Source of the DNA: Phoenix dactylifera
Taxonomy: Eukaryota; Streptophyta; Magnoliopsida; Arecales; Arecaceae
DNA length: 64,000 nt
NCBI RefSeq assembly: GCF_009389715.1
Contig: NC_052399.1
Location: 2,372,938-2,436,937 of the forward strand
Reading direction: 5' to 3'
The stretch's first letter is position 1, and each line of letters opens with the position of its first letter. Under the pieces are notes generated by a model, which made no database searches, was not told the origin of the DNA, and saw only the letters and a program-made list of their open reading frames with translations. Below, one piece after another: positions 1 to 64,000 of the stretch. Both the position numbers and the translations under genes were made by a program.

Positions 1-1622
1 GGTAACTGTGAGACTAGAAGAAAAAATCATCAGATCTAAGGAAATCTATAGACTGAAATAAAAACACAGCAATCTAATAAGAATACAATCAACAACACAG
101 AAATTGGAAAATATAACTACAGTAACAGCAGATCAAATTTATAAGCAACAGGCGGCTTTCCCATTGGATATTCATATTACTGTTCAAAAACAATGATGGA
201 AAAAAAGAGTTCACAGCCTGATCACTTAAATTGATGACCTGATCAGATCCAGCGCTACACGTTTTTGGTCAAATGGGTATCCTAGGAAAGAAGCTGTCAC
301 AAGTGTAACAGCAATTATTAGGGCTGTAAATGGGTCAGACAGGTTGGATCCATGCTGTATCTGCATCTGAACTCGAAAAGAAAATCAAATTCTAGATTTG
401 AATTCAGATCCATCAAAATGAATATCCTCCGAACTCATATCAAAACTCGATTAATAATCGGATTCAAGTTTTTGAGGTTCAATTCAGCCCAAGATTTTAG
501 TAGGCCAACTAGCCAAGGGTTAGCAATTTCCAAAACTAAGAAGACTCTTACCACAATAGTCATCCATGCATAGTGAATCTATGGCAGATTGCAGTAGAAA
601 AGAAGCATGATATGGAAAGTGAAAGTGAATAATCGGTTTTGAAAAAAAAACAATTGCTTTTTTTAAATGGATTAAATATCTATTTCATGTTTAGTTTGAT
701 TAAAACATAATAAAAATCTACATGTCGGATGAGATTTTGGAAAGGCGAGATTTAAGGAGAGCATGTGTGAGAAAAAGGCATAAAGCCACACATGGAGAAA
801 AGCAATTAACACAAGCATGTAGCCAATTCTCTTTATATTCATACATTTATATATACTACATATATAGTTTCTTATATGCATTCGGGATATTGGGTTTTCA
901 TATTCGAACACAGATACACCGAGTTTGATCTAATAAGAAATCATATCCAAATCCGACTTCGATTCAATAGGGTTATCGACAACTTAATTGGATCCATACC
1001 CAATTATTATAAAATAATCAGGTAGTGTTATCAAGGCTAAAGTTTTATACCCTAATAATTGTGATTTTTGTTCAAATTCATACTGCTGAATGTGATTACA
1101 CAACTGGAGATTGCCAGCAATGTACAATAAATGCCAAATCAATACCGTAAATTGTAGATATGTGATGAAAGCCAAAATCAAACTAAGCAGATAAAGAGCT
1201 GAGTCCAATTATAAGAAGACTTACAGTTATTGGTCGATCAAACTATAGTAAGAACATAGTCTTTTCAATGTTTGTACAAGAAAAGGATAACGCATTCAGG
1301 ACTTTGCCGGGATATAGCCCTATATTAAGCAGGATAAGCTGGTCGAGAGACACTCAACTCCAATTGGTACAGAGGAACTAATAACAATTGCAGATATGCT
1401 ATGGAAAGTCAGTAGTAGTGCAACTGATGAAGATAACTATGATGTTTTCTCATCATGACAATCAAGGACTAAAGGACCAAAGGAACAAAACAGCAAGAAA
1501 ACTTGATATCAACATTACACATTAAAAGAATAACTTGCAAGCACCCCTTCTATTGATTCAAAACAACCAACAATATAGTCATGTAATTTATATTAAGAAT
1601 CAGGAGGATAAATAAGATATAC
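1..1622. other. no recognisable exon; probable POL5 intron
   Basis: This AT-rich stretch lies downstream (in gene sense) of the third POL5 exon. I looked on the minus strand for the next conserved POL5 segment and did not find it. The short open frames here have no recognisable content. It is probably intron 3 of the POL5-like gene, whose remaining exons would lie beyond the left edge. Confidence is limited because a short exon could be missed by eye. Confidence 0.5.
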
Positions 1623-4600
1623 CTTCTCAACCATTTCCAAAATGACTGCAATAGCTGGCTCACTTAAATATCTCTTCTTGCCTGCAAGCGAAATGACTTG
1701 ACTTGTAAAATCCTTTACAAGTGATGTACTGTTATCCAGAATCCACTCTGTAGCAATTCTTCCTGATCTAGCAAGGGAGCCATAAGCAAAGAGGCGGCCC
1801 AAAAGGCAATCTCTAGCTTCCTAAAATACCATCAAAATATGTTCAAAATTAAAACAGAAGGAGAGCAGCAAATTATTTGCTTACATTCCATGAATATGTT
1901 TTAAGCACTACCTGACCCTTCATTGAAGATGAGATTTCCAACAAATCAACTATCAACTTCATCACCGACTCCACTTCAACGGTATGAATCGACCCAACCA
2001 CAGCTGTTAACCCCAATGCAAACCCTTGTCTTGCACACTGTATAACAAGCAATGATCACAAAGGCTAGTAATTAATTCCCAGCAAATTTCCAACAGTTGA
2101 TTATGGTATAAAAAGAATACCTAAATAATAGGACTTTCAACATTCGCGGACTATGTACTTGGGCTCAAAAGGATGCAGTAAATAATATATAGCACTATTT
2201 TTTCATTTGAAGCATCAAATACAAGCATTATTAATTGTGTACCAACCCCGGTTAAAATCTATTTCTTATGCATCAAAGTATGCACATTCAACCAATAAAT
2301 GGACACGAGGTCCAGAATCGATGCAATGCCATGCATGCAGAACATACTTTGTACAGTGAGAGGCATTACAAGTTTCAGCACAAATTGAAATACATGAGTT
2401 AGTGGGATGCACGTTCTTGGATGCACATACTATGTTGACTTGGAAAGCATCAGAAAATTACAACTTTCTGGAAACTTGGATATCACTAAAATACATATTT
2501 TGGATAAGATATTCTTAACTTAATTTTCTTAAGAGATTAAAGGAGATATTACTTAGTAGCATCAATACAGCACAACTAGGGAGGAGAATGTATGAACAAA
2601 TTCTAGAATCTTTCAACTAAATCTGCATATGTTATGCCTGATTTATCTTTGCACTCTGATACACTAGTTGCACCCAAATGCTCACAGTAATACTTAACAG
2701 AGCTTCTTCAGAAAAAGCAAGCAAACAAAATCCACCAAGAACTCGTTTCTAAATTATTCATTTGACTCTAATACTTGAGTAGCATGTTTCAGATGATTTC
2801 CAAATCAAACAGTATTATCAAAGGAGATTTTGTAAATTTAAATTGCAATAAGTGATAGCCCGTCACACATAGCCTGTGAATATTGCATACTAATAACAAG
2901 TGTATATACCTAATTTATAAACCTACCAGTCCTTTTGCCACCACCCCCCTCTCTCCCAAACTCCCCATAGCCACCCACCCAAAAAAATAAAAGAAAAGGA
3001 AAAGAAAAGAGAAGTCTTGCATGCTAAGTATGACTAAAGATCAACAAAAAGTAGGCCTATGTTTTTTGTATTGTGCTCAAGAAAGTCAGAGGTCAGGACA
3101 AGGCATTGCACCATACCATATGTTAGCAAAGAGCAGCAATGCAAAAAAAAAGTGGCACTATTAAAGGACATTGCATGGAATGGTAAGATAAATTATAAAA
3201 AATGAAAAAAATCGAACAGGAATCTTGACCCTTCAGACAAATCTTACATCTCAAGTTATACTCTATTAAAGACAGAACATTCTTGATTAATAAGTAGGCG
3301 CTATGCATATATTTGGACTTTCTCAAGAAATATAATATACAAATAAACAATGTATAAAACGAAACAAGCAAAATCAAGGAGAAGCAACTAATAAGGGTTC
3401 ACGTATTTGAGGAAAAAATAATAACTAAATAATAAACGATCCCATCTGAAGCATATTAGATTGACTTTGAGTAAGTTTAGATGTATCTACTATATGCAAA
3501 CTTATATTCTACCATCAAGCTACAATACAAAACAGTTGCTAATAGTACCCGCCCCAAGGGTTCTGCCAACAATAATGTTGTCAAAGATGACCTGCCACAC
3601 TAAGGCAATGAGACCACACTGCCCTTAGACCAAGTGCAGGCTTCGGCCTAAGTGCTCAAATGGACACATCAACAGGTTTCAGTTAAAGAACTAATAGTAA
3701 CCAAGACATATATATAATATAAAATGACGGTTTCGAAATCAGGGAGGATGCGTAACTCACCTGTTAATCCACCTAATATTTACAACTGCCTAGCCCGATA
3801 ACAACAGATAATTCAAGATTACCTGCCTAGAATGCCTTAGGTAACCCTTTGTTGCCTGCTAGGCATCTAAACGACAAATATAATTGCAAAGAAACCAAGC
3901 CCTGAGCAGGCTTCAACAAGCGTGCATCCAAGCATAAGCAATTACAAAAGCAACGTGGATTTCCACCATATGAAAGTATGAATCTTACAGCATGTTACCT
4001 ATTAAAATATAAATAGAAGTATAAAACAATTATAGCATTTTAAAATTAGATAATTGACTCTCCAAGAAGCACTTCATTTATCACGACGTCAGGAACTAAA
4101 CTAGAAAACAAAAGCCCAAACAACAAGAAAGACACTAAAGCTTAACAGCCTTCAAAATAGTGTTAATAGTGTTGCTGCAGTTAGCTTCCTAGGCACTTCG
4201 GTAAAGACAGCTGCCAAAATATTGGCCATTAATCCTTGGTGAGAATAAGCATTATCTTTGGAGGCCCAACATATGTTATTTTAAGATGTTTTAACATACT
4301 AATAGCAATCTTGAGTATTGAGTGAGTAATAAACAGAATTTTAAGTTATCTATTTGAATAATTCATTTACTAAATCCCATATAAATAACTAGAAGACTTG
4401 CTTAACATTTTGACATAAGTCATGCAAAAATAAAATTTCCTTAGAAATTTATCATCACTTTTTTAATTAACTACTGTTTCATCATATATTGGTTGAGAAG
4501 CCACATTGAATATAAAGAGATGTCTTTGTTGTTTTATTCAACTAAAAAATCAGACCTGGATTCAGATGTCTACAACTTGACATCTTAACTGACCACATCT

Positions 4601-5818
4601 AATGCATTTTTGAAGTGCCGATCAAGCTGCATAGTGGCGTGATCTCTTACTAGTCATGATTGAATGCATGAAAAAGATCTGAGGCTTCGTTCTTTCTAAT
4701 GTGGCGGTTTCTTCTGAGATTCTTTTAACTATGTTAACGAGATAGAGTTCATTAATATGCAGAACCCCATACCATAGTATACAGTTTACATTTTGGTTGT
4801 ACTTACATCTCTTTGCAATTAATTAAAACGAATCATTACCTAGAAGCAACTATATGCATGGATTGTTACATGATGAATTTTTTTTTTAAAAAAAAAAAAG
4901 CCCTGGACTAGAGAAGGCCTTTCCAACTTTTCTTCTCAATAATCTAGGAAAGGCCAGTTATTAGTAAAAATGAGAAAACAAAATTTATCAGAAATTATTG
5001 AACCAGATCCACACATTCCGTTCTAACAATGAGTTAATGGTTCATGCACTTAAGGAGCCTCTAACAGACCCAATGACATGAATGAACAATTGAGCTAACA
5101 AGAAAGCAGAAAATATGATAATATCATAATGTAATGACAAAACCATCAGCCACATAATAAGCAAGTAATAGGAAACAAAACCAAATTATCATACCTCCCT
5201 TGAAGAAGACACTCCACGGATAAGTCGACGAATAGCATATCTCAAAGTAGGCGCACAGTGCTCCATCCCATCATCCTTCTCAGCTTCCAGTTGAACCGCC
5301 CCGTTACCCTCTTTCTTATTTTCTAACTTCTCATATGCCTTCTGAACGTCACGCAGCTCTGCAACCAATTTCTGTGCCGCCACTTCCCTAACCGACGAGT
5401 CCAGAGACGACAGATCCCTAAATACATCAATATGGAACCCAGGCAGGTTAATCGAGGACAAAGAAGGCGAGGATGTCTGATCCTTGGCAGGGCAATCACT
5501 AGACTTCTGATCTTTCGATTGCTCCTTGTTTTCGGAATCAAGTCGGTGCCTTTCCTTATCCATCAATTTGTTTTCGGAATCAAGTCGGTGCCTTTCCTTA
5601 TCCATCAATTTCCTCTTCTTCTTTCTTTCCATGGGTTTCAAAGATAAAGGGATTGCCGAAGAAGACGCACCCTCGGCCTCAGTCTTCTCATCAAGGATTC
5701 TACCTTTTTTCGGTTCTGTCACAAATTCTGGAGTAACCACTTCGACAGGGGCATTTTCCTCGCCGCCTACTTCTTCTACGGAGCTGGAGGGCCTCTTCTT
5801 GCTACCCATTGGAGCCAA
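1623..5818 (-). CDS. POL5: POL5/MYBBP1A-like nucleolar protein, 5' part (partial)
   Basis: The first three exons are 5818-5195 (208 codons), 2037-1912 (42 codons) and 1820-1623 (66 codons). All junctions are GT-AG and in phase 0. The gene continues past the left edge. The start MAPMGSKKRPSSS resembles plant POL5 proteins, which usually begin at the MGSKKR methionine, here codon 4, so either ATG could be used. A lysine/arginine-rich acidic region follows, then DVFRDLSSLDSSVREVAAQ, and RLIRGVSSSRE joins CARQGFALGLT across the 3.16-kb first intron. Exon 3 carries RLFAYGSLARSGR. In yeast and animals this HEAT/ARM-like family (DNA polymerase phi/POL5, Myb-binding protein 1A) acts in the nucleolus in rDNA transcription and ribosome assembly; it is not a true replicative polymerase. 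Exon 1 contains a perfect 42-bp in-frame duplication (5526-5609). I am sure of the family; the downstream structure is not visible. Confidence 0.9.
2038..5194 (-). other. POL5 intron 1 (3.16 kb)
   Basis: Defined by donor AG|GTATGA next to 5195 and acceptor TACAG next to 2037. It is AT-rich, with a C-rich patch near 2940-2985 and short runs of an 'ageing repeat' type (GCCTAGG-like words) near 3780-3850. No exon, RNA gene or intact mobile element is visible inside. Confidence 0.75.
5526..5609 (-). repeat. 42-bp perfect in-frame tandem duplication in POL5 exon 1
   Basis: Two identical 42-bp units (5526-5567 and 5568-5609) encode LMDKERHRLDSENK twice in a row. The length is a multiple of three, so the frame is kept. 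The lack of any substitution suggests a recent event or ongoing slippage. Confidence 0.95.
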
Positions 5819-5972
5819 GAAACGACTTCTTGCTACCCAATCCTCTTGTATATCAATCTAACAACGCTGTCGGATCTATTTTATGATTCATATTTTAATA
5901 AATTAACACTGAATATGAGAATAAGGACGGAAAAAGGACTGTATTCGCTTTGATGGCAAAACAAGAGAAAGA

Positions 5973-5974
<2 letters not shown>

Positions 5975-6004
<30 letters not shown>
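5975..6004. repeat. 30-bp poly-G (poly-C on the gene strand)
   Basis: An uninterrupted run of 30 G on the + strand lies about 156 bp upstream of the POL5 ATG. On the gene strand this is C30 in the probable 5' leader or core promoter. Its exact length is uncertain because homopolymers are poorly read. Confidence 0.9.
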
Positions 6005-6005
<1 letters not shown>

Positions 6006-6157
6006 AGAGAAACTTATAAAAATCATTCGAGCGAAACAAAGAAGCTCTGCCGTCTCGCGTAATTAAATAACTCGCGGTTAAAGGATGACAGGACTTACCA
6101 CGAAAAAGAAAAAGAAATCTTGGGAAGGAGATGGAGATCGTGGATATCTCCTTCTTC

Positions 6158-6278
6158 TAGGGTTTAGAGAAAGGCGAGCGCTTCGGTTCTTGGGATTAGG
6201 GTTTGGATTGGAGTTTGGGGCGATGGAGTGATATGAACCCACTCGAGCCGGAGGACGCTGCTGCGTTGTCGTTGGGCC
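6158..6278 (-). promoter_or_regulatory. POL5 promoter: two telo-boxes and a site II element
   Basis: TAGGGTTTA (6158-6166) and TTAGGGTTT (6196-6204) are telo-boxes. TGGGCC (6273-6278) is a site II (TCP-type) element. In plants this pair of elements marks genes for ribosomal proteins and ribosome biogenesis, which fits a nucleolar POL5-like product. Whether any element lies in the 5' leader rather than upstream of the start site is unknown. Confidence 0.6.
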
Positions 6279-6304
6279 GCCGCTGGGGAGTAAGAGAGGG
6301 AGGG

Positions 6305-7250
6305 TTTTGAGGAGTTATATAGCTTCGCTAAATGACGAAAATGCCCATGAATGCGCTATAAGAACGGGTTGACCACTTGACCAGATCGCTGGACCTGTTA
6401 CCTTTGATCCGAGCCCGAGCTGACACACTCAGCAGCTGTCTGGCTCCTTAGCAAGCCATTTATGTTTATATTTTTTGTGTTAACTTTAGTTGCTTAACAT
6501 TATGTATATTTACTTTTATTTACCTGAAACTTATGTCTGTTTAGGTTACATTTTAACTATTAAGTATATTTATTTGTCATAAATAGTTTACAATAACTCA
6601 CCAATTGACTCGCATGTCTACTATCTTGGACTTTCTTTTACAAATTAACTCGATTAATTTCTACATAAATAAAAATTACTAGTGATGCATCTCTCAAGGT
6701 AGATTTTTTTTTTTTTTGGTGAGTGATGTTATTTTTTATTAGTGAAAAATGCACAAATCTCCTAATTATCATTTGACAAGGATTGAATGCAGTTGATTCT
6801 TAGAGAAGGATTGATGGTTGAATTTATAACTACATGGAATCATGCTTTTATAATCATCATTTTCTTGTAATATATGACTTAATAAATGAACACATGTTTT
6901 TGATGAAGGTTACTGGATGTCATCATCCCAGCTTTTTTTTTTTTTTTTTTTTTTTGCACTTGCAGAGAGAGAGATAAGCAGCAAACATGATCCACTCAAT
7001 AGAATTTGTTTATTTAGGAATTTTTTGTACCAACCAACTATATTGACAAAACAAGCATAGTGTATAATAGCTTTGTGTAGGCAGAGATACACAGTACACA
7101 TCAAATAGACACACAAGTATCAATTTTACTTATCACTTTTACGTGTGATGTGCATATCACTTTGCCTCTCTCTTTGCCCGGTGTTAGGTTCTTTTTAATT
7201 AATAGATAAAAATGAATGAAAAGCTTTTTTCTAATCAAACTCTACTCATT
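6305..7250. other. intergenic, no gene seen
   Basis: AT-rich spacer between the POL5 promoter and the retrotransposon, with poly-T tracts at about 6702-6718 and 6934-6954. I see no coding or RNA gene signal. Confidence 0.6.
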
Positions 7251-7251
7251 G

Positions 7252-7256
7252 ACATG
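7252..7256. repeat. left target site duplication ACATG
   Basis: ACATG directly precedes the TGTTGC terminus at 7257 and is repeated exactly after the right terminus at 15983-15987. A 5-bp duplication is normal for Ty3/gypsy integrase. It shows that the whole 7257-15982 unit entered in one integration. Confidence 0.88.
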
Positions 7257-7511
7257 TGTTGCTGGTGGTCCAAACCGAGAACGATTGGCACAGCGGTGTG
7301 AACGGGGTTCCGTTTGAGTTGCCTTGGTTGGTGTTGATTGCGCTCCACCTTCCACCGGGAAACCTGCAAGCAAGCCTCGCACCACCACTGGGGTAGTGGG
7401 GGCCCTCCGACGATCAAGTCAGAGGAGATTGGAGGAGAAGGAGAGATAATAGTAGCAAGTAAGAGAATGTTCTGGAAGTTCTTGCTTACCCTCCCCCTTC
7501 TCCCCCCAGCC
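7257..7511 (-). repeat. left arm of 5' palindrome: inverted LTR 3' end
   Basis: This 255-bp arm is the reverse complement of 7522-7776 with 2 mismatches in 255 by my alignment, and of 15728-15982 with 4. It begins TGTTGCTGG, the complement of the LTR end CCAGCAACA. A 10-bp spacer, GCATATACCA (7512-7521), separates the arms. That spacer is the LTR TATA loop in inverted orientation, short by one TA. Confidence 0.95.
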
Positions 7512-7521
7512 GCATATACCA

Positions 7522-7776
7522 GGCTGGGGGGAGAAGGGGGAGGGTAAGCAAAAACTTCCAGAGCATTCTCTTACTTGCTACTATTATCTCTCCTTCTCCT
7601 CCAATCTCCTCTGACTTGATCGTCGGAGGGCCCCCACTACCCCAGTGGTGGTGCGAGGCTTGCTTGCAGGTTTCCCGGTGGAAGGTGGAGCGCAATCAAC
7701 ACCAACCAAGGCAACTCAAACGGAACCCCGTTCACACCGCTGTGCCAATCGTTCTCGGTTTGGACCACCAGCAACA
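7522..7776 (+). repeat. right arm of 5' palindrome: 5' LTR remnant (R-U5 side)
   Basis: The LTR 3' portion in normal orientation runs from GGCTGGGGGG to the GCAACA end and continues into the primer-binding site. It lacks the upstream part of the LTR (U3 and the sense TATA box). It corresponds base for base in length to 15728-15982. Confidence 0.95.
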
Positions 7777-7777
7777 G

Positions 7778-7796
7778 TTGGCGCTAGAGGAAGGGC
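7778..7796 (+). promoter_or_regulatory. candidate primer-binding site
   Basis: TTGGCGCTAGAGGAAGGGC starts one base after the LTR end (7776). Read as a tRNA complement from TGG at 7779, it would pair with a tRNA ending CCA, as expected for a retrotransposon primer site. I do not assign the tRNA species. Confidence 0.6.
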
Positions 7797-7816
7797 CGAA
7801 TCTCAGAGCGATCGTA

Positions 7817-10800
7817 ATGGCACGGCGAGGTGGTCGTGGAGCTTCCAATGCCTCCGGTCGCGGGGCCTCTCGCGCCTCCGGCCGGGAGGCCGCTGCGTCT
7901 CCAACACATTCTCAGCAACATTCCACCGCTCCACCTCCCATTCAGATGGTCGAAGCCGCTCAGTTCGACCAGTTAGCCCAGCAGGTTCGCACCCTCGCGG
8001 AGGCAGTGCAGAACCTGCAGGGTGTGATGTCTCGGGTGCCGCAGCGGGCCCAGGAGCCGCTGCTCCCTGAGCGCTCACCTGTCCTCCTCAACCCGCGCTC
8101 CTTCCTCTCCCATGGGGAGGAGCGCCAGCGCGAGGAAGATTCTCGAGCACGGTCCATTCTGCCGGGACCTTCCCATCGGAGCTGCGCGGGGTACGAGAGG
8201 CGGGCCCGGGCGCGTTCCCAGATCCCCCAGTCCTCAAGGAACCCGCGCTCCAGTCGGTCCCCCTCTCGGTGCTCCTTGTCTCCCACCCATCGGTCGCGCT
8301 CCCTGGACCGTCGGGTGGACGATCTCCACCGACAACTCCAGGTCCTGAAGGGCCACTCCAAAGATCCCTTCGCCGACTTGGAGATCTCCTCCCAGCCGGC
8401 GCTTGCCTCGAGGATCCTACGGACCCCGAATCCGCCGGAGTTTAAAATGCCGGCGATCGAGCCCTATGACGGGGCGGCGGACCCGCGGGATCACGTCGAG
8501 AGTTTCAGGACCCTTATGCTCCTCCACGGAGCATCAGATCCTCTCCTCTGCAAGGCCTTCCCGGCGACCCTCCGTGGCCCGGCAAGGGCGTGGTTCGCCG
8601 GCTTGGAGGCTAACTCAATCCAGTCCTTCGACCAGTTTACTCGCCTCTTCATCACCCATTTCGCCGTCAGTAGCCGGCGGCGACTGGTCTCCGACTCCCT
8701 CTTTGATGTCCGGCAAAACGAGGGAGAAAGCTTGCGGGATTATCTTACCCGCTTCAACAAGGCTACGCTGGAAGTCCGGAACCTGAGCCAGGAGGTGGCT
8801 CTTTCAGCCCTGAAGCGTGGCTTCCGAAAGGGCAGACTCACCTTCTCCCTGGACAAACGCCTGCCGCGGAGCTTCCCGGAGCTGTTGTCCCGGGCGAACC
8901 AGTATGCGGACGCCGAGGAGGCGTCCGCCCACCGGAGCAAGGAGGCCGCCGAGATCCTTCCAAAGCTCGGGAAGAAAAGGCGAAAAGAGGCACGCCAGAG
9001 GAGGAGCCCGACGCCTCAACGTCGGCGCAGAAGCCTGTCGCCGGCGAGGAACCACGGCGCCCTACGCCCTCGTTCTCCGCCCCGACGTTTCAACCGGTAC
9101 ACTCCTCTCCTGACTCCCCGGGCCCAGATCCTCATGGAAATCAAGGGGCGGGAGGACCTCCCGGTCCCGAGACAGATGAAGAAGATTCCTGGGAGGAGGC
9201 CCTCTCGGGCGTACTGTGAGTACCACCGGGACCACGGCCACGACACCGAAGACTGCTTCCAGCTTCGGGACGAGATCGAGGCTCTCATCCGCCGAGGGCG
9301 CCTCGGTCGATATGTGAACGACCGACGTCCCCCCGCAGACCCGCGTCCGGCCGACCCGGCCCCTCAGGAGCCTCGGGAGCAGAATCGACCCGTCGCGGGC
9401 GTGATCCACACTATCACTGGGGGCTGCCCCCGGCCCGAGAGGAACGCAGGGGGCTCGACTGAAGCGTCAGGGGCAGCCGTCGCAAAGAGGCAGAGGGTCG
9501 GTAATGTAATCACTTTTTGTGATGAAGATGTAAAGGGGGTTCAGACCCCCCACGATGACGCCATGGTGATCTCCCTCACTATGGCAAACTATGATGTAAG
9601 GCGTGTCCTTGTGGATAGTGGAAGCTCAGCTGATATTTTGTTTTACGAGGCCTTCCAAGAGATGAGCTTGTCCAGACAATTGTTGCACAAAACATCCACC
9701 CCCCTCATAGGATTCACTGGTGACGCTATCTCGGCCGAAGGTGTCGTTGAGCTGCCCGTGACTGCGGGCGTTGCACCCGCAGAAGCCACGGTGCGGCTCG
9801 GGTTCTTGGTCGTCCGTGTTCCCTCGGCCTACAACGCTATCCTCGGACGACCCGGACTGAACGCCCTTCGCGCGGTGGTCTCTACGTACCACTTGCTCAT
9901 GCGGTTCCCCACGGCGGCCGGGATTGGAGAGGTCCGAGGTGACCAACCGACCGCAAGACAATGTTTCCTAGCAACTCTCAAAGGGAAGAAGCCCGTAGAA
10001 GCCTTAAGCGTCGAGTCCCTCGACGCCAGAGACGAGGTGGCCTTGCGGCACGGGGAGCCGGCCAAGGGTGTGATCGAAGTTCCCCTCGAGGAAGGTCGCC
10101 CGGACAGGACGATCCGGGTCGGCGCCAATCTCGACCTGGGAGCTTGGGCCCGGTTGGTAGAATTCCTCCGAGCCAATGTCGATGTGTTTGCCTGGTCGGC
10201 GGCCGATGTACCTGGGATCGACCCGGAGGTCATTTCTCATGCCCTCAACGTCGACCCGACCCACCGACCGGTAAAACAGAAGAAGAGACATTGTGCCCCG
10301 GATCGGATCCGAGTGGTCGACCAGGAGGTAGACAAGCTCTTGGAGGCAGGATTCATAAGGGAGGTCAACTACCCCGAATGGCTGGCAAATGTCGTACTTG
10401 TCCGGAAGGCGAGCGGAAAGTGGAGGATGTGCGTCGACTACACCGACCTGAACAAGGCATGCCCCAAGGATAGCTTTCCGCTTCCGCGGATAGACCAACT
10501 GGTCGACGCGACTTCCGGATATCAGCTGCTGTCTTTCATGGACGCCTTCTCCGGCTACAACCAGATAATGATGGCTCCACAGGACGAGGAGAAAACTGCC
10601 TTTACAACAGACCGGGGGCTGTACTGTTACAAGGTAATGCCCTTCGGTCTGAAGAATGCTGGCGCCACTTACCAGCGCCTCGTCAACAAAATCTTCAAAG
10701 AGCAAATCGGCCGAAACATGGAGGTGTACGTGGACGATATGCTGGTGAAGAGCCGCCATGCAGACCAGCACATCGCGGATCTGGAGGAGACTTTCGCCAC

Positions 10801-13285
10801 CTTGCGGAAGTTTCGCATGAAGCTGAACCCAGCGAAGTGCGCCTTTGGCGCTTCGGCCGGGAGGTTCCTCGGTTTTATTGTCAACCAGCGGGGGATCGAA
10901 GCCAACCCGGACAAAATCAAGGCCATCCAAGATATGTCCCCTCCGACCAAAGTGAAGGAGGTTCAGGAGCTCGCTGGGAGGGTCGCCGCGCTCGGACGAT
11001 TTGTGGCAAAATCGGCCGAACGCTGCCAACCTTTATTCAAGGTGTTGAAACGCCCGAAAGACTTCCTCTGGACGGCCGAATGTCAAGCAGCATTCGACCA
11101 GCTCAAGGAATACTTGGCGTCTCCTCCCCTGCTGTCCAAGCCGCAAGAAGGGGAGATGCTCTACCTCTATCTGGCGGTCTCCCCAACCGCAGTCAGTGCG
11201 GTACTGGTTCGGGAAGAGGCAAAGCTCCAGAAGCCTGTGTACTACATCAGCCGGGTCCTACGGGATGCCGAGACGCGGTATACGAAGGCTGAAAAGATCG
11301 CCTTCGCGCTGCTGACCGCGACCAGGAGGCTTCGCCCCTATTTCCAGGCCCATTCTGTCACCCTCTTGACCGATCAACCGCTGCGGCAGATCCTCAGCAA
11401 TCCTGAGAATGCGGGACGGCTGGTGAAGTGGGCAGTAGAACTTGGTGAGTTCGACATCCGCTACCAGCCCCGATCCGCCATCAAGGCCCAGGCGCTCGCG
11501 GATTTCCTCGCTGAGTGCACGGTGCAGGAGGCGGAACCTAGGTCGCCGGAAACACCCAGCCTCGACCTCCCGATTTGGACGCTTCACATCGATGGGTCGT
11601 CGAACCCCGAAGGTGGAGGGGCCGGGCTGGTCCTTACCAGTCCTGATGGAGTGATAGCCGAGTACGCCTTGAGGTTCGGATTTCCAGTGACCAACAACGA
11701 GGCGGAGTACGAGGCCCTAGTCACGGGACTCAAACTCACCAAGGAGCTCGGCATCCGGCGCCTGAAGGTCTTCACCGACTCCCAGCTGGTGGTCGGGCAG
11801 GTCCGTGGGGAGTTCGAGGCCCGGAACCCGACCATGCAGAATTACGTCCGGAAGGTGCAAGCACTCATTCCCGACCTCGGCAGTGTCGACATCCAGCAGG
11901 TCCCAAGAAGTGAAAATGCCAGGGCCGACAGGTTGTCCCGCTTAGTGGGCGCAGACGCGCACAACTTGTCGAGGGCGATCTACCTGGAGACCCTGGATGC
12001 CCCGAGCATCGGCGAGGCTGGAGCGGTGATGGCGATTGATCCGGAGCCGTCTTGGATGGACCCGCTTGTCGCCTACCTCGCCGAAGGGATCCTCCCTGAA
12101 GACGAAGATCAAGCTCGGCGACTTGTTATGAAGTCCGCCCACTACGTACTCTATGAAGGGAGGCTGTATCGGACCTCGTTCACCGCCCCCCTCTTAAAGT
12201 GCCTCCGCCCCTCGGAAGCGGCCTACGTCCTCGGCGAAGTCCACGAAGGCGTTTGCGGATCACACTTGGGGGCTAGGTCCTTGGCGCACAAGATCATGAG
12301 GCAAGGCTATTATTGGCCTACCTTGTTGGAGGACTCAAAGGATCATGTACGGAAATGCGACGCCTGCCAGCGCCACGCCAACGTCCAGAGAGTCCATTCT
12401 GTCCCCTTGGCACCAATCACTGCACCCTGGCCCTTCGCCCAGTGGGGAATGGATATCCTCGGACCATTCCCCGTCGCTTCAGCTCAGCGGAAATTTTTGA
12501 TTGTTGCAATCGACTACTTCACCAAGTGGGTGGAGGCAGAGCCGCTGGCCACTATCACGGAGGCGCAAGTCCGGAAGTTCGTGAAGAAGAACATCATTGT
12601 CCGATTTGGGGTACCTCGGGTCCTCATCTCGGATAATGGTCGACAGTTCGACAACAAGCATTTCCGTAACTTCTGTGAGGAGTTCGGGATCGAGCATCGG
12701 TTCACATCTGTGTCGCATCCCCAAACCAACGGCGAGGCCGAGGTCACAAATCGGACAATCCTCCAAGGAATCAAAGCGCGAATCGGTCGGACGGGGCAAG
12801 CTTGGGTCGAAGAACTCGAGAATGTCCTTTGGGCGTATCGGACCACGCATCGGACCCCTACCGGGGAGACGCCTTTCAGCCTAACCTATGGCACGGAAGC
12901 CGTTGTCCCCGTGGAGCTCGGACTCCCCTCACCTCGGGTGGCCGCGCACCGACCCGAGGCCAATTCGGAGCAACTCCGAGGGAACCTGGATCTCTTGGAA
13001 GAAGCGAGGGAAATGGCGCAGGTTCGGATGGCGATGTATCAGCGGAGGGTGGCCCGATATTACAACTCCAAGGTCCGACCGAAGCTTTTCAGAATCGGAG
13101 ATCTGGTGCTAAGGCGAGCTAAAGCATCTCAACCTGCGGAAGGTGGGAAGCTAGCGCCAAATTGGGAAGGCCCGTATAGGGTTCGCTGGGTAAACCGACC
13201 TGGCTCCTACCAGTTGGAGGCCCTAGATGGTCGAGAAATTCCAAGGAGCTGGAATTCCGCTAACCTGCGGATGTATTACCAGTAG
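7817..13285 (+). CDS. gag-pol polyprotein, Tat-type Ty3/gypsy (intact, 1822 aa)
   Basis: One uninterrupted frame. I chose ATG 7817 (MARRGGRG) because the longer in-frame start at 7616 lies inside the LTR. Visible domains are: basic Arg/Ser-rich N-terminus; retrotransposon gag domain at about aa 205-328; a zinc-knuckle-like C467-x2-H470-x4-H475-x4-C480 in which His replaces the usual second Cys; aspartic protease DSGSS at D600; reverse transcriptase with YVDD at 971-974; first RNase H; second archaeal-type RNase H with IDGSSNPE at D1259; integrase zinc site H1476, H1483, C1514, C1517 and catalytic D1546, D1606, E1642 (DX35E); and a C-terminal tail without a chromodomain. Gag and pol are in one frame with no visible frameshift. 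Dual RNase H is the hallmark of Tat elements. The product should build virus-like particles and carry out reverse transcription and integration, but expression is doubtful because the 5' promoter is lost. Confidence 0.93.
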   Translation: MARRGGRGASNASGRGASRASGREAAASPTHSQQHSTAPPPIQMVEAAQFDQLAQQVRTLAEAVQNLQGVMSRVPQRAQEPLLPERSPVLLNPRSFLSHGEERQREEDSRARSILPGPSHRSCAGYERRARARSQIPQSSRNPRSSRSPSRCSLSPTHRSRSLDRRVDDLHRQLQVLKGHSKDPFADLEISSQPALASRILRTPNPPEFKMPAIEPYDGAADPRDHVESFRTLMLLHGASDPLLCKAFPATLRGPARAWFAGLEANSIQSFDQFTRLFITHFAVSSRRRLVSDSLFDVRQNEGESLRDYLTRFNKATLEVRNLSQEVALSALKRGFRKGRLTFSLDKRLPRSFPELLSRANQYADAEEASAHRSKEAAEILPKLGKKRRKEARQRRSPTPQRRRRSLSPARNHGALRPRSPPRRFNRYTPLLTPRAQILMEIKGREDLPVPRQMKKIPGRRPSRAYCEYHRDHGHDTEDCFQLRDEIEALIRRGRLGRYVNDRRPPADPRPADPAPQEPREQNRPVAGVIHTITGGCPRPERNAGGSTEASGAAVAKRQRVGNVITFCDEDVKGVQTPHDDAMVISLTMANYDVRRVLVDSGSSADILFYEAFQEMSLSRQLLHKTSTPLIGFTGDAISAEGVVELPVTAGVAPAEATVRLGFLVVRVPSAYNAILGRPGLNALRAVVSTYHLLMRFPTAAGIGEVRGDQPTARQCFLATLKGKKPVEALSVESLDARDEVALRHGEPAKGVIEVPLEEGRPDRTIRVGANLDLGAWARLVEFLRANVDVFAWSAADVPGIDPEVISHALNVDPTHRPVKQKKRHCAPDRIRVVDQEVDKLLEAGFIREVNYPEWLANVVLVRKASGKWRMCVDYTDLNKACPKDSFPLPRIDQLVDATSGYQLLSFMDAFSGYNQIMMAPQDEEKTAFTTDRGLYCYKVMPFGLKNAGATYQRLVNKIFKEQIGRNMEVYVDDMLVKSRHADQHIADLEETFATLRKFRMKLNPAKCAFGASAGRFLGFIVNQRGIEANPDKIKAIQDMSPPTKVKEVQELAGRVAALGRFVAKSAERCQPLFKVLKRPKDFLWTAECQAAFDQLKEYLASPPLLSKPQEGEMLYLYLAVSPTAVSAVLVREEAKLQKPVYYISRVLRDAETRYTKAEKIAFALLTATRRLRPYFQAHSVTLLTDQPLRQILSNPENAGRLVKWAVELGEFDIRYQPRSAIKAQALADFLAECTVQEAEPRSPETPSLDLPIWTLHIDGSSNPEGGGAGLVLTSPDGVIAEYALRFGFPVTNNEAEYEALVTGLKLTKELGIRRLKVFTDSQLVVGQVRGEFEARNPTMQNYVRKVQALIPDLGSVDIQQVPRSENARADRLSRLVGADAHNLSRAIYLETLDAPSIGEAGAVMAIDPEPSWMDPLVAYLAEGILPEDEDQARRLVMKSAHYVLYEGRLYRTSFTAPLLKCLRPSEAAYVLGEVHEGVCGSHLGARSLAHKIMRQGYYWPTLLEDSKDHVRKCDACQRHANVQRVHSVPLAPITAPWPFAQWGMDILGPFPVASAQRKFLIVAIDYFTKWVEAEPLATITEAQVRKFVKKNIIVRFGVPRVLISDNGRQFDNKHFRNFCEEFGIEHRFTSVSHPQTNGEAEVTNRTILQGIKARIGRTGQAWVEELENVLWAYRTTHRTPTGETPFSLTYGTEAVVPVELGLPSPRVAAHRPEANSEQLRGNLDLLEEAREMAQVRMAMYQRRVARYYNSKVRPKLFRIGDLVLRRAKASQPAEGGKLAPNWEGPYRVRWVNRPGSYQLEALDGREIPRSWNSANLRMYYQ

Positions 13286-14439
13286 AACAACAATGCCAGA
13301 AAGACAGTTCAAAAATGTACAACACTTTTCATTTCAATAATTTCTGGTTACAATGGCGTGCTCGTGTGATTACAAGGAATTCCCAGAGGGGAATTAGGGT
13401 GTAAAGAAAGTAAAGAAGAGGTGGAGACTCCGAGGAGCTGAAGATTTGGGATCCCGAAACCTCCATCCGAAGCGGCTGCAATCCCACCGGAAGTGGGTGC
13501 TTCCAACCGGAGGCGCCATCGACGTCTCACGAAAAAGACGAAGAGCCGGCGCGGATGAAGAAGAAGTGGACGAAGGAGAAGTCCACACTGCTCCTACCTA
13601 GAGGCGCCATCCACGCCTCACGAAAAAGACGAGGAGCCGCCGCAGACGAAGCTCCCGCTGCCTCCAGGGGAACGCCACCTCCAAGGGATATTCCGGTCCT
13701 CCCCAGTGTTAGGGGAGAGAAGGGATACAAGGGAGAAGAGCATATGGAGGCGCGGTCCCGGATCAAGCGTCTGGTGCGGAGCTCAATCGGGAGGCTGAAC
13801 TTCAAGGAGGGGAGACGTGATCCCGGATGAAACGCCTAGAGCGGAGTTCCGCCGGGGAGAACCTCCTTGTTGATCCCAGATGAAACGGCTAGTTGGCGGA
13901 AGTCGCGAAGGGCGCGCCTCCCGTTCCTTCGGTAGGGGTCTCTCAACCATGCGCCGGAGAGGAGGCCCACGATCCATGGCAACCTGAACAGCTCCGGCTT
14001 GGCAGGCTCCATCGCACCTGCACCTATATTTATAGCCAAACTGCGGCCCCCCGGTCGTTCCGATGCGAGTGGCTCCAATAAATGCGGGCGCATTGAATCC
14101 GGAGCCGATCCGGCTCTCGAGGCGTATCTTCCCGCGATTTCCTAAGCGTTATTCTCCTTAATCGCATTCTTTGTGCAGGACACTCCGGGTGGCCTGTACC
14201 CCTAGGTCCACATATCTTCGTTCGCGCCCAGGCCGCATCCGCCTCGAAGAACGCGCGTATCGCGGCCGCTTAACTGACACTCCTCGCAAGCAGCAATTGG
14301 CGATCCGATTTCCCAGGTAACCCCTCAATTAGCATTTAATGCCCATCTGGTGTTCCCCAGGCGACGCTTGGAGAGGAGGAGAAACACGATCGCAGCTGGC
14401 CACGGAGAAATCCCGTCGGGCGGCAAGCGACAGGCGCAC
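13286..14439 (+). other. retrotransposon 3' UTR with short internal repeats
   Basis: Non-coding GC-rich sequence after the gag-pol stop. It holds an imperfect 91-bp direct repeat (words starting AGGCGCCATC at 13511 and 13602, each followed by CACGAAAAAGACGA) and degenerate GATCCCGGATGAAACG-type repeats at about 13756-13900. A purine tract at 13805-13815 precedes a TG at 13818-13819 and is an alternative, less favoured LTR start. Confidence 0.7.
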
Positions 14440-15262
14440 GACCAGCGAGCGGAATTTCCCGAGGCTCGGCCCTCGGATGCCAGGCTAACCCGATGATCAT
14501 CCCGGGAGCAGACTAGCCTGAAGCCCCGACCGGTCGCCTCGGCTTGCGCCAGCCTTGGCCGACCAACGAGCGGAATTTTCCGAGGCTCGGCCCTCGGATG
14601 CCAGGCTAACCCGATGATCATCCCGGGAGCAGACTAGCCTGAAGCCCCGACCGGTCGCCTCGGCTTGCGCCAGCCTTGGCCGACCAACGAGCGGAATCTC
14701 CCGAGGCTCGGCCCTCGGATGCCAGGCTAATCCGATGATCATCCCGGGAGCAGACTAGCCTGAAGCCCCGACCGGTCGCCTCGGCTTGCGCCAGCCTTGG
14801 CCGACCAACGAGCGGAATTTCCCGAGGCTCGGCCCTCGGATGCCAGGCTAACCCGATGATCATCCCGGGAGCAGACTAGCCTGAAGCCCCGACCGGTCGC
14901 CTCGGCTTGCGCCAGCCTTGGCCGACCAACGAGCGGAATTTTCCGAGGCTCGGCCCTCGGATGCCAGGCTAACCCGATGATCATCCCGGGAGCAGACTAG
15001 CCTGAAGCCCCGACCGGTCGCCTCGGCTTGCGCCAGCCTTGGCCGACCAACGAGCGGAATTTCCTGAGGCCTGACAACCCTCAGATGCCAGGCTAACCCG
15101 ATGATCATCCCGGGAGCAGACTAGCCTGAAGCCCCGACCGGTCGCCTCGGCTTGCGCCAGCCTTGGCCGACCAACGAGCGGAATCTCCCGAGGCTCGGCC
15201 CTCGGATGCCAGGCTAACCCGATGATCATCCCGGGAGCAGACTAGCCTGAAGCCCCGACCGG
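14440..15262 (+). repeat. 121-bp tandem array in the retrotransposon 3' UTR
   Basis: About 6.8 copies of a near-identical 121-bp unit (one unit is about 124 bp with a variant segment near 15061-15085). Each unit contains GACCAACGAGCGGAAT, a GGCTCGGCCCTCGG segment and a CCGATGATCATCCCGGG segment. It ends 7 bp before the probable 3' LTR start. Tat/Ogre elements are known to carry hypervariable tandem repeats at this place, and such arrays can seed genomic satellites. Confidence 0.95.
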
Positions 15263-15336
15263 TAAATACTGTTACGGGGGAACTTAGCCACCATGCCCCA
15301 CGTGACCGGCACGCGCGCCCAGGAAGACTACAGCAG

Positions 15337-15474
15337 CCCCTTGATCCAGCAATCCGACCCCGAGTCGGACATCTTCGGCTCCGCAGCCCGACCCCGAGTC
15401 GGCTGCCCCTTGATCCAGCAATCCGACCCCGAGTCGGACATCTTCGTCTCCGCAGACCGACCCCGAGTCGGGCA
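15337..15474 (+). repeat. two 69-bp direct repeats in the LTR U3
   Basis: Units 15337-15405 and 15406-15474 begin at CCCCTTGATCCAGCAATC and each contain CCGACCCCGAGTCGG, a dyad of 5-bp arms around CCCGA. Additional partial dyads follow. Upstream repeats of this type in LTRs often act as enhancers; that role is inferred here. Confidence 0.8.
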
Positions 15475-15705
15475 TCTCTCGACAACGACAGTCTATTCCC
15501 CAGAGGCACGCCGCGGCCCTCTGCTCCACTACACCCAGCAACGGTCGTATCCGGCGCTGCTCCACGATCCCCTGTAACAGCCGTACAAAGCGGAGCTCCA
15601 CTACGCCCTGTCATGGCCGTACCCAGCGCTGCCCCACGACGCCCTGTAACGGCCATATCAGTGGCAGCTCCATCGTGCTACACGATGACCAACCCCCCAA
15701 AAGGA

Positions 15706-15737
15706 CCCCCCAGCCTGGTATATATGCGGCTGGGGGG
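15706..15737 (+). promoter_or_regulatory. LTR TATA box inside a perfect 10-bp inverted repeat
   Basis: CCCCCCAGCC (15706-15715), loop TGGTATATATGC with the TATA box, and GGCTGGGGGG (15728-15737). The right stem arm is exactly where the 255-bp shared segment starts in all three copies. This points to the stem as the breakpoint that created the palindromic 5' end. Confidence 0.88.
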
Positions 15738-15982
15738 AAAAGGGGGAGGGTAAGCAAGAACTTCCAAAGCATTCTCTTACTTGCTACTATTATCTCTCCT
15801 TCTCCTCCAATCTCCTCTGACTTGATCGTCGGAGGGCCCCCACTACCCCAGTGGTGGTGCGAGGCTTGCTTGCAGGTTTTCCGGTGGAAGGTGGAGCGCA
15901 ATCAACACCAACCAAGGCAACTCAAACGGAACCCCGTTCACACCGCTGTGCCAATCGTTCTCGGTTTGGACCACCAGCAACA

Positions 15983-15987
15983 ACATG
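15983..15987. repeat. right target site duplication ACATG
   Basis: An exact copy of 7252-7256, immediately after the LTR end. It closes the retrotransposon insertion. Confidence 0.88.
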
Positions 15988-17100
15988 CATTCCATTCATA
16001 TTCGTATAGCATATGCCCAACTTCTCTGGATTTCATATATCATATGCAGTAGAAATAAAAATTATATTTAATATTATATTTCACATGGCACAACTCATAT
16101 GATATGTCTTTCTTTTCTTTTTAATCATGAACAAAATTTTTGCAGGAAAAAGATCCAAAAAACTGACGCCCAAGCTTCAAGGAGACAAGAAAGAAAAGCT
16201 GGTCTAGCATGCAATACCAATTTCGAACCAAATCTAGCCACCCGCCAGATGAGCTTATTATCCTACTAGAAGACATGCACGAGGCTTAAAAGAACAAGCA
16301 TTTGGAGCTCAAAACCCTAGTCTTGGAGAGAAGTTGCCCATCAAAATCATTGAAGGATAGTTTAATTATTTAAAAATTCCATATAAATTTACGTGTTGAA
16401 TGCCATATATTTTTGCAGCTCAATCCATCTTCCAAACTTAGTATTCATGCCCGTCAATTGGATACATGTCCTGTTACAAGTCGAATGTTCACACAATCCT
16501 CAACATCATTTGTTTTAAACTACCAAATAAGCGTAAATTTACCTTTCAATTCTACAATGCCTATTGATCTCCTAGCTCCCAAGCCCTATGGTTTTTGTGA
16601 CGGCGGAATTTGATCCTATATCCTGTTAGGCAATAATTTCTTTGGGGTACAAGCATCTCTCAAAAGCAAACTCTCCAGTGGTGCATGATATTATTCATAT
16701 TGTACAAATTTGTTTCACCTCACAGTCTTCATTTGCATAAGGTCCCATCAATATGTTGTTCTCACACAGGAATTTGGCAGCTACTTAAAAAAAATAAAAA
16801 CATATTTTCCTAACCAAATTCAAGAATTTATAGAAAAGAAAAAGGCGACAACACACAACATTGCTTTTGCCATTTTTATTCCGTGAGAAGCATCCTGACT
16901 TGATGGGCCAACTCTTGGCATGACACATATCTAAACCAAGCCCGAATAAAAAATGGACCGTTAAACTTAATTTGCTCGCCGGGCCCATTAACTCGACCGA
17001 TCTCTTATTAAGCAAACAAGCGACTGTGGCCGCACGTTATGGTTTGCAGAGGATAAAATCCTTCACCGTTTCCGCCCGCATCCCATTTTTTGCGGCGACG
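15988..17100. other. intergenic, no gene seen
   Basis: AT-rich spacer between the retrotransposon and the ABCG7-like gene. The segment 16140-16620 has short open frames without recognisable content. Nothing supports a gene. Confidence 0.55.
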
Positions 17101-17183
17101 ACTGCCGAGCTATCCCTCTCACAAATAGAGCGGGAGCGACCGAGCGAGAGCCGAGAGGGATTGAGGGAGAGAGAGAGAGAGAA

Positions 17184-20100
17184 ATGGTGGTGGTGATCGG
17201 TGGAAAAGGGTTGGGCCAGCTCCTGGCGGCGCTGGCGGCGGCGTTCTTCCTCCGGGCAATTACCGGTCCTGGCCCCGCCTTGGCGCCGGAGGAGGAGGAG
17301 GAGGAGGAGGAGGAGCAGTCGGAGGATGCCGGGAAGATCGCTGACGACGAGGAGGTTCCGGACTCCGGCAAGGTCTTTCCGGTCACCATCCGGTGGAGTG
17401 CCGTCACCTGCTCCCTCTCCGACAAGCGAGGAAAAACGGTAAGCCGGCGGCGACGAAGCCCCCTAACTATTCTGTCCATATTTCGGATTCCTCACTACAC
17501 GCGTAAGCTAGTCCAGAGTGCATTGTCACGCTATCGTGCTCCTGTAGGGTTGTGCAGGTTAGCATGAGAGCCGTAGCTTTTCTAACTTGTTCCGTCCCGA
17601 CATTGTTTCCGGCCTGGCACGAGGTCTCGAGCTGTTTCTTGATTGTCTTCGTGAATGCATGATATTTCTTCTAATATTAACAATACTTCCTTTCTTTTAA
17701 TATACTGCAAATCTCGTCCAATACCTTAAGTTTATGTAGAATTATTTGTTTCAGTGTAATTACTGGTTTTCTAATATTTTGGCTTCTTTTCTTTCATCGT
17801 AAGATAATTTGTTCATTCTTATATCTCCGTTCCATTTGTCAATTTCAAGGGGGAGAGATGGACAATTGGGCAGCTAAGAATATTGTGGACACTCCCGTTA
17901 TTGTCATTATTTATTATTATTATTATTATTGTATGATGTGTTTCTTAGGTGAGGTTTCTGCTGACAAATGTGAGCGGGGAGGCCAAGCCAGGAAGGTTAC
18001 TTGCAATCATGGGGCCATCGGGATCAGGGAAGACCACATTGCTCAATGTGCTTGCCGGGCAGCTCGCAGCGTCCCCCAGGTTGCGTCTTACCGGGCATCT
18101 AGATGTCAATGGACGGCCAAGAACAACTGGAGGTTATAAGTAAGTTCCCAAGCATCTTGATGTCAGTGCGCCTTTCTAGATTGTTTAAGAACGATGAAAT
18201 TTTCACCAGAGTGAGTTGCCTTGGTGAAGTTCTTTCGGAATAAAGCAAATATGTGGTTTTGCAGGATGGCTTATGTGAGACAGGAAGACCTTTTTTTCTC
18301 GCAGCTGACAGTTCGGGAAACATTGTCACTTGCTGCTGAGCTCCAGCTTCCCGAGTCATTATCAGCAGCGAAGAAGGATAAGTATGTGAGCCAGCTCCTG
18401 TTCCGATTGGGCTTGGTAAGTTTGGTATCATCACTAAAAATAAGATAAATTGGTGGAGTAAGGACTGTGACTGATGTCATATGCATATAATAGAAGTTTC
18501 GGCTAGTTTACTGCGATGATACTGAAACTCAAGACATGCATTAAGGTGGAAAATTGGTTCTTCAGTCGATAAATCAGGCGGTCCATTTCAGGTTGGAAAG
18601 TTGACTGGCCAATCAAGGAAGCCAATTGACCGATGTCTTGAGTTTTCTCTGAACCTCCAAAAGAGAAGTTGAAACTGAAATATTTGAATATTAATTGAGA
18701 ATTTGAGATCAATCTGTATAGTATTAAAAACTTCAAAAATGGCCAAAACTGCAACCCATCTTGTTCAACTGAGACTTAAACCAAACCAAAACCTACTAAA
18801 CCCTTAAGATTCAAAAGATTTTTTTTATAAAAATCATTAAATATATCAAAATTTTTGTGAAGTTGTTGCAACAAGCTCCTTTCACTCTCAGCTTAATGCA
18901 TATTCTTTCGTCAAAGTCTCTTAAAATGTACCTCGACTTTTCATTATCTATTTATTATTTGATTTCTTTCTATCAATACTAGAACTTGCAAGTCATGTTG
19001 GTCAGACTTTTTTCTTCCATTTATTTGATTGAAAATGAAAAGACCTGTGCTAATGAGGAAATAAATGTTTTTGGGTGAGAAAAATGTTCCTTTAGCAAAT
19101 TCTAGTTTTTATAATTCATTATTTTCAATTTCCATATAACGGATACAGGGTACAAGCTGTACTTATCTTCTTTTATTTTTTGTTGAATATGTTTTCACTT
19201 CATCAAAAGGTCAACTGTGCTGATTCTATTGTTGGTGATGCAAAAGTCCGTGGAATTAGTGGTGGTGAAAAGAAGCGTCTGTCACTTGCTTGTGAACTGA
19301 TTGCTAGTCCATCTGCTATCTTTGCAGATGAACCTACAACTGGTACGACCGTGCTTTCATCACCAATTCACCAACATCATTACTTTTTGTCTTCTCCAAA
19401 TAACTTATTGGTAGCTTCTTTATCACCATTTAGCAAATTGGTCCATGAATAACTAAACACATTTCTTTTAGAGATATGTACTTTTGGAAAAAAAATTTAA
19501 AACCCAGCCATCCGTTTGAACAAATAATAGAACATGTGATTCACTAACATGGTATAGTTTCACACATTGTCTTGCAATGTGAACTTTTTAGATTTGTTTA
19601 TATTATTTTTTTGCTGATGAATTGGTCAGGTGAAAATAAAGACTGATTCTAGGTTGGAGGTTAGGCTTTTTGATTTTGAAGGTGTGGTCAACATACATGT
19701 GACTGCAGCCTGGCAATTCCTACAAATGCTGCTGGTACACCCAAAACAAACAGCAAGTGGGCCTTACATAGTAGCAGCTGCGTGATAATGGAGGGTAGAG
19801 GTGGGGTTAACCTAGTATATCTTATGTCTCGAGCCTATGATTAAGGTAAAGAAAATAATTAAATAGAATCAGATATGTCAAGATAGCTATCATATTCAAA
19901 TTTCAGCTGCGAAAATAATATACTGGTATTTGAAAGGCATCATTGCCAACCTGTTTCTACTTTTTTCAAGTTTGCTGTCCATCAGAAATTCCTAAAACTA
20001 TATATAATGATGTGGTGCTCATTATTTGATATAAAAAAATAATTTCAAAACTTTTCTTATATAGATAGATCCATTGCTCAGGTGAAATATTTAACTCAAG

Positions 20101-23100
20101 ATGTTGGAGATAAATTGGCTGAAGAATAAATCATAAAAATGCAACATAACTAAAAGTGAATCATAAAAATGCAACATACTACCAGTCATTTTTCCTACTT
20201 AGCTCTTATCATCTACTACTATAAGATTCAATACAGCTTAAAATGAAAAGGTTGGATAAACATCAACTGTAGAATTTCCTTAATAAAAAAGTGATGCTCC
20301 CATATTTTTTCCTTGATTCCTTTTGTTCTTCCCATTGAAGTCTTCCATACATCTACATATGCTTTTACTTTTCTGGAGCATGCTCTAGTAGCAACATAAT
20401 GTCAATTATAGGATGCTCTGCTCCAATGCATTCAAAGTAAACAGATCTAGTGATCCACTTGACAGCAAGGTTTTGGAGCGAAGATGGAGCAGCTAGATGG
20501 TAAGGTTTTCATCAAGTTCACAGTCAAGAGGAAGAAGAAAATCTTACCAATCCACTAAGTTTAGAAAGAAAAGACTACAATTTGGATAATCTTTAAACAT
20601 GTCCCGGTCTTATGAGAGCCTCAACATTGAGACCCGCAGTTACCATGGATATGTATTTCTCTGTCAATACCTTTATATCAATTCATATTTGCAGACATAG
20701 CTCATGGCAGGCATTAGCTCTCTGCATTTAAGCAGTGTGAACTGTTAGTTGTACAATGTAGGTGTGAGTTAACTGCCATCTTGGACTAAACTTTTGTACT
20801 ATTTAAAGATACTGATTGAATATTTAAAGTACCAAAGAACAATCCAACGTTTCTTTGTTTACTTTTTTCACCAGACGGGGAGCTAGATTTGACATTTAAT
20901 CTCTCAGGGTTGTACTATCACCTTTTTTTCACATTTTTTCAAACCAGTCAATTATGGTAGGTCTGTTTGATTCTGTGCATGCCAACAGAATTGTTTGTGG
21001 TTCATGCAGGTCTGGATGCATTCCAGGCAGAGAAGGTTATGGAAACTCTTCAACAGCTTGCAGAAGATGGACATACTGTGATATGCTCTATACACCAACC
21101 TAGAAGTTCGGTATATGGCAAATTTGATGACATTGTGTTGTTATCAGAGGGGGCTGTTGTTTACATGGGTCCTGCAAAAGATGAACCTTTGACATACTTC
21201 GCAAAATTTGGGTTATTACTTTTCCACTTTTTCCACCCTGTCATTGTTTCAAAGCTTAAAATATTTTTACAACTTACTTTGTCTTACATGTATTGCAACC
21301 ATATCTTGTTTTTATGCAGTATCAATTTTGTTTCTCTGCTGCCGACATTTTGAAATTTATAAAATTGAAATTTGAGAAGAAAGTGTTGGAGCAAATGCAT
21401 TCTCATTAGCACATTAGAAATAAATGTACTTAAATGATTCCTTAACCCTTTTAACTGCACTATATATCAATCATAGATTTGGCTATTGTTCATTGTTTTT
21501 CCTTACTAATTGTTTATGAGTGTGTCCACTCAGACAGAGAAAAAAAGCCTTTTTATGAGTGTGTTTACTATCCTATATTTTCATTCTCACTCTTTTGCAT
21601 GTCATTCTGGTTCTTTTCCCCTGTGTTTATAAATGCAATGAAGATGAAGATGCATCGACTGTAAAATTGTCATCATGGCTTTCTTAATAAATGTTGTTTG
21701 TTCTCATCGTTAAATTAAGTTTAGGTTTTGCTGACTTATTCTTGCATGCTAACTACAGCAGGTATCAAAAAAAATGCTTCTATAGTTGCATATACCTCGT
21801 GGTTTTTGACTTTCTGTTATATTAACTTAGTACAGTCAATCTTTTGACATTTTGGATGCTGCTGTATCAGGTATCATTGTCCAGACCATGTGAACCCTGC
21901 TGAGTTTTTGGCTGATCTCATATCAATTGATTATAGCTCAGCTGAAAGTGTACATTCTTCCCAGAAAAGGATTGATGATCTTGTTGATGCGTTATCTAAA
22001 AGCACTCCATCTATTCAGTGTACTAGTCCAATTATGCAATGGGAGGTCTCCAAAGTTCCATCAAAGTTTCGTAGGAAATCTGTAGTTAAGAAGCGAGGTG
22101 GTTGGTGGAGGCAGTTCCGGTTACTCCTTAAACGAGCATGGATGCAGGTTAATGTCATTCATTATTGTTCGTTTCAGTTTCACTGTGTGCTTATTGCTTA
22201 ATATATATATTTTTAAAAATCATATGCTGTTGTCGAAGATTTGAGAAAGCTCAGTACAAAGAAGGATGTGGACTGTTAAGTAAGAAAAGATGATGAAAGA
22301 TCGATCCTGAATGATTTGGATCAGGTCTATTGCTCAATGTCATATAGTTGCTATGACATTATATCATGAACTCCTCACATTATCGTCCAAAGTAGGATAA
22401 CCATGAGATAGTAATCAGGATCAGATCATTGTTGCAAGTTTCAAGGTACATCAAGTCAATGTATAAAAACAGATCCCAAAGAAGGTATTCCATTTATGCA
22501 GTTATAACTGCTCGTCTCGTAACAATTTGTAATGTGTCATCACCGTCTATAATTCTATATGAATAAACCTTTGAAAACTCTTTTATCTATGCCTTCTGCT
22601 AATTGGGCAATTTGAATTGATAGTCATGTTATTTTATAATCACCTTCTGAATTCATCTCAATCAGCACTCAAGGGTTCTGTTATGCTCAGGCTTCTCGTG
22701 ATGGACCTACAAACAAAGTTAGGACAAGAATGTCTATTGCATCAGCAATCATATTTGGATCAGTCTTTTGGCGAATGGGTAGAACTCAGACCTCAATACA
22801 AGATAGGATGGGACTTCTTCAGGTATGCATCATCCTTGTGCTTTTTGGTCCTAATGCCTTATATCTATTTTTTTTAAAGGTGTCTGTTCAATGGATTAAA
22901 GATGCATTGACACCTTTTATGTGTTGAATCTTAATGTCTTCTAACATCTGTGGCTTAAATACTACAATGGTCAAACAGTTATTAATCTTCTAAAATATGG
23001 AAATTCTTTCGAGCACCAAATCAAACCATGTGAGTCCAATCTCGCGACTGATAATATCCTTTAATTCTCTCATGTTCTTTCCTTTTGAGTTAGCCTGTCA

Positions 23101-26100
23101 ATAGTGTCTTTCTAGATTTATCAAGAACAACATGAAGCAGTATTAAAATCATGTGTGGCTAGAGTGAGAAAATAAATCTCCCAGTCAATCAGCTCTGCCA
23201 ATGAAATCTCAAGATTAGGTAAAAGCGTAGAAACAGATTTCAGAGTAGCTTAAACCCAAGAAGGAGACAAATCAAGAATTAGTTTCAAGGTGACATGCAA
23301 CTTATCCTTTTGGAGCTGACGTAACAAACTACGCGAGCCTCCCGATGAAGCCCTCTCTTTTGGAATCTCTCTTCTGTTTAGCGAATCGGGAATCGGAACT
23401 ATTTAAAGGAATTCAAGTTGCAATCGGTCACTTTCAATGTGTTCTGCGTGTCTCGTACATGAACATTTGGTGATATTTTTCTTAATAATTTTTTAACTGT
23501 TCTTATATATGCAATCAATATTTTAACATTCCCCTCAAATTTTTGTTTGTCAGTTAAATGTTCAAGATCTCTATTTCTTTGATTCTTCTAGTAGTTATCT
23601 ATGATTTGTTGGAGGCATACTCTTTCACATTGTGTGTTCTTAATTCTTGATAAGGTGGGCATTGCCCTTAAAAGAGTTTCCTTCTTGACTTTGGTTGCCT
23701 AACCTTCCAATGGAGGGGGAAAAAAACATGTAAATGGCATTAGCATCTTTTAAGCTGTTGTGGCTTTGTTTGTTTCTTCTTACAACGGGATTCAACTTTC
23801 ATCTACAATTAGGCTGTCATCTGGGTGCATAATCTATATTTCATGAAGGACTAAGCATATAAAGGCCAGTCGGCAGTTGTGACTTCTTTTGACAAAATGT
23901 GAGCTCGGTAACTTGACTATGCTGTTTGAAAGACCCTGATTGTCTTCACTCTTCACCTTCAGGAAACATTTGGCAAGCAGGGCATATTGGATGTTTTGTA
24001 ATCTTCAGAGTGCTTTTTGTTTTGTCAAATAGAAATGTTTATATACTATTTACTATTCTCTTGCATCAATAAAGGTTTAACCTATTGACTAAGCACATGG
24101 TGTCAAGTTCTGATGGGCATGTACTGTACTAGGCCGGCACCGACACTCAGCACTGGGTTGATGCCAGGCACCAGGTCTGCCGACCCATATTGATCCATGC
24201 TGGTTTGGCACAAGTCAATACGGTGGATATTACTTAATAAGACAAAAGTTTTTTTTTAAAAAAATATTCTTTTATTATGCCAAGGAACACATTGGTGTAG
24301 CACGGCACAACACATGCCTTGCTGGCCACTGGCTGGCATACCCCATGCCAATAGCAGTGTAAAGCCTTGATTGAGCATTAGTTATATAGAAGCCAATATT
24401 TTGCCCCCCTGACATCCTCCTTTTTTATATTGCTAGTGTTTGTCTTGTATACGGAAAAGTTCATCTGTAGGGGGAAAAATTGGACAAGAAGTGAGAATGT
24501 TCTCAAAGGAGAGCCTCCATTAAGGTTTTGGTGCTTGGAACATAACAAAGAAAGTTCCTTTAGTTCATCTTAAATTTCTTTTGTTCATAAATCTTGATCA
24601 GTTGGTGGAAGGGGCTCTGAGGAAGGGACCTTTGCATTATGGTATACAATATATGGAACTAATGTGGTAGTGAAGTAGCTTTGACGTTTCCATTTTCTCC
24701 TCAACTGATCTGGGTTTTAAAGAGTTTAGTGGTCATGTAATTGTTTGGAATGTTGAATTAATTAGCAGGATGCAGAACTTTTAATACTTCAACATAATAT
24801 GATGCCTGCAGAGGCATAGGTTTTCTCAATGAAACAACTGGACCTAAGAAGGAGCAATGAAAGTGCCCTAGTATGGATATTAAGTTTGGATGCTATTTCC
24901 AATCTACCGATTGAAAAGCTAATTTGTTACAAATTAACATGGCAATGTACAGCCATAGAAGGAGCATCTTTAGATAATCATACAACGGATTATGTTCAGC
25001 ATTAATTGGCGGACTAGGTACAGAACCTGCCTACTACTTTATTCCATCTGCTGGCACTGGAGGATAGTTGCATGGTAATTCTCTTTTTTGTTTGTAAGTT
25101 AAACTTTTTCTTATATTGATGAAAGCTGTGATTTAAAGCCTATTGGATGTTTCAATCAATTTTTTGCTGCTCTACCCTTGTGACTGGACATTTTTCACAA
25201 ACTTTGTGGCACCAGTTGATCTTTTTCAGCTAATTTTACATATCATTTAACCACTAAGTACATGGATATATATGGTCTCTCTTATGTTTCAGTTATCCTC
25301 CTCAAATAATGGTATTAAGTACATTTGTTGTTTCATCTGAAAAGTTCTCAGTGAATTTAAATTTATGACTTGCCAACAAATAGTAGTAGCAATCATTGAT
25401 TATGGTAGTGTAGTCTCCTTTGTCAAATACTCAGTAAAGCACTTCAAAATTTTCATAATGTGTTAAGCATTGATATGTATCTCTTTGTTTTATATATATA
25501 TGTGTGTGTATAAAGGTGGCTGCAATAAACACAGCAATGGCAGCCCTTACAAAGACAGTAGGTGTATTTCCAAAGGAACGTGCAATAGTAGACAGAGAGC
25601 GTGCCAAGGGTTCATATGCACTGGGTCCATATCTGCTATCTAAATTGCTGGCTGAAATCCCAATAGGAGCAGCATTCCCGTTAATGTTTGGGACAGTTGT
25701 CTATCCCATGGCTCGTTTGCATCCTACTCTATCCAGGTAAACTATGTATTGTTTCCATTATTGCAACATTGGATTCATATGAGTCAATCTTATAAGAACG
25801 CCATAAACTTCTCTTGCACAATGATCCTAGCTATAAATTGCATGCTAAGTGTCATTTCCCAACCATTTGTCATTTAGATTCATAATGGCTTTTTAAAGTC
25901 ATGTTATACTGTTTGCATCTATTTGATGGTCTTTCCACTCCCTCCAAATGGTATCTATTTAGGCCTTTTCTTGACTCCAACACAACCCAGACCATCTTCA
26001 TTGGGTTCTGCCTTTTTTTTTTTTTTGTAGCTTTGCACGAGCTCATGCCATCTCGACCGGCTTTTCTACCTCTCTTTCTTAATGCATCATCTATTCTTCA

Positions 26101-27861
26101 AATATATTCATTTTGACTTTATCCTTGAGTTTTTTCCATGGGACTATCTTACCATTCGCGTCTTTGCCTTGCTCACCTTGTCAGCAAAAAGTTAATGACT
26201 CAAAAATTAGAAATTTGGCACCTAGCTTGATATGCTTACATACCTGTATGAGATTTCGGCCATTTGATATCTTTTTCAGTAACTTGGCCAAGTTCATTAA
26301 AGCCTTTGACATGGAATTTGGAATTCAGATTTGCAAAGTTTTGTGGCATTGTGACAATGGAGTCATTTGCTGCTTCAGCAATGGGTCTTACTGTTGGGGC
26401 TATGGTTCCTACAACTGAAGCAGCAATGGCCGTGGGGCCATCCCTTATGACTGTGTTCATCGTCTTTGGGGGCTATTATGTCAATGCTGAGAATACGCCT
26501 GCGATTTTTCGATGGATCCCTCAAGTCTCTCTTATAAGATGGTATATCTCATAATATATGAATTTGTGAGCTGGTAGGTGGTCATCTAGGTGATGATTGT
26601 CTGAGCATTATTATTTGTTCTTGTCATTTTCAGGGCTTTTCAGGGGCTCTGCATCAATGAATTTAGTGGGCTCCAATTCGAGCACCAACATTCATTTGAT
26701 ATACAAACTGGAGAACAGGTATCAATAGATGTTGTAGTCTTTTTTCAACAGCATTACAATATCTTTTGGGCTAAAGTGAGATAAAAATAGGTCAATTGAG
26801 AACTTGAAACTGTTCTTACAGATACTGATAGATCATACATAGCAACAAGATTAGATACCGTGAGAACTTGATGGCTTTTCTCAGTCACTCTGTTGTTGGA
26901 GTAGAAATGGCTGGCCTAGAATAAGTAATGTTAGACCAGATCTGTGCACCAGTCACATCTTCCATCTGAATGGCATTATTTTATCATAAGACCACTCTCA
27001 GGAATCAAGACCAAATCCTTGAATGGGCTTTAGTGCACTAAGATGGCATCAGGACTTAGATACTTTGACGCCTGAAGGTGTCTCTGCTTATTTATGAGAC
27101 CTGAACCCTGTTAATCACTAGTCAGCACAGCAGAGGAGCATTGATTGGAGGGATTAAGGATCTGATAGATATTCTCATAGTGTTCAGAAACTCTATAGCA
27201 TTTTAAACTGTTGCTAATACAAGCTAAAATCACCTTTTCTGGTATGTATACATCCATCACAAGAAAATGATTATATAGATAACAATACTATAATCTACTT
27301 TTGGTATAGCTAACAGCGTTCCTGCAGTGATTAATAATATTTCCTCAACTACTGGGACTCTTCAATACCTACCTATCCCTAAAATTCCAATAGTTTAGCT
27401 GGAAGAAGTTTGTAGCCATCAGATGCTGATTAAACCCTATACTAAAATTATAAACCTGAATGTGCAGTAATAAATGTGGAGTGCGGTGACAATTTTTAGC
27501 AATAGACTTCAGTATGCATTCTTAGTCCAATTTTCTTGTCTTTTCCTAAAAAAGATAACCAAAAGAAAACAAAATAATGCAGTTATGGATGTTGATGGGC
27601 TTAAGGTTTTTCGGTTCCTTTATTCTTTGATCTTAACTCAGAAGAGAAATCTGTTTTCCAGTAATGAAACATTATTTAATATATCTTCCTCTATGGCAGG
27701 CTCTGGACAGGCTTTCTTTTGGAAATAGTCGAATCAGGGATACGATTATTGCACAGGGCAGGATACTCATGTTCTGGTACTGGACCACTTACCTTCTCCT
27801 TAAGAAGAACAGACCAAAATATCAGCAACTTCTACCTCCAGAATATCAGCAACAAGAATAA
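17184..27861 (+). CDS. ABCG7: ABCG7-like half-size ABC transporter (11 exons, 673 aa)
   Basis: Exons: 17184-17438, 17949-18139, 18265-18415, 19210-19342, 21010-21211, 21871-22147, 22691-22822, 25516-25736, 26329-26541, 26634-26718 and 27700-27861 (TAA). All have GT-AG junctions and consistent phases, giving 2022 nt. After a hydrophobic N-terminus and a run of nine Glu comes the nucleotide-binding domain: Walker [10 protein letters not shown] (107-115), signature ISGGEKKR (215-222), Walker [11 protein letters not shown] with D239/E240, and switch His272 in CSIHQPR. The membrane domain follows (FKAPPLM-type text absent; [29 protein letters not shown] seen in exon 9 as part of a longer conserved block). 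NBD-before-TMD order defines the ABCG/WBC family; it must dimerise to work. The closest plant member is ABCG7. The substrate is unknown; the N-terminus could be a plastid-targeting segment. The C-terminal acidic tail known from dicot relatives is missing. Confidence 0.93.
22823..25515 (+). other. ABCG7 intron 7 (2.7 kb) with a possible old dispersed repeat
   Basis: The largest intron of the gene. At about 24120-24360 it contains a more GC-rich patch with words such as GGCCGGCACCGACAC, TGCCAGGCACC and GGCATACCCCATGCC, unlike the surrounding AT-rich intron. It looks like a decayed dispersed repeat, but no terminal repeats or target duplication are clear. Confidence 0.4.
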
Positions 27862-30287
27862 CAGAACACTCTGATTCAGAATTTGGTGGGCGTGTTCGGC
27901 AGTAGATAATCAGATAATCACCAAAAAGTCTTCTGCAAAAGGCTTGGGCAGCAGGTGTTGGATTCTAAAGATGAACATGTGCTCCCAAGTCATCTGGAAG
28001 AATTGAGCGCATGCAAATACTGCAGGCCTGTGGGTGGCAACCTAATGTTCCCTTTTGATCTTGGATAAGTTGGAAAGCTAAGTTTGTTCTATCTTGTAGA
28101 TAACTGGTAGAAGTTGGATATGATGGTGAATGCATACAATATACCTCTGTATGAATGCATGCAAATATTGCTAGCATGTGGGTGGCAACCTAATGTTTAG
28201 TTCTTGGCAAATAAACGTATGCTGGCTTGGTTCAGATAAGCTGAAAATCATGTTTTGATGCTTTTGAACTGGGTAAACAAGTTCCATCTTTCCAATTAGT
28301 GAAACTGTTTGCCATATTTGTTCGATCTTTTTTTCTTGACACATACTAGTTTATGAATTGATAGGCAATATCTTATTATATTTTAGATTATTTATGGTAC
28401 GTTTAAGTTATCTGTTGCTTTTTTTAATTAAAAAAACAGAGAAATTGCACAGAACTTTTCACCATGTACAAACGCTATTCTCCGCTAAAAACTTTATTCC
28501 GATTGTGATGAAAAGAGTTAAACGTTTAAAAGTTATCTCATCTCTCATGGCAAAGCCTGTTCTTCATTCCACCATGCGAACATCAAAACAAATTGACTTG
28601 GCCGAAAGAATTGCTTTCTTGCCAGATATTACTAATTTTCACTAATCTTTTCCCTCATAGGACTTTGGACTAGACCGATCATCTAACTCATGTATACAAT
28701 CAATTGAAAACCTTCAGAGGTGCTGTTTTTTAAAAGCGATTCCCATATCTATTTCCACAGACCATCAAATCATGTCAATCACACTGCATTTGCCTCCAAA
28801 ATCTCTCACAGAAGTTGAGATATCATGGCCCTAGAAGGAGATTACAAACTAGAAACTTGGAAGGCATCAACCACTACCGCCAGGGCTCTGGTTGGGACCG
28901 CCACCTTTTAAATGCGCATGGCTGGTATTATTGAAGCGTTTGCGTCAAGGCTTGCGACCAAGTAATATTACTGATAACTGAAGCGCTTCCGGAGTTGTCT
29001 CCCACCTCATTAATCTTATGGAATCGAGCAACCACCTCCCCATCCATTTCCAATAACTCATATAGCAACAAATTATAGTTAGTGAATACTGGGAAAGTCA
29101 AATTACTGAAGCAGTATAGATAAAAGAAATAGGGGCGCAGAACGGGCAAAAGCTGAGCAAGATAAACGTTTTGCACGCTGAACTACCGCTGATACCCGCA
29201 CCTAGCTGAGATGCCTGCTCTTGCAGCCATGCCTGGGTATAAGAAATGAGAACTAAACTCGGGGATCGGCCAAGCTCAGACGTGTATGCAAATCTGTTGC
29301 GATTCATGGCAACACACGGCCATACCCATACTGAATCTCTAGATATATTCAATTACATTAAATCTAATTTACCAGTTGTTATCCACCATTTGTAGCCTGG
29401 AAAATTGTTGCAATGTTCCTAAATAACCTGCAGTAGTGTCTGAATTCTGAAAGATACATGAAATCTTTAAATTGAATGCCACTGAAATAGTGATAATGGT
29501 TCCTGATTAAACTACTTCAATCAACCTTAATCGAAACATATTTTATACAGAACTAAGCAAGAGGCATAAGTAATGCTAATGTGAATTAACAGGAGGCACG
29601 ACTAAAGCAAGAGGCATAAGTAATGCTATTATGCTGTCCATCTTTCATCATTTAAAAGCATCCGCTAAGAACTTTACGGAGCATAACAAGATTTTCATCA
29701 CGGAACGCCTGTTACCTGGTCATAGGAAAAGTGGCTTGAATTACATCAGAGCACTGTACCGAATAGCCTGAGGCTAAATTAATGCAAATGGTTAGCTGCA
29801 GATTTTCATGATATTTATCACTTTGAATAATTTTCACAACAAAACCTGGTCTTTGGGCATGAAAGGATTTATATTGCTATTACATGCATGGAATTGACAT
29901 GCATATGGGATAAAGACATGTAAGAGACTAGGTAACAATCAAGCTAGGCACCAACGTACGATCAAAATCAAACATTACCACGTAAACACCTCTACAATGC
30001 AGACTTAAAGCATGCCACAGTATTGAAGAGAAATAAGAACAGTGAAAAATTTCGATATAAGGCTTCTCGGAAAGAAGGCATCAGAAACACCTGTCTGGAA
30101 AGGACCTGCAACTTCAAAGATCGATTCCAGGCAGAGCCAAGAATAACCTCAAATTTCCAAAAGCATAGCCTAAATACTTGAGTCAAAATTGACAAATACA
30201 AGCTAACCAGATAACTCATCCCATTTGAATAAACATCATTTCAAAAAGGTTAAATGAGACCAAAACCTCTAACATAACTGCTACCTT
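27862..30287. other. intergenic; ABCG7 3' flank, no further gene seen
   Basis: The spacer between the ABCG7-like and RACK1 genes, which converge here. It contains small local duplications: GGGTGGCAACCTAATGTT-like words near 28035 and 28180, and AGCAAGAGGCATAAGTAATGCTA near 29556 and again near 29605. Open frames such as those at 28358-28645 and 29098-29352 show no family signature. Confidence 0.5.
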
Positions 30288-33164
30288 CTAATAACGAGAA
30301 ATGCCCCACACCCTGATAACACCATCAGTGTAGCCAGTAAACAGCGTGCTCCCATCAGCACTCCAGCTCAAGCTCGTGCAGTATAGAATCTGCAAATGTA
30401 GAAAGAGAAAAGCTTTTTCTCAAACAAGCATATAGTACATACAGACAGAATAATAGTCTTTCAATTTATTTTTTTTAAAAAAAATACTACTCTACATTCA
30501 ATATCAATAAGAACCAAAATTTTAAAATGCCAAGACCTTGGCCATCTTGGAGAGTGCCCAATGCTGAGATTGGAGTAGTGCTGCAAGTACCACAGTGCGC
30601 ACCCATGATGAGTGTAAACCGGGTTTTGGTGCCCCATATACGGCAGGTAAGAGGTTTAATAGGGGGCTTTATGTCCATTTTACCCCTGGAGGTTCAGGGA
30701 AAACCTAGTTGGGGCGTATGCACTGGGGTACACCGTATGTACTAGGTTACACAAATCATCCAAAGTGAGAACAAGGTTTTATCTCAGACAATATAAGGGT
30801 TTAGGTTCCCATATATGCAGCCACCACCCCAAAAAGAAGCCGGATGGGATGACATTCAAATATCCAAGGCATTGGATTGTATTAGCACCCACGTAGTCAC
30901 CCATTCATTTGATAGCTGTGGTCTCCATATATAGCAAATTTTCCAAAGGAAAGAGCCAAGAACTTGAAACTCTCAGCCAATATTTAGGAACCAAGATTTC
31001 TGAGATCTTGGTTAATATGGTAAACATCGATTAACTTCTATATGTATCAGCTGATTTGTATGATTAATAATTAAAATATTACCTTAAAAACAAATCAGAA
31101 AATCTTAATGATATTTTGATATCATATAGGCCAATACATCGGATATAGGTTTGTAGCAGGAAATAGACAGCCAACATATAAATTATACCATATCATAGTA
31201 CCTGCCCAATACTAATATAAACCAAAATCTCAGCCAAAATTAAAACCTTGTTAAGAATTGCAGAGAAGGCATTATTACCGCAGAACTAAATACATGAGAA
31301 CAAGCAGTATAAGGATACTTTGGATTTTACCATCTTCACAAACAAGGATTTTGAATAGGTGCTCTATTATCATATCAAAAAATATGTTTTTCCCATACAT
31401 ACTTCAAACTAATACTGTTTACTGGCCCCAACAGTAATCACACAACCAATCAACTAACTATTTTCTCCACAGTGGACATACAAAAAAATAGATACTTCTA
31501 TCTTGTGGTAAAATATTCAAGCTTTAACCGTGCCTTGTAAGTATGATATTGTGCTGGGATACAAGAAACGAATTGGAAAATGATCCCTGACCATTCTAGA
31601 CTTCTAGGGCATGATCGGGGTTGCTTCTCCTTTATGAAAAGAAGAAGAAGAAGGCTTTCTATCTTCTCCTAAAATGCTTATGACTATTTCTTCCAGCAGC
31701 ACTTTTCAGATCATGTTACCGAACACTTAGTTTTTTCAAAAAAGTTTTTTTGTTTTAAAAATCATAGAAGCACTTTTTTTAAGCAACTAAATGTATAACT
31801 TAAAACAAGGTAAATCAGGCAAAAGAACTGATTGAACAGAAATTATGTAATAAAAGAACAGAATTTTCCCAGACCAAGGAAAGGAGCAAATCAATCCTGG
31901 ATCTGCGATTTAATTTACATATGATCCTGCTTTGCAAATTAATTGCAAAAACTGGGAGACTTAAATATCAAGGAATAATTATGCTGAACTTTGTCGCCGG
32001 GATATGAAAATATCCCACCGTGCTCAAAAATGAAAATAATGTTAACAACCAGATCTTGCAAATCATACATGTGCTTCCAACAAAATAATATCTGATTCAT
32101 GCTCGTTAATTTTGCGTAATAACAGCCCATAATAAATCCAAACATAATAAATAGAACATTAGCAACATTAAAAAGTGAGGAGGAAAACAATAAAAATCCA
32201 ATCTTTATACAGTAAAAACTTTAAAAAAACAAAATTTAACTCCAAAATAACAATAAAATGATAAAAAAAAACCATGGATCTGATACGATACCTGGTTCTT
32301 GCTGGTGGGAGTCTCCGGCCTGAGATCCTGGACGATGGACTTGCTCTCGAGGTCCCAAATCTTGACGCTGTCCTGGGTGGCGGCGCAGAGCCAGTAGCGG
32401 TTGGGGCTGAAGCAGAGAGAATGAATAATGGCCCCGGCATCGAGCGAGTAGAGCCTCTTCCCCTCAGCCAAGTCCCAGAGCAGCGTGACCCCGTCCTTCC
32501 CGCCGCTGGCGCAGAGGGAACCATCGGGGCTGACGGCGACGGCGTTGACGTAGCCGCCGTGGCCGGTAAGGGTGGAACGGAGCTTGCAGTTGGTGAGGTT
32601 CCAGACCTTGACGGTGCGGTCCCAGGAGCCGGAGACGATGGTAGGCTGGAAGTTGTTGGGGCTGAAGCGGACGCAGCTGACCCAGTTGGTGTGGGCGTCG
32701 GCGTCCTGTATGGTGTACTTGCACTCGCCGAGGGTGTTCCAGAGCTTGATGGTGCGGTCGCGGGAAGCGGAGACGATCTGGCGGTTGTCGATGGAGAAGG
32801 CGACGGAGAGAACGTCCTTCGTGTGACCGACGAAGCGGCGGGTGGTGGCGCCGGTGGCGAGGTCCCAGAGGCGGAGCTCGCCGTCCCAGGAGCCGGAGAG
32901 GGCGAACTGTCCGTCGGAGGAGAGTACCACGTCCTGGACGAAGTGGGAGTGGCCAGTGAGGCGGCGGCGGGGGATACCGTAGGCGGCGCCGCCGGGTTCG
33001 CCGGCGGCGGCGGCGGGGGAGTCCTTGGTAAGGTGCCAGACGAGGACGGACTTGTCGCGCGAGGAGGAGACGATCATGTCCGAGTTGTCCAGCGGGGCGG
33101 CGATCGCCGTCACCGGGCCCGAGTGGCCGCGCAGGGTGCCCTTGAGGACCAGTGTCTCCGCCAT
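30288..33164 (-). CDS. RACK1: RACK1, receptor for activated C kinase 1 (2 exons, 324 aa)
   Basis: Exon 1 is 33164-32292 (291 codons). Exon 2 is 30389-30288 (33 codons plus TAG). The junction is GT-AG in phase 0. The protein is a seven-bladed WD40 propeller with repeated GH...WD cores, for example [49 protein letters not shown] and [16 protein letters not shown], and it ends [10 protein letters not shown] as plant RACK1 does. The length is normal for the family. RACK1 sits on the 40S ribosomal subunit near the mRNA exit channel and is a scaffold for kinase and G-protein signalling. The intron before the last blade segment is at the conserved plant position and is 1.9 kb here. Exon 1 is GC-rich, typical of monocots. 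Start ATGGCC is in good context. Confidence 0.97.
30390..32291 (-). other. RACK1 intron (1.9 kb)
   Basis: AT-rich intron. A segment at about 30525-30745 is less AT-rich than the rest and may be a decayed insertion, but no repeat ends are visible. No nested snoRNA was recognised by eye, though ribosome-related plant introns can host them. Confidence 0.6.
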
Positions 33165-33295
33165 GGCCGTAGGATGCGTATCGAACGATAAGGAAGAGGA
33201 CGGGATCTCGATCTCCTTCCTTCGCCGCCGAGGTTACTCCCTGTAGGAAACGAGTGGCGATGGTCGGGAGGGATTTTTATACGGGATAGGCTGCC

Positions 33296-33409
33296 TAGGG
33301 TTTTGGGAGACGAATTAGGGCTGCAGATCGGACTGGGCCAACGCTTTGGGCTGCTTCGAGATTTCCCGGGCAATAGATGGGCTGGAAACAAGATCTTGGG
33401 CCATGGGCC
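33296..33409 (-). promoter_or_regulatory. RACK1 promoter: telo-box-like motif and five site II elements
   Basis: TAGGGTTTT at 33296-33304 (telo-box-like) and TGGGCC/T at 33334-33339, 33347-33352, 33378-33383, 33397-33402 and 33404-33409. Clustered site II elements next to a telo-box are the standard promoter code of plant ribosomal-protein genes, in line with RACK1 being a ribosomal component. Confidence 0.7.
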
Positions 33410-34872
33410 ATTAGCGTGCCGTGGAAAGTGGGACTCTTAACTTAAAGAGCAATAGGTAATCTAGCATTTAATCAGGGATTATACATTCTGTTCCAAGTGA
33501 GATTTCTTTGGAAGTCTGGAATTCCCAGCAACTTTGAATTTCACAACTTATCAAAGGTTCCAGCTTACCAAACTTATGACTTATTGAAGTTTATTCGAGC
33601 TTGATTATGAGATATTTAATTCGTTTACTATTATTTCAAACCTCATTCATATTTTTTTTAGAATCGAATTTAGTCAAATTCCAGAAGCTATAGCTTGATT
33701 TAAAGAATAAACAAATACACTAATAAGACTTAATTAATTCATATTGATATAATTTATAATATATATAATATGGAGCCAAGACTTGATCGCTCATTTTTTT
33801 GGTGTGGCTTAAAATGGATTTTAAGTTTTTTATTCAATATTTGACTTCTTTAGCTACAAATTTAATTTGTTATGGGTTTTATTTTTTGAGTCCAGCTATG
33901 GCTGAGCTCAAAATAGTCGGTTATTTTTTGTTCATCTAATTTACTATTTTTAACTGATTATACCTTCAAACTTGCGAGAAATGAATCTTTCCCATCTGAA
34001 TCTATTATTGAACCTCGACGATATCCAATTAATTTATTAGATGCACTCGTCCTATGCTTAGTTTAATCTAGTTGGCCCATTGACCCACAAATATGTACAA
34101 GTATATGGTATGCACAGTCCGACTCAGACACTGAATTGGTCGAGCTACTGGAGTGCTTGGATGATTAGCTGCTTAGACCACAGGTCAGATTGTGATGGTT
34201 CTAATGCTAATCGCTCATGATACTAGATGGAAGAGACCATATTCAGACCGTTGCTCCGAATCCAATCTAAAATAACAAAGATAATGGAGTACTAATATTT
34301 TGAATTGGAAGAAAAATAAAATTAAGAAAGATAAATTTAGATGGAGAAAATAAATTAAATAAAATTTATAAATACCAAATCAAAGACTTCAAACAAAAGT
34401 CTCATAAAATCTATTTTCCGGGGCACATTATGGTAAGACTAAAAACTATGCTCTTCGGACTCAGACTAGCGTATCATCATGGCGGCCACGCTTTCTAATG
34501 CGGGTCCTTTATCCGCGGTCGCCGCCGCAGCGGCGGTGGAAAGCTGCATTGGATTCTCCTTACCCGACCAACGGAGTTCCGTTACTTCCGCTTCGTTCCT
34601 CTCCGGCCTTGCTTGCTTTGAGATTCCAACTTCGGCTGACATGGCGCAATATAGGGATCCCTCCGCATGATCTATTCAGTATAGAGGACCAACCCTCAAA
34701 AGCTTGCCTTTGGGTCGAGCACGGTGTGTGTCATCAATTGAATTGGATCCGATCTCTTTGGCTCTCTTAAATTCTTCATCGAGATTGCTTCGTTTGTGTT
34801 CTCTCAATTTCTGATGTTTTTCTGGGTCTCCTGAGTACATTCGAAGAGGGGCATAAATCGAGAGAAGCAGAG
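33410..34872. other. divergent intergenic region
   Basis: About 1.5 kb between RACK1 (leftward) and the next gene (rightward). The segment 34479-34670 is open in frame and GC-richer, but resembles no protein I know and is probably the promoter or 5' leader of the 34873 gene. Confidence 0.5.
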
Positions 34873-37800
34873 ATGGCCGACAAGCCGAGCCGGGCGCTGG
34901 TGATATACGGGGACGGCCACGCTTCTCTGCTCTCTCCCTCGCATGCCCATCTCCACTCATTTGCCTCTCGGGCCTCCTGCGGCTTTCTTTCCCTCCGGAC
35001 CCCCCCTCCCACCGGTACCTCTCTCTTTTCCTCTCGCATTCCCTTCTTTTCTTGGAGTTGTTAAATTTAAAGCGATCCCTTCTTTTTTGTCTGGCATGAA
35101 GGTCGAATCTTTAGTTAAAAAATGGTTGCCATGCTTCAAATTTCTCCTTTCTTTTTTCAATTGTGGCTGAGGGGATTCGGATGGTCTGACCATTGGAAAG
35201 GACTGTTATGGTGGATGCTTGGTTATTCACCTGGTTTCAGTTGGGTCATGCACCTTGAAATCACTGGCTTTTTTGAAAGGCAAGGAGGATTATGCTTTCT
35301 ATCCCATCCTAAAAAACGAGCCACAATGTGTTTGTCTGAATGATTCTATCAGTAAACTGATGTTTCTTATGTTATCTCGTGAAGTTTATGAAGATGGTGC
35401 AATAACGATCAGGAATAGGATAGCCATAATATAATTTGGATTTCTAATTAGAGACTTCTTTGGAGAAGCGAGTACGATTTCTTTGGAAGACTTAGAAGGT
35501 AACGGTAGCTGCCCATTGGATTGGAGAAGGAATGAAAGAGGTTCTATTGTTGGCAAGAGAAGTGAGTGTCGGTTGCCATAAATAGTTGGTAACAAGCATG
35601 CCTAGCTAGCCTCAATCCTTAGAAAGCTATCTTAATTGTTCTTTTTTGTTGACAAACTTTCTGAGGACTTGATAATTGCATGCTGGCTACAAATTGGGAA
35701 AATATGGAGCTGTTGGTACAGATCCAAGCTTTAAGGGTACTAAGTTACTTACAATGAACTAATATCCACTCACTGAGCATGCCACGGTAGACCGTGAACT
35801 AAAGATCTCTCACTGAATGCAGTTATCGAAGTAATGAAAGAGGAGAGTTTTGCCAAATCCCAAAACTATCATCTCCACACTGAAGTGCAAACCTGAAACA
35901 TGCAAAGAATGATGGACCTCTAGCTTGTCTTTCTGACTAGTAGACATCACCCTTCATGTTTTTTGGGGCGATGAATTAAGAATGGCTTCTTTCTAGTTTT
36001 TATTGAAGTGGAAAGTAAGATAGGGGCATTGTCTTCTGGTAAATCTCGGTTTACCTTAAATTGCCTTTTACCATTTGACTGTCCTTATGTGTGGTTACAT
36101 GGGATTAAAGCATTGATTGTGGGGCCTTCTCTCTTATTACCAAGATAACCACCATTCATGTACCTATTGCTAGACTTGTTGTTTGGGCCACCATTCATGT
36201 GCTTATTGCCATGGTTGTTGTTTGGAATGTTTATTTAATTAGTTGGACGTGAAGAATGCCTTTCTTCATGTTGATGTTTATAAGGTGGATGTGCAGCCAC
36301 CTCCATCATATCCACTTGCATACAATCAATGTCATCTACCATTTATTTTGTGATTTTGAGAATCTCCTTGCACTTGGCGTGGGCTAAATTTATCTGCACT
36401 AAACAAAGTCATGTCATGTTAGGCTCTTCTATTTTTTCAGGGTGCATTATTTCTGCTTTTGTTTAACAATATCATCACTGATATGATGCCTCACATATTC
36501 AATCATTTAAGCAATATTTTCATAACTAATTTGAGATGAAGAGCCTTGGCTTTCTTTTCTATTTTCTTGGTGTTAAGTTTGCATCTTAGTTGCTAGAAGC
36601 AGAGCGGCTGTGGGGATGAGGATACTTTAGAAGCACTTTTAGTAAGGATGCACTTAGGAAGTAGGTGCAAGTTTAAGATTATAGGAAGGTACGTGGATGC
36701 ATTACCTTAGGTAGAAGATTCTGGCTACTAAGGGCTGCATATGGCATTAGTGGTTATCTACCATTTTGTTAAAAGTTTGTTCATGGCTTTCTTTTTTCTT
36801 GTGATTGCTTGATTAGATCACCATTATACCTTGTCCCAACTATTTATGATCTGCATTTTCCAGGCATTCCTTTCAAGGGATGCCTCTGATGTTATAACAG
36901 GGGATGCCTAACATCACAAATATTGAATTTGGACCCATGTCATAACTTGTCATGATTTTTATGCTTGGCTATCAATAATAACATCAACTCTCCACCTTTC
37001 TAATCAGGGATTGAGACCACCATCTTGTTAATAGTCTAGAAATACTATTAACATGTTGAATTAATAGGTGTTAATGGAAGTCAAATAAGTTAGGATTTTA
37101 GCATAAATGTGTTCTTTTTCCCAAATCCAGTTATATAATTGTGTTCTTTTAAGATTTCGTGCCTTGTTTCTCAGAAAAGTTATTGCAACTTTCCTGTAGA
37201 GGCACAAGTGATAACATAAATTCATAAAAGCACCCTAATGCCTGAGATGACTGCTGGCGGATGTGCCTTCCCAAACGACCTTTCATGTCAGCCTTTTAAG
37301 AAAATTAAGATGTACTGATTCTAGGTGCTAAGTTATGCCGCTGGAATTCTATTTAAGATGCAGTTTAGATGACCAAGATTAGATCCCTTGAGTATATACC
37401 CGAATGGTTGTTCATTTGAGCATTTTACTGATTCAGTTTTTATTTTCCTTGAAAGGCTTTTAATCTGTTTTATGTAACTTGGGTAAAAACAGGTGCCTAC
37501 TATCTCTTTTTCCTCATCGGGACATCTGTAGTTTTAATCTCAATGGTTGTTTGCAAAGCAATTTTTTCTTGACAGAAAACAAATTTATTTTAATTCAATA
37601 TCTGGATAAAGTGTTTCGACTCTTTTTTTCCCTTTTCTTTGTGTGAGATTTTCTTGGGTTTAAATTTCAGAGTCTGAAAATGACAGAGTGGTTAGAGAAC
37701 TAGCACAATTATTGGACGCATATGATTTCTATGCAGCAAGGGTGAGATAAGTTACCTTGAAAAGTTGCCATCCATTTTGTGTAAGAATAACCAAATGACA

Positions 37801-40195
37801 TAACACTAATTATATGCTTTGTCGAATGTATTCCTGATCTTTTAGAATAGACAACATGAAGAAGCAGATGCTGATGCCAATCTAAAGGAATCTTCCATCC
37901 CAACAGTATCACAGAGGTAAAATAATATTTTTTTGTTTGACTGAATTGATGTAAATTATAATTAACATAACTTTTGTTGATTAAACTTATGTGCTTGTTG
38001 TTATTTAACTTCAGGTTTATGGGTTTGAAAGCTGCTATAATTACTGCTTGCCCGAATCTTAGATCTTTTGCTAGAGAGCTTGGTTTTAGTGTTTTAAAAA
38101 TTGATGATTTGATCACGAAAAGTGACCCCTCTGAGAAAAACCTTCAAGAGCTTCCTGAAGAATTAACATCTAAGTTACTAGAGTTGCTAGGCTTTTCTGG
38201 AGGGAAGGTTCTTGAAAAAAGTGAGTTTGATCTCGTGATTTTGCACATCAGAGCAAGTGACATGTCACAAGATCTGAAAGAAAAGATGGCTGGTGGCACT
38301 GGTGTTGATTGGCTCAACAAGATCATAGGTGGAATTATGCAATCAACACAGGCTGGATTAGATATCGCTTCTCGTCTACACTTCTCGATCATATTGAGCT
38401 ATGGCACTGTTTCTGCAAGTGAGGATAGTTGCTCCTTTATTTTGAACTCTGGAACAGAAACAAATTCTGATCCGTCTTTTCTTCGCCCTTGTCAAAGTTA
38501 TACCATCAAAGGAGGAAAAATATTAAATGATGTCAGGTAATGTAATGCAGTCACAGTCTAGGTATGATGGGTTTATATATCGTGACTGATTAAATTGTGT
38601 TCTGCAGGCATCACCATCCAATGCTAATTGCTCAGTGGCAGGAGGGAGTAACCCGCAGGGATATGGCTAGGGAATTCTCCTTTAAAGAATTTAAAGAGGT
38701 ATGTAATCTTTAGAGTGCACTTAGCCTTAATGCATGCCTTAGCATATTAAATCTGAAAATTTGTTAAACTTTTGTTTACTTGTCTTCTTATTCATTGCTT
38801 CAATAAAGATTAATCACTTTAGAAAAAAATGATGATAGTATCATAAATATGCAGCTGTTAGCAGCTTTCTTTGTCTATTTAGCAAAACATGATGCATGGT
38901 ATTATGATGGAGGCTGCGGTGCACTTGGTTCTATCTATGTTTCTGTCACTTTTATTTTCAGTTTAGAGGAAAACTAGACCATATTTGAGGTTTCATAAGT
39001 TGATATCAGAAACTATTAGTCATGCATGAAAATAATGTTTGGAAAAGAAACCAATAATGGCATTATCAACCTTTCTATATCCTAACTGATATTTATTCAC
39101 CTGTCCTTGTAAATATCCAGACAAGTAGACAATTATGTGCATGCCTCTAACTAGTTTCAATTCTTAAGCACCTGTTCATGTCCATGCCTATGAGAGAAGG
39201 TGGCTGAGGCTTTTAAGTGCAATGGTGTATGCAGTGACAACATATTTATTCTGAAATAGATATATAAGCTGGGACTCAGCTTGATGAATATTCAGGCTAG
39301 TGGACAATTATGTGCATTCCTCTAATTAGTTTCAATTCTTAAGCACTCATGTTCATGCCTGCTGAGTTTTCTGAGTGCAATGGTGTATGCATCTGAAGTA
39401 GTTATATAGGCTGGGGACCCAACTTGATGGATCTATTGAGTGCTGCAAATAGTGTGTTGTTGTTTGAGGCTTCATCCACAAGCATGGGATTGACTTTGTG
39501 GAGAAATTTTGCTCAAATGGCAAATATGACATCCTTATTTTCTCCAATTGCTAATAGCTATAATTAATAATTTATTTGCTAACTTGATTTGAAGGACTCA
39601 TTTCTTCATGATGCTCTTTTGGTGGATGTACATGGTAGTTGTTAAATCATTTTGTGTTTATTATACTCCAGATAAAAAGTGACATAAAACAATGCATTCC
39701 CATGCTTTGTTTTGACATGCTGCTTTCCCAGGGTTGCCCCGCTGTATTATTTTACTCAAGTACTTTTTAAAATTCCCTTTCTGAGAAATTGTTTACTTCA
39801 TTATTGAGGTAATGAATTCTTGAAATAGTCCCATATACTGATCCATAAAGATTGTGCTATGAAGCTATTGGTCTTGTAGTCAAAATGGAAAGGGTTCAAT
39901 TCTAATCCCTTCTCTTGTAGCAGAGATTCTAGAGTTACTGATACTGGTTGTTGACTAGGTGCATCTAAAGTTAGGCCTGTGCTGTAGAAAACCACATTCT
40001 ATCTTGGCTTCCTGAACAATTAATTACAATTACCGTCATTCTTCTTTTCTAACTCCTTACTTTAATCTACTAAGCGACAATGTTCCATGTTTTCTTTGTA
40101 TCATGCAGCGTGGGGGAAATCTTGCTATACTTGCAGACAGATTCCTGCACGAGGTGGCATTTAAGCTTTGGAAGGCACCTAAATATGGAGCTTGA
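34873..40195 (+). CDS. conserved plant protein of unknown function (6 exons, 327 aa)
   Basis: Exons: 34873-35014, 37671-37741, 37846-37916, 38015-38536, 38608-38698 and 40109-40195 (TGA). All GT-AG junctions are in phase, giving 984 nt. I recognise the overall pattern as a single-copy-type plant protein: an N-terminal RALVIYGDGHASLLSPSHAHL, central block DLVILHIRASD, IASRLHFSIILSYGTVS, and a C-terminal HHHPMLIAQWQEGVTRRDMA and ADRFLHEVAFKLWKAPKYGA. Its function is not known to me. The DLVxxHI core and conserved His residues near HHHPML could suggest a hydrolase-like fold, but I do not claim this. No signal peptide or membrane segment is evident. The start was chosen because AGAGATGGCC is a good context and the N-terminus aligns with the family. 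It is head-to-head with RACK1. Confidence 0.88.
35015..37670 (+). other. intron 1 of the 34873 gene (2.66 kb)
   Basis: AT-rich intron with a small imperfect direct repeat near 36150-36225 (ACCATTCATGT followed by TTATTGCC/A-type words). No gene or mobile element is visible. Confidence 0.65.
39114..39440 (+). repeat. imperfect tandem duplication in intron 5 of the 34873 gene
   Basis: Two copies of about 178 bp share ACAATTATGTGCAT, AGTTTCAATTCTTAAGCAC, TGCAATGGTGTATGCA and a CTTGATGRAT word in the same order, with indels. The units are roughly 39114-39290 and 39291-39440. Confidence 0.65.
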
Positions 40196-41411
40196 TGCTA
40201 TCATTCATGAAGGTGTAATTTCTTGAATGACTAACCTGATCTCAGACTTGAAAAACCGAAAGTATGTTTAAATATCTCCGCAACTTCTGGGCCATATGGC
40301 CATTTTGCTTGCAGATCTTGTCAAAAATTACTTATGGGACTCCCAAGTGGATGCTTAATCCTTCCAAGAATAAAGACTCTAATGTTATAAAGGCCACTCT
40401 CTTGTAGTGTCTTTAAATTTGTTATGCTGATACTGCAAGATAAAGATAAAATCAGCGACCAAAATAAGTTTGCCATTCAGTGAGAGCTGCGCAGAATCAT
40501 GCAATGTCGAGAAAAATAGTGTGTGGAACGGATGTTGTACTTTCACCGACGACCATATGTTGAACTCTGGGTTTGGGGCGTGACAAATCTTTTTTCTTAT
40601 AGAAGTAGGCATATGCCTTCTAAAATTTCAGAATATTTCCTGTCTGAAACTTAGATGGTCATCTGAACGTCTGCATGGAACATTCAGGTTGGTCAGAAAT
40701 TGTCTCTCTAGTTAAAAAGCCAGTGTGGTCAGAAATTGTTTCGTAACCCAAACTGCTAGGTGCTCTGTTGATAATGTATTCCGTTTTTGGCGATTCCATT
40801 CTATTATTTATCTCCTGCTTTCCTCCCCGAAAGGGAAAGCTAGCTCATCAACTCCTCAAGTAAGTTTAAATCCCTTCTGCTTGCCAGCTGACGAAAGACT
40901 CCACAAGCTACGCTCTTGGCCAAGCGTGGAAGCAATGTCCTTACCCCCCCCACCCTTCTTCTCTCACTCCAGCACCGCTATTTCTGTCAGTCATTACTTA
41001 CACGATAAGATCAAATGCCTACCACTTACCTTTATTTATGATCCTACCATGCGTCCACGCGGTGGCCTCCTCGGTAGACCTTGCTTCCAAGTCTCACTCG
41101 AAACTGGGTTGTGCTTTTGCTTAGCTTGCTTGGGTTGAAGCTTTCCTTCCCCGAACCGTTTCCGGGACTCCAGCTGAAACAAAGACAAATCCTTCGTCGT
41201 TTTTGAGGGAAAGACGAATCCTTCGTCATCCTCCCCCAGCAAGTTATTTCATGGGCAGCCACATGAAGCAGCTACGTCGCATTCTGGCAATCTCTTTCCT
41301 CCTATATTTCCGGGACTGTTTCCAACCTGACAGATGTATAACTCCCCATCTTAATAACAGATTAAGAGACTCACATCACGTCCCGCCATTCCCAAGTTCC
41401 GATCCACCGAA
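40196..41411. other. intergenic, 3' flank of the 34873 gene
   Basis: No gene recognised. The open frame at 40725-41138 lacks family signatures. Confidence 0.5.
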
Positions 41412-41909
41412 ATGGCAGCCTCTTCCTTCTATTCCCCGATGCTACCTCAACGGTTTCAGTCACATTTCTCCAGGAGACCGCCTCCCCGCAGAGCCAGGTC
41501 TCATGGCCATAACAAGCTACTTAGAAAGGTTCGTGCCGCTTGGAATCATGAAGACGCTGATGATCTCCACGAGCATCAGGGAGGAGTCGTGGACGAGAAC
41601 ATGAAGACTCTTCGACAGCGCGCTAGGGCGATCAAGGCGATGGATAGAGGTGATGGGCTGCTCGAGGAATGGATCGAGTGGGAGGAGCAATATTTTCATA
41701 CATTCTTCCAATCCGATTCCTGGGAGATACTTGGGTGGCTGCAGCTCGATCCAGCGGACACTAGGCCAAGCTTGGCCATCGGGGTGACGGTGATGGTGAG
41801 ACTGAGCATCCCCATCTCGGTGCTTGTCGGCATGCTATACTTCATGGATGCTGCAAAAGGAATTCTTGATCGAATGCATGTAAATGATGAACGATTTACC
41901 AACCATTAG
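41412..41909 (+). CDS. tandem membrane-protein family, copy 1 (diverged, 165 aa)
   Basis: A single-exon gene. The N-terminus is rich in Ser, Arg and Pro and poor in acidic residues (plastid or mitochondrial transit-like). It then shares with copies 2 and 4: GGxVDENM, a WxxWE motif (here WIEWEEQY), TRPSLAIG and a hydrophobic segment of about 20 residues near aa 124-145 that could cross a membrane. It is the most diverged of the set; the short C-terminal tail HVNDERFTNH is unique. The function is unknown to me; the family looks plant-specific. It lies about 1.2 kb after the preceding gene and points the same way as copies 2-4. Confidence 0.75.
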   Translation: MAASSFYSPMLPQRFQSHFSRRPPPRRARSHGHNKLLRKVRAAWNHEDADDLHEHQGGVVDENMKTLRQRARAIKAMDRGDGLLEEWIEWEEQYFHTFFQSDSWEILGWLQLDPADTRPSLAIGVTVMVRLSIPISVLVGMLYFMDAAKGILDRMHVNDERFTNH

Positions 41910-42856
41910 TCATCTTCGAGGTCAGCCTCGGTTGTGATGTGGTGCGGATACTACCATATATGTTGGACAAAACTAGATATTAAATAGCTTTTATACATTA
42001 TATAATTCCTTGAATTATAGTTGAGTTTGCTTGGGTAGAGTATCATTTATATCATATTTGAATTTTTAAGTATTAAAAGAAAGTATTCTTTTAAATTAGA
42101 TTTGCTCCCGTCGCTATTGTATGTCTGCGTTTAATAGCAGATCAATTAACTAACACGAGTCCGTAAATAAAATTATTTCTATCATGCTAACCTATATTCA
42201 TTTTCAGTCGGACACTGAGCCAAACTTATTTAAAATTTGATATTTTCTGCATCCAAACTTGGCCTATGATCAACTCTATTTTCATGAGGTCGATCTGTTC
42301 TCATTTAAATTCCACCAACCAAATATTCAAACTTGGGACATTACCATTTTAGGTGGCCAGCTAAGCCAAGGTCAAACAAGTTGAATCACAGCAAAATTAG
42401 AGAGGTAGCAATAATTAATGAACCTTAGAGGATTACGGCATCACCATGAACAGTTGCAAGAGGAAGAAAGAATGTGAGGAAGCTCAACAAGGAGCTAGGA
42501 AGGAGATAGCGAAATCCTGATGAAAGCCGTGCCATTTGTGGTTGTCGTTCAAATTATAATGTCCATTCTCCGTTTGTGACTGAAACGTTTAGAAGATATG
42601 TGATGGCGACCAATGTCACTATTACATACCTCCATTTAGTAGTGAAGCTAAATTTAAGTGATCATCCGGCCTATTTCAAGCTACTTCAGCTTACAGATTA
42701 TTTCGTCTAAGCCAAAACCACGTCAAACGAAACAAAAACTAGGAAGATGGACAAGCGGTGAAAAGGAGCTCGCTAGGGATGACATGCAGTAGTACGTACA
42801 GAAAGGTTTAAAAAAATTACCAATTGATTGTTATAGCGACCGTTGTGACAATTTCA

Positions 42857-42928
<72 letters not shown>

Positions 42929-44927
42929 TGAACAATGGTTTGGACAAATAATATTGTTATTTTTTATTATTAATCTATTTTATTATAATAAAAAATAATA
43001 GCCTTAGAATAATTATTATATTGTTTCTCAAATAATCTCAGATTTGGGAAAGTAATGGCCACTATTACTATAACCATTTATTATAGTCAAAATAATTTCA
43101 GAGAGGAATCATGATAGCAGCATTGGAGTCTTACTTAAATCTCGCCGCCCACCCCAGAGAGAGAGAGAGAGAGAGAGAGAGGATCAATATCCGATTATCC
43201 GTAGAGTAAGAAAATGGCTGAGCCGTATTCAACATGACATGTCTATACTTATTAGATGAATTCAACCCATCCATCCATCCATCGACGTGTTTGAACATCC
43301 AGTCCCCATAGGCTTTTGGACGGATGCATGGTAATTAAGTTGGTCTTCATACGTGGAGACCAAGCAGGATCTCTCTTTCAACTCTGAAGACCTTCCTTTT
43401 AGCTTCTTTATACCTCACCCTTCAGCCTCTTTGGACCTTAGCGAGGGTTCGAGCTTTCAGCATTATTAGATGGAGACATGCGCACCACCACTCAACCTAC
43501 CATTGGATTGGTATCTGTCAATGTTATATATGGGCCCATTAATCAATTAAGGAGGTGGATAATGGTTTATGTAGACTTGTTTGGTTCGAAGGAGAAGTAA
43601 AGAGGAAACTGGGATGAAAGGAGAAACTGGAGATGCCTCATATTTAGTAAAGATTTTCAAAGAAAAAAGATGGATAAAAGGAGTTTTACTATTGATATAA
43701 AATTTTCATATTTCATTATAGGACATGAAAGAGTCCAATTTCCACATGCTGAAAGTTGAAATATTTTTTTTTTCACAATGTTCTTAAGCTTTTAGTTAGC
43801 ATTGGACAAAATTTTTTTTTAAAGGTATAACGTATATTTTATATAATTTTTAGAAAAAGTAGATGCCCAATTAACCATAAATCGTTCTAGAATGTGTCAT
43901 TTTTCTATGTTCGACTAAATATGTAAAAAAAAAAAATTCAGACATTATATATCTGGGCATATGCTTTTTAGAAAAAATATTTTAATAATAAAAACTTTTT
44001 TTAACCAAACTAGACCATAATGACATGGGTCCACCTTCCAAAGGCAGGACCCACACAAATGTGTGCTCATAACTTTTGTATACACCCTTCATGTATTTGT
44101 GCAAGTACATATTGTATTAGTTTAATAATTTTAATAATGATATGCATGGTGTACACATCTAGCATTATTCTGGTACTCGGCGTGTGCATTGCACTTGCTT
44201 TTGTTCATAAGGGAAATTTCATGGAAGTTAGCCTAGTCTTGTGCAAGTATAAGAAGAAGACATAGAGATCTACAAACAATCATGATATTATATTTTTAAT
44301 CAATGCAGAGAAAAAATAGAAAATACCACATTATCATTGGTAGAGTCTTTCACAGTTTGAGCAAGTGACCTATAAAAATTTGTCATAATAACCTGTCATT
44401 ATTATAGAGTAGATAATATTAGTTAATTAGAAACATGGCCTATATTTTACCATTGGGTAATTTTAGAAATGTTGACATAATTATACAACAATGGTAACCC
44501 TAATAGGTACATGATTCGAATTTAAGTTGGAATAAAATTCTTCTAATCTAATTATGCAACTATTAAAAATTTTCAACCAGGCAATTACATAAAACATACC
44601 ATGACATTATTTGGCTAAGTAAATAAAAGCTTGCGATGTTAAGATGATTGATCGTAAATATTTGTCCTTTTTTTTATTTTTTTTGAAAAATTATAGTGAC
44701 ATTCCCTTAACTTTGGACTTGTTTCAGATACAACCCTTCAATTTTAAAAGGGTTCAACCTGAGTTTCTAACTCGTTCCAAAGTGATATTACTATTCTTTA
44801 ACTAGCAAATATTGTGATCTTGCAATTCCAAATGACTAAAGTACCCCTACCCTCTTCAGACGTCAACAAATATCTTTTGACCGTGCATATGAATGGAGGA
44901 GTTTGTATTAAGATTTGTGCAGTGGAT
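41910..44927. other. intergenic spacer with simple repeats
   Basis: Holds a (TA)n microsatellite at about 42860-42926 and a short (GA)n at about 43157-43181. The open frame 44020-44265 has no family signature. No other structure seen. Confidence 0.6.
42860..42926. repeat. (TA)n microsatellite
   Basis: About 33 uninterrupted TA dinucleotides. Confidence 0.97.
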
Positions 44928-45640
44928 GATCCTTAACTATGGCCATATATTGAGGATGCTTTGAGATCTATGTAGGTTGATGAATGAAGTCTGAAATACT
45001 TTGAGATATGTGCAGTGGGTGATCCTTAACTATAGGCCATATATAAAGGGTGCTTTGAGATCTATGTAGGTGGACCAATGAAAAGGTTCAAAGTATTTTG
45101 AGTCCTGCATTGTGGGCGATCCTTAACTATGGATCATATATCAAGGATACTTTGAGATCTATATAGGTGGACGAATGAAGGAGTTCGGAGTGTTTTGAAA
45201 TCTGCACCATAGATGATCCTTAATTATGGGCCATATATTAAAGGTGTTTTAAATTTATGCAGACGGATGAATGAAAGAGAATGAAGTGCTCTGAGATCCG
45301 TGCGATGGATGATCCTTAACTATAGGCTATCTATTAATGTGCTTTAAAATCTGTACAAGTGGATAAAGGAGAATGGAGTGTTTTGAGATTCACATGGTGG
45401 GTGATCCTTAAATTTGGACCATATACTAAGGATGCTCTGAGATCTATGCAGCAGAGGTTTGGACTGCTTTATGATACGTGCGATGGGTGATCCTTAAATA
45501 TGAGCCATATGCTAAGGGTTTTTTGATATATGTGCATGTGGATGGATGAAGGGATGAGAAGTGCTTCTGATATCCGTGCGCTGTGATTCTCATTTATGGA
45601 TTATATACTAAGGATGATTTGAGATATATGTTTTGAGATA
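44928..45640. repeat. degenerate minisatellite, about 94-bp period, 8 copies
   Basis: The word GATCCTTAA(C/T/A)TA recurs at 44928, 45021, 45118, 45215, 45311, 45403, 45489 and, mutated, 45585; spacings are 86-97 bp. Each unit also has a CCATATAT-type word, a CTTTGAGATCTATG-type word and a GGATGAATGAA-type word. The copies are strongly diverged, so the array is old. Confidence 0.88.
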
Positions 45641-46347
45641 TATTTCTAACAAAAGATTCTTTGAGACTCCACACTCATTCCATACATATCAAAGTCATTT
45701 TTGGCGTATAATCACTTTATACTATCATGTGATGGTCACTGTCCTTGCAAATTTTATTCCCTTCTTGATTAATGGAAACAGATATCCAAAAAAAAGAAAA
45801 AAGGTCGCTTAGCTTCTTCAATAGGACTTGCCAAAGAACCCCTCCAGAGGCCCCGGGAAGAGGAAGTACGATCACCATATCAGCAAAGAAAATAAACGGG
45901 AGGCCATTTTGGAACAATTCAGGAACCAGAAAGGTTGGTTTGAAACGAGGGGGTGTCACAAGGATTTTTATTTTTTTGACTTTTTCAGGGTCAGCCACCA
46001 TCTAATCTTTTCTCGGGTTTTTTTGGGGCGTACCTGCTGCCGAATCCCTTCTCCCCTAAATTAACAAAGCAAAGTCCAACCTTTAATCTAATCACCGAAT
46101 TCCATCCACTGCGCCGACCTTACCAGGGATACCGCCCGCCGCCGGCCTCCTTCCTCGATCCCTATTAGGTGTCACCATCACAGCATGCCACTTGGCACAA
46201 TCGGCCCATATCGGGTTGGCCCACACGTTTTCCTCCTTCCTTCACCCAGAGGCCAGAGCTCCTTCGATTCCGGGCCTCCTCACATGCATGTTTCCCTCCC
46301 CCTTCCTCTCCTCCTCCGCCCCCACCCCAACCCCCAACTCCCAATCC

Positions 46348-46354
46348 TATAAAT
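46348..46354 (+). promoter_or_regulatory. TATA box of family copy 2
   Basis: TATAAAT lies 160 bp before the ATG at 46514, in a C-rich leader region. Its spacing would give a 5' leader of about 130 nt. Confidence 0.5.
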
Positions 46355-46513
46355 TGACGGCAACTTCCTTTCCCTCCTCACCACCCAAATCTCTCATCTT
46401 GTCATCACTTGCTTCTAAATCCCAGTAGTTCTGCATCCACCTAGATAGCAACTCGACTCATTTCCCTTCTTAACGGCTCCTAAAATCTCTCCTCACTTGC
46501 TTCTAGATCCTCA

Positions 46514-46936
46514 ATGGAGACTATGATCGGTTCCTCTTTACCGTTTCCTGCCAAGTTGCCAAACCGACCGAGGAAGCCGAAAGTGACCCAATTTGCCCAT
46601 AAGAGAGACACCTACGGTTGGGATCATGGCGGCGGGCTGGTGGACGAGAACATGGTCGTGCTGCGAAAAAGAATCCATGAGATGAAGATGGCGGAGATGA
46701 ACTATGAGGCGCCATCCAATTGGATGGATTGGGAGAAGCGATACCACGCAAGCTACAAGTCGGATGTGCGCGTGGTTGTGGGCCTTCTGCAGACGGTTCT
46801 GATGAACACTCGGCCTGGCTTAGCTATTGGGATGATGGCACTTCTTGTGTCCACTGTACCTACATCAATCGTCTTGCTCTTGATGCATTTGATGGAGGCT
46901 TCATCATCAATTCTCTCCGGGATGCACCTTGATTAG
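46514..46936 (+). CDS. tandem membrane-protein family, copy 2 (140 aa)
   Basis: Single exon, ATG METMIGSS to TAG. After a basic, Pro-rich N-terminus (likely organelle transit peptide) come GGGLVDENMVVLRKRIHEMKM, NWMDWEKRYHASYKSDV, LLQTVLMNTRPGLAIG and a hydrophobic stretch at about aa 104-125 that is probably one membrane span, then a short tail ending GMHLD. It is closely similar to copy 4, including the MNTRP block. The molecular function is unknown to me. The upstream TATA box at 46348 supports that this copy is a real gene. Confidence 0.8.
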   Translation: METMIGSSLPFPAKLPNRPRKPKVTQFAHKRDTYGWDHGGGLVDENMVVLRKRIHEMKMAEMNYEAPSNWMDWEKRYHASYKSDVRVVVGLLQTVLMNTRPGLAIGMMALLVSTVPTSIVLLLMHLMEASSSILSGMHLD

Positions 46937-49194
46937 TTAATATTTCAATGAGTTAATGTGAGCGGCTTTTTACCGCGTGTACGTGAATAATATATAGTGT
47001 TGACATTAAGATAAATGGGATTCCTAGCTTTGTTGTTTATTTTCTTTTGTTCATTTGGCTATATCCATATTTGGAAGATATTCTAGAATTTCACTGTGGT
47101 ACTTTTTTATATTGTTTTATCAAAGTTAAGAGACATCTTGACCATAGGTTAGGATATTTAAGATATTTTATGATTAACATGTTACCAGCTTGTTACCATC
47201 TTCTCTATTTTTTATTGTTTCCTTTGAAAGAGGACAAATATGTTTTTATTATTATTATAATAATAATAATAGTTACCAAACTATCTAATTTTTTGAAAAG
47301 AAAAGAAAAGAAGAAAAACGAAAACTCCATGAAAACATGGAGCTTGACAAATCTCTATCCCTACTCCCAAATCTGCTCTCTTCATCAATTAGGGGGCTAA
47401 TATTCAATTATCTAGCTCTTAATTTTTAAAGTGGATTGATTAGGAGCTGCTAACTTATATTAAATTAATGACTGAAATCGGCCGAGTTGAATGTCATCAT
47501 GTCATCCTTCTTATTCAGGATGACCCCATCAAGAATGTGAGGATGATTGCATGCAGGGATATGCACATGACTATGAAGGTTTAAGTAAATTAGTAATCCA
47601 TCGATCCATATTAGCTTCCAAATGTTAATATGGCGGTCAATATCCCCAATCCCTCCTACTCCCTCCTAGAAGGTTTCGAGCTGTTTCCAGGAGGCAATTA
47701 CAAGAACGGTTAGTTGGCATCTAAACATGTCCTTGAGATGCTATAACATTAAAAAAGACTTACCATTCAATTAATGTTGAAGACGGAGGAAAGTTCGTCG
47801 CAAAAGAATGCGCCTTCTTCGGAGTTAATGTGGGGGGGCATTAGACGATTGACCCCGTCAAAACCTAGTACGTTGAGGTCTCATGACAACGCTTCCCGCG
47901 GCCAACCCACTACGAAGCTTCTAAATTTTTGTTCAGATTGTGCCGCTTTAAGTCGTACGCTGCCGCTGGGAATTATTAGTGCATTGCCCCTAAGAAAGAT
48001 TCGTTAGTCTTGTCAACTTCTGTGACTGGATTGATTTGCGCAAGCACTAAATACTAAAGGGTCCCCTTCGAAAATGACAAGCACTCAGAGAAAATTAGAT
48101 ATTTTTTAAACAAAATTAGTCCTGTCTTTGTTCCTATAATCTTGCCTTTGACTGTCCCATGAGGGTTCTAGATTTCGTGTCCCTTTGTGCTATATCGATC
48201 GTATGATCATAATCCATGTAATTTGCATTGATTAAAAGAGATTCATAATAAAAAAATCCAGCATTCCCGAATAATTTTGGAAAAATTGACTAAATTAAAC
48301 TATTTGAGAATAAATATATTGGTGGAAAATTCAATAATTAAGCAGGAAGATCTGTTGTACAGTATTATATTTATTTATTTCAAAAAATATAAAAAGTATG
48401 GATAATAAATAACAGAAATTCAACACTAGTAAGGATATTTGATGTCATGGAATTATAGCATACAAAGATTTATTGAAGTAGTGGTGAATAACTTGAGAAC
48501 AAATTATAAAATCTATGTATAACTGAAAAATAATCAAATATTATTGATTGATTTGTTTTTTTTTAAAAAAAAGCATTCAGAAAGTCGTTTTGCCAAAAGA
48601 AAAATTAAAAATAATTTAAAATTTTTAACACTAAAGAAAATATTATAACTGTGGATTGAATCAGCAACCAAAACCCTCCCTCTGACACTATTAACGAGCC
48701 CTAAGTTGGATAAATGTTGACACCAAAAATCATTGCCTCGTGGGCCGGTGACGTAGCCGTTAAGATCCAGAGGTGAAGCTATCTAATAACTGCCCGCTTT
48801 GGGAACGGAAATAAAAAAATATATCCGTACCGGTACTACCGCCACCTGTCCGTCGCCTCCTATGGACAAGTGTCTGTTCCCTACACGCTTTCTTCTGCTC
48901 CTGGGATCCGTGTCTCGTGGGCCCCGCTCCCCACCCATGTCTGCGTATACTCCAACTCCACGGCGGGACCCACCCAGTGTCTTTGCTTCTCGTTTTGGTT
49001 CCGTTGTGCTGTTCTTTTGAGCATCTCTTCCATCCAATTTAATGTTGACTTCCATCCAAAGAGTCCAAATTTTATTTCCTCTTGTTCAAAAAATAGATCT
49101 TATCCTAAATTGTTTTCAAAATAAATGATGTAGGAAACATATTTTTCTTTTTAACGGATCCAAAATAGCTTGAAGAGATCAACACCTACCACCG
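46937..49194. other. intergenic spacer
   Basis: Contains a short (ATT)n at about 47246-47270. A patch of more balanced base composition at about 47770-48060 differs from the surrounding AT-rich DNA and might be organelle-derived, but I could not identify it. No gene recognised. Confidence 0.45.
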
Positions 49195-49210
49195 CAAAAA
49201 AAATGAGTAG

Positions 49211-50375
49211 GAAATAAAAAGTAAAGAAAACGAATAATGGAAGAAGAAACAAACAAACAAACAAAAAAAAAATAGAAAACAACAAATCACATCCAAAAAC
49301 AAGTAAAAGAGACGTCTTTATCAAATCCACCGCCATACAATCATCACAAATCCAAACCCCATAAATCAAAAGACAACAGATCGCATCCAAAACAAGTAAA
49401 AGAGATGTCTTTATCACATCCACAGCTATTTAATCATCACAGATCCAAAAACTATAAATCAGACAATAGATCACATCCAAAAACAAGTTAACGAAAAAAT
49501 AATTATTTTAATTTTTTTCTATTGAGAGAATAAGCTTACCTTTGAAGCTTAACAACCGTTGCTCTTCTAAGAAAGTGCAGCTGCAGAGATGGAGCTTCGT
49601 AGAGATGCAGCAGATGGGTATAAGAAGATGGAGATGACATATGAAAGGTTAAAACAAAAAATGCCCTAGGATATATTTGTCCTTTTAATTTGGTACTTCT
49701 TTAATTTAAAGGTAAAATAGGTATTATAAAAAAATAAATAAGTTCCAATTTCTTTCTCTCTAAATTCTTCCACTTATGGGAGGAAAGAAAGGAGGAAATA
49801 AAAAGTAAAGAAAACGAATAATGGAAGAAGAAAGAAACAAACAAACAAAAAATCAGAAAACAACAAATCACATCCAAAAACAAGTAAAAGAGACGCCTTT
49901 ATCAAATCCACCGCCATACAATCACCACAGATCCAAACCCCATAAATTAAAAGACAACAGATCACATCCAAAACAAGTAAAAGAGACGTCTTTATCACAT
50001 CCACAGCCATTTAATCATCACAGATCCAAAAACTATAAATCAAACAATAGATCACATCCAAAAACAAGTTAACGAAAAAAATAATTATTTTAATTTTTTC
50101 TATTGAGAGAATAAGCTTACCTTTGAAGCTTAACAACCGTTGCTCTTCTAAGAAAGTGCAACTGCAGAGATGGAGCTCCGTAGAGATGCAGCAGATGGGT
50201 ATATGGAGATGGAAATGACATATGAAAGGTTAAAACAAAAAATGCCCTAGGATATATTTGTCCTTTTAATTTGGTACTTCCTTAATTTAAGGGTAAAATA
50301 GGTATTATAAAAAATATTAAGTTCCAATTTTTTTCTCTCCAAATTCTTTCACTTTTGGGAGGAAAGAAAGGAGAA
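49211..50375. repeat. 584-bp tandem duplication with 93-bp subrepeats
   Basis: Unit 1 is about 49211-49794 and unit 2 about 49795-50375. Shared landmarks include GAAATAAAAAGTAAAGAAAA, AGCTTACCTTTGAAGCTTAA, GAGATGCAGCAGATGGGTAT and CCTAGGATATATTTGTCC. Inside each unit a roughly 93-bp subrepeat containing CACATCCAAAAACAAG recurs about three times. The two units are highly similar, so the duplication is young. Confidence 0.9.
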
Positions 50376-50509
50376 AATTGGAGCCTAAAATTTTTCCACC
50401 TATTCTCTTCTTTTCTTTTCCTTTTCCTCCACTAAAAAACTCCCAAACATCAAAATTTTTAACTTTCCCTTCCATTCGATTCCTTTCTCCTCAATTCCAA
50501 GTTTTCAAA

Positions 50510-51094
50510 TGGAGCCCTAATGTCGACTTCCATCTTCTCCTCCTCATTGCACCACTCACCATTTCTGGCCAATCCAGACCTACATGCTGGAGGAAGGGGA
50601 AGATGGTTTGAGTTGCCCATAAGAGGGGCACCTACAGTTCCGATTTCAGAGGTAGGTTCAGTGATGAGAACATGATCGTGCTCCAAAAGAGGATCCATAA
50701 GATAAAGATGGCAGAGAGGAACTACAAGTCACCATCCAATTGGCTGGAGTGGGAGCAGCAGTAATGACAATGATTTTTTATATAGCTAGAATGGCCCTCG
50801 CAAATTGTAGATACTAATTTGTTAAGAATCAATAGGATTGAAGCTACAGCGTCATCGTTTGCTGGAGTCGAAAGATCTGCAAGATCTTGGTCACAATTTG
50901 TATCGATTAAACAAATTGTCGGAATTCCCAAAATGACATATTCTCGAAAAGCTATTGGATTTATTGCATGCATTTTTGTGTTACACTAGGCCTAGCTTGG
51001 CCATCGAGATTGCGGTACTTATTATGTTGAGTGTACCTGCATCAGCAATCTTGATTTTGTCCCATTTGATGGAGGCACCGAGGTCCATTAGCTC
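50510..51094 (+). pseudogene. tandem membrane-protein family, copy 3 (broken)
   Basis: The copy resembles copies 2 and 4 in order: a start-like ATGGAG immediately followed by a stop three codons later, then in another frame the DENMIVLQKRIHKIKMAE-like block, NWLEWEQQ, a break, and after the break TRPSLAI, a hydrophobic segment and a tail ending at TGA near 51094. The break replaces the conserved HASYKSDV-to-LMN part with about 200 bp of plastid DNA (see 50768-50955). Early stop, frame changes and the insertion show that it is not functional. Confidence 0.82.
50768..50955 (-). pseudogene. rps2: nuclear plastid DNA (NUPT): 3' part of rps2
   Basis: Read on the minus strand, this segment encodes [13 protein letters not shown], then [13 protein letters not shown] and LILNKLV followed by ICEGHSSYI, the characteristic C-terminal end of plastid ribosomal protein S2, with scattered substitutions. 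It lacks the rest of the gene. It lies antisense inside family copy 3 and coincides with the missing part of that pseudogene. Transfer from plastid to nucleus is the simplest source; the exact ends are uncertain by about 15 bp. Confidence 0.85.
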
Positions 51095-51383
51095 ATGATT
51101 GAATCTCAGTTGATCAATACTTTGATGGCGGAGATTAGTGGATGTGTATATAGAGAGTATAAATTGGTTTATAGAATAGACTATTTTTATTCATTTGTTT
51201 ATACCTTTGGGCCAGCTACATTGTATTTCTTTTCTTTTTATTTAGAAATTAGGATATATTTCACGTTCAAAGTTGCAGATTTGGGATATGATGGATATTT
51301 TGGGAATAAGGAGTGCATAATTTACATAATGATCACATAAGTTTGAAGTTAGAAAAGAAGATGGACGTTAAGGGGTTAGTTAG

Positions 51384-51558
51384 GGCCGGTCGTTAGGGGT
51401 TCGAGTTGCATCTTTGGCACAAAAGAATGGACGATCTTTTTTCATGATATCGATCATTGGATCACATCATATATAGATTTCAAAGTACTCCAAACTCATT
51501 GCTCTCTACATTGGTAGTGAATCCCTGTTGCGCCAAAGATACAACCCCTACCCGGTCA
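51384..51558. mobile_element. candidate short fold-back element (MITE-like)
   Basis: The left arm 51384-51422 (GGCCGGTCGTTAGGGGTT, then GCATCTTTGGCACAA) and the right arm 51528-51558 pair as imperfect inverted repeats with gaps. A possible 4-bp target duplication, TTAG, flanks them (51380-51383 and 51559-51562). It has no coding capacity. The match is imperfect, so this is tentative. Confidence 0.4.
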
Positions 51559-52097
51559 TTAGTACTGTTCAAACTTTGGACATATAGCGTCAGAGAGTTT
51601 ATGAGGGGAAACTTAAAATAACTTGAGGAGGTTCTCAGGGAAGCAGCGGATTATATTGTGTGCATAAAAAAAAGAAAATAGCATAAATTTAAATATGCCT
51701 ATGGCCTTTTCTGATCCAATAATGCAGCATCTTTAGAGCATATAATTTATAGCTGATATCCAAAGTGGACTAGTGTTACCATCAGCTATTTTAGTAAGAG
51801 CCTAGAGCTGTTTAACAAAAAAAAAGAAAAAAGAAAAAGAAAAACAAAGAGCCCTACAGCTAAACTAATATGACATGGATGTGGAGCACCCCTGAGACAA
51901 TATCATCAAGACATGGTTATTTCTTTTGCAGCCAGGTCCATCAATTAAACATTGAAGCGTATTTCTTAGGTTGCATTTGGTGGTGTTGTCATTCTTCTTT
52001 TCAAAAATTTTTGAAAATAAAAATTTTGTTTTTATTTTTTCTAAAATTTTTGACACCAAAAAATATGTTTGATTTGTTTTTTTTTCTTTCAATTAGT

Positions 52098-52279
52098 GGA
52101 GCCTTTCGACCATGTTGAGGTTGAGAGACAGTATTAAGAGAAGATCATGGATGTCGAGCACAGGATAGGTTCGGGTGACGTTGATAGAGGAGCCTTTCGA
52201 CCATGTTGAGGTTGAGAGACAGTATTAAGAGAAGATCATGGATCTCGAGGATAGAATTGGTTTGGATACGATGTTGTTG
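52098..52279. repeat. 91-bp direct duplication
   Basis: GGAGCCTTTCGACCATGTTG starts at 52098 and again at 52189. The first 55 bp of each unit are identical, and the remainder is similar. Confidence 0.85.
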
Positions 52280-52817
52280 TCATTGCTGATGGGGAAGTCA
52301 AGCGGAGGTCATAGAGAGACTGTGCAAAGAAGTAAAAGAAAGTGAAAAAATATTTTTTTTAAAAAATAAAAATAAAAATTTTTCACTTCTATTTTTTAAA
52401 AAAATAATAAAAATAATTAAAAAATAGAATCAGGATAACTAAATATATTTTCGGTAGCAGATTTCATATTTTTATTTTTTCAAGAAAAGAAACAATCGAG
52501 GCCTTAATTTACCAGCCTAAAGATTTAGCTTTCCTCAGCATTTCAACTAAAAGCTGATTCATGCAGTCGCAGGACTGTTAAAGTTATGCTGCACCTACCT
52601 TCTACAACCGTGCAAATATTGAAATATGAATCCATTTCATAGTTTGATATATTTCTTATGGCTGATTGTCAAGTAACATCGTTGCCTCAACCTTCATATT
52701 TGTCTTCCAAGCACGGGGCGACGTTACTGGAATTAAGACCACATGCAGAATAAAAGGAGTGACGTACCGAGCATTCTAACAAAATCAAAAGTTTTTCTAT
52801 TTGCAATAGAAGTTGTC

Positions 52818-53190
52818 TAATAATAGAAGTTTTTCTTTTCTAACTCATAAAATCACCGAGTCAGGCTTTCCTTAACTCATTTCCTTAAAAAAAAAAAAAT
52901 CGTCTAATAACTCATAAACCCTTCTTGATATATCCATCGAGAAGGTAAGAGTTCACAGCGTTTGTCTTGAGTAAAATTTCAGCATTGGGTGCTCTTTTTT
53001 CTAATAATAGAAGTTTTCTATTCTAACTCATAATATCGCTGAGTTAGGCTTTCCCTAACTCATTTCCATAAAAAAAAGAAAAAAAGAAGCTGTCTAATAA
53101 CTCACAAAACCTCCTTGATATATCCATAGAGAAGATAAGAGAGTTCACAGTGTTTGTCTTGAGTAATATTTCAACATTGGGTGCTCTTTT
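52818..53190. repeat. 184-bp tandem duplication upstream of family copy 4
   Basis: Unit 1 is 52818-53001 and unit 2 is about 53002-53190. Shared words include TAATAATAGAAGTTTT, TTGATATATCCAT and GGGTGCTCTTTTTT. It lies 350-750 bp before the TATA box of copy 4. Confidence 0.85.
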
Positions 53191-53534
53191 TTTTTCTTTA
53201 CCTTTTTTGGCAATTCGGATGCATTAAATTAAACTAAATGCGAATGGAACATCGGGTGCTCTAAAACAAGCAAAACAAGCCAAAAATTACGCAATAATTT
53301 CACCCACCCTAAACCTAAGGAACCTTCCCTCTCCATCGCTGCCTTGAGATAGCGCCAACCTTCTCCTGTCTTCATCACAAAGAACGGAACCTTCCCGACA
53401 CGACGCGCCATCCTTTCCGTGACTTCGCGCTTAAGTTACCGTGTGTCGCGCTCCCCTAGCATGCCTGACACGGAACCGATTCCCGTTTCCCGTATCTCCC
53501 AAACGTTTCCCCGTTTCACGCCGGGGCTTTTCTT

Positions 53535-53542
53535 TATAAATA
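53535..53542 (+). promoter_or_regulatory. TATA box of family copy 4
   Basis: TATAAATA, 44 bp before the ATG at 53586. With a start site about 30 bp downstream this leaves a leader of roughly 20 nt, short but possible. Confidence 0.6.
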
Positions 53543-53585
53543 AAGGAATCCCTCTCAGCAATCATTCCAAACGTTTTAAGTCACG

Positions 53586-54074
53586 ATGGAAACATCTCCC
53601 TCTTCTTCTCCCTACCTCTCGTTCCCTCCCTCGCGCCATCACCACCACCACCACCATCACACTTTCCCGTTGCCTTCCCCGCCCCCCGATCGGCTCCCCA
53701 AGAAGAGGAGGAGGCCGCTGACCGTCGGATGTGCATCGAAGAGGGAGGCCGACGGCTGGGATTCCGGGGGCGGGCTGGTGGACGAGAACATGCTGGTCCT
53801 CCGGCGGCGCATACACGAGATGCGGATGGCGGAGAAGGACCACTTGCCGCCGTCCGATTGGATGGAGTGGGAGAAGCGGTACTACGCGAGCTACGGCTCT
53901 GATGTGTGCGAGGCGCTGGGCCTGCTTCAGACCTTTCTGATGAACACTCGGCCGAGCTTGGCCGTCGGGATGCTGGTACTCCTCGCGTTGAGTGTGCCCA
54001 CTTCGGTCATCTTGATTTTGATGCGTTTGGTGGAGGCATCACCGTCGATTCTATCGGCAGTCCATCTTAACTAA
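53586..54074 (+). CDS. tandem membrane-protein family, copy 4 (162 aa)
   Basis: Single exon, METSPSSS to TAA. The transit-like N-terminus is Ser/Pro-rich and carries eight consecutive His residues (18-25), followed by Pro-rich and KKRRR segments. The core matches copy 2: GGGLVDENMLVLRRRIHEM, DWMEWEKRYYASYGSDV, LLQTFLMNTRPSLAVG and a hydrophobic span at about aa 126-147, with the tail VHLN. GC-rich relative to its flanks. It is preceded by a clear TATA box and its reading frame is fully open, so it is probably expressed. Function unknown to me; likely an organelle membrane or membrane-anchored protein. Confidence 0.82.
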   Translation: METSPSSSPYLSFPPSRHHHHHHHHTFPLPSPPPDRLPKKRRRPLTVGCASKREADGWDSGGGLVDENMLVLRRRIHEMRMAEKDHLPPSDWMEWEKRYYASYGSDVCEALGLLQTFLMNTRPSLAVGMLVLLALSVPTSVILILMRLVEASPSILSAVHLN

Positions 54075-54763
54075 TTTGTTGTTTGAACTGGATGAGTCTG
54101 TAGGGCTACTACGTTGAGTGAATTGGGTGACGTCTCAATATGCTCTAAATCAATTCCTCTATTTCTTTAGATGAAGTTCTAGATTTTTTAATATTGGTTT
54201 CACATTAATAATTAATTTTATGAAAAAATTTGAACATTAATGATCTGGGTTCAAATTCTGTCTAATTTCAGATGAATACTTTATCTTAGTTCTCTAAAAA
54301 AGAAAAAAAAGAAAAAAGGTTGAATTTTCGGATATGTGTCCTCCTAAATAAAGTTTGTTGCATGTTTATCCTTCAAAAATTATTTTTTCATATATATCCT
54401 AAATTCATCTTGTTTTTGCACGGATGCGTTTCTCATTAGACTTTTGGATGACAACGTAAATCAATTAAAGCTCTTTTAGGTATAAAAATAATTTTTTATA
54501 GAAAAAATATGGCTCTTTTCAGTGCAGATTTAGTGTTGCATTTTTAAAAACATAAAAAGATAAGATATTAAATGATACTTAAAACACTTATTTCTAAATA
54601 CCACCAGGCATGAATGATGAATCTAACAGAAAAGCATCCAATGCAAAACCAAAATAATTTGAGAGATATTTATAAATAACAATTTTTGGAGGGTAAACAT
54701 GTAATATATTAATTTGCAAAATAGAGTATTCACACAGACACGCGCAACGCCATGTGTGCGCGC

Positions 54764-54839
54764 GTGTGTGAGAGAGAGAGAGAGAGTGAGTGAGAGAGTG
54801 TGTGCACACATGCCTCTGTATGTGTGTGTGTGAGAGAGA

Positions 54840-54870
<31 letters not shown>

Positions 54871-54872
54871 GT
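54764..54872. repeat. compound (GA)n/(GT)n microsatellite
   Basis: Alternating GT-rich and GA-rich dinucleotide runs, the longest being (GA) near 54855-54870. Confidence 0.9.
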
Positions 54873-55265
54873 GGGAGTCTCATTTGTTTGTCCTTCTTAT
54901 TTGTTAGTGCAATTCATCTTTTTTTTCATAAGAGTAGGTTGAGAAGTAGGACTCTTGGCAGGATCCGTGAAACATGAAGGCAACTAGGTTTAAAACGTTC
55001 AACATTCTTGCTTGAAATTATTATACTTTTCCCTCCTCTTCTCCTCTCCCTGGTGCGACCTGGCCGGGAGGAAGTAGCAAAGAGTTCAGATCCTCTGTTG
55101 TCCTCGCTTGGACTGGAGACTGGAGAGTGCCAGGGAAAAGCCTAGTTAGAAGTCAAAAAGTCACCATAGTCACCGTTTTGGAGGAAGTTTGAACGTGGAC
55201 CATGCATTGCGGCTCCACTTTCACCGAATCAACAATACAAACAACTTCTAGTGGAACTCCAGCTT

Positions 55266-55373
55266 GGGTTTTGCCACTTCCTCCCAATCAGCACCCATCA
55301 ACGGAGCTCACAAAAGAATGGGTTTTGCCACTTCCTCCCAATCAGCACCCATCAACGGAGCTCACAAAAGAAT
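55266..55373. repeat. perfect 54-bp tandem duplication
   Basis: Two identical units starting GGGTTTTGCCACTTCC at 55266 and 55320. Confidence 0.95.
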
Positions 55374-56267
55374 GTATCATCATTTAGCATTGCCATATTT
55401 ATGCGTTCATTCGCTTTCAAACGTACGTTTACCGGATCGAATCCATCGTCATTGCAAGTCACGGGAATCTTTCTTCCTTGGGGCCCTCCCTCCATTCCCG
55501 GTCCCACTTGGTCACTTCAGTTTAGTATTTTAATATTTATAAGTCTTAATTGCCATTCGAATTAAGAAGCATTACAAAGCAGAATACGGGGCCATATCTT
55601 ATTGTTTTTTGAGACAAGAAGCAGCAGCAAAAGCTCCACCGATCTTCCATCAAGTAGATGGAGTGAGATGGTGTCATATCTTGCTAAAATTTACCACGCT
55701 ACTTCTACTTGATGAGCAACAACCCGAGCATAAAAATGACAGATTCCTACATCGATTATTAGGGTGCGACAACTTGGCAGTAATGATTCATACAGAATTA
55801 AGGACCAAACCTGTGGTTGAGTCACCCCTAGCCTCACCAGAGAATTTGAGCGTACGAGGAAAGCCTAACGAGACAACGGAGATGTGGGGGTATTGAAACA
55901 GTGGCCCAGTAAAGAAAGTTTGACTAGCAGGAGAGCCGAAAGGGTCGGACGATTGACTACGAGTGAACGGATGACGAGAGGAAAAAGGCAGATGATAAAG
56001 AGAGGGGATGATGCTGTCTATTTGATGTCTAACACTGCTGTCCCAAGCCAGTGTTGACGACGGTTGAGAGACTTGCCCAGAGTCTCATTTGAGGGTCGCA
56101 GGGTGGTGGCCGTAGAGTACATCTGGTGGATTAGGAGTAGGTATGCCAACCGACTAGGATAGAGGGGTTGGGTGTTTAGTCTTTGCTGACTAGGATGGAG
56201 GCGCTGATTGCGCGACATGCTACCAGGATTATTTTGGAGCCGCAGTCTCTTTGGAGTCAGATGGAGT

Positions 56268-56398
56268 CGACGGGGGCAGAAAGGCTACATTTCCTCTAGC
56301 CCTTCTTACCCTGAAAAAGCAGGGTCAATGACATAAGACCGTCCCAAGATGTAGGCTGCTCGGTAATTGAGGCCAATGTAGCCTTTCTGCCCCCGTCG
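56268..56398. repeat. 24-bp perfect inverted repeat with 83-bp loop
   Basis: 56268-56291 is the exact reverse complement of 56375-56398 (arms start CGACGGGGGCAGAAAGGC). It could form a hairpin. Confidence 0.92.
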
Positions 56399-56534
56399 AA
56401 AGTCCTGACTTCCTTCTTTATCTTTACATCAAAAATGATGATATGGCCCCGTTGGGAGCAGTGGGTCCCCATTTGGGGGTCAGAGAGCATCACCAATTTG
56501 GTGTGAGATTTGCAGGTTTGTGCCTATGGTCCTA

Positions 56535-57850
56535 TCTAGATGTAAGTGATTGATTGGTGATAACCAGAAGGTAGATATGGTAGAGGATGCATGGGTGGAC
56601 AAGCTCCCGTTGCAGCGGTGACCGACCCTAGTTAGTGTCGAGGCTGGGGACGCACTTCGAATGTGTGACCTTCTTCTTCCTGGAGGTGGGGGGTGGGATA
56701 CCTACCGGATTGATCTAATGTTCGGGGAGCCACTTACTAAGCGGATTCGGTCGCTCCCAGTTCCGGGGCACCCCTGCCCTAACGTCAGGGTATGGAGCTC
56801 ATCTTGCAGATCTAGAGTAAGAGTGGCCGACGTCTCATGCGTTGTCCAAGATGGAGGGCAGTCGGCGATGGATTTTGGTTGGATCTGGCGGTTTGGGCTG
56901 CACCCCAGAGTGACTTTATTCCTTTGGAAGGTCGCTTGGGATAGGTTACCGACGAAATTTCTTCTATGTGGAAGAGGCATGAGTGTCCACCCCCAATGCC
57001 CTGAGCATCAGACTGATGAGTCGCTGGACCATACTATCTTCCAGTACCACCGGGCTAGGAGGGCCTGGAGGTGGGCGAGATTCCCCACAGAGCTCTAGTG
57101 TCATGCGGTGTCCTTTCTTCGTTTTCTTCGACGTTTGGCTGGGGCCCTGCAGTCTAGATCGGAGGTAGTGCGGGTGACCTATATTACTTATCAGATCTGG
57201 CGAGTGAGGAACGCATGGACATTTGGGGAGAGCTGCCCTCCACCGGGGGTTGTGATGCAGCGGGCGCGACTATTGGCGGTGGAGGCCTCTGAGGCAATCC
57301 GGTCAGATATATCCTTGATAGCTCGGGACATCTAGAGCTCCTCATCGGCTCGTGAAGCGACCCGTTTGGTGTTTTTTACTTGGGAGCCCCCACCTCCGAA
57401 TTTTCTTAAGGTCAACTTCGATGAATACGTCCTGCAAGGCAGCAGGAAGGGAAAAGCAGGCTTCGTTATTAGGGACCCGAATTTCAGGATGATTGTGGCT
57501 GGGGGTTGCCACTTGTTTGACATCTCAGTGTCAGGAGTGGAGTTGAGAGCAGCATGGTCTGGTTTGTGTTATGTACGGCATACCTTGCAGGAGAGAGAGG
57601 TCCTTCTAGAGGGTGACTCTGCAACGGTTATTGGGTAGATCCTGCAGGCTTCAAGGAGGGTCGGCGATTACCCACCGCTGCTAAGAGATGTTAGGGCTAT
57701 AGGCCATGATGGGTTAGCGATCCAGACAAAGCATGTGTTCAGAGAGGCTAATAGAACTGCGGATTGTATGGCTTCTTTTGTTGCCAACCATTCGAAAGAC
57801 CACTTATAGGTGGGAGAGGCGGAGTTGCCTAGTGCGCCCTGGCAAATTTT
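56535..57850 (+). pseudogene. L1-type LINE 3' end: RT zinc-binding and RNase H domains, decayed
   Basis: One continuous frame encodes LIGDNQKVDMVEDAW then VDKLPLQ (the region after the reverse transcriptase core), a zf-RVT-type block (WRFGLHPRVTLFLWKVAWDRLPTKFLL with C-rich H/C pattern), and an RNase H-like domain (FLKVNFDEYV, GKAGFVIRD, VELRAAWSGL, LEGDSATVI, HVFREANRTADCMASF). The 5' part with endonuclease and reverse transcriptase is absent, as in 5'-truncated LINE copies. Six in-frame stops (56547, 56619, 57096, 57333, 57636, 57807) break it, yet there is no frameshift. The catalytic Asp and Glu of RNase H are still readable. Confidence 0.85.
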
Positions 57851-58125
57851 GATTTTTGATTTTTTAGTTATATCCGTACTTGTTATGTATGATACTTCCG
57901 TACTTGTTATGTATGATACTTCCGTACTTGTACACAAGCCAACCTCAGGTAGATAGAAAGAAAACAAAGGAAAGAAAGCTTACTTTCATAATAGAAAAAG
58001 AATACCGAACCCTCAGATGCCCCAGATAAGAACCTTTCCTGCTCCAACGAGGATAAGACCTCAGATGCCCTAGACAAGAACCTTTCCGCTCCAACGAGGA
58101 TAAGATCGCAAAGTCTTTACATCAA
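57851..58125. repeat. short tandem repeats after the LINE relic
   Basis: TCCGTACTTGTTATGTATGATACT-type units of 26 bp repeat about 2.5 times at 57870-57940. A roughly 50-bp unit with CCTCAGATGCC and CTCCAACGAGGATAAGA is repeated at about 58010-58110. Confidence 0.75.
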
Positions 58126-59159
58126 ACAAGTCATACACGACTTACTGGGCGATATAGCTTGGCTGTTGCAACTCCACTTACAGGAGGTTCCTTGTGGTGC
58201 AGTGTTTGACCTAGAAAATTCTCAACAATTTTCTTTATAATTATTGCTAGCACCCTCAGTCCGATTCTCAAAAAAGGAAAAAAAACACAAAAAAGAAAGA
58301 AACTGATGCAAAAAAATAGTGTCCACCACTATTGCTGATGACAATTTGATACGAATCATAAAGAGAAACTTCCAGTAGATAATATGTTGCAGCAGGTTCG
58401 CCACAGCATCAAGGAAGATAGCAAAAACCTGTGCTGGGAAAGCTGGAAAATACTGATGGAGAGCCTGAACAGAAAATCTTCAAGTGTTAGCTCTGCTAAC
58501 AAAGACGCGAACAAGACTCATGGAACTAGTTCTCATCAACCATACCTGGAGAATAATCCAGAAATTAAGCCACCTTTAAAATCTTCGATAAGCTACATTA
58601 CCAATTCATAAACTAAGCCAACATCAGCAAGATAGCACGCAACCAAATAATTATTTTTTTCCCATATTTCTGGCTAGCAGTAAGGGCATCATCCCCTTGA
58701 AAGGAAAGAGCTTGCAGGTCCATGATCCCCATCTGAAATATCAAGCAGGGCTTTTGTTTGAAGGCCGCTCGACACCTGACAAGCGTAGCTGGCCTAGGAC
58801 CCACGACAGACTTATATCCTTCCAAAACCACACAAAATACAATGTGAAGAAGTCGCAACATAGCAAGCAAAAAGCTTACCGTGCCCAGAAAGACACTTTA
58901 CAGATGAAAACTACTTTATTTTTTTTTCCTGCTTTACACAATAATACATCTAAATATGATCTCCAACAAACGACAGGTATCATGCAACAAGCCACCCGGT
59001 CATCAACTAATCAGTAGGAATTCCATGGGCAGTTGAATCATTCAACTAGCAAAAGCTAATGCCTTCCAATGTCACTGACAGTTTCGAACAAATTTTCCCC
59101 TTCAATGTTGACTTAAATTGGCAATCAGGTATTGCAGTACAGAAATCTTATTTTAGTTA
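58126..59159. other. intergenic / 3' flank of oligoribonuclease gene
   Basis: No gene recognised. The open frame 58384-58611 has no family signature. Some of this may be the 3' UTR of the oligoribonuclease gene on the minus strand. Confidence 0.5.
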
Positions 59160-62100
59160 CTATTTGGACTTATTTGGTGCTTTAAAAATGCTTTCCTTGT
59201 AGTATCTGAGTTCCCTTATGCTCTCTTTGATATCATCCATAGCTCTATGCTTCTTTTCCTTTGCAGGTGCTCTTCTTTTTTCTGTCAAAGACAAAGTATG
59301 AGAAAGGTATATATTAGTTCTGCCACTTATCAGGATATGAAGCAAGCAACTATTGCTTTATATTGCCATCGTCAAAGTAGTCATGAAGAAAAAGACCAAA
59401 AAGGTGAGAAAAAAACAAACACTAGCTCTACTTAATATCCTAAAATTATTAAAATACAAATAGAGAATTCTTTTTAGAGGTAAGTGGTCTCACAAGTCAG
59501 AAGGCAACCACTGAACCACAGATAAAAATGTGTGAAATTCGAATCTACAAATTCAGAACAAGGAGCTGGTGCTTTCATTGAACAAAACACAATTCAATAT
59601 GCCAGCGAAGCCAAATTCATTCAACAGCTTGGGCTCATAATTTGAGAGGCAATGTTGGAAAAATCTTATATATATAGAATGCAATTTATTGAATCCAGTA
59701 GATGGTGATAATCAACAAATATACATAATAAACTAAACGAGGCAACTTCCCCATGATACATACATATTTTAAACAACCAATAGTCCACAGAACAATTATA
59801 TACTATCCAAAAATCAAGTTGGAGTACACGGTTTGGCCATGTTTCATGGAAAAATCACATTAAATTATCACTCACACTGGCATGGATTACTATCATTCTC
59901 CCTTAATGTAATAAGATACCCATATAAAACTTTTCATGGTTACTTGTTTGTGTGAATTCACTCATCCAAATGTTTCAATTTCACATATCTGATAGCTGCA
60001 CCTTGGTCTGTCACAAAAGACGGGGGCATGCTGACATTCTGAAAAAAATACTAAAAGCAACCAGACAAGTGGTTACTCAAAACCAGTAGCACACAGTTCA
60101 ACAAAGTGGTCGTATATGATGACTTAAACCTAGAGACACTGCAAGTTTTATATCATTAGTAATTAGAAAATCAATCATAAACCGTTAGAATACTTCCAAA
60201 GACACCCACTTAAAAGCAGTCCACCCACAATCATCAATTTTTATTATTACAAAAGAAAATCTGACAATCTAGTTCTATCTAGGAATCCTTTATTTGTTGT
60301 TGTCTTGATAGCTTTGTAGTCCCTCTTTGTAAAACCAGCCATTGGAAGACCTCCAAGTTAGACACAAAACTAAGACCACTAGATCTGTTCATTTCTAGCC
60401 CTTCCTTCACCTGCCTAGATATATTGTTAAAATCCAGAATGATATTTTTGTGAGATCTTTTCTCAAAAAAAAAGGTGGGAATCAACTGCTGTATTGATGA
60501 ACTTACAAGATTATGCTCTTGTTATCTAAAAGGCTAACCAACCATTTTCCATGATTTTTTGTTTCTGTGGTAATGTCTTAACTTCCCTGATAATTTTGCT
60601 ATTTCACTTTCTATTAATGTCAATTAATGTGTTTATTGGAAAGTCCTTGATAAAAATACTTCAATGAAAAATCTATACAAGCCCAACATGAGAATTCTTT
60701 CACCCTGATGATTGCGGAGACACTTGTGTTTCATAACTTGATTCTCAGCCTTAAACAGAAGAACAGTAATCAAGTACATGTGGAGCATAATATCTTCTTT
60801 AATATAAAAATATTAGCTCAAATTTGCAAACATCTCAACTTCAAAGATCCAACTTTATGTTACTGTCAAGGACTCATTATATATGATTCATACATACTTG
60901 TGATAATAACAGTTTTCTTCTAGTTATACAAAAGCTACCAGCTGTCGGATGCAGTCAGCATTGCACCATGGTAGCATAAGATAAAAAGCTTCACCGACTC
61001 TGGCATTTTCAATATTCTATTTGTTATGTCCATTTGTTCTGCTAGTGCTTTTAGATCTGAATATACATCCAACATTGAACCAACAGTTACAATTCAAAAG
61101 TCATGATAATCTTCATGAAGCTTAGTTAACAATATGGTTGACATAATTTAAACATAGTGGACATTTAAGCTTGAGTTATCCCACAAAATCATATAATGTG
61201 CTTAGAGCAAAAAACTAACAGAGAACCTTTCCACAACATATGAAAGTGAAGATGCCACCATCTAATTCTGATTATTCAGATTAACATGCATCTTTGGCTT
61301 CACAGTGGAGGTCAGTTTTTTTTAGTTTCTTTTTTTTCTTCTTTTTACTTTTCTTTTTCTTATTTTTTGGCGCGGAGGGGGGGGGTGGATACATGCTTCA
61401 GAGACCAGCAGAAAATAGATATTTGACAGCCTTTTCATGATTAAAGGATACTTATGAACTGATCATGGATAAACATAAGATAATCATAAGTAATGCATTA
61501 CCTTTGGGAAACCAACGGATGCACAAAGCCATGATGCTGCTTACATCAACAAGTACATGCGGGAAGATAGCTGCCAGATTTGGCATATATTTCTGTTCAG
61601 AAGTCGACCAGCAAAAGTAAGAAAAATAACATAAAAACGATAGGGTGGCAATACAAGGTAGACTATGTATATACAATCAAGAATCACCATGAATATGGAA
61701 ATAAGGAAAAAAGACGAAAAAACAGTGATTTCAAAGACGGTGCAAAACAAAAAGAGCAGCAACAGCCCCACGCCATTACCTCATATGTCACAAGAGCGAA
61801 AGCTGATTAAGCTTTCTTATATTCAGATAAGAGAAACAAAAGCCAGAAACTGCTAAGGGAATTAAATATATTTCTCCTTAGAAGACATGGAGTAGTCCTA
61901 GTTTTGGAACTCATTGAACTGGCACCGATATGCATCTTGTTTCTTCTAAAGCTTGTTCATTGTTTAGACTTTTCCAATATTACTAGAAAAACACTGTGAT
62001 CCAAGATGGTCTAAATTAGAGAATCTAAAAGCAAGTCATGAAATGGACAAGTTAATATTCATTCCTTACCATGTCCTCCCTAGACAGTCATATGAGCAAG

Positions 62101-63992
62101 TCATTGATGAGCAGCTCATGCACAGCTCAACAGTGCTCATTTGATTAGTAAATAAGCTGAGCTTGAACTTGGAATATGAGCTTGAAATTTAAATTTGCTC
62201 AATTCCTTGTGTTTTGCTCATAATCAAGAAACTACATATAAGTATACTATAATATTTATGTTATTGGATTTAAAACATATGTTACTATATTTATGCTCAA
62301 GGAGTACATATCAAAGCCTTAAGGGACACTAAGCTCTCAATGACCCCTTAAACTAGCTGCATATTAACAGCTTGAGCTCACCTTAGAATTAATTGTGTCA
62401 TTAACCTAAGCAAGAGCTTGGCTAAGAATTATAAAATGAGCTAAACATGGGCATGCTCTAGCTCACTCAAACTCAGCTCATGTCCCCTAATCCTTGTGTC
62501 ATGAAATATCCACCTCAGATTTTTCATTTTTGTCATGCTCGCTTCCACGAACTGCTTCACTGCAAACATTCAAATCCATAGAATTTTGCCAGCCTAACTT
62601 TAGACCCATAATTCCCTGAAGTCTTGGAAGTATGCTGTGATCACACAACACCCAGAAACACAATAACCAGTCAGTTTCATCAACCAAGGCCAGAATTTGG
62701 CAGGAAAATTCTTTATCTTTACATGTTTATACAGTAGATAATAATGTTTTTTATCTTCAAAAATTTAACATTGTACATAAGAATCGACATGAAACAAGAC
62801 AAATGATGAATGACTTACTAACCTTTAAGAACAAAAAGTCCACATAAACAGAATTTCCAGCTAAAAGTGGTGTATCTGAGCCTACGTGTTTCTTGACAAA
62901 GTCAATAACCTGCAACATGTCGGGTTTGTTTCATTTAATTTTGCAGTTTAATTACAAACAACTAGGTAGAAAATTGCATCAAGGGGAAAAAATCATGTCT
63001 TGTAACATTCCCACTTGCATTCACTACAAGTAACATATACATGGGATACTTGCAAACATGTAATGTCTTAAGAGAACAAATAATGTAAAGAAACATTCAG
63101 GAAAACATATATGGCATGCAACAATTTTTCAAATATTGTCAATGATAATAGCAAGAACAAAAGCAGCAAACTTTCGGTAGTATAAAGCGCAACAAATGAC
63201 TCAATCATAAATTCCAACAGTGGGTCAACATACTAAAAAACCAAGTGTCTTTCTAAATCAAACCATATTACATACGAATACTCCGATATCCTCTCCAATG
63301 AGTTCCACTATTGCAAGTAAAAAAAGGATTAGTAGCCCTAAAGACTGGTCTGAATTTGTTTGGTAAAACTTAGTCGCAGTTTGAGCTCCTAAACTCATCA
63401 GCACTCCTTATAACATGACTCAGAATTTGTCAAATATATCCATTTGAAATTGTTTTTGTTTTCAATGATCATGAAGCTAGCCATCTAATAACTTTCTTGC
63501 ATCCTTCTTCCAATTATTGATGACAGTCTCTACATTCTCCCACTACTTTTCATCTTTCCAGTTACTATCTTAGTAAATATGTGATGATCACTTCTTCAAC
63601 TGTTAAAAGACCAATTTTTTTAATATCATTACATTTTGTCTTAATATTCATGTCAAAATTCACTCCTATGGTTTCACAATGCAGCTTCTGCAGTTTTGGA
63701 TGTTACCTTTGCTCCTAATAAACTAATATCAGAATGCTTTTTTGTTCTTTTGTTTCCTGTGGACAAGATCTCATTTCAAAAAGGACAACTGATAAAACAA
63801 GTATTTTTTAATAATATATTACCATGATCACAATCGTTTCATATGGCAGATATACAAGTTAGCAGATTTTGCCAGTTTGTGGGTTTTGAGAGGAAGGTCT
63901 TAACTTAAACTGCAGGTGATTACCAACTTACCATGTTCAAGTTTAGCTGTGATAAAACCACTTCACTTGTGACATTGCATGCTTGGCATGGA
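59160..63992 (-). CDS. ORN: oligoribonuclease (Orn/REXO2 type), 3' exons (partial)
   Basis: Three sure exons: 62909-62823 (VIDFVKKHVGSD, then PLLAGNSVYVDFLFLK), 61592-61502 (KYMPNLAAIFPHVLVDVSS, then IMALCIRWFPK) and 59281-59160 (EKRRAPAKEKKHRAMDDIKE, then SIRELRYYKESIFK and a short tail to TAG). Junctions are GT-AG and phases agree. A weaker candidate exon ends at 63932 (TSEVVLSQLNLNM). Oligoribonucleases are DEDDh 3'-5' exonucleases that degrade 2-5-nt RNA in mitochondria or cytosol. The third and fourth catalytic parts are visible: D in NSVYVDFLF, and the H-x4-D of HRAMDD. The first DxE motif must lie beyond the right edge. Joining the candidate exon to exon 62909 would leave out about four residues (AEKQ-like) that relatives have, so that exon or its boundary is uncertain. 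Confidence 0.9.
62910..63931 (-). other. oligoribonuclease intron region
   Basis: AT-rich sequence between the sure 62909 exon and the candidate exon at 63932. A very small additional exon could be hidden here; none is obvious. Confidence 0.45.
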
Positions 63993-64000
63993 ACAGTTAG

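Follow-up and report, generated by a model that had tools for sequence, protein, structure and literature searches.

In a 64,000-nucleotide stretch of the date palm (Phoenix dactylifera) genome, hereafter the window (contig NC_052399.1, positions 2,372,938 to 2,436,937 of the forward strand), we identified a retrotransposon spanning positions 7257-15982 that lies inside a 5-bp direct duplication, ACATG, and that carries at its left end an inverted copy of the R-U5 part of its own LTR. The resulting palindrome has exact ends, turns at the strongest hairpin of the LTR, and belongs to an element that is missing its polypurine tract, and the fold-back junction and the deletion junction that stands in place of the tract are each found once in the host genome. 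We consider it probable that a cDNA strand folded back and primed its own extension during reverse transcription, and that integrase then acted in its usual way on two U5 ends. An initial annotation of the window had proposed that R-U5 was duplicated in inverted form in an aberrant cDNA, which was then integrated by its two U5 ends, and our analysis supports this as still the best reading. That annotation gave the inversion no mechanism and mentioned neither the hairpin where the palindrome turns nor the loss of the polypurine tract.

Structure and coding capacity of the element

The two arms of the palindrome (Table 1) differ from each other at 2 of 255 positions, and each arm differs from the corresponding end of the 3′ LTR (15728-15982) at 4 of 255; a 255-bp inverted repeat at 99% identity is not a product of chance. 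The LTR has the termini TGTTACGG...CAGCAACA, and the unit as a whole begins with TGTTGC and ends with GCAACA within the ACATG duplication, i.e., it has the ends and the duplication of an integrase-made provirus. The arrangement of a Ty3/gypsy element, with direct LTRs that place U3 on the left and U5 on the right, is not what we find, however, as the left end is an inverted U5, and all of the U3 upstream of the hairpin is missing from it. These results bear out the earlier description of the locus, coordinates included: a left end made of the inverted R-U5 of the LTR, the same 255 bp in normal orientation beyond a 10-bp spacer, the same LTR end on the right, ACATG on both sides, and two to four differences among the three 255-bp copies. 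When the element was compared with the window using BLAST, no second copy of its LTR was found there besides its own. Elsewhere in the window, at 49206-50378, there is a tandem duplication of about 595 bp with 94% identity.

Table 1. Features of the palindromic element and its flanks (positions in the window)
Feature	Position	Strand	Remark
Left target-site duplication	7252-7256	.	ACATG
Left arm, reverse complement of the LTR R-U5 end	7257-7511	-	Stops exactly at the U5 terminus
Palindrome hairpin loop, 10 bp	7512-7521	.	GCATATACCA
Right arm, R-U5	7522-7776	+	Normal orientation
GT spacer and primer-binding site	7777-7795	+	As in the family's ordinary 5′ LTRs
gag-pol frame, 1822 codons, intact	7817-13285	+	No internal stop
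121-bp tandem array, about 6.8 copies	14439-15263	+	Reaches the deletion junction
Deletion junction AAATAC	15264-15269	+	In the polypurine tract's place
3′ LTR, 713 bp	15270-15982	+	Limits set by host-genome relatives
10-bp inverted repeat CCCCCCAGCC / GGCTGGGGGG around a TATA-like box	15706-15737	.	Predicted self-priming hairpin
Right target-site duplication	15983-15987	.	ACATG

The gag-pol frame, which the initial annotation had described as intact at 1822 aa, is indeed open throughout, with zero internal stops. Searched in pieces against Pfam, the frame contains gag, reverse transcriptase (RT), RNase H, a second RNase H and integrase in that order, with matches to Retrotrans_gag, RVT_1 and RT_RNaseH, then H2C2 and rve, and with a match to RVT_3 (3.5e-19) between RT_RNaseH and Integrase_H2C2. 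The location of RT and RNase H ahead of integrase is the Ty3/gypsy order. The Tat lineage of Ty3/gypsy is defined by a second RNase H domain between the RNase H of RT and integrase, and the presence of such a domain here points to the Tat lineage, as judged from the translated frame. No Pfam protease was found in the frame pieces searched, where a DSG motif at 9614 was all that we saw, and a zinc-knuckle pattern was looked for in the frame 7817-13285 and not found. Position 7776 is followed by the primer-binding site GTTGGCGCTAGAGG, which likewise follows the 5′ LTRs of two relatives in the host genome (L004 and L005), with the letters of 7777-7795 identical to those after the 5′ LTR of L004; this site presumably fits tRNA-Asn. 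Between pol and the 121-bp array, at about 14020-14040 on the minus strand, there is a TATAAATA-like motif, a possible antisense promoter, and the frames that overlap it are short.

The event had also been described as young, and this is fair, given the 2 of 255 differences between the arms and the 4 private changes found in 511 bp of the 3′ LTR when it was compared with 45 family copies, a non-random set made up of the best matches plus L039-L041, from which the second LTR of L039 was dropped, being L002. Using substitution rates from the literature, we place the insertion between some hundred thousand and about two million years ago, a range within which a precise date is not possible.

The hairpin at the turn and the missing polypurine tract

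In the LTR, the hairpin region (Table 1) reads CCCCCCAGCC-TGGTATATATGC-GGCTGGGGGG. The centre of the palindrome, at 7502-7531, reads CCCCCCAGCC-GCATATACCA-GGCTGGGGGG, i.e., it is the LTR's other strand through the hairpin, running directly into R-U5. The loop of the family is 12 nt long (GCATATATACCA on this strand) versus 10 in the palindrome, which is 2 nt shorter. The exact 32-bp hairpin stretch is present in 39 of the 45 family copies, and our script found no such match in the remaining 6. We scanned the possible minus-strand 3′ ends over the 713-bp LTR, from the 21st base onward, for stems without mismatches, 6 bp or longer, that terminate at the minus-strand 3′ end and enclose a loop of 3-60 nt, and 19 ends qualified. 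The strongest of these stems, at 15706, has 10 bp, a loop of 12 and a computed stability of -12.2 kcal/mol, with the next independent site in the LTR at -5.8 kcal/mol; none of 100 dinucleotide shuffles reached -12.2 (best -12.0, median -5.9). The palindrome turns at exactly this best-scoring stem site, and this agreement is our principal argument for fold-back self-priming as its origin. Adjoining the hairpin, and within the LTR, a 19-nt pure purine run at 15732-15750 could act as an internal plus-strand primer; it is the longest purine run in 13286-15752.

Our search of the host genome (G000; 773 Mb in 2,391 contigs) identified relatives in which the region before the 3′ LTR could be compared. 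Among L002-L008, the polypurine tract GGAAGTGGGGGGCTAC is present before 4 of the 5 3′ LTRs (L003, L006, L007 and L008), and in the fifth, L002, it was removed by a later deletion. The tract of L040 is GGAAGTGGGGGGCTCC, and the junction of the polypurine tract with U3 is found at 1,752 places genome-wide with up to 2 mismatches. The element at 7257-15982 has no polypurine tract before its 3′ LTR, the longest purine run in 14385-15731 being 7 nt. The junction that takes the place of the tract, at the end of the 121-bp array, is found at 1 place in the genome when up to 3 mismatches are allowed. About 3.6 kb is missing at this junction, and L040/L041 (contig C1305) contains both the array and that stretch before its 3′ LTR. 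In L040 the 121-bp array is longer, and a second array, of about 46-bp units, comes after it. The 835-973 bases upstream of the L003, L006, L007 and L008 LTRs gave no match to the window at E 0.001.

Four relatives with both flanks readable carry 5-bp duplications: ATAAG in L039, ATATG in L040/L041, ATATC in L003/L004 and ATAAT in L005/L006, where L003 and L004 are 33 kb apart and their pairing leaned partly on the ATATC match. L039 is 98.6% identical to the window element over 5.6 kb. Both L039 and L040/L041 have the LTR, the primer-binding site and the 5-bp size of the duplication in common with the window element, but their 5′ LTR is headed by U3, whereas the window element has an inverted U5 there. 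L040/L041 retains its polypurine tract, L039 lost its own by a later deletion, and the window element is without one. Detailed examination of L039 (contig C1305 of G000, 2886-9801) showed that everything from the end of the pol region to the third base of the 3′ LTR is gone, polypurine tract included, that one break lies 3 bp inside the LTR edge, and that the junction is found once in the genome. With no tract and a normal 5′ LTR, L039 was considered as a counterexample and rejected, in that its 5′ LTR is complete, beginning with TGTTACGG, and its 3′ LTR is without TGT, so that the left end must have received its U3 before the deletion took place.

Proposed fold-back self-priming and alternative explanations

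Reverse transcription normally makes the left (U3) end by priming at the polypurine tract, and the tRNA primer fixes the right (U5) end; a molecule with no polypurine tract lacks the usual way of making a U3 end. We propose that minus-strand synthesis would have passed through U5 and R into the beginning of U3, and that the 3′ end of this strand would then have folded back on the 10-bp GC-rich hairpin around the TATA-like box. Reverse transcriptase would have continued on the strand itself, copying its R-U5 as far as the tRNA-primed 5′ end. The product would be rc(U5)-rc(R)-loop-R-U5, with the tRNA-set U5 terminus as its outer end. This self-primed strand would replace plus-strand strong-stop DNA, i.e., the 3′ end of its R-U5 would anneal to the R-U5 or primer-binding end of the full minus strand and prime synthesis across the body to the 3′ LTR, and integrase would then insert the molecule by its two U5 ends, producing the normal 5-bp duplication of the target. 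The right arm continues into the GT and primer-binding site of an ordinary 5′ LTR, which fits this scheme, and the 5-bp duplication together with the exact termini supports the joining of two U5 ends by integrase. The sequence in which these steps took place, the transfer between strands, the action of integrase and any causal role of polypurine-tract loss are our inferences. Should the RNA start lie 30 nt or so downstream of the TATA-like box, strong-stop DNA would not contain the hairpin, and the fold-back would have to postdate the first strand transfer. Since the loop is 2 nt short of that of the family, the scheme must also allow for a single slippage or a subsequent deletion.

If the polypurine tract was already missing from this molecule, formation of the normal U3 left end would have been blocked and the fold-back route favoured. 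Judging from this single case, the loss may have driven the aberrant route; the deletion could also be later and unrelated to the palindrome, the two being a possible coincidence, and the link is weakened because the deletion in L039 shows that sequence at the LTR edge is lost by other means. The fuller proposal, that a retrotransposon without a polypurine tract completed a full-length cDNA competent for integration by using a self-primed hairpin strand in place of plus-strand strong-stop DNA, is nearly as likely as not, and we advance it tentatively.

A template switch between two molecules, in which the strand leaves one cDNA at the inverted repeat and copies a second strong-stop DNA, is an unlikely origin of the palindrome, even though its product looks like that of fold-back and the same 10-bp repeat could have guided it. 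Intramolecular pairing over a 12-nt loop would be simpler, and the two arms are alike at all 7 informative sites within them, with each of the two differing sites being a change private to one arm. In favour of a switch, site 15880, in U5, is C in the arms and T in the 3′ LTR, and both alleles are common in the family (24 C and 21 T in the 45 copies; 32 C and 7 T in a separate 39-copy comparison). Two template RNAs seemed a promising reading of this site at first, but it was weakened by the finding that 4 of 16 ordinary 5′/3′ LTR pairs, most of them paired by distance and orientation alone, are discordant at 15880, more than at any other compared site, so that the site is weak evidence. Possible sources of the discordance are a mutational hot spot, conversion between copies, and strand transfer from one molecule to another.

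Slightly less probable again is that a normal insertion came first and that the 5′ LTR was later made palindromic in the chromosome, by inverted duplication, conversion or break repair. Chromosomal fold-back repair also yields inverted duplications and can leave short inverted repeats at the turn, and the deletion in the 3′ region could be post-insertional. Against this, the left end lies exactly at the U5 terminus and abuts a duplication that is matched at the right end, and a later change would need to have deleted the entire old U3 end and halted at that very base. We regard an assembly artefact, e.g., a palindromic read joined at the LTR, as very improbable. Palindromic reads are a known artefact, but one would hardly end exactly at the U5 terminus beside a matching 5-bp duplication; in addition, the arms differ at 2 sites, the loop is unlike that of the family, and the 500-bp left flank has one full-length match in the genome, which is itself, adjoining the element. 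Two short partial matches to this flank were also found, and no paralogous empty site is present among the left-flank matches in this genome.

The initial annotation had left it as a question whether further copies with an inverted 5′ end exist, and the answer, within the searches that follow, is a single copy in this assembly. Using a pattern of 21 letters across the turn of the fold-back junction, with up to 2 mismatches, we found 43 places in the host genome, and only this locus is an exact match. Each of the other 42 has two mismatches, at loop or stem letters, and 29 of them were inspected, of which 28 are ordinary LTRs and 1 (L022) is without an LTR end. The full-length 520-bp palindrome is matched at this locus only, among the 40 scored of 2,490 candidate places, and a palindrome at the second possible fold-back site, 15671, gave 0 matches in the host genome with up to 2 mismatches. 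Within the junction and 520-bp searches, the palindromic element is a one-off in this assembly, and a heritable subfamily with palindromic 5′ ends, raised as a possibility in the earlier work, is for these reasons scarcely credible.

Known systems and the significance of a probable two-U5 insertion

Self-primed reverse transcripts are usually regarded as abortive products. The fold-back self-priming that we propose for the date palm element has a likeness in HIV-1, where, according to the portions of PMC4668388 available to us, which cite Guo et al. 1997 on HIV-1 self-priming, minus-strand strong-stop DNA self-primes and nucleocapsid reduces this self-priming. In both cases the minus-strand 3′ end would fold and extend on its own strand, in HIV-1 at the TAR hairpin (PMC4668388). 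The self-primed products of HIV-1 are described in those portions as unwanted and suppressed by nucleocapsid, whereas the date palm product was apparently completed and integrated; in addition, the date palm hairpin is formed around a TATA-like box, possibly within U3, whereas that of HIV-1 is TAR. The strand transfer in our scheme also has a parallel. In the accessible sections of PMC5371799, Ty3 is described as carrying out strand transfer by R-U5 complementarity without tRNA copying, and R-U5 of Ty1/Ty3 as annealing to the minus-strand R-U5 end, the transfer required here. The transferred strand of Ty1/Ty3 is primed at the polypurine tract and carries U3 (PMC5371799), whereas here it would be self-primed and carry an inverted U5. 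Finally, HIV-1 with an altered 3′ polypurine tract resembles the date palm element in that changes to the tract accompany abnormal cDNA forms, but in HIV-1, as reported in the part of PMC11680205 available, LTR circles accumulated under an integrase inhibitor that blocks integration, whereas here a linear two-U5 form appears to have integrated. We recognised no integrated U5-U5 retrotransposon or provirus among the titles and opening lines of abstracts that our searches of the open-licence literature listed. The structure is singular and, to the extent that the assembly can tell, real, and is best explained as a new variant of known processes, not as a new kind of element.

The signature of such an event, a left end formed by inverted U5 and bordered by a normal target duplication, is searchable in any genome. 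Programs of the LTRharvest type need a pair of direct LTRs whose outer edges are flanked by the duplication, as described in the sections of PMC2253517 available to us, so inverted-U5 copies would tend to be missed or misdescribed. The date palm locus suggests that a self-primed transcript was completed, made double-stranded and integrated in the germ line, that this integrase made use of two U5 ends in vivo, and that a usable left end can be gained even by cDNA lacking a polypurine tract. If true, this would represent a back-up route to the second strand that is independent of the polypurine tract, together with a natural two-U5 integration, and the locus would preserve a naturally occurring instance of a copying error for which most other evidence comes from in vitro work.
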